DNA of 64,000 nt from Acidithiobacillus caldus ATCC 51756 (GTDB taxonomy: Bacteria > Pseudomonadota > Gammaproteobacteria > Acidithiobacillales > Acidithiobacillaceae), in contig NZ_CP005986.1 of assembly GCF_000175575.2 (NCBI RefSeq), positions 2,118,615 through 2,182,614 of the forward strand, in the 5' to 3' direction. Positions 1 to 64,000 of this stretch are shown here, one piece after another. The translations under genes were made by a program, and so were the position numbers. Position 1 is the first letter of the stretch, and each line of letters starts with the position of its first letter. Under the pieces are notes generated by a model, which searched no databases, was not told where the DNA came from, and saw only the letters and a program-made list of their open reading frames with translations.

Positions 1-178
1 GTTTGCCTGCAAAGGTCACCGTCACCGTCTGAATGAAGTGGGCAGGAATGAGCTTGCCTTGCTTGTTCTTTTGTAAACCCGTGGTCATCGGGTTCATGAT
101 CAACGAACGGACCTCTACCACCTCCCCCTTCTTGGCGTGGGCGGGCATACGAATCATCGGGTTACCTAAATCAGCCAT
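1..178 (-). CDS. soxZ: SoxZ, thiosulfate-oxidation carrier subunit (partial, 3' end outside window)
   Basis: Start of a SoxZ protein running off the left edge of the window. The first 59 residues begin MADLGNPMIRMPAHAKKGEV and contain the SoxZ-typical segments EVRSLIMNPMTTG and HFIQTVTVTFAGK. SoxZ has an immunoglobulin-like fold and forms the SoxYZ heterodimer, the periplasmic carrier to which sulfur intermediates are covalently bound while SoxXA, SoxB and SoxCD act on them. It lies 49 bases behind soxY in the same direction, the usual soxY-soxZ order. There is no signal peptide, as expected because SoxZ is exported with Tat-dependent SoxY. Confidence 0.93.
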   Translation of the reverse strand, partial: MADLGNPMIRMPAHAKKGEVVEVRSLIMNPMTTGLQKNKQGKLIPAHFIQTVTVTFAGK

Positions 179-227
179 GAATCAATCTCCAAAGAAACAG
201 AATGCGGGAATTCGGTGCGTAGAAAGG

Positions 228-722
228 TCAGCCTCCGCAACCACCAATGGTCACTTTCACCTCCTGCGGCTTCGAGGACATCAACTCACCCTTGTTCGTC
301 CGCGCAACAGCCCGCACCATGTCGGTCTTGGCCATCTTGATTCGCTCCTGGAAATATGCGCGACCGTTTTCCGGACTAAAGAAAAATGCGCTCGCCAGAG
401 GCGTCGGATTGTGATCCACGTAAAGAAACACGGCGTCGATGTAGTTGTCTGCGGTCATTGGGTGATCGACATCCACGGTAACCGGAACCGCAGCTCCATT
501 TTCAGCAATGGTGGGCGCTGTCAGATGCACGGCCGGCGATACCGGGACGGAGGTCTTGCCAATGCTGTCCTGCATCGCCTGATCCAGAACCTTGGCATCG
601 AACTCCTTGGCTGGCCATCCGGGAACATTTGCGGCGCGAGCCAGACTCGGTAGCAAGGCGCCACCGGCGGATACCATGGCCGATACCACAAGAGACTGCT
701 TCAAGAACTTCCTTCTTTCCAT
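228..722 (-). CDS. soxY: SoxY, sulfur-carrying subunit of SoxYZ
   Basis: 164-residue periplasmic sulfur carrier. The C-terminus is IGGCGG, the defining swinging-arm motif; Cys162 is the residue that carries thiosulfate and polysulfane intermediates. The N-terminus (MERRKFLKQSL followed by a hydrophobic run and LARA) is a Tat-type signal peptide, matching known Tat export of SoxY. The ATG at 722 was chosen because it begins the Tat signal and has AAGGA upstream; a longer reading frame adds 21 unlikely residues. It sits between a DUF302-like gene and soxZ and is probably co-transcribed with both. Confidence 0.95.
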   Translation of the reverse strand: MERRKFLKQSLVVSAMVSAGGALLPSLARAANVPGWPAKEFDAKVLDQAMQDSIGKTSVPVSPAVHLTAPTIAENGAAVPVTVDVDHPMTADNYIDAVFLYVDHNPTPLASAFFFSPENGRAYFQERIKMAKTDMVRAVARTNKGELMSSKPQEVKVTIGGCGG

Positions 723-771
723 GATTTTTCCTTCCATATCCGTAGGGAACCACTCACTCCTGCAACTCACA

Positions 772-1284
772 CTACTTTTTGGCAATATTGGGTACGCCCT
801 TCTCCACCCGCGACATGGGTATCCCCTGCAACACCTTGATTACCGACGTATCGAGACTTTCCGCAATTTGGCGACTTTTTGGAGTAAGCGCGTAGTCGGC
901 ACGTAAGCCATACACGACATAACTGGTCTGCCCTTTTGAAAAGATGTCCAGCGTCAGGGGACATCCTGCAGCCACCGGCCAAGAGCTGTTGATGAGCTTG
1001 CTGAAATCGAAAGGATTACAGAAAACGATGGCCCGTATGTCGCTGAAGTGCCGCGTATTGAAGTCGGGAATCTTCAGAGTTTTCTGTTGGGCACCGATAA
1101 GTTTCAGTATGTTGAGCTTCAACACGATCTTGTAACCACCATCGTGTAGCACACTTTCTACTTCGTGAGCTGCGGCAGCCATGGGCATATCGATCTTCTC
1201 GATGTACACCGGGCTTGCCTGTGCGCAGGCCAAGCCCGGCAGCAAACACAATCCAGCTGCGAGCAGGACAGATTTTACGGTCAT
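772..1284 (-). CDS. Secreted DUF302-like protein upstream of soxYZ
   Basis: 170 residues with a clear Sec signal peptide (MTVKSVLLAAGLCLLPGLAC, cleavage near AQA). The mature part resembles DUF302: a central CNP motif (IVFCNPFDFSKL) followed by a GCPLTLDIF strand and a closing amphipathic helix. DUF302 proteins are small, often periplasmic, and have no assigned reaction, although they recur near sulfur-oxidation genes. Two Cys remain in the mature protein and could form a disulfide. It is 49 bases ahead of soxY on the same strand, so a role in thiosulfate oxidation or SoxYZ upkeep is an inference from position. The family call is moderate; the secretion call is strong. Confidence 0.6.
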   Translation of the reverse strand: MTVKSVLLAAGLCLLPGLACAQASPVYIEKIDMPMAAAAHEVESVLHDGGYKIVLKLNILKLIGAQQKTLKIPDFNTRHFSDIRAIVFCNPFDFSKLINSSWPVAAGCPLTLDIFSKGQTSYVVYGLRADYALTPKSRQIAESLDTSVIKVLQGIPMSRVEKGVPNIAKK

Positions 1285-1549
1285 TGTGATCTCCTTGGTC
1301 GTGCTATAGAGTGTAAAGCAAACTGTATGCCACAGGTTTAGCCTGCGACGCGCATGGTCTAATGAGACAACACAAGACTGTAATATTTGGTTTTTTCCCC
1401 TCTACCCTCGAGATGTTGCGTGGCTGACACCATCTCATGACCGTGCCGATGCGCCGGTCTGGACGGTTGAGCTGTACCAGATGGCACAGTTCCTCCAGTT
1501 CGTCATCCATCGCATCGCTTTGGGGCGAGGCCCCGCTGCGTGCACTCAC

Positions 1550-1587
1550 AAAAAAAAAAGGCAAGGAGGGGAACACCCCCCTTGCCC
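1550..1587 (-). terminator. Rho-independent terminator of cyoABCD
   Basis: Read on the minus strand, a GC-rich hairpin with outer stem GCAAGG/CCTTGC and an inner GGG/CCC helix is followed at once by ten T. It lies about 45 bases beyond the cyoD stop, separating the oxidase operon from the DUF302-soxYZ group. The remaining sequence from 1285 to 1632 shows no credible gene and presumably carries the promoter for the soxYZ group. Confidence 0.85.
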
Positions 1588-1632
1588 CTCCCGGACTCTG
1601 AGATACGCTGGGCGACAGAGCCCAAGTGCTGC

Positions 1633-1998
1633 TCAGTGCATCCCCGGCATACCGGGAATCGAGGGCATGGTGCGTAGGTACAGCTGGGAGAACATCCACC
1701 AGGTGAGCCCTATGGTGATGACAAACAAAGGAACGAATGCTACCAAGGCCACGGTGTTCCAGATGTTATGCTCGGAAATATCGATGTGTAGCAGGAAGTA
1801 CACCTGGGCAATGACCGCAAAACCCGCACAGGCCATAATGGCCAGAAGCAGGGCGAAGGGCGGCAGCGCGTGACTGGACACCAAGAAGGTGGCCAAAGCC
1901 ATCAATACGGACGCGAGAATGAATCCGGTAAGATAGCCACGACGACTGGCCATCTGGACCTCAGGATGCTCTATGGGATTGGCGTGACCATGCGTCAT
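1633..1998 (-). CDS. cyoD: Cytochrome bo3 quinol oxidase subunit IV
   Basis: 121 residues beginning MTHGHANPIEHPEVQ, with three predicted membrane helices and the HIDISEHNIWNT segment between helices 2 and 3, as in CyoD/subunit IV of haem-copper quinol oxidases. It helps assembly of the CuB centre of subunit I in characterised bo3 enzymes. The ATG at 1998 overlaps the cyoC stop as ATGA, giving translational coupling; the longer frame would start inside cyoC. The C-terminus is Met/Pro rich (MPSIPGMPGMH), an oddity that could contact metal but is unproven. Last gene before the terminator. Confidence 0.9.
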   Translation of the reverse strand: MTHGHANPIEHPEVQMASRRGYLTGFILASVLMALATFLVSSHALPPFALLLAIMACAGFAVIAQVYFLLHIDISEHNIWNTVALVAFVPLFVITIGLTWWMFSQLYLRTMPSIPGMPGMH

Positions 1999-2630
1999 GA
2001 CATATACCCCCACAAATAAACAAAGACATAGATGAATACCCACATCACAGCCTGAAATTGCCAGAACATACGCAGGCTGATGAGACGTCCCACGACATCC
2101 TCAGTGACTCCCTTGCGCGCCACCTGCCAGAGCATGACCACAATCCAGATGAGACCGGCAAAAATGTGGGCCGCGTGGACCTGGGTGAGACAGTAGAAGG
2201 CCGAGAGCCCACCACTGACCTCCGGCGTTATTCCGGCGGCGATGAGGCGCATCACATCGTGTATGTCCAGGGCCAGAAAAAGCACACCGAGAACCAAGGC
2301 GCCAAGCAATCCGTTGATTACGCCCGATTTGTTGCCCTCTTTCAGGCTCGTCATGGCCCAGCCGTAGATCAGAACGCTTAGAAAAAGCGCCATGGTCTGC
2401 GTGAAGGTGTACCACGGGGTAACAAACTGCGCTGGCGTCGGGCCCGTGTAATAGCTGTGCGGATAACTCAGCACGCCATAGGCCGCGAACAGCGTCGCAA
2501 AGAGCATGGCATCGCTCAGCACGTACATCCAAAATCCAAAGGTGCGCGTGGAAATCACATCGTGGCCGTCGTAATCCTCGGACCACAATCGGACCTTATC
2601 GGGATCCACTACCGTTTCAGCATGACTCAT
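1995..2630 (-). CDS. cyoC: Cytochrome bo3 quinol oxidase subunit III
   Basis: 211 residues with five predicted transmembrane helices and the subunit III pattern: FGFWMYVLSDAMLFATLFAAYGVL near the N-terminus, VHAAHIFAGLIWIVVML in the middle, and a WVFIYVFVYLWGYMS end. Subunit III is non-catalytic, stabilising subunit I and proton uptake. The ATG at 2630 has GGAG about nine bases upstream. Overlaps cyoD by four bases; cyoB ends 69 bases upstream. Confidence 0.94.
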   Translation of the reverse strand: MSHAETVVDPDKVRLWSEDYDGHDVISTRTFGFWMYVLSDAMLFATLFAAYGVLSYPHSYYTGPTPAQFVTPWYTFTQTMALFLSVLIYGWAMTSLKEGNKSGVINGLLGALVLGVLFLALDIHDVMRLIAAGITPEVSGGLSAFYCLTQVHAAHIFAGLIWIVVMLWQVARKGVTEDVVGRLISLRMFWQFQAVMWVFIYVFVYLWGYMS

Positions 2631-2699
2631 GAACGTTTCTCCTCAATCTGGGGGCGGTGACGACCCGCACTAGGCGCGACCGTCACCTGACCTTCGGAC

Positions 2700-4838
2700 T
2701 TACCAGGAACCCGGCCCGGGATTTCTGCGGTCGTTCTCCGACAGCTCACGGGAATAGGCGGTGACGTGCCCACCGGCAAAACCGCCCACGGGCACCGTAC
2801 CGCCGCCGTCGACGGGCATCTTCTGCTGCGCCGCCCGATCCAGTCGCTCAACCTCCTCAGCGGAGATGACATAGCCAGGATCGCCCTTGGCCGAGCGCCA
2901 GATCATGAGGGCGACCGTTGCCACCAGGGCAACACCACTCAACCACCAGATCCTCCAGGTCAGACCGAAACCCAAGAAGAAGAGTGCGGCGCCAATATAG
3001 AGGGCAATAGCCGTATTGTTGGGCATGTGAATCGGCTTGAAGTGCTTCGGACGCACACCCAACAAACCGTGGTCACGACGCCAGGCCACCTCGTCGCGAG
3101 CATTGATCTCCGGAACCATGGCAAAGTTATAAAAAGGCGCCGGCGAATCCGTAAGCCATTCCAGAGAGCGAGAAGTACCCCAGGCATCGCCACCAACGCG
3201 TTCTTTGGCGCGATCGCGAATGCTGACATACAGTAGTACCACGAAAGAGACCACCGACATCACGTAAACGGCTATGCCCACTTCCTGAATGTCGAACATC
3301 CCTGCCCAGTGCGGATCAAATGGCCAATCCAGACGTCGCGTCTCTCCCATGAAACCCAACATGAACATGGGAATGAATACCAACGCCGTACCGGCACTGA
3401 AGAGCCAAAACATGATCTTGCCCCAGGCCTCACTCAGCCGGAAGCCAAAGACCTTGGGCCACCAGTAAATCACCGCGCCGAAGACGGCATAGACAATACA
3501 CAACAGCATCATATGAAAATGCGCGACCACAAACACGCTGTTATGCACCATGTAATTGATAGCCGGCACGGATAGCATCATTCCCGTCAGACCACCGATG
3601 AGCAAAAGGAACAGCGCACCAAGGGCCCAATGCATGGCCGCGGTATAGGTAATACGGCCTCGGTACATGGTAAAGGCCCAGTTGAACACCTTGACACCCG
3701 TTGGAATGCCTACGAGCATCGTGGCAACACTGAACTCCGTGCTGACGTAGGGCCCCATCCCCATGGTGAAGAAATGGTGCAACCAAACGATCCACGACAC
3801 ACCGGCGATGGCAAAGGTGGCTAGTACCATGGCCACATAGCCAAACAAGGGTTTTTCGGAAAAGGTAGGGATGATTTCTCCCAACATACCGAAAGCGGGG
3901 AGAATGACGAAATACACCTCAGGATGTCCCCAGAGCCAAAACAGATTGGTATACAGCATCAAATTCCCACCGAAGCCAGCGGTAAAGAAGTGCGTGCCGA
4001 GATACCGGTCCGCACCCACCAGCGCCAGGGCAACCTGAAGACAAGGGAACGAGGTCAGGGCGATTATGTTTGCAGACACGGCCGACCAGGTGAACACGGG
4101 AAGCCGCCCCCAGGTCATGCCAGGCGCACGCATCTTCACCACCGTCGCCAGGAAATTGATACTGCCAAGCGTGGTTCCCAGGGCAATCAGCTCCAGAGTC
4201 CAGATCCAATAATCGACACCAACACCTGGGCTGTAGGACAATTCGAAAATCGGTGCATAGCCAAACCAGCCATTGTGAGAAAAATCCCCCACAAAAAGGG
4301 AGATCATGATCAGCGCTGCACCAGCCGCCGTAATCCAGAAACCCAGAGCGTTCAGATACGGAAAAGCCATATCTCTGGCGCCTATCTGCAGGGGAACGAT
4401 AATGTTCATCAACCCGACCAGAAGCGGAGTTGCCGCCAGCAAGATCATGATCAAGCCGTGCGCGCTATAGATTTGGCCAAAGTGGAAGGGCGTAAGGTAA
4501 CCGTGGATGGCCCCCATCGCCTTGATCCCATTGTCACCCGGCCCCACAGCGAGCATCTGTTGGGTGCGAATCATGAGCCCGTCGATGAAGCCGCGGAACA
4601 GCATCACGAGACCCAGGAAAACATACATGATCCCGAGCTTCTTGTGGTCGACCGTAGTAAACCATTCCTTCCAGAGGTAGCCCCACAAACCGCGCTTGGT
4701 AATCCAGGCGACAAGGGCAAGGCCAATGAGGACGATCACCACAAACAGAGGAGCAAGAATGAGATTCTTGTAAGGAATCTCAGAGAGGGCAAGTCGCCCG
4801 AGCAACGGACTCCAGGGTCCGGGTACATGAACCAGCAT
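2700..4838 (-). CDS. cyoB: Cytochrome bo3 quinol oxidase subunit I (catalytic)
   Basis: 712-residue haem-copper oxidase core with about 14-15 membrane helices, somewhat longer than the 660-residue E. coli CyoB. Visible elements: HFGQIYSAHG with a low-spin haem ligand near residue 127; WGHPEVY, giving the CuB His, proton-channel Glu and the cross-linked Tyr of A-type oxidases; and a VVAHFHMML helix with the remaining haem ligands. RGFIDG (Arg82, Asp86) matches the Arg/Asp pair of the high-affinity quinone site in E. coli CyoB, supporting quinol rather than cytochrome c as donor. AAGGAG precedes the ATG. It pumps protons across the cytoplasmic membrane and likely takes electrons from the quinone pool during sulfur oxidation. 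Confidence 0.96.
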   Translation of the reverse strand: MLVHVPGPWSPLLGRLALSEIPYKNLILAPLFVVIVLIGLALVAWITKRGLWGYLWKEWFTTVDHKKLGIMYVFLGLVMLFRGFIDGLMIRTQQMLAVGPGDNGIKAMGAIHGYLTPFHFGQIYSAHGLIMILLAATPLLVGLMNIIVPLQIGARDMAFPYLNALGFWITAAGAALIMISLFVGDFSHNGWFGYAPIFELSYSPGVGVDYWIWTLELIALGTTLGSINFLATVVKMRAPGMTWGRLPVFTWSAVSANIIALTSFPCLQVALALVGADRYLGTHFFTAGFGGNLMLYTNLFWLWGHPEVYFVILPAFGMLGEIIPTFSEKPLFGYVAMVLATFAIAGVSWIVWLHHFFTMGMGPYVSTEFSVATMLVGIPTGVKVFNWAFTMYRGRITYTAAMHWALGALFLLLIGGLTGMMLSVPAINYMVHNSVFVVAHFHMMLLCIVYAVFGAVIYWWPKVFGFRLSEAWGKIMFWLFSAGTALVFIPMFMLGFMGETRRLDWPFDPHWAGMFDIQEVGIAVYVMSVVSFVVLLYVSIRDRAKERVGGDAWGTSRSLEWLTDSPAPFYNFAMVPEINARDEVAWRRDHGLLGVRPKHFKPIHMPNNTAIALYIGAALFFLGFGLTWRIWWLSGVALVATVALMIWRSAKGDPGYVISAEEVERLDRAAQQKMPVDGGGTVPVGGFAGGHVTAYSRELSENDRRNPGPGSW

Positions 4839-4861
4839 GATTTATCTCCTTCCGGCAAGAA

Positions 4862-5830
4862 TCAGGCGCGATGCTCTTTCGCCTGCTTTTGCAAATAGGC
4901 GTACATGTTTTCCGTCATGAACATGGGTATTGGCCATTTCTTGCCATTCATCACTTCCAGTATCACGTGATTGAAAAGACCGGGCTCCACATGTCCGTAT
5001 ATGGGTGTTTTGTAGTGCACATTGATGTAGGGTCGGGCAAATTCATTGAACTGATGGTAGTTCATGGTGCTTGGTTGCTGCTCGGCCATGTCAACCCACT
5101 GGTGAAATTGCCGCATACTCACTACCCGGGTTTTGAACAGCATCCAGGACGTACCGGCGCCGCAATAATCTGCGGCTATGCCCTGATAGACCCCTGTTTG
5201 GGGTACCTCCATGGCATCCTTGGTACGCATACCCGGCATGACATCAATCATCCCAACCAGCTGTGGGACAAAAAAGTCGGTAGTGACTGCCGTCGACGTC
5301 AACTTGAAAAAGACCGGAGTATGAGCTGGCACCACCAACTCGTTGGCTACGGCGATGTGGTGAAATTGCGGATAGATAAACAGCCATTGCCAATCCGTCG
5401 CAATCACGTCGACATCGATGGGGTCACCTTTGGGCTTCATGGTGTGGGTAATGACCGTGGGGTTATACGGATTGAGCGCAAAGCTACCGTTGACGGCGAC
5501 CGCCCAGGAGAGAAAGGCGACGGCGACAATGGGAATGCCCCAGGTGAAGAACTCAATGGTCATGGAGTGGCTCCACTTGCCATCGTATTTGCCTCCACCT
5601 CCACCCTTGCGATAACGGATCATGAACCAGACAATCATGATGGCAGTGAGACCAACGATGCTTAACATCACAGCAACGTCGATCATCATGTAATCGTAAC
5701 TGGCGTGCGCACCTACCCCCTTCGGATCAAAAATCCACCAGGGTGAATGGCGCGCGCAGCCACCCAGTAGCAGTGTTGTCAGCAGTATTGCGGCATAACG
5801 TCCCATCCGGGACCATGTTTTTTTGGTCAT
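4862..5830 (-). CDS. cyoA: Cytochrome bo3 quinol oxidase subunit II (lipoprotein)
   Basis: 322 residues. The N-terminus carries a lipoprotein signal with lipobox LGGC (Cys25), then two membrane helices and a periplasmic cupredoxin domain containing ATDWQWLFIYPQ as in quinol oxidases. The CuA site is broken: the first Cys of CxxxC is Ala219, the second is kept (Cys223), and the His ligand is replaced by Thr227, while Met230 remains. Cytochrome c oxidases need all of these, so this is a quinol oxidase subunit that retains a CuA relic. ATG 5830 is chosen over an upstream in-frame TTG because of GGAG spacing. First gene of cyoABCD; 31 bases ahead of cyoB. Confidence 0.95.
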   Translation of the reverse strand: MTKKTWSRMGRYAAILLTTLLLGGCARHSPWWIFDPKGVGAHASYDYMMIDVAVMLSIVGLTAIMIVWFMIRYRKGGGGGKYDGKWSHSMTIEFFTWGIPIVAVAFLSWAVAVNGSFALNPYNPTVITHTMKPKGDPIDVDVIATDWQWLFIYPQFHHIAVANELVVPAHTPVFFKLTSTAVTTDFFVPQLVGMIDVMPGMRTKDAMEVPQTGVYQGIAADYCGAGTSWMLFKTRVVSMRQFHQWVDMAEQQPSTMNYHQFNEFARPYINVHYKTPIYGHVEPGLFNHVILEVMNGKKWPIPMFMTENMYAYLQKQAKEHRA

Positions 5831-6229
5831 TCCAAGAAACTCCAATTTGTAGCCAGCCTCCCAAGAATCAGGACAACCGATTCCGCTTGGATAAGGAGTG
5901 CCGAGTCCACCAGAATCAAGGGCTATCGGTCTTGCCCCAGACTTCCGGACGTTGCGTAGATGCTGGGCCCCGCTTTGACCGAGGGTTCACGCATGGCATC
6001 GCACTCCTTAACTTTCGACGTCTGAGCCATTTGAAGCATCGCGCTGTGCCGGCCCACGGTTTGACCCGGTAGTTCAGATCACTACGATCCAATGTATAGC
6101 TTACTAGAATGAGTAATCACAGATGAATTTTCTTATTGAGACGATTGCTCCAATAAAATACACAATTACAAACAACTTGAAATATTATTATGTTATTATG
6201 TTATAGATATCAGGCGGAACTATTCCCAG
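5831..6229. other. Intergenic leader upstream of cyoA
   Basis: No convincing protein gene. The part nearest cyoA (to about 6070) is GC-rich and probably untranslated leader; the part from about 6100 to 6220 is strongly AT-rich and is the likeliest place for the cyo promoter on the minus strand. A possible 27-codon minus-strand reading frame (5916-5999) follows an AAGGAG with short spacing; its product ends EVWGKTDSP. I cannot tell whether it is translated, and it may be chance. Confidence 0.4.
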
Positions 6230-6260
6230 ACGGATAGCCGCCCGCGAGATCAACGGCTCA

Positions 6261-6341
6261 GCCACAGTGGAGGCGAGGAGCACTCGAGTACGCTTTGCGC
6301 CCCCCCCCCGATGAACGAGTTCCTCGCTTTGCCTCTGTGGC
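6261..6341. repeat. Imperfect inverted repeat flanking a C10 run
   Basis: GCCACAG followed by GGAGGCGAGGA on the left arm pairs with TCCTCGC...GCCTCTGTGGC on the right arm (18 or so pairs with small bulges). The loop contains a run of ten C (6300-6309) and a CTCGAG palindrome. It could be the first domain of the structured region to its right, or the end of a decayed mobile element; no transposase reading frame is present. Confidence 0.5.
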
Positions 6342-6456
6342 AGCAGAGTCTCACCCTAGGCCGCTCCTCTCAGCGTGGGCGCCCTCCTCGGTCAGCCCGT
6401 AAGGCTTTGCCTAGGAGTAGGATTTTCTGATATCCTAACGGCACTAGGTTAGGGTG

Positions 6457-6493
6457 CTGGGTGTCCGTCATTGGGTAATGACGCACACACCCA
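6457..6493 (+). terminator. Long near-perfect hairpin followed by a short T run
   Basis: CTGGGTGT and CGTCATT pair with AATGACG and ACACCCAG around a GGGT loop, with one small bulge, giving about 15 base pairs. On the plus strand it is followed by GGGCTTTT, weakly terminator-like. No plus-strand gene lies upstream, so it may instead be a domain of the structured RNA candidate. Confidence 0.45.
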
Positions 6494-7061
6494 GGGCTTT
6501 TGGTCAGAAGTTCGGGGGGGTTTAGCAGTAAGACTCACCCGTCCTGGCATTGTCAGGGAGCGTTATGCCCATCGTCGCACCGCAGTATGGAATCACCCCG
6601 GAACGCAAAAGGAATCGCGACCACCAGGAGGGAGTGCCGCAGCAAGAGCACTCGACGGCTCCATCGTCTACTTCTCCCGCAGGCAAACCGCAGTTTTGGT
6701 ACCCCAAGGACCTCGACATACCCGAGGACAGTCCGACCAGTGCGGTGTCCCAGCGTCCTGCAGCTGCGGAGAGCAGGAAAGTCACCGTAGAAGTACGGAA
6801 AAGGCGCAGTATACCGCGCTAAAAGGTCACAGCGAGCGTCCTGATCCCGCCGCTGGGCTGGGCACGACGCCGCGGCTTCCCTCCAGTAACCGGCAGACAG
6901 CGGCAGAACCCAAACTGGTGTGGGTTACGTCATTGTCCCCTCAGCGCAGCGACCCGCTGAGTGCTCATCCTAGGCGATGCACGCAGATACCGCAGGTTAT
7001 CGGGTGGGACACAAAGCTATCTGGCGTGGTATTACCGCCATGCCCATCGGACGCCTGTGTA

Positions 7062-7371
7062 TGGCGGAGGCGGTGAGATTCGAACTCACGAGGGGCGTGA
7101 ACCCCTGCCGGTTTTCCGTACCCACTATGGCTTTCGCCACCAACCCTTTGGGTCTTTGGAGTCTGGATCATGCCTTCACCCTAGCCCGCTGGGGCCTTAG
7201 GTGGGAACCGTCTGATCTCTACACCTTCTGGATTGCTCCAGCTTGGCTCGGCATTACCTCGGGACTATAGCCCAGGGGCTTCGCCGAATTTGATTCCTGT
7301 CACCACCATGGTTTCCCGTGGTGGGCTCGATGCCTCAAGACCGGTGCATTCAACCACTCTGCCACACCTCC
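7062..7371 (-). tRNA. tRNA-Ser(UGA), interrupted by a group I intron
   Basis: Two exons, 7337-7371 and 7062-7116, join to a 90-nt tRNA-Ser with encoded CCA. Acceptor GGAGGTG pairs with CGCCTCC (one G-T), D stem GCA/TGC, anticodon stem CCGGT/ACCGG with loop CTTGAAA (anticodon UGA), a long variable arm AGGGG/CCCCT as required for class II tRNASer, and T arm GTGAG/CTCAC around TTCGAAT. Discriminator G73 is typical of serine. The intron lies between anticodon positions 34 and 35; the 5' exon ends in U and the intron ends in G, as group I splicing needs. The tRNA decodes UCN codons and should be nonfunctional until spliced. Confidence 0.95.
7117..7336 (-). ncRNA. Group I intron, IC3 (Azoarcus-like), inside tRNA-Ser(UGA)
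   Basis: 220-nt self-splicing intron without an internal ORF. From 5' to 3' on the minus strand: P2 CCACCA/TGGTGG; P3 GGAATC/GGTTCC; the CAAATTCGGCGAA segment; GCCGAGCCAAGC; P6 TGGA-GCAA-TCCA; GAAGGTGTAGAG; P7 GATCA/TGATC; P8 CCACC/GGGTG; and P9 GTGGC-GAAA-GCCAT, ending in the terminal G. The order and spacing match my recollection of the Azoarcus tRNA-Ile intron, whose P3 is GGUGUC/GGCACC and P7 is GACUA/UAGUC, so both helices differ by compensatory changes. The 5' exon CUU pairs with intron GAG, placing a U-G wobble at the splice site. Confidence 0.93.
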
Positions 7372-7603
7372 GTGGCTTGACTAGTCTAATGCAAAGCCCT
7401 AAAAATCCAAAGTCCAGGTAACGGAAAACGTCTTCCCGGTCACTGCAGTCGATGGCATGTACGGCGCAACCGTCGGCCAACCCGACACTGCGCGCGACAT
7501 TTTATGGTATCTGGTTATATTATGATGTTATATCTCTTTGAAATTTATTCCCGGATCAAAAGCCCTTGCTAGGAGATCGGCCCGTGGACCAATATACTGA
7601 GGT

Positions 7604-7635
7604 GGGCTTTATGAGAAAGCCCGCAATTCTGCGGG
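7604..7635 (+). promoter_or_regulatory. Two overlapping hairpins in the leader of the SCP2-like gene
   Basis: GGGCTTT-ATGAG-AAAGCCC (7604-7622) and CCCGCA-ATTC-TGCGGG (7620-7635) share three C residues, so only one can form fully. They sit 20-50 bases upstream of the start codon. Mutually exclusive stems suggest a post-transcriptional switch or RNA-stability element; the signal is unknown. No U run follows, so it is not a simple terminator. AT-rich sequence at about 7500-7550 is the likely promoter area. The rest of 7372-7603 shows no gene. Confidence 0.5.
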
Positions 7636-7655
7636 ATAGAGAAAGGAGAGCATCG

Positions 7656-8165
7656 ATGATCAAAAGAACCGTGTGCCTGGCACTATTGGGATTGGGAATG
7701 GCAGCGTCCACCGCCGCTTGCGCCAGTGACGCCCCAGAATTCATGTCTCCGGGCTGGGCCAAGGATCTGTGCACGGCATGGAACGGAAACGCGACCCTCA
7801 CGGAAAAGCTAGCCGGCGCCTGGATCAAGAACGACGGAAAGCAGGGCTACAAAGTCATGGAGATTTCAGACTCCAGCTTGAAAGGCGTAGAACCTGTCCA
7901 GTTGGAGATCGCTCCTAAGGATGGCAAAGCCATGTGTATTTACGGCGGCGCCGTCAAAGTCAAGAAACTGAACTACAATTACGACTACAAAATGTGGGCC
8001 ACCACCCACGATTGGTATCACATGGGCTCACCCATGATGGCCATGATGTTTGGTCGGCTCAATTTCAAGGGACCGAAGATGGAAGCCATGGAAAACATGG
8101 GGCCCTTCGCGGAATTCCTCAAGCTCGTCGCCGAGACACCGGCGACTGTACCGCCCGCATCCTAA
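7656..8165 (+). CDS. Secreted SCP2-like sterol-carrier-domain protein
   Basis: 169 residues starting MIKRTVCLALLGLGMAAS, a Sec signal peptide cleaved near ACAS. The mature protein resembles the SCP2 fold: a long strand region, then WATTHDWYHM, PMMAMMFGRLNFKGPKMEAM and a final helix ending at the LKLVAE segment. SCP2 domains bind sterols or other apolar lipids. In a hopanoid-making bacterium an exported member could bind hopanoids or their precursors, but this is inferred from fold and neighbourhood. ATG 7656 follows AAGGAG; the longer frame lacks a ribosome site. Monocistronic, convergent with gatB, and preceded by a two-hairpin leader. Confidence 0.65.
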   Translation: MIKRTVCLALLGLGMAASTAACASDAPEFMSPGWAKDLCTAWNGNATLTEKLAGAWIKNDGKQGYKVMEISDSSLKGVEPVQLEIAPKDGKAMCIYGGAVKVKKLNYNYDYKMWATTHDWYHMGSPMMAMMFGRLNFKGPKMEAMENMGPFAEFLKLVAETPATVPPAS

Positions 8166-8174
8166 GGATAGACG

Positions 8175-8217
8175 CCGCCCCGCCCCAGAGCAATCCTCGC
8201 TCTGGAGCGGGTGGCGG
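8175..8217. terminator. Stem-loop between convergent genes
   Basis: CCGCC-GCCCCAGAGC pairs with GCTCTGG-GCGG-GGCGG around an AATCCTC loop. It lies between the stop codons of the SCP2-like gene (plus) and gatB (minus), and its symmetry would allow function in both directions. There is no T run, so termination strength is uncertain. Confidence 0.55.
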
Positions 8218-8232
8218 AGGCTCGCCTACGAT

Positions 8233-9666
8233 TCAGGACGGGTTGTCCAGCCGTTCTCGTAACAGGCGATTGAGCTGCTCCGGATTTGCCTTGCCCTGGG
8301 ACGCTTTCATGACCTGTCCCACAAAGAAGCCAAACAGCTTTTCCTTACCCGACCGATAATCGGCCACCTGCCCCGGATTCTTGGCCAAGACCGCATCGAT
8401 GAGCTTGGTGATTGCCTCGACGTCGGTAATCTGGCGCAGCCCCTTGCGCTCGATGATGGTGTCGACATCCTCACCCTTCTCGAAGAGTACTTCGAAAACA
8501 TCCTTGGCAATCTTCCCGGAGATGGTCTGATCCTCGATGCGCTGCAATAACCTGCGCATCTGCTCTGCCGGCACCGGACAGGATTCGATTTCTCCATTAC
8601 TGCGGTTCAAGGCGCCCAACAGGTCACCCATGATCCAGTTGGCCGCGAGCTTTGCATCCACACCCTCGGCGACGACCTCGTAGTAATCGGCCAGGGCGCG
8701 ACTGCTGGTGAGCACGCCAGCGTCGTAGGCAGGCAGCGCATACTGCTCCATGAAGCGCCGTTTCCGCGCGTCCGGTAGCTCCGGCAAGGAGGCACGCACG
8801 GCCTCGATTTGCGCCGGCTCGAGCACCAATGGGAGGAGATCCGGATCGGGGAAATAGCGGTAGTCGTTGGCCTCTTCCTTGCTGCGCATGGAGCGCGTCT
8901 CACCCTTATTGGCGTCGAACAGGCGCGTTTCCTGAACCACCTCGGCGCCGGATTCGAGCAGATCCTGCTGGCGTTCCATCTCGTACTCGATGGCTTTTTC
9001 AAGGAAGCGAAAGGAATTGAGGTTCTTGATTTCGGCGCGGGTACCAAAGGGCTCGCCCGGGCGGCGCAGGGAGACGTTGGCGTCGCAGCGAAAGGAGCCC
9101 TCCTGCATATTGCCATCGGAGATATCCAGATAGCGGACCAGGGCGTGCAGTTTCTTGAGGTAGGCCACCGCTTCCGCCGGCGAGCGCATATCCGGTTCGG
9201 ACACGATTTCCAGAAGCGGCGTGCCGGCACGATTGAGGTCGATACCGGTTTCCGCCGAGAACGCCTCGTGCAGGGACTTGCCGGCGTCTTCTTCCAGATG
9301 TGCGCGGGTGATACCGACGATCTTTTCCGTGCCATCGGCCAAGGTCAGGGCCAACTGGCCGCGACCGACAATGGGAATCTCATACTGACTGATCTGATAG
9401 CCCTTGGGTAGATCGGGATAGAAATAATTCTTACGGGCAAAGACGCTGCGCTGATGTATTTCTGCGCCCACAGCCAGGCCAAAGGCGATGGCCTTGTCCA
9501 CGGCTGCGGCATTGAGGACCGGTAGTGCCCCAGGTAGTGCCAGGCAGACGGGACAAGTGTGCCGATTGGGTTCTGCACCATAGCGGGTGGGACAGTTGCA
9601 GAATATCTTGCTCTGCGTGTTGAGCTGTACGTGTACCTCGAGACCAATGACGACCTCCCAACTCAC
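8233..9666 (-). CDS. gatB: Asp-tRNA(Asn)/Glu-tRNA(Gln) amidotransferase subunit B
   Basis: 477 residues with GatB hallmarks: [13 protein letters not shown] at the start, the zinc-binding [34 protein letters not shown] and a YqeY-like C-terminal helical domain. GatB binds the misacylated tRNA, phosphorylates the carboxylate and receives ammonia from GatA. The GTG at 9666 is preferred because it overlaps the gatA stop as GTGA and follows GGAGG; the longer frame lies inside gatA. Presence of GatCAB implies indirect synthesis of Gln-tRNA and/or Asn-tRNA. Last gene of the long minus-strand run. Confidence 0.96.
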
Positions 9667-11135
9667 CTCTGCACCTCCGCCAGATTCGGACGCTGACGAT
9701 GCCACGACGTGGACTGCTGATAAGCGTGGCCCACGGCCAGAAGCAATTCGTCGGCAAAGTAATTTCCCATGAGCTGCATGCCCACGGGCAAGCCTTCACG
9801 GGTGAAGCCGCAAGGTAGATTGAGTGCGGGAATGCCCGCCAGGTTTACCGCAATGGTGTAGATATCCGCCAGATACATGGAGACGGGGTCTTCCCGCTTG
9901 GCACCCAGGGCAAAAGCCGCCGTGGGTGTGGTGGGCCCGGCGATGAGGTCCACCTCGGCGAAGGCCCGACGAAAGTCCTCGCGTATGAGGCTACGTACTT
10001 TCTGGGCCTTGAGATAGTAGGCATCGTAATAACCGGCCGACAGCACATAGGTACCGATGAGGATGCGACGACGTACCTCTGCGCCGAAACCCTCGAAGCG
10101 CGATTGCAGGTACAACTCCTGGAGATTGTCCACGTCCCGGCTGCGGTGGCCGTAACGCACACCATCGAAGCGGGCGAGATTACTGGAGGCCTCCGCCGGC
10201 GCCAGCACGTAGTAGGCGCTTACGGCCACCGCGTTGTGCGGGAGGTGGATGGGGACGATTCGCGCCCCCATGTCCTCAAGCTGAGCGATGGCCGCGCGGA
10301 CCAGATCGGCCACCTGGGTGTCGAGACCGTCGATAAAAAACTCCTCCGCCACACCGATGCGCAGGCCCTGCACCGGGCGCTGGAGGCCTGCGGAAAACTC
10401 TCCCGCTGCACGGGGGTGGCTGGTGGAATCCCGGGGATCGTGTCCCGCCATGGCATCCATGAGCAGCGCACAATCCTCGGCACTACGGGCCATGGGACCG
10501 GCCTGATCGAGGCTGGAGGCAAAGGCGATCATGCCATAGCGGGACACCCGGCCGTAGGTAGGCTTCAGGCCCGTGATACCGCAAAAGGCCGCCGGCTGGC
10601 GGATGGAACCGCCGGTGTCGGTACCCGTTGCCGCCGGCGCCAGACCCGCTGCCACCGCCGCCGCCGAGCCACCCGAGGAGCCGCCAGGAACCAGCCGGGT
10701 ATCCCACGGATTGCGCACGGCACCGTAATGGCTAGTCTCGTTGGAGGAGCCCATGGCGAACTCGTCCATGTTGAGCTTGCCCAGCACCACGGTACCCGCC
10801 TGCTCCAGACGTTCCACCACGGTGGCGTCAAAGGGAGGGACGTAGTTCTCGAGCATGCGTGAACCGCACGTGGTGCGCAGTCCACGGGTGGAGAAAATAT
10901 CCTTGTGGGCAATGGGTAGACCCAGCAAGGGAGCGACGGAGCCCGCCGCCCGCTGCTCGTCGGCACGGCGTGCGCTGGCAAGAGCGCCTTCCTCGTTCAG
11001 GGTAATGAAACTCTGCAGCTGGGAGTCGAGGGATTGGATGCGCTGCAAAAAAACCGTGGTCAGCTCAACGGCGGAAATTTCCTTTCGTTGCAGCAGGCGG
11101 CGCAGGTCGGCAAGACCATGATCGTGGAGTTCCAC
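9663..11135 (-). CDS. gatA: Asp-tRNA(Asn)/Glu-tRNA(Gln) amidotransferase subunit A
   Basis: 490-residue amidase-signature enzyme that releases ammonia from glutamine for GatB. Catalytic Lys lies in the [10 protein letters not shown] segment, the Gly/Ser-rich signature is [19 protein letters not shown], and the nucleophile Ser is in [17 protein letters not shown] 11135 is chosen because AGGAG sits five bases upstream and homologues begin at this point; the longer frame would run into gatC. It starts 16 bases after gatC and overlaps gatB by four bases. Confidence 0.96.
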
Positions 11136-11151
11136 ACAGACTCCTATTCCG

Positions 11152-11445
11152 TTATTCAATGACTTTGGGAACCAGAAACAGGCCGTCGGCACTCTGCGGC
11201 GCATTCTTCAGGTTGGCATCTCGACCTGCAAGGTCGCGTTCGTGGGCACGGTCCTCACGCAGTGGCTGCTGCATCTCCAGGGGATGCGCCATGATCTCCA
11301 CGCCCTCGGTGGACACTGCGCTCAGTTTTTCGATGAGGACGAGAATACCCTCCAGCTGCTCCGCGACCTGCTCGAGCTCGGTCTCAGGCAAGGCCAGACG
11401 CGCAAGACTGGCGGTGCGCTTTACCGTATCGATCGTGAAAGCCAT
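11152..11445 (-). CDS. gatC: Asp-tRNA(Asn)/Glu-tRNA(Gln) amidotransferase subunit C
   Basis: 97 residues, the usual GatC size, starting [21 protein letters not shown], with the middle [20 protein letters not shown] and the end LFLVPKVIE typical of the family. GatC wraps around GatA and stabilises the complex. It lies 24 bases after mlaA, so gatCAB may receive read-through from the hopanoid/mla genes in addition to any promoter of its own; I see no terminator between mlaA and gatC. Confidence 0.95.
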
Positions 11446-11469
11446 TTCCTGCTCCTGCCTGTGCAGATT

Positions 11470-12255
11470 CTAGGGTCGATCGGCCGTCGACCGTGACGGC
11501 GCCGCGGGTTCGGATGGAGGCGGCAGATCCAATCCCTGCAAGAGTTGGGAGGAAGTCACCTTGCCGCCATCGATGAGGTACTGCTCGTGCTGCTCCCAGG
11601 CATTACGCATGAAGACATAGGGATTGACGGCTTCCTGGACCATACGGATCTTCGGCTCATTGACATAACCGGTATTGATGATCCCCATGCCGGTCAGGGC
11701 ATACTGGGCATTACTGCTGGAAACGTAATAGGTTGGTCCCGTAAAGATGGCCAGAGCGAGACCCGGCAAACTGCGCAGGGAACTTGGACCATAGAAGGGC
11801 AGAACGAGGTACGGCCCCTGAGGCACACCCCAGACCCCCAGGGTCACGCCCAGGCTGTTCTCGTGCTTGGGCAGATCGAGCTTGTTTGCCACATCGAACA
11901 GACCACCGAGACCAAAAATCGTGTTGACGAGAAACCTGCTCAGGTCTTCCATTCCCATCTGCACACGACCTTGGAGGAAATCGTTGACAAAAATGTAAGG
12001 CGTATCGGCGTTGGCGAAGACATTGCTCACCCCCTGCCGAAAAAAGCCGGGAGTCACTGCCCTGTAGCCCCGAGCCACCGGCTTCAGAACGTAATCGTAC
12101 AGGCCCATGTTGAAGTGGAAGATGGGCCGGTTCACCGCTTGCAGGGGATCATCCGGACCCTGCTGGGCAACGGTCTTCGGTCCCCCTGTGGTCGCACACC
12201 CGCTCAGCGCCGCAGCGACGACGACGGACCCCAGGCATGCGCGCCAACCTTTCAT
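11470..12255 (-). CDS. mlaA: Outer-membrane phospholipid-retrieval lipoprotein MlaA/VacJ
   Basis: 261 residues. Lipoprotein signal with lipobox LSGC (Cys20), then the VacJ core: DPLQAVNRPIFHFNMGLYDYVLKPVARGY, NVFANADTPYIFVNDFLQG, GLGGLFDVA and LPFYGPSSLRSLPG. MlaA forms a ring in the outer-membrane inner leaflet that removes mislocalised phospholipids and passes them to MlaC. The ATG overlaps the mlaC stop by four bases, so the pair is translationally coupled. Placement at the end of the hopanoid genes suggests shared control of outer-membrane lipid asymmetry. The Pro/Ser-rich C-terminal tail is variable in the family. Confidence 0.93.
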   Translation of the reverse strand: MKGWRACLGSVVVAAALSGCATTGGPKTVAQQGPDDPLQAVNRPIFHFNMGLYDYVLKPVARGYRAVTPGFFRQGVSNVFANADTPYIFVNDFLQGRVQMGMEDLSRFLVNTIFGLGGLFDVANKLDLPKHENSLGVTLGVWGVPQGPYLVLPFYGPSSLRSLPGLALAIFTGPTYYVSSSNAQYALTGMGIINTGYVNEPKIRMVQEAVNPYVFMRNAWEQHEQYLIDGGKVTSSQLLQGLDLPPPSEPAAPSRSTADRP

Positions 12256-12926
12256 TGCTTATCTCCATCGCGATAGGCCTGGATTTGTTTCTTGAGATGC
12301 TGAATGAGGGCGTCGAAACCCTTTTTACGCAGGGTCTCGGTGTACTCCGCCCTTTTCAGGGCAAGATCACTGACACCATCGGCAACCACATTGACGATAC
12401 GCCAATCGTCCCCCTCTTTCTGCAACAGGTAATCGAAACGGTGCACCTTGCCATCGTGCTCCGTCAGGGTCGCATAAACGCCCTCAGTACCAGGCTGGAA
12501 CGTCTGCGTCTGGACGATGGCAAAGTGCTCGCCCGCATAACTGTCGAAGCGTCCCGCGTAGGTGGCTATGGTGTATTCCCTCAGAACCTCGACGAAGGTT
12601 TTCTGCTGCGCGGCGCTGAGCTTCTGCCAATCCGGACCCAGGGTCAGTTCGGCAATGCGCTCGAAATTGAAGACCCGCGAAACCACGGGCGCGACCACCC
12701 GATAGCGCCGGGAGTAGCCGGCGGACTTTCCGAGCTCCATGGATTTGAGCAGTGCCGCATCGAGACTCTCGATGGCCCCATCGGGCGAGCCCAAGGCCGG
12801 CTTTTCCGATGCCGTCTCGGCCGTCGCCTTGGCCGGGACGGCACCTGCGGCCACCCCCATGGGAGCGTAAACTCCCAGGACTACCGCGGTGACCCCAAAC
12901 AACAAAGGCAAACGCTTCCGCTGCAT
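12252..12926 (-). CDS. mlaC: Periplasmic lipid-carrier protein, MlaC/Ttg2D family (HpnM-like)
   Basis: 224 residues with a signal peptide (MQRKRLPLLFGVTAVVLG, cleavage near VAAG). The mature part matches the Ttg2/MlaC fold: helical N-terminal half with RRYRVVAPVVSRVFNFERI and LTLGPDWQKLSAAQQKTFVEVLREYT, then the strand segment DYLLQKEGDDWRIVNVVADGVSDLALKRAEY. MlaC ferries lipids between MlaA and the inner-membrane MlaFEDB transporter; the hopanoid-cluster version is called HpnM. ATG 12926 has AGGAG seven bases upstream. It sits between hpnH and mlaA. Whether it carries phospholipids, hopanoids or both cannot be read from sequence. Confidence 0.88.
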   Translation of the reverse strand: MQRKRLPLLFGVTAVVLGVYAPMGVAAGAVPAKATAETASEKPALGSPDGAIESLDAALLKSMELGKSAGYSRRYRVVAPVVSRVFNFERIAELTLGPDWQKLSAAQQKTFVEVLREYTIATYAGRFDSYAGEHFAIVQTQTFQPGTEGVYATLTEHDGKVHRFDYLLQKEGDDWRIVNVVADGVSDLALKRAEYTETLRKKGFDALIQHLKKQIQAYRDGDKQ

Positions 12927-12975
12927 TACTTTACTCCTGCACGCACTCACGTGAATGCCAAAGAAAATCCCCCGT

Positions 12976-14079
12976 CTAGCGTTCCACGCGCAGGGGAAAC
13001 ACGGGATGACTGGCCGATGCACTGGGAGGGCTGCTGGGCATGTCCGGCGCCATGGGCCCACTGGTACGCGGACCGAACAAGGCTACCTTGAGCGCCTTCA
13101 GAGGATGGGCGAAGGTATCGTTCACCGCCGTGGGCTCGAAACCCGAATGCACCTGACACTGGTCGCATTTGCTGTTACGTCCCAACCCATACCTGTCCCA
13201 GGGGGTCGTCTCCATGAGTTCCTGAAAACTTTGGGCATACCCTTCGGACACCAGCAGATAGCAGGGCTTCTGCCAACCGAAGATATTACGGGTAGGGTTG
13301 CCCCAGGGTGTGCATTGATAGTTTTGATTGCCCGCCAGAAAATCCAGAAACAGGCTGGACTGGTTGAACTTCCAACCCGCCTTGCGCTCCTTGCCGATGC
13401 GGAAAAGATCACGGAAGAGTTGCCGCGACGCCTGCCGCTTCATGAACACTTCCTGCTGCGGCGCCCGCTCGTAATTGAAGCCGGGGGAAATGGTCACGCC
13501 CTCGACCCCCAAGGCCTTGCAATCGTCGAGAAAGGCCGCGATCTCTTCGGCTTGCTCACCTTGGAACAGGGTGCAATTGACCGTAACACGGAAACCTCGA
13601 GCCACCGCCTCGCGGATCGCATCCGTGGCCCGCTGGTAGGTTCCCGGCTGACAGACGGACGTGTCGTGGCGATGCTCGTTACCGTCCAGGTGTACCGAGA
13701 AGGTGAGATAGGGCGAGGGCTTATAGTCGTCCATCCGCTTTTTCAGCAGCAAGGCGTTGGTGCACAGATAGACGAAACGCTTGCGCTGGATGAGGCCCTG
13801 GACTATGGCGGGCATCTCCTTGTGAATGAGCGGTTCTCCCCCGGCGATGGAGACGATGGGCGCACCGCATTCTTCAGCGGCACCGATGCACTCGTCCACG
13901 GACAAGCGCTTGTCCAGGGTCTCATCGGGATAATCGATCTTGCCGCAGCCAGCGCAGGCCAGGTTGCAACGGAACAGGGGCTCGAGCATGAGCACCAAGG
14001 GATAGCGACGGCGCCGGCGCAGCTTCTGCGCGAGAATGTACCGACCGACCCGATAGCTTTGCACCAAGGGAACACCCAT
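12976..14079 (-). CDS. hpnH: HpnH, radical SAM adenosyl-hopene synthase
   Basis: 367 residues from MGVPLVQSYRVGRYI. The radical SAM cluster motif CNLACAGC (Cys38, Cys42, Cys45) is followed by SIAGGEPLIH, and a C-terminal part has Cys residues near NSKCDQCQVHSGFEP. HpnH joins the 5'-deoxyadenosyl group to hopene, the first step in making C35 hopanoids. The ATG at 14079 is chosen over one eight codons upstream because the family starts here. It follows the ferritin-like gene by 85 bases and precedes mlaC by 49. Confidence 0.95.
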   Translation of the reverse strand: MGVPLVQSYRVGRYILAQKLRRRRRYPLVLMLEPLFRCNLACAGCGKIDYPDETLDKRLSVDECIGAAEECGAPIVSIAGGEPLIHKEMPAIVQGLIQRKRFVYLCTNALLLKKRMDDYKPSPYLTFSVHLDGNEHRHDTSVCQPGTYQRATDAIREAVARGFRVTVNCTLFQGEQAEEIAAFLDDCKALGVEGVTISPGFNYERAPQQEVFMKRQASRQLFRDLFRIGKERKAGWKFNQSSLFLDFLAGNQNYQCTPWGNPTRNIFGWQKPCYLLVSEGYAQSFQELMETTPWDRYGLGRNSKCDQCQVHSGFEPTAVNDTFAHPLKALKVALFGPRTSGPMAPDMPSSPPSASASHPVFPLRVER

Positions 14080-14164
14080 TCTTGCCTCTCCTATCCGAAG
14101 CACTGCGGCTCAACGGCCAAAACTATAACATACCGAATCGTATGTCGACCATGCGGTCAGTCCC

Positions 14165-15010
14165 TCAGGCTGCCTTGCGCCGCGCCAGAAAGAAGAAAAG
14201 AAAATTCGCTATCCGGGGCGCCAGCTTTGGCCGCAGCAGGCGCTTGTCGTAGTAACTGAAACGCCGCTCGTTTTCCTGGCGGCATAAGGCCAGAAGCTCC
14301 GCGAGACTCATGTCCTGACTGACCTCCTCATGGCCCGTGAGGGTGAAGTTCTCGGCGGATTCTCGGCCGCCCAGTCCGCGCGCCGTCTGAATGCGCGCCC
14401 AGGCCTGCAGAGCGATTACCTGAATGCGCTGGAACTCCAGTAGAACACGACGATACCAAGGCAACTGGCGACGATACCAGGCAAGCCAGTTGACGAAAAA
14501 GAGGATGTGGCGCGCCTCTTCCTGCATGATGGGATCGAAGATCTTCACGAGTTCCTCAGGGAAAAAACCCGATTTCTTGGCGGCAGCAAAGAGGCCAAAG
14601 GCGAAATACGAGTCCAGACACTCCCCGTAACCCGTGTAGAGGAACTCCCAGTAGGGGTCGCGGATGGCAGGGGGTGTCGGGAGGGGCGGGATGGTGATGC
14701 CGTAGTGTTCCATCAAGGCGCTGAGCAACTCGGCATGGCGCCGCTCCTCAAAGCCATCCAGGGCCACGGCCGCCTTGACCACGGGATCCTTCTCGCAGTC
14801 GGCCATGTGCTGCACCATGCGGGCGGTGACGCTCTCCGTGGCGACGGCCTCTCCCCAGAAGGGCAAGGATTTCAGACGCTGCTCCGCTTCGGGATCCAGC
14901 TTTGGCCACGCAATCTGCCGCGGGTCAAACTCGATGTGTGTGTCGTGAAAGAATCGGCAAAAAAGATCCTTGTGACTCTTAGGAGTCATCTCGGCCGACG
15001 CTGCCGTCAT
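14165..15010 (-). CDS. Ferritin-like diiron protein of the hopanoid operon
   Basis: 281 residues, unnamed. A helical core carries the six-ligand diiron pattern: Glu59, Glu89-x-x-His92, Glu130 and Glu165-x-x-His168 (motifs EERRH and EEARH), in the order and approximate spacing of ferritin-like oxygenases, desaturases and oxidases. A basic, aromatic C-terminal tail ([17 protein letters not shown]) could lie on the membrane. It overlaps hpnL by four bases and precedes hpnH, so it is made with the hopanoid enzymes. A role as an oxygen-dependent hopanoid-modifying enzyme is plausible but is inference only. No Hpn letter I know of fits it. Confidence 0.75.
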
Positions 15011-16023
15011 ATCGCACCCTCCCTCGAAGCTTCCTGTCTACGCCATCTTTGCTGCCATCGCTGGTCTTCGTAAATATACCAAGAACCCAGCAATGGCACA
15101 CCCAGGAGCAGCTCGCGCAGACGTCTGGCAAGGGAAAAGGCCAAGGCCAGATCGGGGCCGATACCCACCGCCGCGCCCAGCAGGAGGAAACCGCCCTCCT
15201 GTACCCCAAGACCCCCCGGCACGAAAAATGCGGCGCTGCGCAGGGCCTGTCCGAGGCTTTCCAGTAGCACCGCAGACCACAGGGGGATGGGGTGCCCCAG
15301 CAGCCAGAAGGTCAGCCAAACCTCCACGGCACCGGCGAAAAGCCCCGCCAATTGCCAAAAATTGGCCCACAACAGCGCCCAATTCCTACCGTAGATACGC
15401 TGAATCTCGTGATCCAGATGTGCGAGATCGACCACGCGCGCGAGCCACTCCCCGGCTCCAAGAAAGCGATGGGACAGACTCTGCAGACGGGCAAAGAGCC
15501 GCCCACGGCTTTGCAGCCAGAAAAAAACCGCCACCGCCGGAAAGGCCGCGAGCAGGAAAACCAAGGTGTACTCGACGATCTGGCGATCGGCGATGGTCGC
15601 GAGGAGAATGATCAGACCAGCCAAGGTAAAAACCAGTTGGCTGGCCAGTGTCAGACTTACCTCCACCAGCACGCTAGCCGCCGCGGTATACAAAGGGACG
15701 CCGGCTTTACCGAGCAGACGCACGCCCACCACCTCTCCGCCAATGCGGGCGACGGGCAACAGCGCGTTGACGGCCTCCCGCAGCAGTGCGAGCCAGGTCA
15801 AGAAAAGTAGGGATACCCGCCGCGGGCGATCCAGGAGCCAGCGCCAACTGATGGCATCGAGAAAGATGGGCACGATGTGCGCCAGGGGTAGCAAGAGCAA
15901 GGGCCAGCCAGCTCCGCGCAGCAAGGCAAGGATCTCGTGCCAGCCCTCGGCCCGCACCAGATAAACGGTCAATCCGAGCCCCGCCAGGAAGCTCAGCAGC
16001 GTCAGGATTTTCCCGCGGGGCAC
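15007..16023 (-). CDS. hpnL: HpnL, integral membrane protein of the hopanoid cluster
   Basis: 338 residues, about eight membrane helices, of the lysylphosphatidylglycerol-synthase transmembrane family (UPF0104). Typical family features are [19 protein letters not shown] after helix 3 and [12 protein letters not shown] in the second half. HpnL has been proposed to help move or attach hopanoid-linked lipids; its biochemical role is unsettled. It starts four bases after hpnN ends and overlaps the ferritin-like gene by four bases. A second UPF0104 protein is encoded at 40.97-41.99 kb in this window. Confidence 0.87.
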
Positions 16024-16027
16024 GGGC

Positions 16028-18754
16028 TCAACTCCCCTCGTCCGCCGCCATACCCTCTTCCTGTGGCGAATGGGTAAAGATCAGCAGCAGGGCCGGCAGG
16101 ATCAGCAAAATGGACAGTAAAACCATGGCCAAAGCCAGACTCAGGGCTTTGCCGAGACTGGCCATGCCAGGATCACTGGAGACGGCAAGACTACCAAAGG
16201 CACTCAAGGTGGTCAGACCGCTGAAGAATACCGCCATGGGCGTCGAGGTCTGCAGCAGATGGGCAACGTCCACTCCACTGCGCCAGCGCAGCACGAGATA
16301 GATGGCAAAGGCAACGCCGAGGCCGATGAGCAGGGGTAGGACGATGATATTCCCGAGGTTGAAGCTCAGCCCCAGCAGGGACATGGTCGCAACCGTGAAA
16401 AGTGCCGCCAGCATCAGCGGAAGCATGACGAGGAGCACATCGCGATAGCGCCGCAGGGACACCAGCAGCAACAGGGCAATGCCGATGAGTGCCGTGAAGG
16501 TAGCCTGACGAAAGGCCGAGAGCACCGCCTCACCGCCCTCTATGAGCATCACCGGTGTGCCCACGGCATCCGGCACCACCCGCTGCACCGAACGCACGAA
16601 ATCCAGCATCTTGCGGTTACTGACGAGATTTTCCTTGGGGAAGACCTCGACCCGCGCCTGTCCACGGGCGTCGAGGTAACGCTCCCGCAGGTCCTCGGGC
16701 AGCGTGTTCAAGGTCACCGGCGACGCCATGAGTGCCTCTCCCAACTTTTTCAGCTCGCTGGGTAGAGTCCCCAACGCACTCTCCTGCAGACTTTGGAGGC
16801 GGGCGGGATCCTTGCGGGCAACGGGCAGAAAACGCGCGAGGCTTGCAGACAAGCGCTGTGCGGCAAGCAGTTCAGCGGAGGGCGGCGCCGACCCCGCCGA
16901 TACTGCCGTCCGCCTCGCGATGAGTTCCTGTAGTTTCCCTTGCAGCTTCTGTAGATCCGCAAGACTTTTCGAGTCGTCCGGTGGTGTCAATGTGGCGGGC
17001 ATCAGCAGCGAAAAGGGCGGCACGAGAATCTGCAGGTTCTGCAGGATCGCAAGCTTGGCCTGCTGATCCTTGGGGATGTAGCTGTCGATGGTGACCGTAC
17101 GCGCGACGGTGGGTAGCTTGTCCAGCTGCCTGGCGGTTTCCACGGCACTGGCGATATTCGGGCGCAGCACCTCGATCCGATAGGGAGCAGTATCGGGATC
17201 GGCCAGCAGGGACTCGAATACTCGCACCCCTTCCGCCTTTTGGTCGATCATATGCAATGGGTTGAAATCAAAAGATACCCGCAGGGCTGCGGGGATGGCG
17301 GCGAGGGCCAACAAGGCGACGCCTGTCAGGACCCAGTAGGCGTAACGGTGTATGGGATGACGGGCGAGGGTCGGTACCTTCTGAAAGTGGGGGTAGGTGA
17401 CACGCCGCAGAGACTGGGACGATATGGGCCAGACCGTGAGAATGGCCGGAACCATGGTCAGGGTGAGGATCAGGGCAATGAGCATGCTGGCCCCGGAAAC
17501 GAGACCGAGATCGACGATGCCGGCGTAGGTCGTGGGCACAAAGGCAAAGAAGCTCAGGGCCGCGGCCACCGCCGCCAGCGTCAGAGCACCGCCGATACCG
17601 CGGGTTACGCGCTCCATGGCTTCACGATGGGGCGCGCCATTGAAGAGCTCTTCGCGGTAGCGCATGCACAGCTGAATACCGAAGTCCACCCCCAAGCCGA
17701 CGAACAGTATGGCAAAGGCGACGGATATCAGATTGAAGGGACCGATGAAAAAGAGTGCCCAAGCCGTCGTGAACGCGATCCCGCTGATCAGACTCACGAA
17801 TACCGCAGTCACCAGGCGTGCCGAGCGTAGGGCGATGCTGACCAGGAGGATCTCGAGGATCAGGGTCAGGATCAGCGAGTAGGCAGCGCCGTGGCTGACG
17901 GTCTGCAACTGTTCGGCGTCGAGCACGGCGGAGCCCGTGATCCCAACCTGTACGCCGTGCTCCGGATCCAAATGCAGGGATTTGAGGCCCGCCTGCAAGC
18001 GCTGGATGGCGGCTGCAGCCGGCTCCAGAGCGTGGAAGTTCATCCGTGGCTCAACGACGACGAAGCGTTTGCGCGGTCCAAGATCGTTCAGACTGCCCCC
18101 CATGAGCTCGGCCCAGGACACGGTGTAGGGCTTGTTCTGCAGGTTGGCGACGATGGCATCGTTCAAGGCGTCGTAGACTTTGGTCAGACCACTCAGGGAA
18201 CTGCCACCGGAAAGCTCATGATCTATCGCCTCGGTGAGGAGCTTGCTGAGACCACCGATACCGGGATCCGCCGACAGGCGCGCGATGAGCGGCTGGGCGT
18301 CGGTGATACGCTTGGCGAATTCCTCTACCTTTGCCGTCGGCAGATAGAGCAGACCATTGCGTTGGAAAAAGGATCCACCCCCCGGCACGTACACCTGCGG
18401 GAAGGTCTCGGGATGGGAGCGCAGCCAGGCTTGGAGGCGGTCCACCGCCCCATCCGTGGTGCTTCGATTCTGCCCTTGCAAGACCACCACGATACTGTCG
18501 CGATCTTGCGGAAAGGCTTTTTTGTAGGCCGCTTCGCGCTGCTGAAACGGCAGATCGCGGGACAGTGCATCGCTGGTATCGGTGTTGATGGCAAAATGAC
18601 CGACCACGTAGTACACCGACGCCACCAAGGCCACCAGAAAAAACAGCAGGACGACGCGGGAAAAACGCACGCATCCGTCCACAACCGCCATCAGCAGACG
18701 GACGTAGGTCCTGCCCAGACCCGCGAGCACTCTATCGGCTGCCGGAAAAATCAC
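16028..18754 (-). CDS. hpnN: HpnN, RND-family hopanoid transporter
   Basis: About 908 residues with the MMPL/RND plan: one N-terminal helix, a large periplasmic loop, a block of membrane helices (including FVGLGVDFGIQLCMRYREEL, the RND-like motif), a second periplasmic loop and a second helix block with LIGLGVAFAIYLVLRWR. In Rhodopseudomonas and Burkholderia HpnN moves hopanoids to the outer membrane. The GTG at 18754 is preferred: GGGAG lies just upstream and the overlap with hpnK is 23 bases; an ATG 45 bases further upstream has no ribosome site. Inner-membrane location. Confidence 0.92.
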   Translation of the reverse strand: MIFPAADRVLAGLGRTYVRLLMAVVDGCVRFSRVVLLFFLVALVASVYYVVGHFAINTDTSDALSRDLPFQQREAAYKKAFPQDRDSIVVVLQGQNRSTTDGAVDRLQAWLRSHPETFPQVYVPGGGSFFQRNGLLYLPTAKVEEFAKRITDAQPLIARLSADPGIGGLSKLLTEAIDHELSGGSSLSGLTKVYDALNDAIVANLQNKPYTVSWAELMGGSLNDLGPRKRFVVVEPRMNFHALEPAAAAIQRLQAGLKSLHLDPEHGVQVGITGSAVLDAEQLQTVSHGAAYSLILTLILEILLVSIALRSARLVTAVFVSLISGIAFTTAWALFFIGPFNLISVAFAILFVGLGVDFGIQLCMRYREELFNGAPHREAMERVTRGIGGALTLAAVAAALSFFAFVPTTYAGIVDLGLVSGASMLIALILTLTMVPAILTVWPISSQSLRRVTYPHFQKVPTLARHPIHRYAYWVLTGVALLALAAIPAALRVSFDFNPLHMIDQKAEGVRVFESLLADPDTAPYRIEVLRPNIASAVETARQLDKLPTVARTVTIDSYIPKDQQAKLAILQNLQILVPPFSLLMPATLTPPDDSKSLADLQKLQGKLQELIARRTAVSAGSAPPSAELLAAQRLSASLARFLPVARKDPARLQSLQESALGTLPSELKKLGEALMASPVTLNTLPEDLRERYLDARGQARVEVFPKENLVSNRKMLDFVRSVQRVVPDAVGTPVMLIEGGEAVLSAFRQATFTALIGIALLLLVSLRRYRDVLLVMLPLMLAALFTVATMSLLGLSFNLGNIIVLPLLIGLGVAFAIYLVLRWRSGVDVAHLLQTSTPMAVFFSGLTTLSAFGSLAVSSDPGMASLGKALSLALAMVLLSILLILPALLLIFTHSPQEEGMAADEGS

Positions 18755-19616
18755 GGAAGCTCCCGCACACGAAACAGGCCTCGCGTACATAGCTCGCAAG
18801 GTCCGGATTCAACAGGGATTGCCACTCGGCCACTGGGCGATATTGGGGCATCAACTGTCGCAGTAGCGGCGTCTGGCGACTGGCGGGATGGAAATAGACT
18901 TCCGCCAGGACGCCATGGGGTAAACAGTGCAGGGCCCGGGACAAGGCCATGCTGTCCATACGCCCGGTGGCCTGCAGTCCCACCAGAATGTCGTTACACG
19001 CCATGCCGGCAGCGCGAATCCGGCGTTTCATACGGCCCACCCAGGGACTGAGCAGCAACGCGCCCACGCTGTCCTGCCAGGACAGCTTTTCCATACAACG
19101 TTTCAGCTGGAGCGGCTCCCAGGGCAGCCGCACCCAGCCCAGCCCGTAGTCCTTGCCAATATCCAACAGCAGGCGCAGTACGGTGGGGTGAACGTGCAGG
19201 TGCTTGTGGGCGTTGGCGTGATCCAGGGACAGCCCCGTTGCCGCAAAGGCCTCGAACTGCGCCCGGATCTCCGCCGCAAGTTGCCGACGCACGCGTGCCA
19301 GGAAGAAATAACGAAAACCGCGGCGCCAGAGATCGGCGGCAAAACGGCCCTGGTCGTCTACCAGGTCCGGAATCTGGTCCGCGGGAAGGGTTGGGGTACC
19401 GTCCACTAGGGTCAGGTGCAATCCAACCCCAAGGCCCGGAAGCGCCCGCGCCCGGGCCACGGCATCGGCGGCCGCAGGCGCCGACACCATCAGACTGGCG
19501 CTGGTGAGCAGGCCATTCCGGAATGCCGACTCCACCGCTTCATTGACGGCAACGTCCAGACCAAAGTCGTCGGCATTGAATACGATACGCCGCGGGGCGA
19601 GGTCTGCGGCACTCAA
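18732..19616 (-). CDS. hpnK: HpnK, YdjC-family deacetylase
   Basis: 294 residues. The YdjC/ChbG signature is present: IVFNADDFGLDVAVNEAV with the metal-binding Asp pair, GLHLTLVDG and LDHANAHKHLHVHPTV with metal-binding His residues, and EVYFHP near the C-terminus. HpnK removes the N-acetyl group from the aminosugar on bacteriohopanetetrol glycosides made by HpnI, before HpnJ ring contraction to the cyclitol ether. It overlaps hpnJ by four bases and hpnN by 23. Confidence 0.93.
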   Translation of the reverse strand: MSAADLAPRRIVFNADDFGLDVAVNEAVESAFRNGLLTSASLMVSAPAAADAVARARALPGLGVGLHLTLVDGTPTLPADQIPDLVDDQGRFAADLWRRGFRYFFLARVRRQLAAEIRAQFEAFAATGLSLDHANAHKHLHVHPTVLRLLLDIGKDYGLGWVRLPWEPLQLKRCMEKLSWQDSVGALLLSPWVGRMKRRIRAAGMACNDILVGLQATGRMDSMALSRALHCLPHGVLAEVYFHPASRQTPLLRQLMPQYRPVAEWQSLLNPDLASYVREACFVCGSFRDFSGSR

Positions 19617-21040
19617 CCGTGGCGCTGGCGCAGAAAACGCACGAACTCGACGCCCTCTCGCAGACGCCGTTTCATCATCTGTGAGCTGCGCAGCATTTCA
19701 CCGGTGATTTCGGCTATCTTGCCGGCACGGAAGTAGAAGCGCTTGTACATCACCTCCACCGAATCGAAGATTTCCGTGTGATTCAGATGCGGGTAGCTCA
19801 TGGGGCTGATCTGCACCCCACGATCGTTGACGAGGTGCGCCTCATCCTCATCCGTGAGCCAGCCCTCCCGCTTGGCCTGGTTGTAGAGGTAGGTTCCGGG
19901 ATAGGGGGCTGCCAGCGACACCTGGATGGTGTGGGGATTGATTTCTTTGGCGAAATTGATGGTTTTCTGGATCGTTTCCCGGGTTTCGCCCGGCAGGCCG
20001 AGGATGAAGGTACCGTGGATGGTAATGCCGAGCTCGTGGCAATCCTTGGTGAACTTGCGTGCCGCCTCCACCTTCAGCCCTTTCTTGATGTTGTTGAGGA
20101 TCTGCTGATCTCCGGACTCGTAGCCCACCAAGAGCAGGCGCAAGCCGTTGTCGCGCAGGACCTTGAGGGTCTCATAGGGTACATTGGCCTTGGCATTGCA
20201 GGACCAGGTCACCCCGAGCTTGCCCAGGCCACGGGCTATTTCCTCTGCGCGCGGCCGGTCGTCGGTAAAGGTATCGTCGTCGAAGAAGATCTCCTGCACC
20301 TGCGGGAACTGCTTCTGGATATAGCGCACTTCTTCCAGGACGTTGGCGGCACTGCGGGTACGATAGCGGTGCCCGCCCACGGTCTGCGGCCAGAGGCAGA
20401 AGGTGCACTGGGAGCGGCAACCCCGTCCCGTGTAGAAGGAGACATAGGGGTGCTTGAGATAGCCGATGAAGTAGTCCTCGATGCGCAGATCGCGCTTGTA
20501 GACCTCGGACACAAAGGGCAGAGCGTCCATGTCTTCGATCATGGCGCGGTCAGGATTGCCATGTATGCGGCCGTCGGCGTCGCGGTAGTGAATGCCGTCC
20601 ACCTCCGCCAGGGGACGCCCTTCGGCAATTTCCTTCAGGGTGTAGTCGAACTCTTCACGGGCGACGAAATCGATGGCGGGCGAGGCCTGCAGGGAGGTTT
20701 CCGGCTCCACCGCCACCTTCGCACCCACCAGACCGATCTGCATCTGGGGGTAATGCGCCTTCAGGGTCTCGGCCATGCGCAGATCCGAGGGGAAGGAAGG
20801 GGTACTGGTGTGGATGATGCAGAGTTCGTAATCCTTGGCTACCCGGAGGGTTTCTTCCACCGTGACGTCGGCAGGCGGAGCGTCCAGCAGACGGCTTCCG
20901 GGAATCATCGCCGCCGGCTGCGCCAACCAGGTGGGGAACCAGAACGAGCGGATCTCCCGCTTGGCTTGGTAGCGCGAGCCCGCGCCACCATCGAAGCCTT
21001 CAAAGGATGGCGCCTGCAAAAACAAGGTCTTCATGGTCAT
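19613..21040 (-). CDS. hpnJ: HpnJ, B12-type radical SAM enzyme for cyclitol ether formation
   Basis: 475 residues. An N-terminal cobalamin-binding-like half precedes the radical SAM motif CRSQCTFC (Cys208, Cys212, Cys215), followed by EIFFDDDTFTDD and GTFILGLPGETRETI. HpnJ converts the glucosamine headgroup of bacteriohopanetetrol to the cyclitol ether. The ATG at 21040 overlaps the hpnI stop as ATGA; a second ATG two codons on is equally possible. HpnI, HpnJ and HpnK together predict BHT cyclitol ether as a product in this organism. Confidence 0.94.
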   Translation of the reverse strand: MTMKTLFLQAPSFEGFDGGAGSRYQAKREIRSFWFPTWLAQPAAMIPGSRLLDAPPADVTVEETLRVAKDYELCIIHTSTPSFPSDLRMAETLKAHYPQMQIGLVGAKVAVEPETSLQASPAIDFVAREEFDYTLKEIAEGRPLAEVDGIHYRDADGRIHGNPDRAMIEDMDALPFVSEVYKRDLRIEDYFIGYLKHPYVSFYTGRGCRSQCTFCLWPQTVGGHRYRTRSAANVLEEVRYIQKQFPQVQEIFFDDDTFTDDRPRAEEIARGLGKLGVTWSCNAKANVPYETLKVLRDNGLRLLLVGYESGDQQILNNIKKGLKVEAARKFTKDCHELGITIHGTFILGLPGETRETIQKTINFAKEINPHTIQVSLAAPYPGTYLYNQAKREGWLTDEDEAHLVNDRGVQISPMSYPHLNHTEIFDSVEVMYKRFYFRAGKIAEITGEMLRSSQMMKRRLREGVEFVRFLRQRHG

Positions 21041-22200
21041 CGTTGCACTCCGTCTCCGCCACGCATGCGACCGTGGCTGTCGTAGGCATAGTCACTCCCC
21101 TGCCAGTATACCCGACGTGAAACCCAGGCCACAGCCCAGATCCACAGGGCGAGCAGGTCGCCGAGCAGTACCGCCGCAGGCGGCAAGGGATTTTTGAGCA
21201 GCTTCGCAATCGCCCTATGGTACACGAGCCTCAGCGTGAGAACCACAGGGATGAGGATCCAGCCGCCCCAGCCGAGCCAGGGCGCGAGGATCATGGTCAA
21301 AGGCAAGGGGTAGCTCAGGAAAGAAAAAGCGTGCCCCAAAGGCTGTACCGAACGGGTGGTGCGCGCCCAGCGCAGGGCGTGGCGATGGAACGCGCGAAAA
21401 CCGGCTTCCATCACCTGGGTATCCACCACATAATTCGACAGCGCGATCTCCTTGCCGTGGGCTCGAACGCGGGCTCCCAGGGCATAGTCGTCGGCAAGAC
21501 TGTCGGCAATGGCCCGCCAGCCTCCGCAGAGCTCCAGCATGTCGCGGCGCAGGGCCATGGTGGCGCCGGCACAATAGATGGTCGGCCCGAGACGATTGGC
21601 CACGAGCACCGAGGGAAGGAAAAGCTCCTGGACCTGCGCTGCCAGCACCGAAGACCAGAAATGCCGGTCCGGCCGCGGGCGATAGAGGCAGGTCACGAGC
21701 CCCACCCGCGGACCCTCCAGGGCGGCCACGACCCGGCGCAGATAGTCGGGCCCTACGGCGATGTCGGCGTCCTGGATCACCACGACCGGTGCAAGCCCGA
21801 GGTCGCTCATTCCGGCGAGGTTGTTGACCTTGGGATTGCTGCCCAGGCGGCAATCGTGCAGGCGCCAGCGCAGGGGCAACTGGGGGTGCTGACGCTGCAG
21901 CGCCTCCAGGACCTGCAGGGCGGGATCCGTGGCCTGCTGTACGCCACAGATGAGGGTGTAGTCGGGATAGTTCTGCCGCGCAGCCGCCAGCACGAGGTCG
22001 GCCAGTGTGGGATCGGCACCGTGGAGGGGCTTGAGCAGACTCACGGTGGGCCAGGCTGGCACGGACGGTGCGTTGCCGTCGTCCATCTCCAACAGATGCG
22101 GCTGCCAGCGTCGCAGGGAGTGCCAGGCCAGGCCCCAGTAACCAAAACTCGCCACCAGCAGAAGCCCGCAGAGCAGCTGCCAGATTTCCCAGGCCGACAT
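21037..22200 (-). CDS. hpnI: HpnI, BHT N-acetylglucosaminyltransferase
   Basis: 387 residues of the ceramide-glucosyltransferase-like GT21 family. An N-terminal membrane helix is followed by the GT-A domain with VSLLKPLHGADP, VVIQDADIAVGPDYL (metal/nucleotide-binding Asp residues), DDYALGARV and the RHALRWARTTR motif of processive GT2/GT21 enzymes, then two to three C-terminal helices. HpnI adds N-acetylglucosamine to bacteriohopanetetrol. It begins two bases after hpnA ends and overlaps hpnJ. Confidence 0.93.
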   Translation of the reverse strand: MSAWEIWQLLCGLLLVASFGYWGLAWHSLRRWQPHLLEMDDGNAPSVPAWPTVSLLKPLHGADPTLADLVLAAARQNYPDYTLICGVQQATDPALQVLEALQRQHPQLPLRWRLHDCRLGSNPKVNNLAGMSDLGLAPVVVIQDADIAVGPDYLRRVVAALEGPRVGLVTCLYRPRPDRHFWSSVLAAQVQELFLPSVLVANRLGPTIYCAGATMALRRDMLELCGGWRAIADSLADDYALGARVRAHGKEIALSNYVVDTQVMEAGFRAFHRHALRWARTTRSVQPLGHAFSFLSYPLPLTMILAPWLGWGGWILIPVVLTLRLVYHRAIAKLLKNPLPPAAVLLGDLLALWIWAVAWVSRRVYWQGSDYAYDSHGRMRGGDGVQR

Positions 22201-22202
22201 GC

Positions 22203-23186
22203 TCAGCTGGCCGGTGTCTGCAAGAACCAGCGCACGGCGTCGCGCAGAGCCTCTTCCGCCGGCCGGTGGCGGTACCCGAGTTCGGCTTCGGCCTTGGCGG
22301 AGCTGAAGTACATGCGATGGGCGGCCATGCGCAGCTCGTCCACCGTCACCAGGGGTGTGCCACGGCCACGGGCGCGCACCCAGGCCTCCGCCGCCCAGGC
22401 GACGGGGTACAGGGCGCTGCGCGGCAGACGCACACGGGGTGAGGGGCGACCCGTGAGCCCGGCGATGCGGGTGAGGATGGCGGCCAGGGACAGGTTGTCT
22501 CCCCCCAGGATGTAGCGTTCACCCGGTCGTCCGTGCTGGAAGGCCAGCCAGTGTCCCTCTGCCACATCGTCCACGTGAACGATATTGAGACCGGTGTCGA
22601 CGTAGGCAGGCATACGTCCCAGCGCTGCATCCCGCACCATGCGTCCGGTGGGGGTTGGTTTGACATCGCCGGGGCCAACGGGCGTCGAGGGATTGACGAT
22701 GACGATGGGGGCCTGGTGCCGCTGCTGGATCTGGCGCACGGCCTCCTCGGCAAGAAACTTGGAGCGCTTGTAGCTGCCGATCATGTCGTCCAACGAAGAC
22801 GGGGCGGCCTCGTCGCTGGGGCGACCATCGCCATAGAAACCCAGTACCGCAACACTGCTGGTATAGACGATACGCTCGACACCGGCGGCCAGAGCTGCTT
22901 CCATGAGGGCAACGGTACCGTCGACGTTGGCGCGCATCATGGCCGCCGGGTCCGGTACCCAGAGTCGATAGTCGGCGGCCACGTGAAAAACTGCCTGACA
23001 ACCCTGCACGGCCGCCTCGAGGCTCGCCGGTTCGAGCAGATCGCCGTAGCACAACTCCACATCGTCCCTTTCAAGGACGCTGGAGGGTTTACGCAACAGC
23101 AGACGGATCTCCAGATTTTCCGCCTGCAGGCGCCGCAGAACGGCACTACCGACGAAGCCGGACGCCCCCGTCACCAGGACTTTCAT
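22203..23186 (-). CDS. hpnA: HpnA, NAD-dependent epimerase/dehydratase-like protein
   Basis: 327-residue extended SDR. Rossmann motif VTGASGFVGSAVLRRL at residues 5-20, TSSVAVLG and active-site YKRSKFLAE (YxxxK), then NIVHVDDVAEGH. HpnA marks hopanoid clusters; its reaction is not firmly established, though it is discussed as acting on the hopanoid side chain or its sugar. The ATG at 23186 overlaps the hpnG stop by four bases; the longer frame runs through hpnG antisense to nothing useful and lacks a ribosome site. Confidence 0.92.
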   Translation of the reverse strand: MKVLVTGASGFVGSAVLRRLQAENLEIRLLLRKPSSVLERDDVELCYGDLLEPASLEAAVQGCQAVFHVAADYRLWVPDPAAMMRANVDGTVALMEAALAAGVERIVYTSSVAVLGFYGDGRPSDEAAPSSLDDMIGSYKRSKFLAEEAVRQIQQRHQAPIVIVNPSTPVGPGDVKPTPTGRMVRDAALGRMPAYVDTGLNIVHVDDVAEGHWLAFQHGRPGERYILGGDNLSLAAILTRIAGLTGRPSPRVRLPRSALYPVAWAAEAWVRARGRGTPLVTVDELRMAAHRMYFSSAKAEAELGYRHRPAEEALRDAVRWFLQTPAS

Positions 23187-23890
23187 GCGTCCAGCCCCGC
23201 ATGCAGACACTCGGCCGCCCGCCGCAGACTGGTACTCGCCGCCTCCAGATCCCGGCCAAGAACCATCAGCACCGGCAGATCCTGCGGCCGCCGGGACAGC
23301 AGTCCTAGAAAGACGCGCGGTTGCAGGCGACCAAAGGCATCCACGCCACCCAAAGCAGCCTTGGGAAGACGGCGCTGCAGTGGGTCGAGGATGGCGCGCA
23401 CGGCGAGCCACGGGCGTTGCGCCTCAGTGGCCACGGCCGCCACGGCACCACTCTCCATGTCCAGGGCCGCCGCTCCATGGCTTCGCCCCAGCGCCTCCTT
23501 GCCCTGCGGTTCGACGCAGGCCTCGCCGACCGTGAGGAGTGGACGACCGCAGACCTGCCAACGCCGCTGCGTCGGCAGTTTGGCCAGGAGCCGGCTGCGC
23601 AGGGATTCGTCGGCGGCCCAGCGCTGTTCTTGCCAGAGCACCTCATGGGGCAGACACAGGGTACCCGGGCGCAATTCGGGCTGCAGGGCAGCGGCGGTAC
23701 CGAAGGACACCAAGGCCTGGGCACCGTCGTCCAACAACTGTCGCGCCGCCAGCGCCGCCCGCTCTGGACCCATGCCCGACAGGCGGACTAGGAGATGCTC
23801 ACCCAGGGCGTGCGTTTGCCCCGGCCGTGGTTTTTTCAGTCCCAGACTGCGAGCCTCCGCAAATAGCGCCGTAACGATGCCTAGGCGCAA
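23183..23890 (-). CDS. hpnG: HpnG, adenosylhopane nucleosidase/phosphorylase
   Basis: 235 residues of the nucleoside phosphorylase fold: GIVTALFAEARSLG at the start, LSGMGPERAALAARQLLDDGAQALVSFGTA in the middle, and HGAAALDMESGAVAAVA with the substrate-binding Met-Glu. HpnG removes adenine from adenosylhopane made by HpnH to give ribosylhopane. No ATG fits; the TTG at 23890 is preceded by GGAG at good spacing and overlaps the end of shc by ten bases, so translation is probably coupled to shc. Use of TTG may lower HpnG levels. Confidence 0.9.
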   Translation of the reverse strand: MRLGIVTALFAEARSLGLKKPRPGQTHALGEHLLVRLSGMGPERAALAARQLLDDGAQALVSFGTAAALQPELRPGTLCLPHEVLWQEQRWAADESLRSRLLAKLPTQRRWQVCGRPLLTVGEACVEPQGKEALGRSHGAAALDMESGAVAAVATEAQRPWLAVRAILDPLQRRLPKAALGGVDAFGRLQPRVFLGLLSRRPQDLPVLMVLGRDLEAASTSLRRAAECLHAGLDA

Positions 23891-25827
23891 TGCCGCTCCG
23901 TGATGTTGCGATAGCGCGCCAGGGCCCAGAGCGGGAAATAGATCTTGTAGCCGTGGTAGGTGAGGTAAAAGACTCGGGGGAAACCCGGCGCATTGAAATA
24001 CGGATCCTGCCAGTCGCCGGGCTGCTCCTGATGACGCTGGAGCCATTGGATACCGCGCCGCAGCGATTCGCTGTCGCTATCCCCCGCCGCCATCAGGGCG
24101 AGGCAGGCCCAGGCGGTCTGGGCCGCGGTGCTCTCCTGCCCGAGACCCGCGAGGCCCGGGTCGGCATAGCTGTCGTTACTCTCGCCCCAGCCGCCGTCGT
24201 CCTGCTGCACCGAGCGCAGCCAGTGTGCCGCCCTGGCCATGGCATCGCGGACCTCTGCGCCCGGATCTCGGAGTTCGGCCATTCCCATGAGTACCGACCA
24301 GGTCCCGTAAATGTAGTTGGTGCCCCAGCGGCCAAACCAGGCACCCGAGGGTTCCTGCTCGCGCAGAAGGTACTGGATGAGCCGTGCGCGCACCGGAGCG
24401 TCCTGCTCCCGATCAAGAATGGCGAGGAAGGCGAGGACCCGTCCCGATACGTCGGCGGTGGGCGGATCCAGCAAGGCCTTGTGATCCGCGAAGGGAATTT
24501 CGTTGAGGTAGTAATAGGTGTTGTCCACGTCGTAGGCGCCGAAACCGCCATTGCGGGACTGCATACCGGCAAGCCAGTTTGCGGCACGCTCCACGGCGGG
24601 ACGATCCTCCGGGCGGCGCGCGCGCGCCAGGGCCCAGGCCACCGCGGCGGTGTCGTCCAGATCCGGGTAGTAGGGATTGGCGTACTGAAAGGCCCAGCCG
24701 CCCCCGGCCAGGTGCGGCCGGCGCTCACGCCAGTCACCGGGGGCGTCGGTGATCTGCCGATCCAGTAACCACTGCATGCTGCGCCTTGCCGCTTCGCTGA
24801 CATCGCCATCCGCCTCGAGGAGTGCGTGCAGGGCAAGGCAGGTATCCCAGACCGGCGATACGCAGGGCTGACAGTAGGCCTCTCCGGCACGCTCCACCAC
24901 GAGCTTGGTCAAGGCGGCACGGGTCTGCTGCCGATAGGGATGCTCGGCAGCGTAGCCCAGGAGTGCCAGGGCCTCGTGGGCATTGACCATGGCTGGAAAA
25001 ATGCCATTGAGCCCATCTTCGCCGTTGAGGCGCTCGATGAACCAGGCCTCGGCCCGGGCGATTGCCCGGCGTCGCAGAGCCTGGGGAATCCAGGACTCCA
25101 AGGCGCGCCCGAGGCGGTCGAACCAGAGAAAGATCCGCGATACCCAACCTTGCAGGGCGTGGGCAAAGTAATCGTCGATATCCTCGGGGGGCCGCGTGAA
25201 GAGTTCGCGGATATGCACGCCCAAGGGATTCTTGGCCTGGGGTTTGAGGCTGCAGAGGATGAACAGGGGCACCATCACGGTCCGCGACCACGATGCCACC
25301 TTATAGATGTGCATGGGAAACCAGCGCGGAAAGAGCAGGATTTCCACGGGGATGAAGGGCACGGCACGCCACGGTACCTGCCCGAAAAGCGCCAGAGTGA
25401 TGCGGGTGAAGACATTGGCGCGCTCGGCGCCGCCGTGGGCGAGAATGGCGCTACGTGCGCGACGCATGTGCGCCGCCTCGGGATCATCGCCGGCGAGCTT
25501 CAGGGCAAAGTAGGCCTTCACCGACGCGCTCATGTCGAAGTGTCCGCCGTGGTAGAGGGACCAGCCGCCGTGATTCTCCTGCTTGCGGCGCAGATAGGCG
25601 GCCATTTTCGCCTCCAGGGCGGCATCCCGCTCATCCATGTAGTGCATCATCAGGATGTATTCGGCGGGGATGGTGCAGTCCGCTTCGAACTCGAAACACC
25701 AATGCCCATCTGCGGCCTGGTGCTGGAGCAAGGCTGCCTGGGCCGCGGCAATGCTGCGCTGCAGAGCGCTCGGCCTGGGCTCGGCGCTGCGGTGGGGGCG
25801 CGTCAGGTTATGCACGACGGGATTCAT
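23881..25827 (-). CDS. shc: Squalene-hopene cyclase
   Basis: 648 residues, the usual size. The catalytic protonating motif DxDD is DLDD at residues 389-392 (PYYPDLDDTAAVAWAL). Several QW repeats are visible, such as GGWSLYHGG, GGWAFQYANP, RNGGFGAYD and DDGGWGES. The enzyme converts squalene to hopene/hopanol at the inner membrane through a monotopic helical region. The ATG overlaps the squalene synthase stop as ATGA. Also called hpnF. Confidence 0.97.
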   Translation of the reverse strand: MNPVVHNLTRPHRSAEPRPSALQRSIAAAQAALLQHQAADGHWCFEFEADCTIPAEYILMMHYMDERDAALEAKMAAYLRRKQENHGGWSLYHGGHFDMSASVKAYFALKLAGDDPEAAHMRRARSAILAHGGAERANVFTRITLALFGQVPWRAVPFIPVEILLFPRWFPMHIYKVASWSRTVMVPLFILCSLKPQAKNPLGVHIRELFTRPPEDIDDYFAHALQGWVSRIFLWFDRLGRALESWIPQALRRRAIARAEAWFIERLNGEDGLNGIFPAMVNAHEALALLGYAAEHPYRQQTRAALTKLVVERAGEAYCQPCVSPVWDTCLALHALLEADGDVSEAARRSMQWLLDRQITDAPGDWRERRPHLAGGGWAFQYANPYYPDLDDTAAVAWALARARRPEDRPAVERAANWLAGMQSRNGGFGAYDVDNTYYYLNEIPFADHKALLDPPTADVSGRVLAFLAILDREQDAPVRARLIQYLLREQEPSGAWFGRWGTNYIYGTWSVLMGMAELRDPGAEVRDAMARAAHWLRSVQQDDGGWGESNDSYADPGLAGLGQESTAAQTAWACLALMAAGDSDSESLRRGIQWLQRHQEQPGDWQDPYFNAPGFPRVFYLTYHGYKIYFPLWALARYRNITERHCA

Positions 25828-26867
25828 GCCGGCACCCCGCCATTTATCTGCGGCAAGGGTCGGACCCCGACCCGGAAGGCCAGGCGTAGGAGTTCGTCGG
25901 AGCGATGCAGCAATTGCGACATCCAGACCACCCGACGCACACTATCGCGACTGATCTTGACCTGCTCGGCTCGTTGGAAAGCCGGCTGCGCGGCAATCCG
26001 GCGCAGGGTCAGTACGGCCATGGCGATGGCCCAGAGACAGAAATCCCGCATTCCGGTCTGCTCCCGAGGAATCATCAAGGTATAGCGCAGGGCAGCATCC
26101 AGATGCCGACCGGCAATGGCGACCAGCTCCAGGAGGGCGTGCTGGAAGGCCGGATTGTCCTGACCGGGCGCCAGGGCAGCGACGTCGACGCCGTGCCGCG
26201 CGAGCAGGTCGCGCGGCAACCAGTTCACGCCGCGCTCCCAGTCCGTCCAGAAGTCCTTGAGAATATTGGTCATCTGCAAGCCTTGCCCGAAGCGCACGGC
26301 AAGGCGCTGCATGTCGGCCTCCCGCACCACGAGACGCGGCTCGTAATCGATGAAGAGCGTGGTCAGCATCTCGCCCACGACACCGGCGACGACATAGCAG
26401 TAGGAATCGAGGGCGGCAAGGTCCGCAAGGCCTGCTCGCGACGCCTGTTCCTGAAATTTGGCCATGCCCGATCCCATGATGGCCACACACCGAGCCAGGG
26501 CCTCCTGCTGGGTCGCATTGAAGCTTCGGGTCACCTGGATGACCAGGGGCGTATTGCGAATGAGCTCACGCTCACCCGCCGGCATCTGCGGCGAGAGGAC
26601 GGCAGCAAAGTCGCGGGCGAAGGCGTCTGGCTCTGCCCTGCCCTGCACCACGGCGACGAAGGCCTCCTGCCAACGCGCCTTTTCGCTCCAGGACAGCTCC
26701 GGGTCGTCCTCGATGGTATCGGCGATGCGGCACAGCAGATAACCATTACCCACAGGCTCGCGCAATCCCTGGGGGAGACGGGGTATGGTCAGGGCAAAGG
26801 TGCGCGATACGGCCTGAAGACTGCGCTCTTGAAAAGCCAGCGCCGGGGCGAGATCCGCGTTCAGCAT
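25824..26867 (-). CDS. Squalene synthase (farnesyl-diphosphate farnesyltransferase)
   Basis: 347 residues. The two Asp-rich metal sites are DTIEDD (50-55) and NILKDFWTDW (201-210), and SRTFALTIP precedes the first. DTxEDD rather than the DxxxD of HpnC/HpnD groups it with one-enzyme squalene synthases, which couple two farnesyl diphosphates and reduce the product with NADPH. Agreeing with this, no hpnC, hpnD or hpnE is found in the window. The ATG at 26867 is preferred since SQS-like sequence starts soon after it. First gene of the hopanoid operon; its promoter should lie in 26868-27110, which shows no gene. Confidence 0.88.
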   Translation of the reverse strand: MLNADLAPALAFQERSLQAVSRTFALTIPRLPQGLREPVGNGYLLCRIADTIEDDPELSWSEKARWQEAFVAVVQGRAEPDAFARDFAAVLSPQMPAGERELIRNTPLVIQVTRSFNATQQEALARCVAIMGSGMAKFQEQASRAGLADLAALDSYCYVVAGVVGEMLTTLFIDYEPRLVVREADMQRLAVRFGQGLQMTNILKDFWTDWERGVNWLPRDLLARHGVDVAALAPGQDNPAFQHALLELVAIAGRHLDAALRYTLMIPREQTGMRDFCLWAIAMAVLTLRRIAAQPAFQRAEQVKISRDSVRRVVWMSQLLHRSDELLRLAFRVGVRPLPQINGGVPA

Positions 26868-27110
26868 GAGCGTAGCAATGGTGGCAAGACGGCTCCTCAG
26901 TATTGTGGTGATGCCGGATTCGCATGAAAACCACACTTTAAGTGCGGAAATGTAACCATCTGCCCGTCCGGATGCAAGTCCAGACGACGTCTTTGGCGGT
27001 TCTGTCTGCGCTGTTGATGGGCGCGCAGCACGGGCTTCTGGGCGGCGCTCCGAAGCTGGCAGCGCGGCTCGAAATCCATTAGTGTACGGCTATGCTCTGG
27101 CGGACTTCCC

Positions 27111-27794
27111 GTGGCTGACGCAGCCCATCTTCTGTCCATGGAGGGCGTGTGCAAGCGCGTCCCGGACGCAGCGGACCGATGGCTCTTTGAGGCCGTGGCC
27201 CTTGGGCTCCATCGCGGTGAGTTCGTCGCTGTCCTCGGCGAGAGTGGGGTTGGCAAGAGTACCCTCCTACACATCGTCGCCGGTCTGGATCGCAAGGACG
27301 GTGGTACCCTCTGCTTTGCCGGACAGGATCTGGACGCGCTCGACGACGACGCCCGCACCCTGCTGCGGCGCCGCCAGATGGGATTCATCTTTCAGGCCTT
27401 TCACCTCATCCCGCAGCTCACGGTGGCGGAGAACATCGCCCTGCCCTGGCGCCTCAATGCCCTACCGCGCAAGGGCCTGCCGGAACGGGTGCGGAAACTG
27501 GCCCGCTTCCTGGGCATCGATCACCGTCTGGAGGCCTGGCCGCGGGAGCTCTCGGGGGGCGAAATGCAACGGGTGGCGGTGGCCCGCGCCACTCTGCACG
27601 ATCCGGCCTTGATCCTGGCCGATGAGCCCACGGGCAGTCTGGACCCGGACTCGGCCGGACAGGTTCTGGAACTTTTGCGCGATGCCGGGCAGCGAGCGGG
27701 TTCGGCCATCCTCATGGTCACGCACTCCGACGTTGCTGCGGCCTGTGCCCAGCGTCGCTTTCGACTGGAAAGGCGGGGCCTGCGGCAGCTATGA
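27111..27794 (+). CDS. LolD/MacB-type ABC transporter ATPase
   Basis: 227 residues. Walker [11 protein letters not shown]-loop [17 protein letters not shown], signature [14 protein letters not shown], Walker [13 protein letters not shown] and H-loop MVTHS place it in the LolD/MacB/FtsE group that powers mechanotransmission-type transporters. A GTG at 27111 is used as start; an ATG nine codons on is possible, and neither has a strong ribosome site. Its stop overlaps the following permease by four bases. Divergent from the hopanoid operon across 243 bases. Substrate unknown. Confidence 0.88.
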
Positions 27795-30292
27795 GTCTGC
27801 ACATCCCCTGGCGGGCTGCGGTGTGGCGGCCCCTGCGCCAGCGCCCCGGCGCCACTGCCCTGGCGATTCTGGGAGTAGCCTTGGGCGTGGCGCTGGGGCT
27901 TGCGGTGGCGCTGATCAATCTGCAGGCAGTGCAGGATTTTGCCGGCGGCCTGCGACGGCTTGCCGGTGAGGCAGATCTGGTACTCCAGGCACCAGGCAAA
28001 GGCTTCTCCGAGGACTGGTACCGGCGCCTGGCCACGGCACAGGGGGTCCAGGTGGCCGCGCCGCAACTGCGGGTCTATGGCGAAATCCGTGTGGACGGTG
28101 CCTGGCAGAGCTTTCCCGTCTGGGGCATCGCGCCCTTCGCCAGCATCCGCCTCGGACAGCCTCTGGTACCCACGCAGCTTGCCCATCCAGAGGCACTCTT
28201 CGACCCCCACAGCATCGTCCTGAGCCCCGCCGCAGCCAAGCAGTTTCACCTGCGGGTGGGGGAAACCATGACGCTGCGGGCAGCGGGGGTGACGCGCTCC
28301 TTTCGGGTCATTGGCCTGCTTCCCGTCGACCCTCCCCAAGGTGCCGTGGGGGTCGCGGACATTGCCTCGGCGCAGTGGCTGTGGGGGCGCATCGGCTGGC
28401 TCAATCGGGTCGATCTGCGCCTAGCCCCGGGCGTCGATCCCACAGGCTTCCAGTGCCAGTGGCAAGACCGGTTGCCGCCGGGGTCGAGCCTCGAGACCCC
28501 GCAGCAGCAGGGGGCGGTGGCCGCCCGCGCCTCCCGGGCCTATCGGGCCAACCTCCTGGTACTGTCCTTGGTGGCCCTCTTCACCGGAGCCTTCCTGATC
28601 TATGCCACCCTGGCCTTGGGCGTCGTACGCCAGCGCCGAAGCCTGGCCGTTCTCCGCGTTCTTGGCCTGCGCCGCCGGGAGATCCTGGCGAGCGTGCTGG
28701 CGCAGGGGCTTGCCCTGGGGCTGCCGGGCATTGCCCTCGGCATCCCCCTGGGGAATCTTGCCGCCGCCACCGCCCTGGCCCGTCTGGGTGGGGATCTGGG
28801 TGCCGGGTACTTCAGTGCCAGTCACCTGGCGCTTCGTGGGCACCCGCTGCTCTGGCTTGCCTTTGCCGGTGCCGGCATTGCAGCGGCGCTCCTGGGTGCC
28901 GGCCTGCCGGCGTGGCAGGCCAGTCGGACTACCGTGGTACGGGCCCTGGGCCAGGGCAGTGAGGAGGACGAGGCGGGACAGAAACTCCTTCCCGGGCTGA
29001 TCCTGCTCGTCCTCGCAGCCCTGAGCGCCGCCATCCCACCCCTGGGGGGGATCCCCTACGGCGCTTACCTAGCCATCGCCATCCTGCTTTTTGCCACCCT
29101 CTTCCTCATCGGGCCCCTGGCACGCCTGCTGGGCAGGATTTTACCGGTGCCAGAGGGCGCCCTGGGACGCCTGGCCTTCCTGCAGATGCGTGGGACACCG
29201 GGACGGGTGGCACACAGTCTGTCGGCCATCGTCGTCGCCTTCAGTCTGGTGGTGGCCATGGCCATCATGGTGGGATCCTTCCGCGATTCCGTTGCCGACT
29301 GGTTGGTGGACATCCTGCGGGCGGACCTGTATCTGCAGGCGGGATCGGGGCCGGGTGCGCGCATTTCCGGGGAGCGCGTCGCCGCCATCTGCAGCGACAG
29401 CGTGGTTCGGCAGTGCTCACCCATGCGCCGCCTGCAGGTCAATCTGCTGCCCGGACATCCGCCGGTGGAATTGCTGGCACGCGGCCTGGACACCGCAGAT
29501 CCGGGTCGCGAGCTCCAGATCCTGAGGGCCATCCCCGCAGCGCAAGTGGGGCCACCGCCCGCGTGGATCTCGGAGATACTGGCGGGTATCAGCCACTGGC
29601 GACTCGGAGAGATCGTCCACATCCCCGTAGACGGTCGCGCCCACGCCGTGCGCATCGTCGGTATCTACCGCGACTATGCCTACCAACAGGGTGCCATCTC
29701 CATACCCATCGAGGTCTACCGGCGCTGGACCGGCGACGATAGCGCCAATGGTCTTGCCCTGTGGTTGCGTCCGGGGATTTCCGTGGTGAACGCGCAGGCG
29801 CAGCTGATCCAGCGTTTTCCCGAACTGCGCCAGTGGCAGCTGGAAACGCCGCGGGCCATCCGTGCCGAGAGCCTGCGCATCTTTGACCGCAGCTTTGCCG
29901 CCACCTACGCCCTGGAGGCGGTGGCCATCGTCATCGGTTTACTGGGCGTGGCCAACGGTTTTGGCGCCCAGATATTGCTGCGTCAGCGCGAATTTGCCCT
30001 GTTCCGGACCATCGGCCTGCGCCGTCGCGACGTCGTTGGCCTCCTACTGCGGGAGTCACTCCTGCTATCCTCCTTTGGGGTCGCCCTGGGAGGCGCACTG
30101 GGCTTTGCCATCAGCCTGCTGCTCATCGATCTCGTCAACCCCCAATCCTTTCACTGGCACATGGGTTTTCATCCGCCCTGGAGCAATCTGCTGCTGGTGG
30201 CGGCAGCGCTGATGCTTGCCAGCGTCGTCACCATGCTGCTCAGCGCTCGCAAAGCCCTGTCCAGCGCCCTGACCGTGGTACGCGATGAGTAG
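27791..30292 (+). CDS. ABC transporter permease with two FtsX/MacB domains
   Basis: 833 residues: an N-terminal helix, a periplasmic domain, a three-helix FtsX block (about residues 255-365), extra hydrophobic helices near 400-440, a second periplasmic domain and a final FtsX block after residue 710. A single chain with two FtsX units resembles the YbbP/DevC-like exporters rather than LolC/LolE halves. It pairs with the ATPase upstream (ATGA overlap) and runs eight bases into the AttH-like gene, so the three probably form one unit. Such permeases move lipids, lipoproteins or other envelope cargo from the periplasmic face. Substrate not known. Confidence 0.85.
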
Positions 30293-31457
30293 GCATCTGC
30301 GCACGCTCTTCGGCGGTCTGCTGCTCTCGGCCGGGTTCCTGCTGGCGCCGAGCAGCATGGCCTCGCCTCTGCCGCCGCCACACTTGCCGGTGGAGAAAAC
30401 CCCGAAGGTTGCGGTCACTACCGCCCAGCCCATGCGCTTTCCCAATGCCTATGGGAGTCATCCGGACTTTCCCCTGGAGTGGTGGTACGTCACGGGACAC
30501 CTGCACGATGCATCCGGGCAGACCTATGGCTTTCAGGTGACTTTCTTTCGGGTGCGGCCAGCGAAGGTCTGGGACAACCCCAGCGCCTTCAACCCACGGC
30601 AGCTGATTTTTGCTCAGGCCGCCATTGCCGATCCGCACATCGGGCACCTGCTGACGGCCCAGCGTAGTGCGACGACGGCCATGGATCTTGCTGGAGCCGC
30701 CCAGGACCGCACCCGGGTCTGGCTGGACTCCTGGCGTCTGCAGCAGGATGGCAAGGATTACGAGACCAACATCCACAGCCGCCATTTCCACCTGAATCTG
30801 CGCCTCGAGGCCACCCAGGCGGCCCTATTGGAAGGGCCCGACGGCGTCAGCCAGAAGGGACCCGATCCCGCCAATGCCAGCTATTACTACAGCCTGCCGC
30901 AGTTGCGCGTGCGCGGTCGGCTGCAGATCAATGGCCGGGACCATCGGGTGCGTGGTCGTGCCTGGCTGGACCACGAGTGGTCCGCCGCCTACCTGCCCAA
31001 AGGGGCCGTGGGCTGGGACTGGCTCGGTCTCAATCTCGACGATGGTGGCGCGGTGATGCTCTTTCGCATGCGTGCGGGGGACGGTAAAGCCCTGTGGCTC
31101 GCCGGCACCTGGCGCCATGCCGATGGGCGCGTCGACTATCTGCCCGCCAGCGCCATCCATATGCGGCCCACGCAATTCTGGACCTCCCCCAGCAGCGGTG
31201 CGCCCTACCCCATTGCCTGGGCCATCCGCGCCGGCCCCCTGGAATTCCATCTGCAGCCCTTGATGGCCGATCAGCAATTCCGGGCACTCGCGAGCACCGG
31301 GACCACCTACTGGGAGGGCGCGGTGACTGCCTGGCAAAAGGGCCGCCGATTGGGCTCCGGTTATCTGGAACTCACGGGCTACGCGAAGGCTCTGCAACTG
31401 CCGGAGACACCGGCCACCGGCAAGACCACTTCGCCGCGGGCACAGGCCCCACGCTGA
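30285..31457 (+). CDS. Secreted AttH/CrtC-like lipocalin-domain protein
   Basis: 390 residues with a signal peptide (cleavage near SSMAS). FPLEWWYVTGHLHD, GFQVTFFR, RAWLDHEWS and GWDWLGLNLDDGGAVMLFRMR are typical of the AttH family, which includes carotenoid 1,2-hydratase CrtC. In proteobacteria, proteins of this type often stand next to LolD/FtsX-like ABC genes as here, and probably act on or bind a lipid in the periplasm; the exact substrate is unknown. There are no carotenoid genes nearby, so a CrtC reaction is not assumed. Overlaps the permease by eight bases. Confidence 0.82.
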   Translation: MSRHLRTLFGGLLLSAGFLLAPSSMASPLPPPHLPVEKTPKVAVTTAQPMRFPNAYGSHPDFPLEWWYVTGHLHDASGQTYGFQVTFFRVRPAKVWDNPSAFNPRQLIFAQAAIADPHIGHLLTAQRSATTAMDLAGAAQDRTRVWLDSWRLQQDGKDYETNIHSRHFHLNLRLEATQAALLEGPDGVSQKGPDPANASYYYSLPQLRVRGRLQINGRDHRVRGRAWLDHEWSAAYLPKGAVGWDWLGLNLDDGGAVMLFRMRAGDGKALWLAGTWRHADGRVDYLPASAIHMRPTQFWTSPSSGAPYPIAWAIRAGPLEFHLQPLMADQQFRALASTGTTYWEGAVTAWQKGRRLGSGYLELTGYAKALQLPETPATGKTTSPRAQAPR

Positions 31458-31504
31458 AGCCACCGGCTCTTGGCAGCCTGGGCGCGACGGCGCTAACATG
31501 GGGC

Positions 31505-31951
31505 ATGCCTCATTCCGCATCGCCCCTCACCCTGCAGGATCGGTTCTTCGAGCGCTTTCGCGGGCGCACCATCATTCTGCATCGTGGCTTTCCCCCCGGT
31601 TACCTTGCCGAACTCCTGAAGCAGCCCGGTGGCGGTGGCCATTTCCGGGTGGATCTGCGGCAGCTGGGGTCGGAAGTCGACTCCCCCATGGACTGGCTCC
31701 TGCAGCGCCACGTGCTACCCCTCGATCTGCCCACGCCGCTGCTCCTCAAGGTGGAGGACGAAAGCATCTACCTCCGCCACCTGCTGCAGGGAAGCAGCCC
31801 CGGTCACCCCAGCGAGATTCTGTGGATGCTCGACGCCATCCACGAGCGCCATCACGCGCTCCTGCGGCGGCTACCGGCCGGTCTGCAGCCACGGCGTGGC
31901 ATGGCCGTGGACGACAATGCCATCGACTACGACCTCTACAACGATGCATGA
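31505..31951 (+). CDS. Unknown 148-residue protein upstream of a ThiF/MoeB-like gene
   Basis: Not recognised. Cytoplasmic-looking protein without signal or membrane helix, starting MPHSASPLTLQDRFFERF. It is rich in Leu, His and Arg, with a His cluster (DAIHERHHALLRRL) near the end and an acidic C-terminus (DDNAIDYDLYNDA). The stop overlaps the start of the adenylyltransferase gene by eight bases, so the two are very likely co-translated. There is no C-terminal Gly-Gly, which argues against it being a ubiquitin-like sulfur carrier for that enzyme. The start is chosen at the first ATG after the AttH-like gene. Confidence 0.6.
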   Translation: MPHSASPLTLQDRFFERFRGRTIILHRGFPPGYLAELLKQPGGGGHFRVDLRQLGSEVDSPMDWLLQRHVLPLDLPTPLLLKVEDESIYLRHLLQGSSPGHPSEILWMLDAIHERHHALLRRLPAGLQPRRGMAVDDNAIDYDLYNDA

Positions 31952-32708
31952 CCTTGACAGCGATGGCGATCTACTGCGCTATGCCCGTCAACTGGTTCTG
32001 CCCCAGTGGTCCGTGTCTGCCCAGGAAGCCTTGCTGGAGCACCGGGTGCTCATCGTCGGCCTCGGTGGCCTGGGCTGTCCGGCGGCGCAGTATCTCTTGG
32101 CTGCGGGGCTCATGCACCTCACCCTCTGCGATGGCGATCGGGTGGACCTCAGCAACCTTCCGCGGCAGATCCTCTACGGCGATGGAGACGTTGGCGAGCT
32201 GAAGGTGGAGGCGGCACGACGTGCGCTCCTGCGCCTCGACCCCGCGGCACAGATCACGACGGTGGCGACGGCTGTCGATGCAAAGCTCCTGGACAGCCTC
32301 GTCCCGCAACACGACATCGTGCTCGACTGCACCGATAACTTTACTGCGCGGCACGACATCAATCGTGCGGCGCAGCGTGCTCGTCGGCCGCTGGTGTCGG
32401 CGGCAGCCCTGCGCTGGGAGGGTCAGCTGGCCATCTTTGACTTTCGCCGCGAGGACGCCGCCTGCTACGCCTGCCTCTACCCCGAACTGGGCGAGGATGC
32501 GGGGGACAGCTGCGCCACGTCTGGGGTGCTTGGACCCGTGCCGGGCATCCTGGGGTCCATGCAGGCACTGGAGACCTTGCGACTTTTGCTTGGCCTGGAA
32601 TCGCCGCTGGGCGGACGGCTCCTGCTCCTGGACCTCCTCAACTGGGAATGGCGTACCCTGCGTCTACGCCGTGACCCCCACTGTCCGGTCTGCGCATGCC
32701 CCGCTTGA
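31944..32708 (+). CDS. ThiF/MoeB/HesA-family E1-like adenylyltransferase
   Basis: 254 residues. ATP-binding GLGGLGCP at 39-46, the acidic strand LCDGDRVDLSNLPRQ with Arg residues that contact ATP, the VLDCTDNFTARHDIN segment and SCATSGVLGPVPGILG are characteristic. Zinc ligands are two Cys pairs, CYAC and CPVC. MoeB and ThiF adenylate the C-terminus of MoaD or ThiS. No sulfur carrier, moaE or thi gene is adjacent, so the partner is unknown. It could be a housekeeping MoeB placed in an unusual setting. Overlaps the genes on both sides. Confidence 0.87.
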   Translation: MHDLDSDGDLLRYARQLVLPQWSVSAQEALLEHRVLIVGLGGLGCPAAQYLLAAGLMHLTLCDGDRVDLSNLPRQILYGDGDVGELKVEAARRALLRLDPAAQITTVATAVDAKLLDSLVPQHDIVLDCTDNFTARHDINRAAQRARRPLVSAAALRWEGQLAIFDFRREDAACYACLYPELGEDAGDSCATSGVLGPVPGILGSMQALETLRLLLGLESPLGGRLLLLDLLNWEWRTLRLRRDPHCPVCACPA

Positions 32709-33022
32709 CGCTCTCCCGGCACGTGGCCAACGCCCTGATGGAACGATTGCAAAAGGGTGAAGGCAGCGGCTGGTTGGGCGCGCGCGATGACCAGTTGCGC
32801 AGTATCTACCCCGGCACCGCAGAACGCTGGCCCGCGGTCGCTGCACAGATGGAGGCCTGCGGCGAGCGGCTCTTTGCCACGTTCGGCACCGTCCACACGC
32901 CATCGGGGGCGGGCGTCCTGCACTTTGATCTCGCCGAGACGGAACGCGGCGTCCTTAGCCTGAGCCTGCACGATCCCAACAACGGTGAGCCCTGGGAAAT
33001 CGTCCTTGCCCAGTCCGACTGA
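32696..33022 (+). CDS. Unknown 108-residue protein
   Basis: Not recognised. No signal or membrane segment; begins MPRLTLSRHVANALMERLQKG, with a helical first half and a strand-rich second half (GAGVLHFDLAETERGVLSLSLHD). It overlaps the end of the adenylyltransferase gene by 13 bases and the start of the nuclease-like gene, suggesting coupled expression. Codon composition matches its neighbours, supporting a real gene. Confidence 0.55.
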   Translation: MPRLTLSRHVANALMERLQKGEGSGWLGARDDQLRSIYPGTAERWPAVAAQMEACGERLFATFGTVHTPSGAGVLHFDLAETERGVLSLSLHDPNNGEPWEIVLAQSD

Positions 33023-33815
33023 AGGCCATTGCCAGGAATTTACGGTCCTCAGCCACAATATCCAGGTGGGCATCGGCTCCCGACGCAGCCGTCACCTCGT
33101 CTTGCACGGCTGGAAATACCTCCTTCCCCATCGCCACAGCCTCGGCAATCTGGAGCGCATCGGCATGGCCCTCAGGGAAGCCGACATCGTCGGCCTGAAC
33201 GAGGCGGACGCCGGCTCCTATCGCAGTCAGTACGTCAATCAGGCCGCCTATCTCGCGAACAAGGCCGGGTTTCCGTTCTGGGCCCAGAGCCGGACGCGGG
33301 ATTGGGGCGAGCTGGCGCAACACAGTAATGGCCTGCTCAGTCGCTGGCCCATCGTCGCCGTTCACCGGCGGGTGCTGCCGGGATGGATGCACGGGCGGGG
33401 CCTGCTGGAAGCCACCATCGATCTGGCCGGCCACCCCCTCAGCGTCGTGGTGACGCACCTGGCCCTGAGTCGACACGGCCGCTTTCGGCAGGTGGAAGCA
33501 CTGGCAGAATACCTCGTCGGACGGCAGGCCACGGTGGTCATGGGTGACCTCAACTGTGGCGCACGATCACCGGAACTGCGCCTACTCCTGCGCCTGACTG
33601 GACTGCGGCAGGCGGAACCTCCCTTGGCGACCTTTCCGAGTTGGGCGCCCCGCTTTTCCTTTGACCATATCCTCTGCAGCCCAGACCTGGAATTTTTGGA
33701 CTGGCAGCGCAGTACGGAACCGCTCTCGGACCATCTGGCCGTCCTTGCGCGCCTGCGCTGGTGTCCCGCCGCGACCCGCCCGTCTGGGAAGGGCGGCACC
33801 GACGTGCCACAATAA
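32985..33815 (+). CDS. Endonuclease/exonuclease/phosphatase-fold protein
   Basis: Up to 276 residues. EEP-superfamily residues are visible: SHNIQVG (Asn), GLNEAD (metal-binding Glu), THLALSRHG, GDLNCG (Asp/Asn) and the closing SDHLAV (catalytic Asp-His). The family contains nucleases, phosphatases and sphingomyelinases, so substrate cannot be named. The start is uncertain: the GTG used here lies inside the preceding gene, and the family core begins near FTVLSHNI about 20 codons later. No signal peptide in either version. Confidence 0.75.
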   Translation: MSPGKSSLPSPTEGHCQEFTVLSHNIQVGIGSRRSRHLVLHGWKYLLPHRHSLGNLERIGMALREADIVGLNEADAGSYRSQYVNQAAYLANKAGFPFWAQSRTRDWGELAQHSNGLLSRWPIVAVHRRVLPGWMHGRGLLEATIDLAGHPLSVVVTHLALSRHGRFRQVEALAEYLVGRQATVVMGDLNCGARSPELRLLLRLTGLRQAEPPLATFPSWAPRFSFDHILCSPDLEFLDWQRSTEPLSDHLAVLARLRWCPAATRPSGKGGTDVPQ

Positions 33816-33849
33816 GACGGCGTTGGCGGCCAGGAGAAGCCAGAAAGCG

Positions 33850-34992
33850 ATGACGTCCCAGCATCCCGCCCCGGCAAGCACGCAGCCGCAGGAAGAGCCG
33901 CACTGGGAACTCGAGGGCGAGTTCCTCACGCTGCGTGGGCGCTGGACCCTGCGCCGCCTGACAGGCGCCATGGACCGGGTCCGCGAGCAGCTGGCCCAGG
34001 CTGGCCGTGGTCGCCCCTGGGATCTGCGCGCCATCGAGCGCCTGGACAGCGTCGGCGCCCTGGTCATCTGGCGCGCCTGGGGTGGCGTTTTGCCCGCGGA
34101 TGCACGTCTGAGCGCGGAGCAGGAGGCGGTTTTCCGACGCTTTGCGCAAATGCAGACGCCCACTGCACCGCGGCGTCCGTGGGGGCTCTGGGCGCGGCTC
34201 GATGCCTTGGGCGCACACATCCTCGGCGTGCTTGTGGATCTCTGGGGCTTGTTTCTCCTTCTCGGCGCCTTGCTCACCGAGCTCTGGCGCGCGCTGCGTC
34301 ATCCGCGCCACTTTCCTTGGCGCGAGATTTCCGCCACCGTCGTGCGCACCGGACCGGATTCCCTGCCCATTCTTTCGCTCATCGGTTTTCTCATCGGCAT
34401 CGTCATCAGCTTTCAGTCGGCACCCACCCTGGCAAGCTATGGCGCGAACATCTATATCATCAGCATTGCCGGACTCAGTATCCTGCGGGAATTCGGCCCC
34501 CTGATCACGGCGGTGATCCTGGCCGGGCGCACGGGCTCCGCCTTCACGGCCCAGATCGGCGCCATGCGCGTCACGGAAGAACTGGATGCGCTGCGTACCT
34601 TCGGGATCTCACCCGTACAGCGCCTGATCCTGCCCAAGGTCATTGCCCTAGCCATCACCCTGCCCTTGCTCGTGGTCTGGACCGATGCCGTCGCCATCCT
34701 GGGGGCAATCATCGTCGCCAAACTCGATCTTGGCATCAGCGCCAGCTTTTTCCTGCGCGAGATGCCCATCATGGTGCCCGACTTCAACTTTTGGCTGGGC
34801 ATCGGCAAAGGCATACTCTTTGGCATCCTCATTGCTTGGGTAAGCGGCTATCACGGCCTCAAGGTGCAACCCAATACGGACAGTCTCAGCCGTGAAACCA
34901 CCGATTCCGTGGTCCTCACCCTGACCTTGGTCATCGTCATCGATGCCGTCCTCGCCATGGTCTTTGCCAATACCGGGATCTCCGTAGGATGA
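33850..34992 (+). CDS. mlaE: MlaE permease with N-terminal STAS-like (MlaB-like) domain
   Basis: 380 residues. Residues 1 to about 110 look like a STAS domain (LRGRWTLRRL, RAIERLDSVGALVIWRAWGG), the MlaB function; the remainder is a five-helix MlaE permease with FPWREISATVVRTGPDSLPI, FLIGIVISFQSA, GPLITAVILAGRTGSAFTAQIGAMRVTEELDAL and VLAMVFAN. MlaE is the inner-membrane permease of the Mla lipid transporter. It overlaps mlaF by four bases. An MCE protein (MlaD) normally follows; none is present here. mlaC and mlaA are over 20 kb away in the hopanoid operon. Confidence 0.92.
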   Translation: MTSQHPAPASTQPQEEPHWELEGEFLTLRGRWTLRRLTGAMDRVREQLAQAGRGRPWDLRAIERLDSVGALVIWRAWGGVLPADARLSAEQEAVFRRFAQMQTPTAPRRPWGLWARLDALGAHILGVLVDLWGLFLLLGALLTELWRALRHPRHFPWREISATVVRTGPDSLPILSLIGFLIGIVISFQSAPTLASYGANIYIISIAGLSILREFGPLITAVILAGRTGSAFTAQIGAMRVTEELDALRTFGISPVQRLILPKVIALAITLPLLVVWTDAVAILGAIIVAKLDLGISASFFLREMPIMVPDFNFWLGIGKGILFGILIAWVSGYHGLKVQPNTDSLSRETTDSVVLTLTLVIVIDAVLAMVFANTGISVG

Positions 34993-35762
34993 GCGCAGAG
35001 CACGCCATCGTCTGCCGCGATGTCGCCACCCGTTTCGGTCCCCACTGGGTACACCGGCATCTGGATCTGGAGGTGCGCGCCGGTGAGATCCTGAGTATCG
35101 TAGGCGGAAGCGGCAGCGGCAAGACGACACTGCTGCGCGCCATGGTCGGACTCGTCCCCCACGTCGAGGGCGAGATCCGCATCCTCGGATCGTCCCTGGC
35201 GCAACTGCGTGGACGGGCAGCCGTGGCGCTGCGCCGGCGCTGGGGGATGCTCTTTCAGCAAGGGGCGCTGTTCAGTGCCCTGACGGTATTCGAGAACATC
35301 GCCTTTCCCATGCGCGAGTGGGGAGGACTCAGCGAAAGGGACATTCGTGAACTCGTCAGTCTCAAACTGCAGATGGTAGGCCTGCGCCCGGCGGATGCCT
35401 ACAAGCTTCCGGCAGAACTTTCCGGGGGTATGGTCAAGCGGGCAGCGCTGGCGCGTGCTCTGGCCCTGGAAGCGGAGATCCTCTTCCTCGACGAACCCAC
35501 CTCTGGCCTGGACCCCATCACCGCCGCCGATTTCGACGATCTGCTGCGCGACGTCCACCGGGATGTGGGTCTGACGGTGGTCATGGTGAGCCACGACCTG
35601 GATAGTATCGCCGCCACCTCCGACCGCATCGCCGTGCTCTCCCAGGGCAAGGTTCTGACCATTGGCTCCCTGCAGGAGGTAGCGGAGGTAGACGATCCCT
35701 ACGTACGGGAATTCTTCCACGGGGAGCGAGGCGAACGCGTGCTCAAGGCCCTGCGCTGCTGA
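34989..35762 (+). CDS. mlaF: Mla lipid-transport ATPase MlaF
   Basis: 257 residues. Walker A GGSGSGKTT, Q-loop MLFQQGALFSALTVFEN, signature LSGGMVKRAALARA (Met-Val-Lys in place of the common Gln is typical of MlaF), Walker B ILFLDEPTSGLDP and H-loop VSHDLD. The C-terminal tail after the ABC core (VREFFHGERGERVL) is also MlaF-like. It energises MlaE. Last gene of the plus-strand run, ending before a stem-loop shared with tolC. Confidence 0.94.
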   Translation: MSAEHAIVCRDVATRFGPHWVHRHLDLEVRAGEILSIVGGSGSGKTTLLRAMVGLVPHVEGEIRILGSSLAQLRGRAAVALRRRWGMLFQQGALFSALTVFENIAFPMREWGGLSERDIRELVSLKLQMVGLRPADAYKLPAELSGGMVKRAALARALALEAEILFLDEPTSGLDPITAADFDDLLRDVHRDVGLTVVMVSHDLDSIAATSDRIAVLSQGKVLTIGSLQEVAEVDDPYVREFFHGERGERVLKALRC

Positions 35763-35778
35763 TGACTTACTTTGGGTA

Positions 35779-35819
35779 CGGCGCCGCCGATCCGGGGGTG
35801 TGGCGGGGCAGCCGCCGTG
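35779..35819. terminator. GC-rich stem-loop between mlaF and tolC
   Basis: ACGGCG and CCGCC on the left pair with GGCGG and CGCCGT on the right, forming a bulged hairpin between two convergent genes. It lacks a T run, so efficiency is unclear, but the position suits a bidirectional terminator. Confidence 0.5.
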
Positions 35820-35826
35820 CTCTGGG

Positions 35827-37209
35827 CTAATCGCCCATGGCGGCGCTCTTCTGGTCGGCAGCCGCCCGGCTATCGGTGTGCTCGTGGGTCCCGGCACCGC
35901 CGCCCAGCAGACCGTTCACGGCACTGAGATCCGCCAGATCCAGCTGGCCGGCGGCCGCCTTCAACTGGACACGCGCGAGCACCTGATTGTAGAGGGCGAC
36001 GTTGTAGTCCTGCTCAGCGCGGATGTAGTCCGTAGCCGTCTGCAAGAGGTCGATGATGGAGCGCGTGCCCACCTCATAACCCTTACGGGTACCCTCCAGG
36101 GAAATCTTTGCCGACTCCACAGCCGCCTTGGCCGAGGCCAACTGGGCCACGCTGTCCTTGAGGTTGAGGAAAGCCGTCTGCGTATCCAGCCGTACCCGAT
36201 CGCGCACGCTGCCGACGTGATCCACCTGCGCCACGCTGAGGGCTTGGGCCTTCTGCACCCCACTGGAGATGCTTCCACCTTGATAAATGGGCATGGACAG
36301 ATTGAGGCTCACCCCCGCCTGATTCTCATTGAATCCCGGAAAGGGATTGCCATGCACATGCTGCGCGATGCCCTGCAGGTCTACCTTGGGCCAGCGCGCC
36401 CGCTGCTGGTACTGCACCGCTTCCTGGGCCGTACGCAGCTGCGCCTCGGCCTCGTGCATCAGCGGCTGATCCCGGATGGCCGCCTGAACCCAAGCGTCCA
36501 TGTCGTCCGGCTTCGGACCTTCGGCGGTAAAGGGCCGGAGATCCTCCAGATGACCAACGGGTGCGTGGGTGAGGCGCTCCAGGCCGCGCTCGGCGACGGA
36601 CACCGCATTGCGGGCACGGATCCGGTCCGACCGCGCTGCATCGAGGCGCGCTCGGGCCTCACGCACGGCAACGATATCGCCGGTGCCCACCTTCAGGGCC
36701 GCCTCCGTCTGCCGGTAGATGCTCTCCAGCAGGCGTCGCTGACGCTCGGCAATACGCTCCTGGGACTGCGCCTCCAGTACCTTGAAATAGGCCGTGGCCA
36801 CGCGCAGGGCCAGCTGCTGCTGCGTGTACAGCAGTGCCGCCGTCTGCGCCTGGATGCGGCTGTCGGCTTGACGCAGGGCCACATAGCTCTGACCATCGAA
36901 AACCGACTGGGTGAGGGTGACACTGTAACTGTCCGACAGATAGGCCTTGCTCAGGTCGAGCCCGGCAAAGCCGGAAAAGGTGCCCGTGTTGTAGCCCACG
37001 CTCGCCCCCAGCCCGAGGTGCGGCAACAGCGCCGCCCGCGCTGCCGGTTTGTCCTGAAGCGTGGCCTGCAACTGCGCGCGCGCCTCAGCGAGGGCCGGAT
37101 CGGTGCGGTAGGCCTGCTCATAGGCCGAAAGCAGATCCTCAGCGTAGACGCTGGAGCTTCCCAGACACAGCGCCGCTGCGCAGAGCAGCGACAAGCGCAA
37201 ATTGGACAT
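35827..37209 (-). CDS. tolC: TolC-family outer-membrane efflux channel
   Basis: 460 residues with a signal peptide ending SSVYA, then EDLLSAYEQAYRTDPALAEARAQL, the standard opening of TolC. Two internal repeats follow with long amphipathic helices and strand segments such as SYSVTLTQSVFDGQ and AGVSLNLSMPIYQGG. The C-terminal tail is His/Asp rich. TolC forms the trimeric exit duct for type I secretion and RND/ABC efflux; no inner-membrane partner is adjacent. ATG 37209 is chosen because it begins the signal peptide. A palindromic operator-like site lies about 40 bases upstream. Confidence 0.93.
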   Translation of the reverse strand: MSNLRLSLLCAAALCLGSSSVYAEDLLSAYEQAYRTDPALAEARAQLQATLQDKPAARAALLPHLGLGASVGYNTGTFSGFAGLDLSKAYLSDSYSVTLTQSVFDGQSYVALRQADSRIQAQTAALLYTQQQLALRVATAYFKVLEAQSQERIAERQRRLLESIYRQTEAALKVGTGDIVAVREARARLDAARSDRIRARNAVSVAERGLERLTHAPVGHLEDLRPFTAEGPKPDDMDAWVQAAIRDQPLMHEAEAQLRTAQEAVQYQQRARWPKVDLQGIAQHVHGNPFPGFNENQAGVSLNLSMPIYQGGSISSGVQKAQALSVAQVDHVGSVRDRVRLDTQTAFLNLKDSVAQLASAKAAVESAKISLEGTRKGYEVGTRSIIDLLQTATDYIRAEQDYNVALYNQVLARVQLKAAAGQLDLADLSAVNGLLGGGAGTHEHTDSRAAADQKSAAMGD

Positions 37210-37247
37210 GGCACACCCGCTCGGTCGCACAATGGTGACGATAGGTT

Positions 37248-37265
37248 ACCGACCGAACGGTCAGT
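37248..37265. promoter_or_regulatory. Palindromic operator-like site between tolC and pabB
   Basis: ACCGACCG-AA-CGGTCAGT is a near-perfect inverted repeat (seven of eight positions) 39 bases upstream of tolC and 94 bases upstream of the divergent pabB. The ACCGNNCGGT-like core resembles operators of TetR-family efflux repressors. No regulator gene is adjacent. It probably controls tolC; an effect on pabB is possible. Confidence 0.55.
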
Positions 37266-37358
37266 ATTCAAGAGATATTGTACTCCCCTGTATTCGGCTT
37301 GGGCAAACGCGGGAATCTGGCTATGCTCTAAAGCCCCTCCGCCAAGGATCGAAGCGCC

Positions 37359-38783
37359 ATGGCCCAACTCTGGTACAGCCTACCCTATCCCAGCGCGCAC
37401 CAGCCACTGCCAAGTGCGCGGATGGCATCGGAACCCTGGACCTTGTTCCTGGACAGCTGTGCATCGGGTGGGCAGCGCGGCCGTTTCGACATCCTGCTGC
37501 GCCGCCCACGCTGGCGCGTCTGGCAGCAAGGAGGCCAGACCTTCCTTGCCGAGGGCGGTAATGCCCCGAAGACTTCCAACGATACGCTGATCTCCGTCCT
37601 GCGCGCCATCGCCCGCGAGGAGCAGGAGCGCATCAGGGGTCTCGACGCTTTTCCCATGCACTACCCCTTTGCCGGGGGTTTTGCGGGTTTTTTCAGTTAC
37701 GACTGGGGTCGGCAAATGCTGGGCATTCCAGGCCCGGACGACCCGACCCTGCCGACGGCAGCTCTGGCCTGGTACGACAGCGCCTACCTGGTCGACCACC
37801 TGCGCCGTGAGGCCGGATTCTGGGGGCATGCCGACGATCTGCTGGCGTTGCGCGCGGAGATGGCAGAACCCTCGGATCGAGAAGAAACGATCCTGGGCGA
37901 CAGCGATGTCCAGCCCATGTGGTCGGCTGAGCTGTATCGCAGTGCCTTTGCCAAAGTTCAGGCATACCTGCGCGCGGGCGATGTCTATCAGCTGAATCTG
38001 GCCCAGGCCTTCCAGGCCAACTGGTCGGGGACCCCATGGCAACTCTACCGTGCCCTGCGCCAGCGCAATCCCGCGCCCTTTGCCGCCTTTTTCGCGCTGC
38101 CCGAGGCGACCCTCTTGAGCCTGTCTCCCGAACGGCTGGTGAGTCTGTGCGATGGACAGCTGCAGGCCCGGCCCATCAAGGGAACCCGACGTCGGGACCC
38201 GGATCCCCTGCGCGACCGCGCCCGGGCCGCCGAGCTTTGTGCCAGTCCCAAGGATCGGGCCGAAAATGTCATGATCGTCGATCTGCTGCGCAATGACCTG
38301 GGACGGGTGGCCGAACTCGGCTCCGTGCGCGTGTCCCAGTTGTGCGCCCTGGAGAGCTTTCCCGCCGTCCATCACCTGGTCAGCAGCGTCGAAGCACGCC
38401 TGCACCCGGACTGCGACCCCTGGGACGTGCTACTGTCCTGCCTGCCCGGTGGATCCGTCACCGGGGCGCCCAAACGCCACGCCGTGGAACTCCTGCAGTC
38501 GCTGGAGGCAAAACCCCGAGGGTTTTATTGCGGAAGCCTGGGTTATGTGGACGCGCGCGGACGCATGGACTGGAACATCCTCATCCGCAGCCTGAGCTAC
38601 CGCGCCGGACAGGTCCAGTATTGGGGAGGCGGCGGCATCGTCATGGATTCCGAGGCCGACGCCGAATATCGGGAGAGCCTGGACAAGGTGGCCTTCATTA
38701 CGGCCACCCTGAGCGCCAGACGGGATACTGTGCCGTCGGCTACTGCGTGCGCAGAACGAAGAGCAGCAGAGACCGGGCAGTGA
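37359..38783 (+). CDS. pabB: Aminodeoxychorismate synthase component I
   Basis: 474 residues of the chorismate-binding family. PIKGTRRR at residues 272-279 has Lys274, which distinguishes PabB from TrpE (Ala at this place). FLDSCASGG near residue 30, DVYQLNLAQ, ENVMIVDLLRNDLGR, GGSVTGAPK and GSLGYVDARGRMDWNILIRS are family signatures. PabB with a PabA/TrpG glutaminase makes 4-amino-4-deoxychorismate for folate; neither pabA nor pabC is adjacent. The last 44 bases overlap the end of glgX on the other strand. Confidence 0.95.
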   Translation: MAQLWYSLPYPSAHQPLPSARMASEPWTLFLDSCASGGQRGRFDILLRRPRWRVWQQGGQTFLAEGGNAPKTSNDTLISVLRAIAREEQERIRGLDAFPMHYPFAGGFAGFFSYDWGRQMLGIPGPDDPTLPTAALAWYDSAYLVDHLRREAGFWGHADDLLALRAEMAEPSDREETILGDSDVQPMWSAELYRSAFAKVQAYLRAGDVYQLNLAQAFQANWSGTPWQLYRALRQRNPAPFAAFFALPEATLLSLSPERLVSLCDGQLQARPIKGTRRRDPDPLRDRARAAELCASPKDRAENVMIVDLLRNDLGRVAELGSVRVSQLCALESFPAVHHLVSSVEARLHPDCDPWDVLLSCLPGGSVTGAPKRHAVELLQSLEAKPRGFYCGSLGYVDARGRMDWNILIRSLSYRAGQVQYWGGGGIVMDSEADAEYRESLDKVAFITATLSARRDTVPSATACAERRAAETGQ

Positions 38784-40848
38784 CCAGGTAAGGGGCGGAA
38801 AGGGCAAAGCTTTGGGCATCTGCGTCCGGGATATTGGTGTCCACCAGACGTTCCCAGGATTTTCCCTCACTGACCTTGGGCAGACAAAACTCCACCGCCT
38901 GCGCCGCCGCGTTGAGGATGAGCAGAAGCGTGTCGTCTTCACCGCGTCGGACAATGCCCGTTGCCTGGGCCCGGCCATCGAGAAGGACGCCCAGACAGCG
39001 AGCATTCTCGTCCTGCCACTCCCCTTCGGTCATCTCCTCGCCATTGGCATTGATCCAGCTGACATCCTTCACCTTCAGGGTCTCGTGATAGCGCCCCAGC
39101 AGAAAACGGCCGTGGCGGAGCATGGGGTAGCGCTGGCGTAGCTGGATCACCTTCTGCACAAATCGAATCTGGGCCTGCGCCGCGGCATCGTGATCCCAGT
39201 GCAGCCAGCCCAGATCGTTATCCTGACAGTACACGTTGTTGTTGCCCTGGCGCGTTGCCCCAAACTCATCACCGCTGCACAGCAGGGGCACTCCCTGGGA
39301 AAAGAACAGGCTTGCCAGAAAATTGCGCATCTGCCGCTGGCGCAATTCGACGATGTCCTCTTGATCCGTGGGACCCTCCACGCCACAGTTCCAAGACCGG
39401 TTGTCGTCGCTTCCGTCGCGATTGTCGTCACCGTTTGCTTCGTTGTGCTTATCGTTGTATGCGGTCAGATCGTACAGACTGAAGCCATCGTGCACCGCGA
39501 CAAAATTCACCGAGGCAAAGGGACTGCGTCCCTGATGGTCGTAAATATCCCCGGAAGCCGTCAGTCGTCGGGCCAAATCCGGAAGCTGCCCGGGGTCACC
39601 ACGCCAGAAGGCGCGCAGGGTATCGCGGTATCTGCCATTCCACTCGGCCCAACCCGGTGGAAAATTCCCCAGTTGATAACCACCAGGACCACTATCCCAG
39701 GGCTCTGCAACCAGCTTCACCCGCGCCAGGGTCGGGTCCTGAGCGACGGCCACGAAAAACCCGTTGCGCTGACTGAAGCCATCGGGTTCACGACCCAGGA
39801 TGGTGGCGAGATCAAAGCGAAAGCCATCCACGTGCATGACCTCCACCCAGTAGCGCAGAGAATCCGTTACCATCTGCACTACGCGAGGATGGCCGGTATC
39901 CAGGGTATTTCCGGTGCCGGTATCGTTGATGTAATACCGCCCTTGATCGGGCAGCAGCTTGTAGTAGACGGCATTATCGATGCCGCGAAACGACAGGGTC
40001 GGACCAAGCTCGCTGCCTTCCGCCGTGTGGTTATAAACCACGTCGAGGACGACCTCGAGATCGCGCTCGTGCGCCGCTGCGACGAAACGCTTGAACTCCT
40101 CGATACCCCCATCGCTGAGGTACTGCGGATGGGGCGCGAAAAAGGCGATGCTGTTGTAGCCCCAATAATTGCGCAACCCCTTGTCCAACAGATATTGATC
40201 GTGCACGAAGGCATGGATCGGCATGAGCTCTATGGCCGAAACCCCCAAGGCACGGACGTAATCCAGGAGATCGGGGGTGGCGAGACCGGCAAAGGTGCCG
40301 CGCAGATCGTCCCGCACCTTGGGGTGGCGCATGGTCATGCCGCGTACGTGCATCTCGTAAAAGGAGGTCTCGTTCCAGGCTTTTTGCGGATGCCGGTCAC
40401 TACCCCAGTCGTAGCCTTCATCCACCACGCGACATTTGGGAATGAAGGGCGCACTGTCGCGCTCGTCAAAACTGAGATCCTTGTCCTTGTGGCCAATCTC
40501 GTAGCCAAACAGTGCCGGATCCCAGCGCAGCTCTCCCCACAGTTGCCGGGCGTAGGGGTCGATCAACAGTTTGTTGGCATTGAAACGATGGCCCGCCTCA
40601 GGAGCATATTCACCATGCACGCGATACCCGTAGAGCTGACCTGGGGCGAGCCCTTCGATATAACCGTGCCAGACCTCGTTGCTATACTCCGGCAAGGCGA
40701 TTCGGGCCAGTTCGCGCTGGCCATCGTCGGCAAAGAGACAAAGCTCTACCTTGCTGGCATTGCGGGAAAACAGCGCGAAATTGACGCCCTTGCCATCCCA
40801 ATGGGCTCCCATGGGAAAGGGTAAACCTTCTCGTACACGATAATCCAT
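38740..40848 (-). CDS. glgX: Glycogen debranching enzyme / isoamylase-type GlgX
   Basis: 702 residues from MDYRVREGLPFPMGAHWDG. An N-terminal CBM48-like domain precedes a GH13 catalytic domain with VVLDVVYNHTAEGS, GFRFDLATIL (nucleophile Asp), KLVAEPWD (acid Glu) and FVAVHDGFSL (His-Asp), plus the GlgX-specific DNRSWNCGVEG. It cleaves alpha-1,6 branches of glycogen. ATG 40848 has AGGAG five bases upstream; the longer frame has none. No other glycogen gene is present in the window. Confidence 0.95.
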   Translation of the reverse strand: MDYRVREGLPFPMGAHWDGKGVNFALFSRNASKVELCLFADDGQRELARIALPEYSNEVWHGYIEGLAPGQLYGYRVHGEYAPEAGHRFNANKLLIDPYARQLWGELRWDPALFGYEIGHKDKDLSFDERDSAPFIPKCRVVDEGYDWGSDRHPQKAWNETSFYEMHVRGMTMRHPKVRDDLRGTFAGLATPDLLDYVRALGVSAIELMPIHAFVHDQYLLDKGLRNYWGYNSIAFFAPHPQYLSDGGIEEFKRFVAAAHERDLEVVLDVVYNHTAEGSELGPTLSFRGIDNAVYYKLLPDQGRYYINDTGTGNTLDTGHPRVVQMVTDSLRYWVEVMHVDGFRFDLATILGREPDGFSQRNGFFVAVAQDPTLARVKLVAEPWDSGPGGYQLGNFPPGWAEWNGRYRDTLRAFWRGDPGQLPDLARRLTASGDIYDHQGRSPFASVNFVAVHDGFSLYDLTAYNDKHNEANGDDNRDGSDDNRSWNCGVEGPTDQEDIVELRQRQMRNFLASLFFSQGVPLLCSGDEFGATRQGNNNVYCQDNDLGWLHWDHDAAAQAQIRFVQKVIQLRQRYPMLRHGRFLLGRYHETLKVKDVSWINANGEEMTEGEWQDENARCLGVLLDGRAQATGIVRRGEDDTLLLILNAAAQAVEFCLPKVSEGKSWERLVDTNIPDADAQSFALSAPYLVTARSLLLFVLRTQ

Positions 40849-40972
40849 AATCACTCCTGCGTCGCTTCGTGGGCAGTGAGAGTATAGTCCGACCCCGCCG
40901 CCACCGGATTTGCCGAGATCCCCGCGACGGGTTAGAGTCTGCACCTCGCAGAGACAGGGGCAATCGTTTTCG

Positions 40973-41986
40973 GTGACTACCGTCGCAGAAAATCCGCGTC
41001 CGCCGCACAAGCGACCGAAGCGCGGGCATTGGCAACTGATGGCGCAAGTCGCCTTCACGGCGGTGGTGCTTGCCTGGCTGTTCCAGAAAACCGACTGGCC
41101 GCACCTGCTGCAGCGGTTTGAGGAGATGGACCCGTGGTGGTTCGCAGCGGCCGCGGCAAGCTACGCGGCCAATATCAGTATCTCCTCGGGCCGCTGGTGG
41201 ATCATCCTGCGCGCGCTCTCCCGTCCCGCGCCCATCGCCTGGCTGTGGCGGCTGAACTGGGTGGGGGCCTATTTCAATCAGGTGCTGCCGGGCTCGGTGT
41301 CTGGCGACTTCCTGCGGGCCTGGTACACGCGCCACCAGGCCCGGGGCATGCCCTTCGCTCTGGCGGCCGTCTTCAGCGACCGCTTCATCGGCATGGGTGC
41401 CCTGGTGGGTATCGCTTTGACGGCCTTTCTTCTGGGCGGACGCCATGTCGCCCTGCTGCCGGGTATGGATAAGACCATGGCGGTGGTGGTGGCCGGATAC
41501 GTGCTCATCGTGGCGCTGATCTTGACCCCGTGGCTGAACTTCCTGAACACCCATCTGGGAAAGGTCGGGAACAAGCTGCACGATATCCGCCTGGGCATGG
41601 CCGCCCTCCTCCGTCACCCCAAGGCCCTCGCCGCAACCATCGGCCTATCCCTAATCGTCCAAGGCTTTTCCATCCTCACCTTCTGGTCTCTGGCGCAAGC
41701 GCTGCGGGTTCACCTGGATCCCGCTGCCGTCTGGCTCGTCTGGCCGCTGGTGAGCCTCTTTCTCGCCCTACCGGTCTCCTTTGCCGGCTGGGGCCTGCGC
41801 GAGGGGCTCGTCGTGCTGTACTTGGGAGCCCTGCATATCGGCCACGATGCCGCCCTGGCCCTCTCGCTGCTCACGGGCGCAACCGTACTGCTGACAAGCC
41901 TTCCAGGAGCGCTACTGTGGTTCGGCATCGGCCACCACCGATTGTCCCAGCACCCGGCGATTGAAGCCAGCGAAAACCCTCGCTAA
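40973..41986 (+). CDS. UPF0104 / lysylphosphatidylglycerol-synthase-like membrane protein
   Basis: 337 residues with about eight membrane helices. Features include GAYFNQVLPGSVSGDFLRAWYTR, DRFIGMGALVG and PVSFAGWGLREG, typical of the AglD/HpnL-like superfamily. Function unknown; relatives act in lipid or glycolipid transfer. GTG 40973 is used because the preceding 21 codons are Arg-rich and improbable; AGGGG lies 12 or so bases ahead. Monocistronic, followed by tRNA-Thr. A paralogue-type protein, hpnL, is in the hopanoid operon. Confidence 0.78.
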   Translation: MTTVAENPRPPHKRPKRGHWQLMAQVAFTAVVLAWLFQKTDWPHLLQRFEEMDPWWFAAAAASYAANISISSGRWWIILRALSRPAPIAWLWRLNWVGAYFNQVLPGSVSGDFLRAWYTRHQARGMPFALAAVFSDRFIGMGALVGIALTAFLLGGRHVALLPGMDKTMAVVVAGYVLIVALILTPWLNFLNTHLGKVGNKLHDIRLGMAALLRHPKALAATIGLSLIVQGFSILTFWSLAQALRVHLDPAAVWLVWPLVSLFLALPVSFAGWGLREGLVVLYLGALHIGHDAALALSLLTGATVLLTSLPGALLWFGIGHHRLSQHPAIEASENPR

Positions 41987-42002
41987 ACTCGCCGAGGACG
42001 AT

Positions 42003-42078
42003 GCCGGCATAGCTCAGCAGGTAGAGCAACCGATTTGTAATCGGTAGGTCACGGGTTCGATTCCTGTTGCCGGCACCA
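42003..42078 (+). tRNA. tRNA-Thr(UGU)
   Basis: 76 nt with encoded CCA. Acceptor GCCGGCA/TGCCGGC, D arm GCTC/GAGC, anticodon stem CCGAT/ATCGG with loop TTTGTAA (anticodon UGU), T arm with GTTCGATTC. Reads ACA and related Thr codons. Confidence 0.97.
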
Positions 42079-42600
42079 ACTAAAGGAATTAATTGGATTT
42101 TTCAACCCCCGATAGCCCGCATCGTCGTAAACGGTGCAGGAAGTCGATCCAGAAGGCCCTCGTCTCGGCTAGACCTACCGCTATGCCCCGTACCTCGGGC
42201 CGGATTTCGGTATGCTCGGCGCCGTGCGCGTAATGCGCCGCCCCGCATTGGGACTCGGCTTCCACCCCCATCGAGCTGCAACGCCAACTGCCCCAACCCG
42301 CGCGACAAATCACGTCGGCCTCCTTTTCCACAAATTGCATCAGCGTCGTGCTGTCCATGGTCAGCGCCGTGGTCTCCATCGTTGGTTGCATTCAAGCCAC
42401 CTCCAGTGTTCGGAGATCCGCGGTGGCCACCCAGTCCCGCCAACGATGTACACCCCGCCCTGGAATACTACCCGCACACACGATGGTACTCGGTTACAAA
42501 ATGCATAATTTGGGCTTTCTCGGGACGCAGCGCGTCTATGAAAGGTCGGGCTGAGCGATTAAGATGCTCGCGGAATCGTTTGGAGTGGATCTTGCCCGTC
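42079..42600. other. Intergenic region after tRNA-Thr
   Basis: No recognisable gene. A plus-strand frame stays open but its product is Pro/Arg/Ser rich and unlike a protein; a minus-strand frame is equally featureless. It may be remains of an insertion at the tRNA 3' end, but I see no second copy of the tRNA end to prove an attachment site. Confidence 0.4.
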
Positions 42601-43679
42601 ATGCCGATTCGCCGTGCCCTGTCATCCCAGTTTTTGGCTTTTTCCCGGGGGCGGTACCCTAGGGCCTTGACTGCATGCGTGTTGCGCATCGTCCTCTGCT
42701 TCGCCGCAAGCGGCGCGGCGCCCCTGGCGCTGGCGGCCGAGTCCGCTGCAACGTGGCAGGGCGGCAGTGTCTGGAAGGGGCAAATCGCCAAGCAGCCGGT
42801 GCACGTCTGTTTTCAACGCGAAGATTGGGCGTTGTACTATTACGACAAACACCAGACCCTGATCGCGCTCACGCCCGAAAATGACCGGCGCGTGTGGCGT
42901 GAGCTGGTAGACCTGGACGGCAGGCCAAAATATAACGGTGCGGTATGGCGTATCGGCACGGTGACCGAGGATTCCATGTCCGTCGACTGGGAGCGGCAGG
43001 GCAAGACGCTGCACGTCACCCTCACCCGGGTACCGCTGACGGCGGAAGATTCGAAGAACAACGCCTGCGCGACTCAGGCCTTCAACGCGCCGCGCTACGC
43101 CGTCAAACCCAGGATCGTGCAGCGCGACGACCCACGCCGGCCCTTCATCGATCTGTCCGTCGACTACGGCCCGGCGTTCAAGAAAAACTACTCCGCCCAA
43201 GGCGTTTTGCTCCGCGGCAGCGACCCGCGGGCACGGCGTTTCAACGCCTGGGCGCGGCGGCACATGCAAGAAATTGCGGACGACTTCTACGATTGCCAAG
43301 AGGGAGCGCTTTTCGGGCAGGGGTCGGATGGTTCCCAAGAGCTGTCGTTGTTGTGGCCGCCAGAGATCATCGTTGGGCGTTTTCTGCAGTGGGCTGAGTC
43401 GCACAAGAATCAGTGCGCCATGCGGCCGGGTTAAAGGATCCCGACAACGTCGGTGAATCTTCAGAGTGCCGTGACGTGCTCGGCCACGCGAGCTACCAGG
43501 TTGCCATCGGCCGGGACGGTCTGTATTTCACCCCCGCCTTTCTTCCACTCGAAGGGCCGGACTGCACGACAACTCTGCGCCTGTCTTTTTCCCAGCTCAA
43601 GCCGCTGCTCTCGCCGCTCGGTCGGCAGCAGATGGGGGCACTCTTCGCCGATAAAAAGGGCGGGTCAGGCAAGAAATGA
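42601..43679 (+). pseudogene. Secreted protein of unknown function, probably frameshifted near 43.42 kb
   Basis: The first part (42601-43434, 277 codons) opens with MPIRRALSSQF, a signal peptide ending LALAAES, then a soluble domain with FQREDWALYYYDKHQ and GPAFKKNYSAQG. It stops soon after VGRFLQWAESHKNQC. A second frame, open from 43413 to 43679, continues with YQVAIGRDGLYFTPAFLPLEG and LKPLLSPLGRQQMGALFADKK, a pattern like the C-terminal domain of RsiV/DUF3298-type proteins. The simplest reading is one gene split by a single-base indel, or a sequencing error. No function can be given. Confidence 0.55.
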
Positions 43680-44286
43680 TGGGACTGCCGCACACCCTGG
43701 ACGAAGGTGCGCCAACTGCTTGACAACTCGGGATCAGCCAGAAAAAAGCCACGGTGGCATCCAGAGAGAACTTCACGCTCGCTCTTCGTCCCTGAGCGCA
43801 CGTATTTTGACCCCCGCCTCGGAGGGGCGCGACGCCGTGAAAGACAAGTCCCCGCCACCATCCCGGCCGCGTGGACCTGCCCGATACCCTGCCCCGCCTT
43901 GAGCTCCGCCACGACCCCGACGGCTGCACCTACGGCTAGTGCGGCGGCCCTCTGGAGACGATTGGTCATCCGCCACATCTGCCCGAAGCTGGCCTGCCGC
44001 CCTTGCAGTACCCTCGAAAGCCCGGCCATGCCGGCGCAGGTAATCGATAAGGGTTTGCCTACGGCGCACAGGGCGGCTCAGGTCCTGACGGCCAAGCACG
44101 TGGATCGCCTGCCCCGGTAGCGGAACGTCTTCGCGCATACCCCGGACCGCAACGGCAGCCGAGCTTCCTGACCATCTCCCCGATCCGTGACGCGATTACG
44201 GGTTGGCGCGCCGCGGCGCGGGCTGGTAGGCACTCGGTCTCTCTCTGATGGTGTCTATTCCGAGCTCAAGTCGCCGGATGGATAGC
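43680..44286. other. Degenerate region without an intact gene
   Basis: Both strands have moderate-length frames but no product I recognise and no good ribosome site. A minus-strand frame (43773-44138) includes IHVLGRQDLSRPVRRRQTL and another (ending 43493) has a hydrophobic start, MAGLSRVLQGRQASF; they may be pieces of former genes. Together with the frameshifted gene to its left and the toxin-antitoxin pair to its right this looks like an accessory, decaying stretch. Confidence 0.4.
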
Positions 44287-44541
44287 TCAGTAGTGGTAGC
44301 GGCATTGGGCAACCAAAATAGTGTCCTCTTGGATCGCATAGACCAGGCGATGCTCTTCGTCGATGCGTCTGGACCAAAAGCCGGCCAGGTTATGCTTCAG
44401 GGGTTCGGGTTTTCCGATCCCTTGAAAGGGGGATCGCCGTATATCCTTCAGGAGGGTATTGATGCGCTTCAACGTGTCCCCATCGTGCGCTTGCCAGAAC
44501 AGATAGTCCTCCCAGGCCGGATCGGAGAACTTAATCGGCAT
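44287..44541 (-). CDS. yoeB: YoeB-family ribosome-dependent mRNA interferase toxin
   Basis: 84 residues, the exact size class of YoeB. Catalytic residues are visible: Glu in GKPEPLKHNL, Arg in FWSRRIDEEHRLVY and the terminal CRYHY with the His-Tyr pair. YoeB cleaves mRNA in the ribosomal A site and is neutralised by YefM. Its start overlaps the yefM stop by 11 bases, the standard antitoxin-first coupling. Confidence 0.95.
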   Translation of the reverse strand: MPIKFSDPAWEDYLFWQAHDGDTLKRINTLLKDIRRSPFQGIGKPEPLKHNLAGFWSRRIDEEHRLVYAIQEDTILVAQCRYHY

Positions 44542-44788
44542 CCACCAGTGCCCTGATCGTCCCGCCGCCCGCCGCCAGCTGCTCGATGGCTTCGGCGAGT
44601 CGCTTCGCGTTTTTCGGGCTGCGCATCAGGTAGGCGGTTTCTTCCAGGGCGTTGAAATCCTGCAGGGACATCATCACGACCGGTTCTCCGGATTGGCGCG
44701 TGATCAGGATCGGAGCGCGGTCATTGGTGACCTTGTTCATGATCTCGGACAAGTGCTGTCGGGTGTGGCTGTAGGTTACCGCGTCCAT
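44531..44788 (-). CDS. yefM: YefM-family antitoxin
   Basis: 85 residues starting MDAVTYSHTRQHLSEIMNKV, with the PILITRQSGEPVVMMSLQDFNALEETAYLMRSP core of the Phd/YefM fold that dimerises and binds DNA; the C-terminal tail wraps the toxin. The ATG at 44788 follows GGGAGG; the longer frame starts inside the operator. It should repress its own operon through the palindrome just upstream. Confidence 0.95.
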   Translation of the reverse strand: MDAVTYSHTRQHLSEIMNKVTNDRAPILITRQSGEPVVMMSLQDFNALEETAYLMRSPKNAKRLAEAIEQLAAGGGTIRALVDAD

Positions 44789-44802
44789 AACGACCTCCCT
44801 AA

Positions 44803-44822
44803 TTGTACTTAAACTAGTACAA
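44803..44822. promoter_or_regulatory. YefM operator palindrome
   Basis: Perfect inverted repeat TTGTACT-N6-AGTACAA beginning 14 bases upstream of the yefM start. YefM-YoeB autoregulatory sites in other bacteria also have TGTAC-centred palindromes, so this is very probably where the YefM-YoeB complex binds. The 44823-45017 stretch beyond it shows no gene. Confidence 0.8.
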
Positions 44823-45017
44823 TGCGCGCCGACGGTCAACTAGCGCTCAGCGCAGGCCTCACATCCGCGTGCCGCCGAAAGTGAGTGTATGGGTTCTGTA
44901 TTCACGGTGTAAATCCGCATGAGCAGATAAACAGCCGTCAGCGCCGAGGTCTGAACACACAGCTAAAGCCCAGATAGATAGGTGATGATCTAATATCATG
45001 TAACTACCTGTTTTATA

Positions 45018-45094
45018 TGGTGGGCCCGGCAGGATTTGAACCCGCGACCAAAGGATTATGAGTCCCCTGCTCTGACCAGCTGAGCTACAGGCCC
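45018..45094 (-). tRNA. tRNA with CAU anticodon, probably tRNA-Ile2
   Basis: 77 nt with encoded CCA. Acceptor GGGCCTG pairs with CGGGCCC (one mismatch-tolerant wobble), anticodon loop CTCATAA (CAU), T arm CGGGTTCAAATCCTG. The anticodon arm GGACTCATAATCC followed by TTTGGTCG resembles tRNA-Ile2 (lysidine-modified, reads AUA) more than elongator tRNA-Met, and E. coli ileX also sits beside rpoD. Elongator Met cannot be excluded. About 48 bases after rpoD, possibly co-transcribed. Confidence 0.9.
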
Positions 45095-45102
45095 GAAACG
45101 CC

Positions 45103-45124
45103 GGGTCGGTCTCGTGACCGGCCC
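45103..45124 (-). terminator. Nine-pair hairpin between rpoD and the CAU tRNA
   Basis: GGGTCGGTC-TCGT-GACCGGCCC (one G-T pair) lies between the rpoD stop and the tRNA. No T run follows on the minus strand, so it is more likely an RNA processing or 3'-end stabilising element than an intrinsic terminator. Confidence 0.5.
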
Positions 45125-45142
45125 AGATGGCAACCTAGCGCA

Positions 45143-47041
45143 TTACGACGTGATGGTCACCTCACCGTCCACAAAACTGCGCAGGCGCTCGGAGCGCGAC
45201 GGATGGCGCAGTTTACGCAGAGCCTTGGCTTCGATCTGCCGGATGCGCTCGCGGGTCACGTCGAACTGCTTGCCGACCTCCTCCAGGGTGTGGTCGGTAT
45301 TCATGCCAATCCCAAAGCGCATACGCAGCACCTTGGCCTCCCGCGGCGTCAGGCCGGTATCCAGAAGCTCCTCTACCACCTCGCGGATGGCAGCATTGAC
45401 GGCCGCATCGGTGGGGGCAGCGACATTGCGGTCCTCGATGAAGTCCCCCAGGTGGGAGTCCTCATCGTCGCCTATGGGCGTCTCCATGGAAATGGGTTCC
45501 TTGGCAATCTTCAGGACCTTGCGGATCTTGTCCTCCGGCATCTCCATACGCGCCGCGAGCTCTTCCGGGGTGGGTTCGCGCCCCATCTCCTGCAGCATCT
45601 GACGGCTGATCCGGTTGAGTTTGTTGATGGTCTCGATCATGTGCACGGGGATCCGGATGGTGCGAGCCTGATCCGCTATGCTACGGGTGATGGCCTGACG
45701 AATCCACCAGGTGGCGTAGGTACTGAACTTGTAGCCGCGGCGGTATTCGAACTTGTCCACGGCCTTCATGAGACCAATGTTGCCCTCTTGGATGAGATCC
45801 AGGAACTGCAGGCCACGGTTGGTGTATTTCTTGGCGATGGAGATCACCAGACGCAGGTTGGCCTCGACCATCTCCTTCTTGGCCCGACGCGCCTTGGCCT
45901 CACCGATGGACATGAGGCGACTGGCCTCCTTGATCTCGGCAATGGGCAGACCTGCCCGTTCCTCGATGTCGGCCAGCTGGGTCATGACGGCCACGATCTC
46001 GTCGCGCAGCACCAGCATCATGGGGCTGTAGGGGCGGCCTGCGGCAATCTGGGCATCGACCCAGGCGATATCGCTTTCGTGCCCTGGGTAACTGCGCACG
46101 AACTCCTTGCGCGGGAAACCGGCGCGGTCGATGCACAGGGCCATCAATTCGCGCTCGGCCAGACGCACTTCCTCCGTCAGGTTGCGCAGCGCATCGGCCA
46201 TGAGGTCGATCTGGCGCACGTTGAGCTTCATCTCCATGAAGCGATCGGCCAGCAGTTGGCGTTGTTCCTGATATTCCGGGCTGCGCACCTTGCCTGCCTT
46301 GTGCAAGGCAAGCAGGTGCTCGTAGCCGGCGCGGATGGCGGCAAAGCGCTCCAAGGCCTCCTCCAGCTGCGGCCCCTTGTCCGCCACACTGAGGCCAGCG
46401 CCGTCCTCCTCATCCTCGTCCTCGTCGCCGTCATCGGCCTCATCGGCCTCGGCGGCGAGTCCCAAATCCTCATCCTCGGCCGCTGCTTCGTTGATGGCAT
46501 TGGGGTCAATGAAAGCATCCACGACCTCATCCAGGCGCAGCTCGCCCTGCTCCACCTTCTGCGCTGCCTCCAGCAATAGGGCAATGGTGGTGGGACAGGT
46601 GGATACAGCGCGCAGCACCTGCAGGAGACCGTCCTCGATGCGCCGCGCGATTTCGATCTCGCCTTCGCGGGTCAGGAGCTCCACCGTACCCATCTCACGC
46701 ATGTACATACGCACGGGGTCGCTGGTTCGACCGATGTCGGCTTCCACCACGGCCAAGGCCTCTTCGGCAGCCTCTTCCGCTTCCTGAGCGGCCACGATGG
46801 GGTTGCCCTCGTTGTCCATGAGCAGGGTTTCGTCATCGGGCGCCTCTTCGAAGACTTCAATGCCCATGTCGTTGATCATGGTGATGACGTTTTCCATCTG
46901 CTCCGGATCAAAGACATCCTCAGGCAGGAGGTCATTGATCTCGCGATAGGTCAGATAGCCCTGCTCTTTTCCCCGGGCAATCAACCGCTTGAGCTCGGAA
47001 CGCTGAGACTCGTTGTCCACCGTACTGTCACTCTCTCTCAT
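45143..47041 (-). CDS. rpoD: Primary sigma factor RpoD (sigma-70)
   Basis: 632 residues. Region 1.1 at the N-terminus, region 1.2 with [16 protein letters not shown], an acidic spacer (a run of Asp/Glu near residue 210), then region 2 ([24 protein letters not shown] and [15 protein letters not shown]), region 3 and region 4 with [16 protein letters not shown] and [20 protein letters not shown]. Directs RNA polymerase to housekeeping promoters. ATG 47041 is preferred to a TTG two codons upstream. Last protein gene of the rpsU-dnaG-rpoD operon. Confidence 0.97.
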
Positions 47042-47054
47042 AGACAACCCACCG

Positions 47055-47070
47055 ACGCGGAAAGCCGCGT
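47055..47070 (-). promoter_or_regulatory. Hairpin in the dnaG-rpoD spacer
   Basis: ACGCGG-CTTT-CCGCGT, a perfect six-pair stem, lies about 14 bases ahead of the rpoD start. Just upstream is TTATACAAT, a possible minus 10 element. In E. coli an internal promoter and an RNase cleavage site occur in this spacer, separating rpoD from dnaG expression; this site could do the same. Confidence 0.45.
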
Positions 47071-47150
47071 ATTGTATAAGAAAACCACCGCCGATGAAAA
47101 GCCGACCGGCGCACTTGGGTAAACCGGTCCATTGGCACTTTCACGACCCC

Positions 47151-48911
47151 CTAGGACTCCTCACCCTTCGACCTTCGTCCCTTGGTGATGCGCAGGAGCT
47201 CCTGCCGCTCCTCCGGCGACAGGGCCGCAAGGCCTGCGCGATCCGCGGTTCGTCCTATGAAACGAATACGCGCCTGGGTCAGCTGCAGATTCAGGCGCGC
47301 CACGCAATCCCGTACCTCACTCTGCGATCCCTCGTCGGACCCTACGGACGGTGCAAACTGCTCGCGAAACAGCGCATCCAGATCCCACCGCGCCGCCAGC
47401 CGGGCAAAAAGGGCCTGACTTCCTATATGGGTGGACTCAGACAAAATTTCAAGGCCGTCTGCCAGCACCTCGGCGTGGGTATCCTCGTCGCGAAGGTATA
47501 CCAGCAATCTTCGTTCCAATTGCTGCCAGTGCGGATCCACGGGGCGCTGGAGCAAAAGCCGCAGGGCCGCCTGACAGAGACTCGGCCGCCCGGGGCGCTT
47601 GGCCTTCACGGGCACCGGCTTGGGCGCGGATTCTGGGAAAGCTTGCGCAGAGGTCTTGGGCAGGACGACGGCGACACCAGCAATCTCCTCGAGCCGCTGA
47701 CCATAGACCGCCCGCAGATCGGCATCCTGCACCTGGGCCAAAAATGCCCGTGCCTCGCCCAGGAATTGGGCCTTCTCGTCCGCTTTTTTTAGATCGTAGC
47801 GCTCACGCAACACGCTGAGGTGATGATCCAGGGCAGGACGTGCCTGCGCCAGAATCTCCTCGAAGGCCGCTGCGCCCCCCTTGCGCACCAGAGAGTCGGG
47901 GTCCTCGCCCTCGGGCAGGAAAAGCACCCGTAAAAGCCGGCCGGGACGCAGTCGCGCTGGCGCCAGTTGCAGTGCTCGCCAGGCCGCCGCGCGGCCCGCA
48001 GCGTCGCCGTCGAAGCACAGCACGATCTCCCCGGCAGTGCGCCAGAGGATCTCCAACTGCTTGTCCGTCAGGGCCGTACCACTGGCCGCCACGGCAAAAT
48101 CCAATCCGGCCTGATGCAGGGTAATGACGTCCAGGTAGCCCTCCACCAGCACCACCCGTCGACGCCGACGGATGCCCTCTCGCGCCAGATCCAGACCGTA
48201 AAGCATCTGTCCCTTGTGGTAGAGGATGGTCTCTGGGCTGTTGAGGTACTTGGGCTCGCGCCCGTCCGTGCTGCGTCCGGCAAAGCCGCAAAGCTGCCCG
48301 CGACCGTCGCGCAGGGGAAAGATGACTCGAGCACGAAAACGGTCGTAGTAACGGCCGTCGTCGCGCCGGGAGACCAGCCCGGCCGCCACCAGCAGTTCCC
48401 GCTGGGCGGAATTCTGGCCCAGACGGGAGGTGAGAAACTGTGCCTGATCGGGCGCAAAACCCAGGCCAAAATGGTTCCAGGTGGCTTCACTGAGGCCGCG
48501 CTGCCGCCAGTAGGCCTGTGCCGGCGGATGACTGTGCAGGGCCTCCCGGTAGAGTTTTTCGGCGGCCTCCAGGATGGCCCGCACGGGCCGGGGGTCGGGC
48601 CCTTCGGGGCGTCCCTCCTGGGGGAGCGGGATACCAGCCTCCTCCGCCAGGAGACTTACGGCCTCGACAAAGGAAAGACGCTCGTAGGCCATGAGAAAGC
48701 CAATGGCGTTGCCGTGGGCGTGGCAGCCAAAACAGTAGTAGATCTGCTTCTCCGGACTCACGGAAAAGGATGGGCTCTTCTCCTGATGAAAGGGACAGCA
48801 AGACCAATAGTCCTTACCCTTTTTCTTCAGCGACACACGGCTGTCTATGAGGCGCAGGATGTCGCTGCGGGCAAGGACCGTATCGATGAAGGCCTGGGAG
48901 AAGCGGGTCAT
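47151..48911 (-). CDS. dnaG: DNA primase
   Basis: 586 residues. N-terminal zinc-binding domain CCPFHQEKSPSFSV...YYCFGCHAHG, the RNA-polymerase-like core with YLNSPETILYHKG and the TOPRIM motifs VVLVEGYLDVI and VLCFDGDAAGRAAA, and a helical C-terminal DnaB-interaction domain. It makes RNA primers at the replication fork. The C-terminal domain is divergent as usual. Starts three bases after mutS2 ends. Confidence 0.96.
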   Translation of the reverse strand: MTRFSQAFIDTVLARSDILRLIDSRVSLKKKGKDYWSCCPFHQEKSPSFSVSPEKQIYYCFGCHAHGNAIGFLMAYERLSFVEAVSLLAEEAGIPLPQEGRPEGPDPRPVRAILEAAEKLYREALHSHPPAQAYWRQRGLSEATWNHFGLGFAPDQAQFLTSRLGQNSAQRELLVAAGLVSRRDDGRYYDRFRARVIFPLRDGRGQLCGFAGRSTDGREPKYLNSPETILYHKGQMLYGLDLAREGIRRRRRVVLVEGYLDVITLHQAGLDFAVAASGTALTDKQLEILWRTAGEIVLCFDGDAAGRAAAWRALQLAPARLRPGRLLRVLFLPEGEDPDSLVRKGGAAAFEEILAQARPALDHHLSVLRERYDLKKADEKAQFLGEARAFLAQVQDADLRAVYGQRLEEIAGVAVVLPKTSAQAFPESAPKPVPVKAKRPGRPSLCQAALRLLLQRPVDPHWQQLERRLLVYLRDEDTHAEVLADGLEILSESTHIGSQALFARLAARWDLDALFREQFAPSVGSDEGSQSEVRDCVARLNLQLTQARIRFIGRTADRAGLAALSPEERQELLRITKGRRSKGEES

Positions 48912-48914
48912 ACC

Positions 48915-51248
48915 CTAGCGTAAATCCAGTTCGCTGACGCCACCACCGCCCTGTTCCGGGCGCGCCATCCGCCAGGCGAGCACGCGCGCGTCGCTCTGGG
49001 CAAACTCCCGTACCATCTCGGCCAGAACGCCGTTGCCCGTGCCGTGCAGCACCTCCACCTGTTGCCGCCCGGCGGCGATGGCACCATCCACATGGCGCTC
49101 CAGGGCCACGCGAGCCACGTCTCGGCGCTGCCCGCGCAGGTCCAGACGCCAGGGGTGCGACTCGGGGGAGCGATAGTGGCTGCCGCCCCGCTCCTCTGCC
49201 AGCGTCGCGCCCGGATCCAGCTGAAACTGCTCCAGCGGAACCCACAACTGCTTGCCGCGAATTTCGATCTGCAGCTTCTGCCCCGCTCCATCCACACGCA
49301 GCACCTCGACGGCCTGACGCAGGGGCAGAAAGAGGCCGCGATCCCCCGCTGTCGGCAGCCGTGCGGGCGCCTGGGTCGCCGCCGGCCGCAGCCGTTCATC
49401 CAGAGCGTCGAGGCGGGCCGTGGCCGCCGCGGTATCCCGTCCCGCCTTGAGTGCCGCAATGGCCGCACGCACCTCGGCCCGCGCCTGGGCGAGTATGGTC
49501 TCCCACTGGTGACGCGCCTCGGCGGCCGCCCGCTCCCGGGCTGCGGTGGCCAGCTCCTGTTCCTTACGCCAGCGCGCTTGTAGCCGTTCCGCCTCAGCGC
49601 GCAGCGCTTCGGCTTCTTGTCGTTCGCGCTGGGCCTCCTGCAGCAAGCTTTCGCGACGGGCTTCCCAGAGCTCCCAGTCCTCCTGTTCACTGGCATGAAT
49701 GGCCTCGGCGCGATCCAGCACGGCGGCGGGTAGACCCAGGCGGCGGGCGATGGCCAGGCCATGGCTCGCGCCGCCCATGCCCAGCTGCAAGCGGTAGGTC
49801 GGGCGCAAGGCCTGCACGTCAAAGCCCATCCCCCCGAGAACGATTTCCGGACGCTCCAGGGCGTAGCGCTTGAGGGCCTCCATGTGACTGGTCAGGACGG
49901 CAAGGGCACCACGTTCCAACAGTTCGCTGCCGATGGCCCGGGCAAGGGCCGCCCCTTCGCGCGGGTCCGTACCGTTGCCCAGTTCGTCCAGCAGTAACAA
50001 GCTGTGTGCATCCGCCTGCAGCAGCACCCGGCGCAGGCGCTCCAGCTGGGCCGAGAAGGTGGAGAGATCGGCCTGGATGTCCTGGGCATCGCCAATCACG
50101 GCGAGAATCTGGGTAAAATACCCTAACTGCCCCCGGGCCGGCACCGGCAGGCCGAGGTAGGCCAGCAGGTGGCAGAGTCCCAGGGCCTTCAGCAGTGCCG
50201 TCTTGCCGCCGGCGTTGGGGCCGGTGATGACCAACTGGCGATGATCCTGTCCAAGGGCCAGGGCATTGCCGACGACGGCCTCGGGATGACGCAGGGCCAA
50301 CAGCGGATGGCGCAGGTCGCGCAGATCGAATTGCGGCTGCCCCATCACCGGCAGCAATTCACCGTTCCAGGCGGCCGCGAGCTCCAGACCCGCCCGCGTG
50401 GCTTCGATCCGGCCCATGAGGAGCAAGGCGGCACGGATGGCATCGGCGGCCCGACCCACGCGCCAGGTTAGCTCCTTTAGGATTCGCTCCTGTTCCTCCT
50501 GGAGCGCGCGCTCCACCTCCCAGAGGCGATTGTTGGCGTCCACGGCATCCAGCGGTTCGACGAAGAGGGTGCCACCGCTGGCAGAGCGGTCGTGAATGAT
50601 GGCACGAAAACGCCCCTTGTACTGGACCTTCAGCGGCAGCAAAAAACGACCACTGCGCTGGACCACCACGGGATCCTGCCAGAAATCCCGCCAGCGCGGA
50701 TTGCGCAGGGTGGCGTTCAGTTGTTGCTGCAACGCATCCCGTGCCCGTCGCGACTCCTGACGCAAGCGTCCAAGCTCCGGACTCGCACCATCCAGCAGCA
50801 CGCCATCGGCATCCAGAGTGCGCGCCAAGGTCTGGAGCAGAGTCGCGTCGGGCCCCACCGTGGCTGCCCAATGCTGCAGATCGTCGGACACCGCCTGAAG
50901 ATAGTCGGCGTAACGGCCTTGCTCCTCGACGATGCGCAGGATCTGCAGCAGCTCCTTGCCCGAGAGCAGAGCCCCGGGCCGCTGCGCCAATTGCAGCAGG
51001 GATACGACATCCGGGAGAGGGCTCGCCGGCGCACTGAAGCCCTGGCGATCGCGTTCCTGGAGGCAATGGCTCCAGTGCAGTCGCTCGCGCACCTCAGCAA
51101 GGCTTGCCCAAGGCTGCCTTCCTGCAGCGTCGCGTCGACCGTATTCGTGGGCACAGCGTTGGGTCCAGGACTCGAGTACTGCCGGGCCATCGAGCATAAC
51201 CCAGGTCGTCCGAGCCGGATCGGGCGACCGCTCCGTCGCCTGGATCAT
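48915..51248 (-). CDS. mutS2: MutS2-family ATPase with Smr nuclease domain
   Basis: 777 residues. MutS core domain, ATPase with GPNAGGKTALLKALG, LLLDELGNGTDPREGAAL and the STFSAQLERL segment, a coiled coil (about residues 515-590), and a C-terminal Smr domain with LDLRGQ and the HGTGNGVL motif. MutS2 lacks the mismatch-recognition domain; relatives suppress recombination or split collided ribosomes. Its N-terminal region is divergent from the family, so the start (ATG 51248 or 51197) is uncertain. Placement within the macromolecular synthesis operon is unusual. Confidence 0.93.
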   Translation of the reverse strand: MIQATERSPDPARTTWVMLDGPAVLESWTQRCAHEYGRRDAAGRQPWASLAEVRERLHWSHCLQERDRQGFSAPASPLPDVVSLLQLAQRPGALLSGKELLQILRIVEEQGRYADYLQAVSDDLQHWAATVGPDATLLQTLARTLDADGVLLDGASPELGRLRQESRRARDALQQQLNATLRNPRWRDFWQDPVVVQRSGRFLLPLKVQYKGRFRAIIHDRSASGGTLFVEPLDAVDANNRLWEVERALQEEQERILKELTWRVGRAADAIRAALLLMGRIEATRAGLELAAAWNGELLPVMGQPQFDLRDLRHPLLALRHPEAVVGNALALGQDHRQLVITGPNAGGKTALLKALGLCHLLAYLGLPVPARGQLGYFTQILAVIGDAQDIQADLSTFSAQLERLRRVLLQADAHSLLLLDELGNGTDPREGAALARAIGSELLERGALAVLTSHMEALKRYALERPEIVLGGMGFDVQALRPTYRLQLGMGGASHGLAIARRLGLPAAVLDRAEAIHASEQEDWELWEARRESLLQEAQRERQEAEALRAEAERLQARWRKEQELATAARERAAAEARHQWETILAQARAEVRAAIAALKAGRDTAAATARLDALDERLRPAATQAPARLPTAGDRGLFLPLRQAVEVLRVDGAGQKLQIEIRGKQLWVPLEQFQLDPGATLAEERGGSHYRSPESHPWRLDLRGQRRDVARVALERHVDGAIAAGRQQVEVLHGTGNGVLAEMVREFAQSDARVLAWRMARPEQGGGGVSELDLR

Positions 51249-51253
51249 GGGGT

Positions 51254-51700
51254 TCAGGGGGTAAGCAGCGCCTTGACTCGATCGGCGACCTGCGCCATGT
51301 CGGCCCGACCCTGCATCTGCGGCCGCAACAGCGTCAGAACCTTGCCCATATCCTTGGGGCCGGCAGCACCCGTCTCGGCAATGGCCGCGCGAATCGCACC
51401 GTCGATCTCCTCAGGCGTGAGGGGAGCCGGGAGGAAAACCTGAAGGATCTCGATCTCGCGCTCCTCCTTGTCCGCAAGGTCCGGGCGACCACCGTCGCGG
51501 AACTGCTGCGCCGAATCCTTCCGCTGCTTGATGAGTTTGTCGACGATGCCGAGAATATCGGCATCCGTCATCTCCTGGCGTTCGTCTACCTCGCGTTGCT
51601 TGATGGCGGCCATGAGCATTCGGATGGTCACCAAACGCTCGCTGTCGCGCGCGCGCATGGCGTTTTTCAGGTCTTCTTGAATCTGCTCACGCAGAGGCAT
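51254..51700 (-). CDS. yqeY: GatB/YqeY domain protein
   Basis: 148 residues starting [23 protein letters not shown], with MLMAAIKQREVDER and PKDMGKVLTLLRPQMQGRAD; this is the helical tail domain of GatB as a free protein. A tRNA-related role is presumed but unproven. The start overlaps the rpsU stop (TGATG). In many bacteria yqeY lies between rpsU and dnaG, as here. Confidence 0.95.
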   Translation of the reverse strand: MPLREQIQEDLKNAMRARDSERLVTIRMLMAAIKQREVDERQEMTDADILGIVDKLIKQRKDSAQQFRDGGRPDLADKEEREIEILQVFLPAPLTPEEIDGAIRAAIAETGAAGPKDMGKVLTLLRPQMQGRADMAQVADRVKALLTP

Positions 51701-51915
51701 CAGTACATCCGCACCAGACGCAACTGCTGCCGCCGCATCCGCTTCAGGGCGCGCTTACGGGCCGCCGCGGCCTTGCGCTTGCGCTCTTCCGTCGGCTTTT
51801 CGTAAAACTCCCGCCGCCGGACCTCCGTGAGCACGCCGGCCTTCTCGCAGGAGCGCTTGAAACGACGCAGGGCAACTTCAAAAGGTTCATTCTCTTTGAC
51901 GCGAATGGTTGGCAT
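51700..51915 (-). CDS. rpsU: 30S ribosomal protein S21
   Basis: 71 residues: [27 protein letters not shown], then [22 protein letters not shown] and the basic tail [10 protein letters not shown]. Standard S21, needed for translation initiation. First gene of the macromolecular synthesis operon (rpsU-yqeY-mutS2-dnaG-rpoD). Its promoter should lie in 51916-52030. Confidence 0.97.
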
Positions 51916-52035
51916 GAAAAGCGATACCTCTCCGTTGGTTAGGCAAGATGATGGGGCCTAGATCATACACGGGGGCATAGATCGAGTCAAAAAAGCGGGG
52001 GGTGACGACCACTGGCTACAGGCTGTCGCAAAAAC

Positions 52036-52066
52036 TTGACAACGGCGTGCAAAAGAATCCTAATAC
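52036..52066 (+). promoter_or_regulatory. Possible sigma-70 promoter of the sigma-factor gene
   Basis: TTGACA (52036-52041) and TAATAC (52061-52066) are separated by 19 bases, longer than the ideal 17. They precede the sigma-factor start by about 85 bases. A short AGACC/GGTCT stem lies downstream in the leader (about 52109-52128). Prediction only. Confidence 0.4.
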
Positions 52067-52150
52067 TGACCGTACTGCTTGAAAAATAATGTATTAGCTA
52101 ACGTTGTTAGACCAGATTCTTCGGGTCTCAGTCCATTGAAGGAAGACGCC

Positions 52151-53008
52151 ATGCCTGCCCGTGCCAAAGCGAAACCCCAACGTCTGCCGAAAATCTTGCC
52201 GCATGCCCAGGAACCGGACATACCCGCCGATCTGCTTCCACTCCAGGAAAGTGGTCCTTTTCTCAGTCCGGAGCAGGAATCTGCGGTCATCGCCCAGATC
52301 CGCAGTGGTGACGAGGCTGCACGCGCCACGCTCGTTTCGGCCCACATGCCGCTGGTCCGCGCCATTGCCCGTTCCTACCGCAACAAGGGGCTCAGTCAGG
52401 AAGACCTGGTTCAGGAGGGGTACATGGGCTTGATGCGGGCCATGGATCGATTCCAGGAGGGGCTCGGGACGCGTTTTTCCAGCTATGCTACCTGGTGGAT
52501 CCGCGAGGCCATGCAACGGGCGCTCATCCGCGCGCGCTTCATCCGCCTACCGGATTATCTGGCCAAGTCGCTCCATGCCCTGCAGCAAAAATCCCTGGAC
52601 GAGGTCGACGGTCACGATGCCCAGCGTGCCCAGCGCCGCGAAGCCCTGGGCGTGCGCGACAGCACCATGCGTGCCCTGGATTTTGCCGATGTCCGGGTCT
52701 GCTCCCTGGACGAGGAAATGGCAGACGGCCCCAGTCGCATTGAGCAGGTGGTGGGCAACGTGGCCTCGCCGGCCCAGGATTACGATCGCGATGCGAGCGT
52801 GCGCGCCCTGCGCGAGCACCTCAAGCTCCTCAACGAGAAACAGCGTGAAGTGATGATCTACCGCTTTGGCCTGCACGGCGACGCGCCCATGACCCTGGAG
52901 GCCATTGCCGAGCGCCTGGGCGTCAGCCGCGAGGCGGTGCGACAGCTACAGGTGCGCGCCCTGCTGCGCCTGCGTCAGGCTTTGAGCGAGAGCGGCTGGG
53001 AAGGATAA
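52151..53008 (+). CDS. Alternative sigma-70 family factor, RpoS-like
   Basis: 285 residues. Region 2 (MPLVRAIARSYRNKGLSQEDLVQEGYMGLMRAMDRF, RFSSYATWWIREAMQRALIR), a region 3 with RLPDYLAKSLHAL, and region 4 ([40 protein letters not shown]) are present; there is no region 1.1. Size and layout fit group 2 factors such as RpoS, but the RpoH box is missing and the region 3 sequence diverges, so RpoS-like is a best guess. ATG 52151 follows GAAGGAAG. Its end overlaps rdgB (opposite strand) by 34 bases. Confidence 0.8.
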   Translation: MPARAKAKPQRLPKILPHAQEPDIPADLLPLQESGPFLSPEQESAVIAQIRSGDEAARATLVSAHMPLVRAIARSYRNKGLSQEDLVQEGYMGLMRAMDRFQEGLGTRFSSYATWWIREAMQRALIRARFIRLPDYLAKSLHALQQKSLDEVDGHDAQRAQRREALGVRDSTMRALDFADVRVCSLDEEMADGPSRIEQVVGNVASPAQDYDRDASVRALREHLKLLNEKQREVMIYRFGLHGDAPMTLEAIAERLGVSREAVRQLQVRALLRLRQALSESGWEG

Positions 53009-53607
53009 AGCGCGTCGAGTAGGGCCAACAGACTCCGGATAGCCATGGCCCGGTGACTGCGCAGGCGCTTGATCTCAGGCTCCAGCTGGGCTGCCGTCAG
53101 CAGATCGCCAAAAGGGATGAAGACGGGATCGTAACCGAAACCACCAGTGCCCAGCGCTGCGTCGGCAATACTACCGGACCACAGACCCTGTGCCACCAGC
53201 GGCTCCGGGTCATCGCTGCGATGCAGCAGTACCATGCAGCAGTGGAAGTGGGCAGTGCGTTCCTCTGGACGCAATCCGCGCATACGCTCCAGAAGTAGCC
53301 GATTGTTCTCGGCATCGTCGGCATCCGGTCCGGCGAAACGGGCGGAGTGGATACCCGGAGCACCATCCAGGGCCGCCACACAGAGACCGGAATCTTCGGC
53401 CAAGGTTGGTAGACCCGTGGCGGAAAACCCCGCCCGTGCCTTGAGCAGCGCATTCTCCAGAAAGCTCCCACCGTTTTCCTCGGGGCTCGGCAGGTCAAAG
53501 TCCGCCAGGGTGCGCAGGCGCACGCCATACCCCTGCAGCGAGGGTGCCAGTTCAGCTACTTTTCCCCGATTATGCGTGGCCAGTAACCACTCGCGACTCA
53601 GGGCCAA
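52975..53607 (-). CDS. rdgB: dITP/XTP pyrophosphatase (RdgB/HAM1)
   Basis: 210 residues: [14 protein letters not shown] at the start, [36 protein letters not shown] and [13 protein letters not shown] are HAM1 signatures. Removes non-canonical purine triphosphates before they enter DNA. Begins inside the last codons of rph (ten-base overlap), forming an rph-rdgB pair. Confidence 0.95.
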
Positions 53608-54323
53608 TGGGGAAACTCGGATTTTTGCCGGGCGATGAGACGGTCGATACCGCGCCGCGCCAGCAGCAGCATGTCCGCCATCCGAGCCGCACTGAAGGCA
53701 GCGCCCTCGGCGGTACCCTGCACCTCGACGAAGCGTCCGTCATCGGTCATCACCACGTTCATGTCCACCTCAGCTGTGCTGTCTTCGGCATAGTCGAGAT
53801 CGAGAATGGCTTCGTCCTCGCGAATCCCCACGGACACCGCCGCTACCCAATGCCGCCAGGGATTGTGCGTCAACACGCCACGTTGGAGCAGGCCCTGAAG
53901 CGCATCGGCGAGGGCGATGCAGGCGCCGGTGATACTGGCCGTGCGGGTACCGCCGTCGGCCTGGAGCACGTCGCAATCGATCCAGACCGTGCGCTCGCCC
54001 AGGGCCTCGAGATCGACGGCGGCACGCAGGCTTCGCCCGATGAGGCGCTGAATCTCGTGGGTGCGCCCGCCGATCTTGCCTTTGGCCGCTTCCCGCGGCA
54101 TACGCTCTTGGGTGGAGCGCGGCAGCATGCCATATTCCGCCGTTACCCAGCCGCGACCCTGGCCCTTGAGAAAAGGCGGAACCTTATCCTCAATACTTGC
54201 GGTGCAGAGGACCCGGGTGTCGCCACAGGCGATGAGTACGGAGCCTTCGGCGTATTTGGTGAAAGGACGGATGATCTCGACGGGACGCAGGGTCTGGGCA
54301 TCTCTGCCAGAGGGACGGGGCAT
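53598..54323 (-). CDS. rph: Ribonuclease PH
   Basis: 241 residues with the phosphorolytic core: [43 protein letters not shown], the [13 protein letters not shown] segment, [20 protein letters not shown] and [21 protein letters not shown]. Trims tRNA 3' ends. ATG 54323 follows an AAGGTG. Confidence 0.96.
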
Positions 54324-54349
54324 GGAATCACCTTGGTGAAAACGACACT

Positions 54350-55084
54350 TCAGAAATGATATACCAGATTCACTGCCGTGAGGGTATTGAAGTGTCGGTA
54401 ACCCGGCTGCGTTTGGGTGTTGTAGGTTGCCGTGAAGGAGAAGCGCATGCCCAAGGCCCCGTACAGGGGGCTATCCACTGCCAGAACCGACTCGTAGGTG
54501 TTGCCACCGTAGGCGGCGACGACGGCGTCCAGCGTCTCCTCCAGCTTGGCAGCCTTGCTGAACTGCCAGCGATACGCGGCGTTGAATCGCGCGATGGGCG
54601 CAACGCGGGCAATCCCACCGATGCGATGGGATTCCCGGGCACCGATACCCGTCTCCAGCGCCAGCCGCATGTCGCGACCAAAATGCAGGTAGTGCCCATA
54701 GCCTGCCGTCTCATCGAGGCGATAGTAGTAGCCATCGAAGCGGTTGCGCACATAACCGATATTACCGAAAGCGTATTGCTCCGCAGCAAAGCGAAATTTC
54801 GTTTGATTGGCGACTGCCAGACGATCGGCGCTGGTCACGCCGTCGGAGCGCGAGTAGTTATAGGATAGGTGGGTATCGTTGGACCACGGTCCGCGCAGCC
54901 AATAGAGCGCATCCTGCGTGCTGATGTTCAGGGCCTGGCTGGTGCCCGTGCTGCTGCTGGCACCAAGACCCAGATCACCGCTGAAACCCTGGGGGCGAGA
55001 ATCCGCATAGGCCGCGGAAGCGGTGGCCAGAACCAGAAGGAGGATCCCGGATACGAGTCGGGAACACACAGCCGCAGCCGCCAT
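54350..55084 (-). CDS. Outer-membrane beta-barrel protein, DUF481-like
   Basis: About 244 residues with signal peptide (cleavage near SAAYA) and alternating strand patterns such as [59 protein letters not shown] and a final VNLVYHF. DUF481/YdiY proteins are outer-membrane barrels of unknown role, sometimes acid-induced. Start uncertain (55084, or 55120 with a longer basic N-terminus). Gene ends 27 bases before rph. Confidence 0.75.
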
Positions 55085-55239
55085 GAATCTATCAGCTTTT
55101 TTACTAATCCATAGAATCATGTTATGGAGGCTAACACGAATACAGCCCTGCGGACAAGACGCCACCCCCATAGGCCGTTGGACCAGATGCGCTGGACCGC
55201 ATCCGCCGCCAGGACCTCACGCTCGCAGTCCGGTGCCCC

Positions 55240-57126
55240 TCAGTGTGCCAAGGCCAGCATGAGCTGATTTAGGCGCGCGACGAAGCTCGCCGGATCCTCC
55301 AGTTGTCCACCCTCGGCCAGGATGGCCTGATCCAGCAGCAAGGCCGACCAGTCGGCAAATCGGGCCGCGTCGGTTTCCTTTTCGATCTGCGCGAGCATGG
55401 GATGCTGCGGATTGATCTCCAGGATCGGCTTGCTGCTGGGCATTTCGTGGCCGGTCTGCTTCAGCAGCTGCTGCATGTACAAGGCCATGTCCCGCTCGCC
55501 AAGGACGATGCACGCCGGTGAGCTGGTCAGACGATGCGACACGCGCACCGTTTCCACCCGGTCTCCCAGGGCAGTGCGAATGCGTTCCACGAGCCCCTGG
55601 GCAGCCTTTTCCGTTGCTTCCTGCGCCTTGCGTTCGTCCTCCGACTCCAGCGACCCAAGATCCAGGTCTCCTTTGGCCACGGATACCAGTCGCTTACCCT
55701 CGAACTCCGGCAGGTGGCTGGTGAGCCATTCGTCCACGCGGTCGCTCAAGAGCAATACTTCGATACCCTTCTTGCGCAAGAGCTCCAATTGCGGGCTGTT
55801 CTTGGCCGCGAGGAAGGAATCGGCGGTGATGTAGTAGATCTTGTCCTGCCCTTCACGCATCCGGCCGATGTAATCCATCAGGGAAACGTTCTGCACCTCT
55901 GTGTCGCTGTGGGTGCTGGCAAAACGCAGGAGCCTGGCAATCTGCTCGCGGTTGCCGAAGTCCTCGCCCGGCCCCTCCTTGAGTACTCGCCCGAACTCCG
56001 TCCAGAAGCGTTGGTACTTGTCGGGCTCCTCCGTGGCCAGGTGCTCCAGGAGTCCAAGCACGCGCTTGGTGATACCGGAGCGGATCTGATCGATGACGCG
56101 ATTGCCCTGCAGTATTTCCCGGGAGACATTGAGGGGCAGGTCGGCGGAATCCAGGATCCCGCGTACGAAACGCAGATAGCGCGGCAAAAGCTGCTCGGCA
56201 TCGTCCAGAATGAAGACACGCTTGACGTAGAGCTTGATACCGTGGGTCTGCCTTTGGTCCCAGAGGTCGAAGGGCGCTTTGCCGGGGATATACAAAAGTG
56301 CGGTGTATTCCAGCCGTCCCTCGACGCGATTGTGGGTCCACGCCAGGGGCTCGCCAAAATCGTGGCTGATATGCTTGTAAAAGGCGCGGTATTCCTCATC
56401 GCTGATCTCGGACTTGGGACGCTGCCACAAAGCCGAGGCCTTGTTGACGGTCTCCCACTCCGCGCCGGGCTTGCCGTCCTCACCCAGCTTGCGCATGCGT
56501 ATGGGCAAGGGAATATGATCCGAATATTTGCCGATGACGGAGCGCAGTTGCCACGAACCGAGGAACTCCTTGCGCTCCTCCTCGCGCAGATGCAGGACGA
56601 TTTCCGTGCCGCGTGCAGGACAGTCCACGGTCTCCAAGGTGTACGCGCCGGTGCCGTCGGACTCCCAGCGCACGCCATGTTCGGCCCCCATGCCAGCCCG
56701 GCGTGTGGTCAGGGTGACGCGGTCGGCAACGATGAAGGCGGAATAGAAACCGACGCCGAACTGACCGATGAGCTGGGCATCCTTGGCCTGATCCCCGCTC
56801 AATCGGGCAAAGAACTCGCGCGTCCCGGAGCGGGCGATGGTACCGATATTATTAATGACCTCATCGCGGTTCATGCCGATACCGTTGTCGCGAATGGTGA
56901 TGGTACCCGCCTGTTCATCCCAGTCCACGTCGACCCGCAGCTCCGGGTCGTCTTCCAGCAGTGCCGGGTCGGAAAGGGCCTCGAAACGCAGCTTGTCGCA
57001 GGCATCGGAGGCATTGGACAGGAGCTCCCGGAGAAATACTTCCTTGTTGGAATATAGGGAGTGGATCATCAGCTGCAAAAGCTGCTGCACTTCCGCCTGA
57101 AAAGGCATCGTCTCTTTTGTCGTCAT
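55240..57126 (-). CDS. htpG: HtpG, Hsp90-family chaperone
   Basis: 628 residues. N-terminal ATPase with [33 protein letters not shown] and [15 protein letters not shown]; middle domain with [13 protein letters not shown] variant [13 protein letters not shown]-terminal dimerisation domain. AGGAG is well placed before the ATG. The 57127-57315 gap upstream shows no gene and should contain its promoter. Confidence 0.97.
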
Positions 57127-57315
57127 CTCGTCTCCTGCGATGGTGTCTGTCCGAGTCTGGGTCGCGATGGAGGATGGGGGCGATGGTGCTGGAATTCAAG
57201 GGAAGACCCGGCGCACCCGGCCTCCCCGTTCACATCAGGCCAATGCATACCGGGCAGGAAACCCGAGAGGAGCTTGGGCGATCGCCTTTCCGGCGCCGCC
57301 CCTGGGCCGTCCACG

Positions 57316-57732
57316 CTAGCGGCGCGATAAGCGCCAGAGGCCGAATGCAAAGGCGAGCCAGGCCAGGATGAGGGTACTGCCGCCTATGGGGGCGAAGATG
57401 GCCCAATCTTGCCAACCGGTGATGCTCAAAAGATACAAGGCCCCGGAGAAGGAGAGCACGCCGAGGAACATGAGGATGGCCGCAAGGCACAGGCTGCGGC
57501 GCCGACCCCATTGGGCGATGGCAAAGCCGATCAGGACCAGTCCAATACCCTGGAAAAACTGAAAGCGATTGGCGATGTCGTAGGTGTGCAGACGTGCTTT
57601 GGAAACCTCGCTCGCCACCAGATGATCGCCGGCGGCGGCGAGTATCACGGCCAGGGCGCAGAGGAACGCCCCAAGTGCCGCAAACTGCAAACCACGCCGC
57701 AGGTCGGCAAGCCGGATCGGGTCTTCGTTCAT
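57316..57732 (-). CDS. DUF423 small membrane protein (YgdD-like)
   Basis: 138 residues with four membrane helices: LGAFLCALAVILAAAGDH, FQFFQGIGLVLIGFAIAQ, LSFSGALYLLSITG and FAPIGGSTLILAWLAFA. This AFGAH-like and P-I-G-G layout is DUF423. Function unknown. ATG 57732 is preferred over a GTG three codons upstream. Confidence 0.88.
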   Translation of the reverse strand: MNEDPIRLADLRRGLQFAALGAFLCALAVILAAAGDHLVASEVSKARLHTYDIANRFQFFQGIGLVLIGFAIAQWGRRRSLCLAAILMFLGVLSFSGALYLLSITGWQDWAIFAPIGGSTLILAWLAFAFGLWRLSRR

Positions 57733-57917
57733 GGTCACCACCCCATTGGGAAAGCCTTGATCATCCCATAAATATGGTCTGTGAACGAGTTCGCCTGGCC
57801 TGTGCTATCCTTGCGCAGAAGGCAGCGATCCACGAGCCAAGCCCGGTTGGTGGCCGGCGCAGGGGGTCGCAGCGGAATCCGGAAAAAAGCATAACGAGCA
57901 GCATCGAGAGGGTCAGC

Positions 57918-58958
57918 ATGACACACCGTATCGCCATACTGGGTGGCTCCGGCTTTGTCGGACGCCACCTCGCCGAAAAACTCTGCAAGGAAGGACATTC
58001 GGTCCGCGTGCTCACCCGTCGCCGTGAGCGCCACCGCGAAGATCTCCTCGTACTTCCCGGCCTCGAGCTCGTGGAGGCGGATGTCTTTGACCCCATGAGC
58101 TTGGAGGGTCAGTTACGCGATCGCGACGTGGTCGTCAATCTGGTGGGTATTCTGAACGAGGACCGTCGCGGACGGCAGGATCTTCCGCCGGCCCGCCACG
58201 GCGATTTCGAGCGCGTGCACATCGAATTGCCGCGCCTAGTAGCGAACACCTGTGGGCGTCTCGGGGTGAGGCGGCTTTTGCACATGAGCGCCCTGGGAGC
58301 CAGCCCCATCGCTCCCAGCGCCTACCTGCGCTCCAAGGGGCTGGGTGAAGAAATCGTGCGCCAAGCCGGCGAGGACAGCGCCAGCCTCGGGCACTTCACC
58401 TATCTCAACGGCCCCAAGCTCCTTTGGGGACGGGGTCTCAAGGTCACGAGCTTCCGCCCCTCGGTCATCTTTGGCGAAGGAGATAGCTTTTTCAACCGTT
58501 TCGCCGATCTTTTGCGTCAGGTACCTCTGGTCATCCCCTTGGCCAAGGCCCAGGCCAGAATGCAACCGGTGTGGGTAGAGGACGTGGTCAGCGCCTTCGT
58601 GCGGGCCCTGGACGATGAGCGGACCTACGGCCAAGCCTATGACCTCTGCGGCCCCGAGGTCTTCACTCTGATGGAACTGGTACGCTACACCCAAAGCCAG
58701 ATCGGCACCCATCGCGCCATCGTCGGACTGCCCGACTTCGTCGCCGAGATCCAAGCCAGCGTCCTGGAGCGTTTGCCCGGCAAATTGCTCACCCGCGACA
58801 ATCTGCGCTCCTTGTCCGTGGACAATGTCTGTCGCCGCAATGACCTGAAGGAGGTTTTCGGTATCGACGCCACCCCCATTGCCAGCGTGGTGCCGACCTA
58901 CCTGGGTGGGCGCGGCAACCGAGCCGCACGTCTGGCGGAGATCCGGCAGCGTCGCTAG
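57918..58958 (+). CDS. NDUFA9-like SDR, NAD(P)-binding protein
   Basis: 346 residues. Rossmann start RIAILGGSGFVGRHLAEKL, VVNLVGILNEDR, HMSALGA (in place of a TSS) and YLRSKGLGEE with the YxxxK-like pair, then FRPSVIFGEGDSFFNRFADLL and MQPVWVEDVVSAFVRAL. This is the atypical SDR group that includes the complex I NDUFA9 subunit and bacterial quinone-related proteins; reaction unknown. Divergent from the DUF423 gene. Confidence 0.85.
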   Translation: MTHRIAILGGSGFVGRHLAEKLCKEGHSVRVLTRRRERHREDLLVLPGLELVEADVFDPMSLEGQLRDRDVVVNLVGILNEDRRGRQDLPPARHGDFERVHIELPRLVANTCGRLGVRRLLHMSALGASPIAPSAYLRSKGLGEEIVRQAGEDSASLGHFTYLNGPKLLWGRGLKVTSFRPSVIFGEGDSFFNRFADLLRQVPLVIPLAKAQARMQPVWVEDVVSAFVRALDDERTYGQAYDLCGPEVFTLMELVRYTQSQIGTHRAIVGLPDFVAEIQASVLERLPGKLLTRDNLRSLSVDNVCRRNDLKEVFGIDATPIASVVPTYLGGRGNRAARLAEIRQRR

Positions 58959-58973
58959 CGGTGCCAAGCCCTT

Positions 58974-59387
58974 TCAGTGACGCGTGAGCGACTCCTCTGG
59001 CGCGGCCAGGCCGAGCGTCGCACGATCCTCGGCGCTGAGTTCTCGGGTCAGGGCGGCAAGACCAGCTGCAGCCCGCGCGTCCCCCTGGGCGGCGGCGGCC
59101 TGAAAGAGCTCGTAGGCGTAGACGAGGTTGCGGGGAAGGCCCTGCCCCTGGTAAAAAAGCAACCCGAGGTTGAACTGGGCCATGGCATCCCCTTGATCGG
59201 CGGCAGCACCATACCACTTGGCCGCCTCCAGCAGATCTGGTTCTACGCCGCGACCCTCGGCGTAGCGCACACCCATGTTGAACTGCGCCGCAGGATCGCC
59301 CGCCAAAGCCCGCCGTCGCAGAGCCTCGAGGTCGTCGCGCAGACCCGCCAGCTCCAACAGATCCAAATGCTTGCCGTCCCAATCCAT
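58974..59387 (-). CDS. Sel1-like repeat protein
   Basis: 137 residues. Two to three Sel1 (TPR-like) repeats: AGDPAAQFNMGVRYAEGRGV, DQGDAMAQFNLGLLFYQGQG and the start of another (AAQGDARAAAGL). No signal peptide. Such proteins mediate protein contacts. It follows opgH by 25 bases on the same strand, so it may be expressed with glucan synthesis. Confidence 0.87.
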   Translation of the reverse strand: MDWDGKHLDLLELAGLRDDLEALRRRALAGDPAAQFNMGVRYAEGRGVEPDLLEAAKWYGAAADQGDAMAQFNLGLLFYQGQGLPRNLVYAYELFQAAAAQGDARAAAGLAALTRELSAEDRATLGLAAPEESLTRH

Positions 59388-59412
59388 GCGTCCGCCCTCC
59401 ACTGCGCAGACC

Positions 59413-61494
59413 TCAATGCTCGCTGGGCACCCAGGTGTCATCGGCAGGACCGCGGCCAAGCCCCCAGGCCGCCAGTTGCCGGGGGTCTTCCAGGGACCAC
59501 ACGGCCCGATGCAAGGTCAACATCGACTGCCTGTCGCTGAGGATAAGGTTACGCTCGCGTCGACTCAAGCACTCTGGACCTTCTGCCAGAGCCTTGTGGA
59601 CCAGTCCGGCGCAGCGTCCCCAGAGACCACTGCGGTCGCGCTGCAGGGCGCTGTGCAGGGCATTGAAACTGGGGTCGACGACGGCCTCGACAAAGGCATC
59701 CCCGCGGATGGACGGCAGGGCATCGGCAACCCCGGCATCGAGATCCAGCAGCTCCTGGGGTCGCCGTACCTCTTCCGGAATCAGGAAGAGGCCGTGTGCC
59801 CGCGCCCAGCGTCCCCACGACGGCCGGCTGGTCAAAGCCGCCAGGGGTACGGCCAGAGCCAGGCCGCCCACCACCGGCAACAGCCAAAGAAAATGCCAAC
59901 CGCCCACGAAGGGATAGATGACCGCGGCAGAGCCGACACCCGCCGCCGAACACCAGCCAAAGTTTTGCCAGGCGACGGACCACGTGGTCTCGGCATCCTC
60001 GCGAACCTGGGCGCCCCACTGGACGCTGCGCCCGCGCAGGGTCTGGATGACGAACAGACTGTGAAAGACCATGCGCACCGGCGCCAGCAGGATAGAAAAA
60101 ACGCTCTCGAGGATCGTACTGAGAAACAAGCGCGGCAAACCGCCGAATTGGCGGGCGCCACCGCGCAGGCCAATCCAGAGCACGGCCAAAAGCTTGGGCC
60201 CGAGCAGAAACAGAACGGTTATGCCGATCAACCATAGGGGCAGAGGGTCGCCGTCACCTTGGCCCGCCCAGGCGAGGGGGTCCGCCAGGCTACCCTGCCG
60301 CCACATCTGCCAGGAAGCCAGGGCCCCAAGACCGAGAAAAAGTCCCCACAAGGGTGCCGCGAGGAAGGACATGGCGCCGTTGATGAACAAAAAACGGTGT
60401 GCCGATTGCAGACCATCCCCCGCCAGGAGGCGCAGGTGTTGCAGATTTCCCTGGGCCCAGCGGCGATCGCGCTTGAGATCGTCGAGCAGGGTCGGGGGCA
60501 CCTCCTCATAACTGCCACCCAGATCCGGCACGAACCAGACCTCCCAACCGGCCCGCGCCATGAGCGCCGCCTCGACGAAATCGTGACTCAGCAAGGCACC
60601 GCCCAGGGGCGCCTTGCCCGGCAGCACGGGCAGGGCGCAGAACTCCGTGAAGGGCGCCGTGCGTAACATGGCATTGTGGCCGATGTAGTGGCCGTCGCCC
60701 AATTGCCAGAAACGCAGTCCAGCACTGAACAGCGGCCCGTAGAGTTGCTGGGCAAACTGCTGGAGGCGGGCGTAGAGGGTTTCGCGGTTCACCGCCACGG
60801 GATTGGTCTGGAGGATACCTACCTGCGGGTTTCCCTCCATCATCTCCAGCATGCGATAGAGCGTCTCGCCACTCATGATGCTGTCGGCGTCCAGGACCAC
60901 CATGTACTCGAAACCCTTGCCCCAGCGTCGGCAAAAATCGGCGACGTTGCCGCTCTTGGCCTTATTGTTGACGGGACGACGCCGGTAGTGGATCCGCCCG
61001 AAACCGTCCAGTTGCTGACAGAGATTCGACCATGCCAGCTCTTCCCGCAGCCAGATGGCGGGATCGCGGGTGTCGCTCAGGAGAAAAAACTCGAAATGCT
61101 GCAGAGCCCCTGCCCGTTCCAGTGAGCGATAGGTCGCCCGCAGACCCGCGGCCACCCGCGCTACATCCTCGTTGTAGATGGGCATGAGCACCGCCACGCG
61201 GACCCCGGCACGCGGCGCCTGACGCCGGGCCTCCGGTGCTCCGGGGACGGTGTCGCCGCGCGCACGCAATAACACCAGGAAGCCCACGACTGCAGTCCAG
61301 AACCCCGCAGAAATCCAGGCAAAGAGCAGAACAAAGACGGTCAGCGTCAGCACCTCGAGGCTCACCGGCAGGTCGTTGACCAGAAAGTGGTGCAGCACCA
61401 GCCCGAGAATGGCGGCGGGCAGCACGATGAGGGCCGTCAACCAGCGCCGTCGACTCTGGCTGAAGCGTTGCCACAGGGGACCGGCGGTCCTCAA
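59413..61494 (-). CDS. opgH: OpgH, periplasmic glucan glucosyltransferase
   Basis: 693 residues. Two N-terminal helices, then a GT2 domain with VAVLMPIYNEDVARV, SDTRDPAIW, VVLDADSIMSG, GHNAMLR, SHDFVEAALMARAGW and KRDRRWAQGN, followed by five to six membrane helices. It polymerises UDP-glucose into the beta-1,2 backbone and exports it. No ATG is available; the TTG at 61494 has TGGAG upstream and overlaps the preceding stop (TTGA). The predicted protein is shorter than the 847-residue E. coli OpgH at the N-terminus. Confidence 0.93.
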   Translation of the reverse strand: MRTAGPLWQRFSQSRRRWLTALIVLPAAILGLVLHHFLVNDLPVSLEVLTLTVFVLLFAWISAGFWTAVVGFLVLLRARGDTVPGAPEARRQAPRAGVRVAVLMPIYNEDVARVAAGLRATYRSLERAGALQHFEFFLLSDTRDPAIWLREELAWSNLCQQLDGFGRIHYRRRPVNNKAKSGNVADFCRRWGKGFEYMVVLDADSIMSGETLYRMLEMMEGNPQVGILQTNPVAVNRETLYARLQQFAQQLYGPLFSAGLRFWQLGDGHYIGHNAMLRTAPFTEFCALPVLPGKAPLGGALLSHDFVEAALMARAGWEVWFVPDLGGSYEEVPPTLLDDLKRDRRWAQGNLQHLRLLAGDGLQSAHRFLFINGAMSFLAAPLWGLFLGLGALASWQMWRQGSLADPLAWAGQGDGDPLPLWLIGITVLFLLGPKLLAVLWIGLRGGARQFGGLPRLFLSTILESVFSILLAPVRMVFHSLFVIQTLRGRSVQWGAQVREDAETTWSVAWQNFGWCSAAGVGSAAVIYPFVGGWHFLWLLPVVGGLALAVPLAALTSRPSWGRWARAHGLFLIPEEVRRPQELLDLDAGVADALPSIRGDAFVEAVVDPSFNALHSALQRDRSGLWGRCAGLVHKALAEGPECLSRRERNLILSDRQSMLTLHRAVWSLEDPRQLAAWGLGRGPADDTWVPSEH

Positions 61495-62021
61495 CGGATT
61501 TCTCCACTCAGGGCTGGACGCACGCGGGTCTTGCCCTGGCCGACACGCAGGCGCTGCCAGAGACGTCCGAACAGTGCCCACCAGGAGCGGCGCATGGGCA
61601 AAGAGGCCATGCTCTGCCGCTGCACCTGGGGCTGCATCTGTTCCCGCAGCCAGCGCGACGGGGTCTTGCCCAGCGCATCGGCGCTGCCCAAGGCCGAGCC
61701 CAGTGCCGAGCCCAGTGCCAGGCCAAGGCGCGCCTCCAGTTCATCGCCATCGCTCAGGGTGCCCAGAGACTGTTGCAGCTTGGCAAAGGCGAAGGAGAAA
61801 GCGCTGGCTTCGTCCATGACCGGCGCCCGTGCCAACTGATCGAGCACCTGCGTGCGCAACCAGAGGCGCTGGGCTTCCGTCAGGGCAAGGCGTTGCAGGT
61901 AGAGATCCAAACGCTCCAGGATCCGCCACGGCACGAGCGAGGACTCTGCCGGCACCGGTTCCGCGAGTTCCCCCGTAGCCAACCCCGGGTTGACCCCCAG
62001 CTGCCAATGATCGGTATACAT
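61491..62021 (-). CDS. Unknown protein between opgG and opgH
   Basis: 176 residues, not recognised. It starts MYTDHWQLGVNPGL after AGGAGG, has helical stretches (ERLDLYLQRLALTEAQRLWL) and a short tandem repeat LGSALGSALGSADALG made by near-identical 12-base units. No signal peptide or membrane helix. It shares one base with opgG upstream and four with opgH downstream, so translation is coupled and its level should match the glucan enzymes. It may regulate or link OpgG and OpgH; this is an inference. Confidence 0.7.
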   Translation of the reverse strand: MYTDHWQLGVNPGLATGELAEPVPAESSLVPWRILERLDLYLQRLALTEAQRLWLRTQVLDQLARAPVMDEASAFSFAFAKLQQSLGTLSDGDELEARLGLALGSALGSALGSADALGKTPSRWLREQMQPQVQRQSMASLPMRRSWWALFGRLWQRLRVGQGKTRVRPALSGEIR

Positions 62022-63583
62022 CACTGCCCTCCTTGTACCTCGGTACGGTGTAGTAGGTAGGTCCAGGTGTTGCTCATGACCTGGCCATCGAGACTGAGAA
62101 AGCAACGGACATTGCTGGGCACGCCCGCGGCAGGCTGGATCCGGGCCTTGACCCGCCAAAAATGTCCGTCCTTGTCCCACTGTAATTTCTGCGCGAGGAT
62201 CTTGGCCCCATTGTCCGCCGTCAGATGCACCTGAATGGGCATGTCACCGGGGAGATCCCGCAGTGCGCCTCCGGAAAAATCGATCACGACATCGCGAATG
62301 CTGGGATCCTTGACGTCATAACCCAGGTAGGTGGCAACGGGATGGCCCAAGGGAATGAGGCCGTCATTATCCAGGAAAAAACGCAGCGTGTAGGCAAAAT
62401 GGTAGGGTTGCCCCGGCTTTGGCGCTTGGGCCGGCACCCAGAAGGCATCGATATTGTCCATGTCCGAGTTGTTGGTGGGAAATTCCACGAGACGCACCTC
62501 ACCCTTACCCCAGTCACCCTCGGGGCTCACCCAGACGCTGGGACGTTTTTGATATTGCGTGGCGATGCCCTGGTAGGCGCTGAAATGGCGATCCTCCTGG
62601 ATCAGACCAAAACCCTGAGGATTATCCATGCTGTAGGTGGTGGTCTGGATGTGCAGGGGATTGGACAGCGGGCGCGTGATCCACTCGCCATTGCCATTGG
62701 CCAGAACCAGGTCGCTGGCATCGTGCTGTGCCGGGTGCCAGTCACCCGCCACCACGCCACGACCGTGACCGTGCCAGAACATGCTGGTCAGGGGCGCCAA
62801 TTCCAGTACTTGCACGGGCTTACGGAGGTAGATGGTGGCATCCACCGCCACCGTCGTGCTGTCGCCGGGGGTGATGACGAAGCGGTAGGCACCGGTCACC
62901 ACGGAACTATCCATGAGGGCGTAGACGGTCATGCTCTTGGCGTCCGCTGCGGGCTTGACCAGCCAGATGTGGGTAAAATATGGGAAGATCTCGCCCGAGG
63001 GCTGCGCCGTGTCGATACCGATCCCGCGGGCCGAGGTGCCGTAGACCGCGTCCTTACCCACTGCCCGAAAATAGGTGGCGCCCAGAAAGGAAATGAATTC
63101 GTTGTGGTACGGCGGCGTATTCAGAGGGTAGAGCAGCCGAAACCCGGCATAGCCCAGATCCGCGGGCAAATCCTTCGGGCGGAGAATACCAAAGCTGAAG
63201 TCGTCGAGACGAAAAGGTACGCGCTCTACCTGGCCGTCGGCATCCACGACCGAGATCCTCTCCGGCCGATGGAAATAGGAGCCCGGCAGGTAGAACTGCA
63301 CCTGAAATGGTAAAGAGGTATTGGACCAGAGCGGTTTTATGTCCTGGATCTCGGCGTACTGTTCGGGGGTGAGATCCTTGAGGAAAGCCGGGGTCGGCAA
63401 TGGCTCCGGGTGATAGGGGGCGGCGGCCAGAGCCGCGGCCTGCGCCTGCACCTGTGCGAAATCAAAGGCCGTGGCGGCCCCCGCCCAGGTCCCAAAACCC
63501 GGGCCGAGACCGAGGCCAAGACCGAGGAGTGCGCCGAGCCAGAGTCGGACAAAGGGTCGGTAGGAAAGGCCGTGGATTTTCAT
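62021..63583 (-). CDS. opgG: OpgG, periplasmic glucan biosynthesis protein
   Basis: 520 residues from MKIHGLSYRPFVRLW, with a signal peptide (cleavage near AGAATA). MdoG/OpgG motifs: FDFAQVQAQAAALAA, YAEIQDIKPLW, NEFISFLGATYFRAVGKDAVYGTSARG and SNTWTYLLHR. OpgG introduces branching in the glucan in the periplasm. The ATG at 63583 starts the signal; a longer frame adds seven residues. First gene of opgG-orf-opgH. Confidence 0.95.
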   Translation of the reverse strand: MKIHGLSYRPFVRLWLGALLGLGLGLGPGFGTWAGAATAFDFAQVQAQAAALAAAPYHPEPLPTPAFLKDLTPEQYAEIQDIKPLWSNTSLPFQVQFYLPGSYFHRPERISVVDADGQVERVPFRLDDFSFGILRPKDLPADLGYAGFRLLYPLNTPPYHNEFISFLGATYFRAVGKDAVYGTSARGIGIDTAQPSGEIFPYFTHIWLVKPAADAKSMTVYALMDSSVVTGAYRFVITPGDSTTVAVDATIYLRKPVQVLELAPLTSMFWHGHGRGVVAGDWHPAQHDASDLVLANGNGEWITRPLSNPLHIQTTTYSMDNPQGFGLIQEDRHFSAYQGIATQYQKRPSVWVSPEGDWGKGEVRLVEFPTNNSDMDNIDAFWVPAQAPKPGQPYHFAYTLRFFLDNDGLIPLGHPVATYLGYDVKDPSIRDVVIDFSGGALRDLPGDMPIQVHLTADNGAKILAQKLQWDKDGHFWRVKARIQPAAGVPSNVRCFLSLDGQVMSNTWTYLLHRTEVQGGQ

Positions 63584-63959
63584 GACTAGGCTATAAGCAA
63601 TCACCGTGCCATTTTTTAGTTCTCTGTTTTTTATTGTTTATTTTTGTTGCGGCGGAATATCTTGTCGCTTCACCCCGACGCTTTTCGGGCTTTTTCGTGG
63701 GCAACGCACGCCGATGCCGTGGGGATGGGCCATACTTGCGCCACGCACCCTGCAAGTCCTTGCACGATCAGCGGTTACTGAAATGCCGCTGGAGCGTCGT
63801 GCCGAGGTGCCGAGCTTCTCGCGCGGCCGGACCGGGCGCGATTGTCGCCGACGAGCAACAATACCCAGGACAGGCCATCAAAAGTCGTTATGAAGCCATT
63901 GGCAGAGCAAGGGGAGACAAAAGCTCGTGGAACCGTATGCTAAGGCGTAGGGGGTGGAT
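63584..63959. other. Intergenic region between opgG and a flavoprotein gene
   Basis: No credible gene. An AT-rich stretch (63605-63660) next to opgG is the likely opgG promoter area on the minus strand. Further right the sequence is GC-rich without strong codon pattern. Confidence 0.4.
63674..63695 (+). terminator. Terminator-like hairpin, plus-strand orientation
   Basis: CCCGA-CGCTTT-TCGGG followed by CTTTTT is a small intrinsic-terminator-like hairpin. No plus-strand gene lies just upstream, so its role is unclear; it might limit transcripts that start in the opgG upstream region. Confidence 0.4.
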
Positions 63960-64000
63960 ATGAAAGACTTTGACATCGGCATCATCGGCAGCGGACCCGG
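63960..64000 (+). CDS. FAD/NAD(P)-binding oxidoreductase (partial, 5' end only)
   Basis: Only the first 13 codons and part of the next are inside the window: MKDFDIGIIGSGPG. GxGxxG after a beta strand is the dinucleotide-binding start of flavoprotein disulfide reductases, NADH dehydrogenases and similar enzymes. The family cannot be decided from this. Confidence 0.75.
   Translation, partial: MKDFDIGIIGSGP

Follow-up and report, generated by a model that had tools for sequence, protein, structure and literature searches.

A predicted IC3 group I intron in the anticodon of tRNA-Ser(UGA) of Acidithiobacillus caldus and its relatives

An interrupted tRNA-Ser(UGA) gene

The stretch of DNA analysed here, referred to below as the window, comprises 64,000 nucleotides of Acidithiobacillus caldus ATCC 51756. 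Its minus strand carries at 7371-7062 a class II tRNA-Ser(UGA) gene, in which a 220-nt insert (7336-7117) separates U34 from G35; the gene reads GGAGGTGTGGCAGAGTGGTTGAATGCACCGGTCTT, 220 nt, GAAAACCGGCAGGGGTTCACGCCCCTCGTGAGTTCGAATCTCACCGCCTCCGCCA. When fused, the exons adopt the class II fold, with a 7-base loop, CTTGAAA, and the anticodon UGA. The original prediction, that excising 220 nt between U34 and G35 leaves a perfect tRNA-Ser(UGA), proved correct in coordinates, strand, length and structure. ARAGORN agrees with it; when introns are allowed the program reports tRNA-Ser(tga) at complement 7062-7371 with a 220-nt intron. Run without the intron option, it calls no tRNA at 7062-7371, an omission that the intron explains. 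Scans of the gene's surroundings for promoters and terminators returned none on its strand. The gene is made up as follows:

7337-7371, minus strand: 5' exon of tRNA-Ser(UGA), with the acceptor 5' strand, the D arm and the 5' half of the anticodon arm up to U34 (ARAGORN; closely matches intronless relatives)
7117-7336, minus strand: predicted group I (IC3) intron, 220 nt, first base G, last base G
7062-7116, minus strand: 3' exon, with G35, A36, the rest of the anticodon arm, a long variable arm, the T arm, the acceptor 3' strand and an encoded CCA

ARAGORN places the intron at positions 37-256 of the pre-tRNA, one base downstream of 36-255; G36 equals G256, and the two cuts yield an identical tRNA product. 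Group I introns require a U at the end of the 5' exon, opposite a G of the guide, and a G at the end of the intron. We chose the cut at 36-255 (7336-7117) because with it the terminal U of the 5' exon faces the guide G, giving the 5' splice site its U.G pair, and the intron ends in G. The intron's terminal base is G in 15/15 introns of the family Acidithiobacillaceae. Compared with most intronless relatives, the 3' exon (55 nt) is 96-100% identical over its 55 nt.

A tRNA scan of the A. caldus genome found GCU, GGA (two copies) and CGA as the other serine tRNAs. The scan is incomplete, Ile(GAU) and Ala(UGC) being absent from its list; two further checks were therefore made for a second tRNA-Ser(UGA). 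BLAST of the whole pre-tRNA against the genome returned a single locus and no second match, and a genome search with the uninterrupted anticodon arm gave no match at two mismatches or fewer, the matches at three mismatches being on a par with the reversed control. To the question raised with the original prediction, whether the genome holds a second tRNA-Ser(UGA), the scan, BLAST and the anticodon-arm search all answer that none is found. The codon UCA is rare yet used: ten genes of the window contain it 6 times among 3787 codons. The only gene detected in A. caldus for a UCA-reading tRNA is very probably cut, within its anticodon, by a self-splicing RNA, and the cell would depend on splicing for growth. 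Elsewhere in the window (45018-45094), an intronless tRNA that ARAGORN labels Met(CAU) starts GGGCCTGTAGCTCAG, like tRNA-Ile2(CAU).

Fold and covariation of the intron

Judged by its sequence, the segment 7336-7117 of the tRNA-Ser(UGA) gene belongs to the IC3-type group I introns; its predicted elements are:

7324-7342, minus strand: P1, exon GG.CUU with guide GAGCC (7328-7324) and a U.G wobble at the 5' splice site (U.G in 15/15)
7301-7323, minus strand: P2 with a GAAA tetraloop (L2); GGAAAC invariant in 15 sequences
7292-7297, minus strand: P3 5' strand GGAATC, partner GGTTCC at 7209-7204 (covariation)
7283-7288, minus strand: P4 5' strand TTCGGC, partner GCCGAG at 7252-7247, P5 in between (covariation)
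7224-7246, minus strand: P6 and P6a (covariation)
7213-7217, minus strand: P7 5' strand GATCA, the guanosine-binding helix, partner TGATC at 7170-7166 (compensatory changes in other introns)
7177-7203, minus strand: P8 (covariation)
7120-7162, minus strand: P9 region with a basal stem, a small extra hairpin and the P9 hairpin with a GAAA tetraloop (L9)

The alignment of the family introns accommodates helices P1 to P9, with the core helices paired in all sequences. A full IC3 core had been claimed, and P3-P8 and P4-P6 together with P7, and their covariation, bear this out. Two elements are poorly conserved: the P2 stem as drawn pairs in only 59-63% of cells across species, and the extra P9 hairpin as drawn in 54%. 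P8 of one intron (L034) takes a tetraloop-receptor-like form, CCUAAG...UAUGG. At P9.0 a G-C pair is possible in A. caldus and three relatives; in the other family introns the base preceding the terminal G is A in place of C, and P9.0 is weak.

Within the family the core is nearly invariant, and covariation there is weak as a result. When the family introns are aligned with the tRNA-Leu introns of Azonexus and of a phage, 98.0% of cells are paired and 15 of the 32 pairs have changed on both sides, a result matched by none of 500 shuffles. An alignment of 59 introns, which was fitted to a covariance model and is thus biased towards the proposed structure, has 97.8% of cells paired and 25/32 pairs changed on both sides (0/500 shuffles). 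P7 was left out of the covariation model and its changes were read separately: GATCA/TGATC in A. caldus corresponds to GAGCA/TGCTC in Azonexus and GACTA/TAGTC in the phage intron, and P3 compensates likewise. The compensatory pairs first noted in P3 (GGAATC/GGTTCC) and P7 (GATCA/TGATC) are therefore present, and it is relative to the tRNA-Leu introns that they compensate.

The general group I model of Rfam, RF00028, gives no match to the 220-nt intron at its threshold of 50 bits. This miss is a sensitivity gap of the model. Among the controls it passes the introns of Arg(CCU) (L254) and Ile(CAU) (L311), misses the tRNA-Leu IC3 introns L165, L243 and L210, and scores L285 at just 33.9. After these controls, in which clear tRNA-Leu IC3 introns were among those missed, RF00028 was put aside as a test. 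Two such introns unreported by it lie at L165:6075-6217, in an Azonexus MAG, and in L243. Matches to RF00023 and RF00507, the former spanning the 3' exon, fell below their gathering scores and were dropped. The group I covariance search suggested at the outset thus had a mixed outcome, RF00028 failing to match and a model built from the core finding the same host elsewhere. As some IC3 introns escape the standard Rfam model, bacterial tRNA introns are probably undercounted.

Presence and probable loss among relatives

Among 29 Acidithiobacillaceae genomes, the pre-tRNA with an intron at the same base occurs in 16 (15 with a full match to the query and one cut by a contig end), and 12 hold an intact intronless tRNA-Ser(UGA); the one genome in which neither form was matched is incomplete. 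The comparison of the locus in related species, proposed with the original prediction, hence yields both occupied and empty sites. The intronless gene lies beside gatB, as in A. caldus, in seven of the 12. In the two genomes of the same genus and in genus g2 the distance from tRNA-Ser to gatB is about 0.8-0.9 kb with or without the intron, and because this proximity is kept in both states we regard these as true empty sites. Where both were located in genomes of genus g4, tRNA-Ser is far from gatB. On the gatB tree 2 changes of intron presence suffice, as compared with a mean of 9.3 when the labels are shuffled. An ancestral presence followed by two clean losses fits this result; gains would formally be possible as well.

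We propose that the intron folds within the precursor tRNA and that a guanosine binds at P7; cleavage would then follow U34, where P1 has its U.G pair, and ligation of U34 to G35 would give the mature UCA-reading tRNA-Ser. In Acidithiobacillaceae the intron may have been retained mostly by descent and lost exactly at least twice, and it would be one of the IC3 introns that reside in the anticodon loops of several bacterial tRNAs, related to those of tRNA-Leu(UAA). We are nearly certain of this reading of an IC3 intron without an open reading frame at U34|G35 that is self-spliced, kept mostly by descent and exactly lost at least twice, in which splicing and its autonomy are what we infer. Could the insert merely resemble a group I intron by chance, or be removed by another route? 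The failure of RF00028 speaks for this, yet the same model misses obvious tRNA-Leu IC3 introns, and the covariation and the empty sites contradict it; we give it scarcely any credence. The insert is not a chance feature, because 15 complete family copies lie at one site, 12 relatives are uninterrupted and the helices covary. It is improbable, if somewhat less so, that the intron is inactive or dependent on a host protein, the gene being a pseudogene or splicing being assisted. The weak P9.0 in part of the family would suit such a state, but the core is invariant across species, the exon sequences are intact, and no spare tRNA was found in the genome.

Serine among the hosts of IC3 introns

Established hosts of bacterial group I introns are tRNA-Leu(UAA), fMet, Ile(CAU) and Arg(CCU). 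We found no earlier report of a group I intron in a bacterial tRNA-Ser in the open literature; subscription journals were poorly covered, and a prior report is possible. The serine host thus appears new; the mechanism and the intron class are well known. The original prediction of a new host stands to this extent, and its list of known hosts, Leu(UAA), Ile(CAU), Arg(CCU) and fMet, turned out too narrow, since Leu(CAA), Lys(UUU), Thr(UGU) and Arg(UCU) have to be added. Nor is the host unique to A. caldus, as it recurs in other family members (16/29 in all) and in three genomes of another order.

A pattern scan of contigs was too loose, yielding 119 stretches with the rest of the core in only one (the Azonexus tRNA-Leu). 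With the core covariance model, matches were obtained in 65/369 genomes of the class (E 0.001; many matches weak or partial), in 40/398 of the phylum (1e-7) and in 60/399 of the order of G755 (1e-8). The host tRNA was read from the exons for most strong matches; it is mostly Leu(UAA), Ile(CAU) or Arg(CCU), and otherwise Leu(CAA), Lys(UUU), Thr(UGU) or Arg(UCU). The tRNA-Ser(UGA) hosts outside the family (L322, L335, L347) are all in the order of G755, which we take to be Burkholderiales. Other ARAGORN 'Ser' labels outside the family were rejected: L286, L290 and L294 are tRNA-Leu(UAA) by their D arm, and L379, L383 and L389 are actually tRNA-Ile(CAU). The host of L267, also given an ARAGORN label outside the family, is likewise Leu(UAA).

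Several further introns came to light in this survey. IC3 introns occur in Leu(CAA) (L243, L291, L326, L348, L349), and introns in Lys(UUU) (L259, L269), Thr(UGU) (L268, L358, L362) and Arg(UCU) (L270, L293, L390); in the literature examined we found no description of these four as proteobacterial IC3 hosts. Agrobacterium phage Atu_ph07 (MF403008.1) has an unannotated IC3-like intron within its tRNA-Leu(UAA) (L210:1383-1720); according to a 2014 review, the phage group I introns known at that time were all in protein genes (PMC3984707). Two tRNA-Asn(GUU)-like genes (L384, L385) have a long anticodon-loop insert with lower-scoring matches to the intron model.

Bacterial and plastid tRNA-Leu(UAA) IC3 introns share with the serine intron the loop position (U34|35), the guide GAG and the core, and over the intron four Ser introns of the family are 70-79% identical to four bacterial Leu introns (L165, L285, L245, L243). 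They differ in host and in the base 5' of the guide, a U that pairs with A35, compared with a C pairing with G35 in serine. Two P10 pairs are possible in A. caldus, between C7329 and U7330, which lie just 5' of the guide, and the 3'-exon bases G35 and A36. The base is C in 18/18 Ser introns (15/15 in the family, 3/3 in the other order) and U in the 25/25 Leu(UAA) introns scored, and the guide GAG pairs with the 5' exon CUU in both hosts alike. On this comparison, C facing G35 and U facing A35 are what P10 pairing predicts.

The A. caldus intron also appears to resemble the Azoarcus tRNA-Ile intron. Introns of this type in tRNA-Ile(CAU) are likewise small IC3 introns of about 205-220 nt with GAAA loops, one of them (L337) being 74-79% identical to the Ser introns, and differ in host tRNA and guide. 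Those of tRNA-Arg(CCU) in Agrobacterium and Bartonella share the class and a tRNA host, the Bartonella host gene also having been missed by annotation, and differ in host isoacceptor, sequence and lineage; the Bartonella intron, BbgpI, is spliced both in cells and in vitro (PMC7717549). Cyanobacterial tRNA-fMet introns are group I introns of the anticodon loop too. Some carry an open reading frame, of 150 codons in Synechocystis (PMC5733544), for which the 220-nt Ser intron, unlike the Synechocystis one, has no room. The cyanobacterial 'group I introns' of 22-49 nt (PMC5733544) were too short to serve as a comparison.

How did the intron come to lie in a serine tRNA? A single jump from tRNA-Leu(UAA), with reverse splicing into CUU|GAAA, a loop similar to the original CUU|AAAA, followed by movement between orders, is a reading compatible with self-splicing to which we give a little under an even chance. 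The loop position and the GAG guide are shared, with the base before the guide differing (U to C); a first core tree makes the Ser introns sister to a Leu(UAA)/Leu(CAA) group (96.4/96), and the other order's Ser introns share 74-81% identity with the family's. The Ser introns of the family form a clade (99.4/99). Against a single jump, a larger tree of a 133-nt core splits the Ser introns of the two orders and puts them near the Ile introns, away from the Leu group, although it rejects neither one origin (AU p = 0.11) nor two. The same separation favours independent insertions into tRNA-Ser(UGA), one per order, and IC3 introns have clearly entered several tRNAs; but the guide ATCGAGC is common to both Ser sets, whose identity to each other is moderately above that to most Leu introns. 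Separate insertions are in our estimate a serious possibility, short of an even one. Taking the single jump from tRNA-Leu(UAA) further, we suggest only tentatively, with the odds somewhat against it, that IC3 introns are a mobile family that changes its tRNA host through one P10 base, and that the serine lineage crossed orders after one such jump.

How IC3 introns switch target could be tested directly through the P10 base, in which the introns of Leu and Ser hosts differ. Close relatives that at one locus either have or lack the intron provide a natural system in which the cost, loss and spread of an intron can be followed. With the intron described here, serine would join the ribozyme-dependent tRNAs, in this case in an acidophile.
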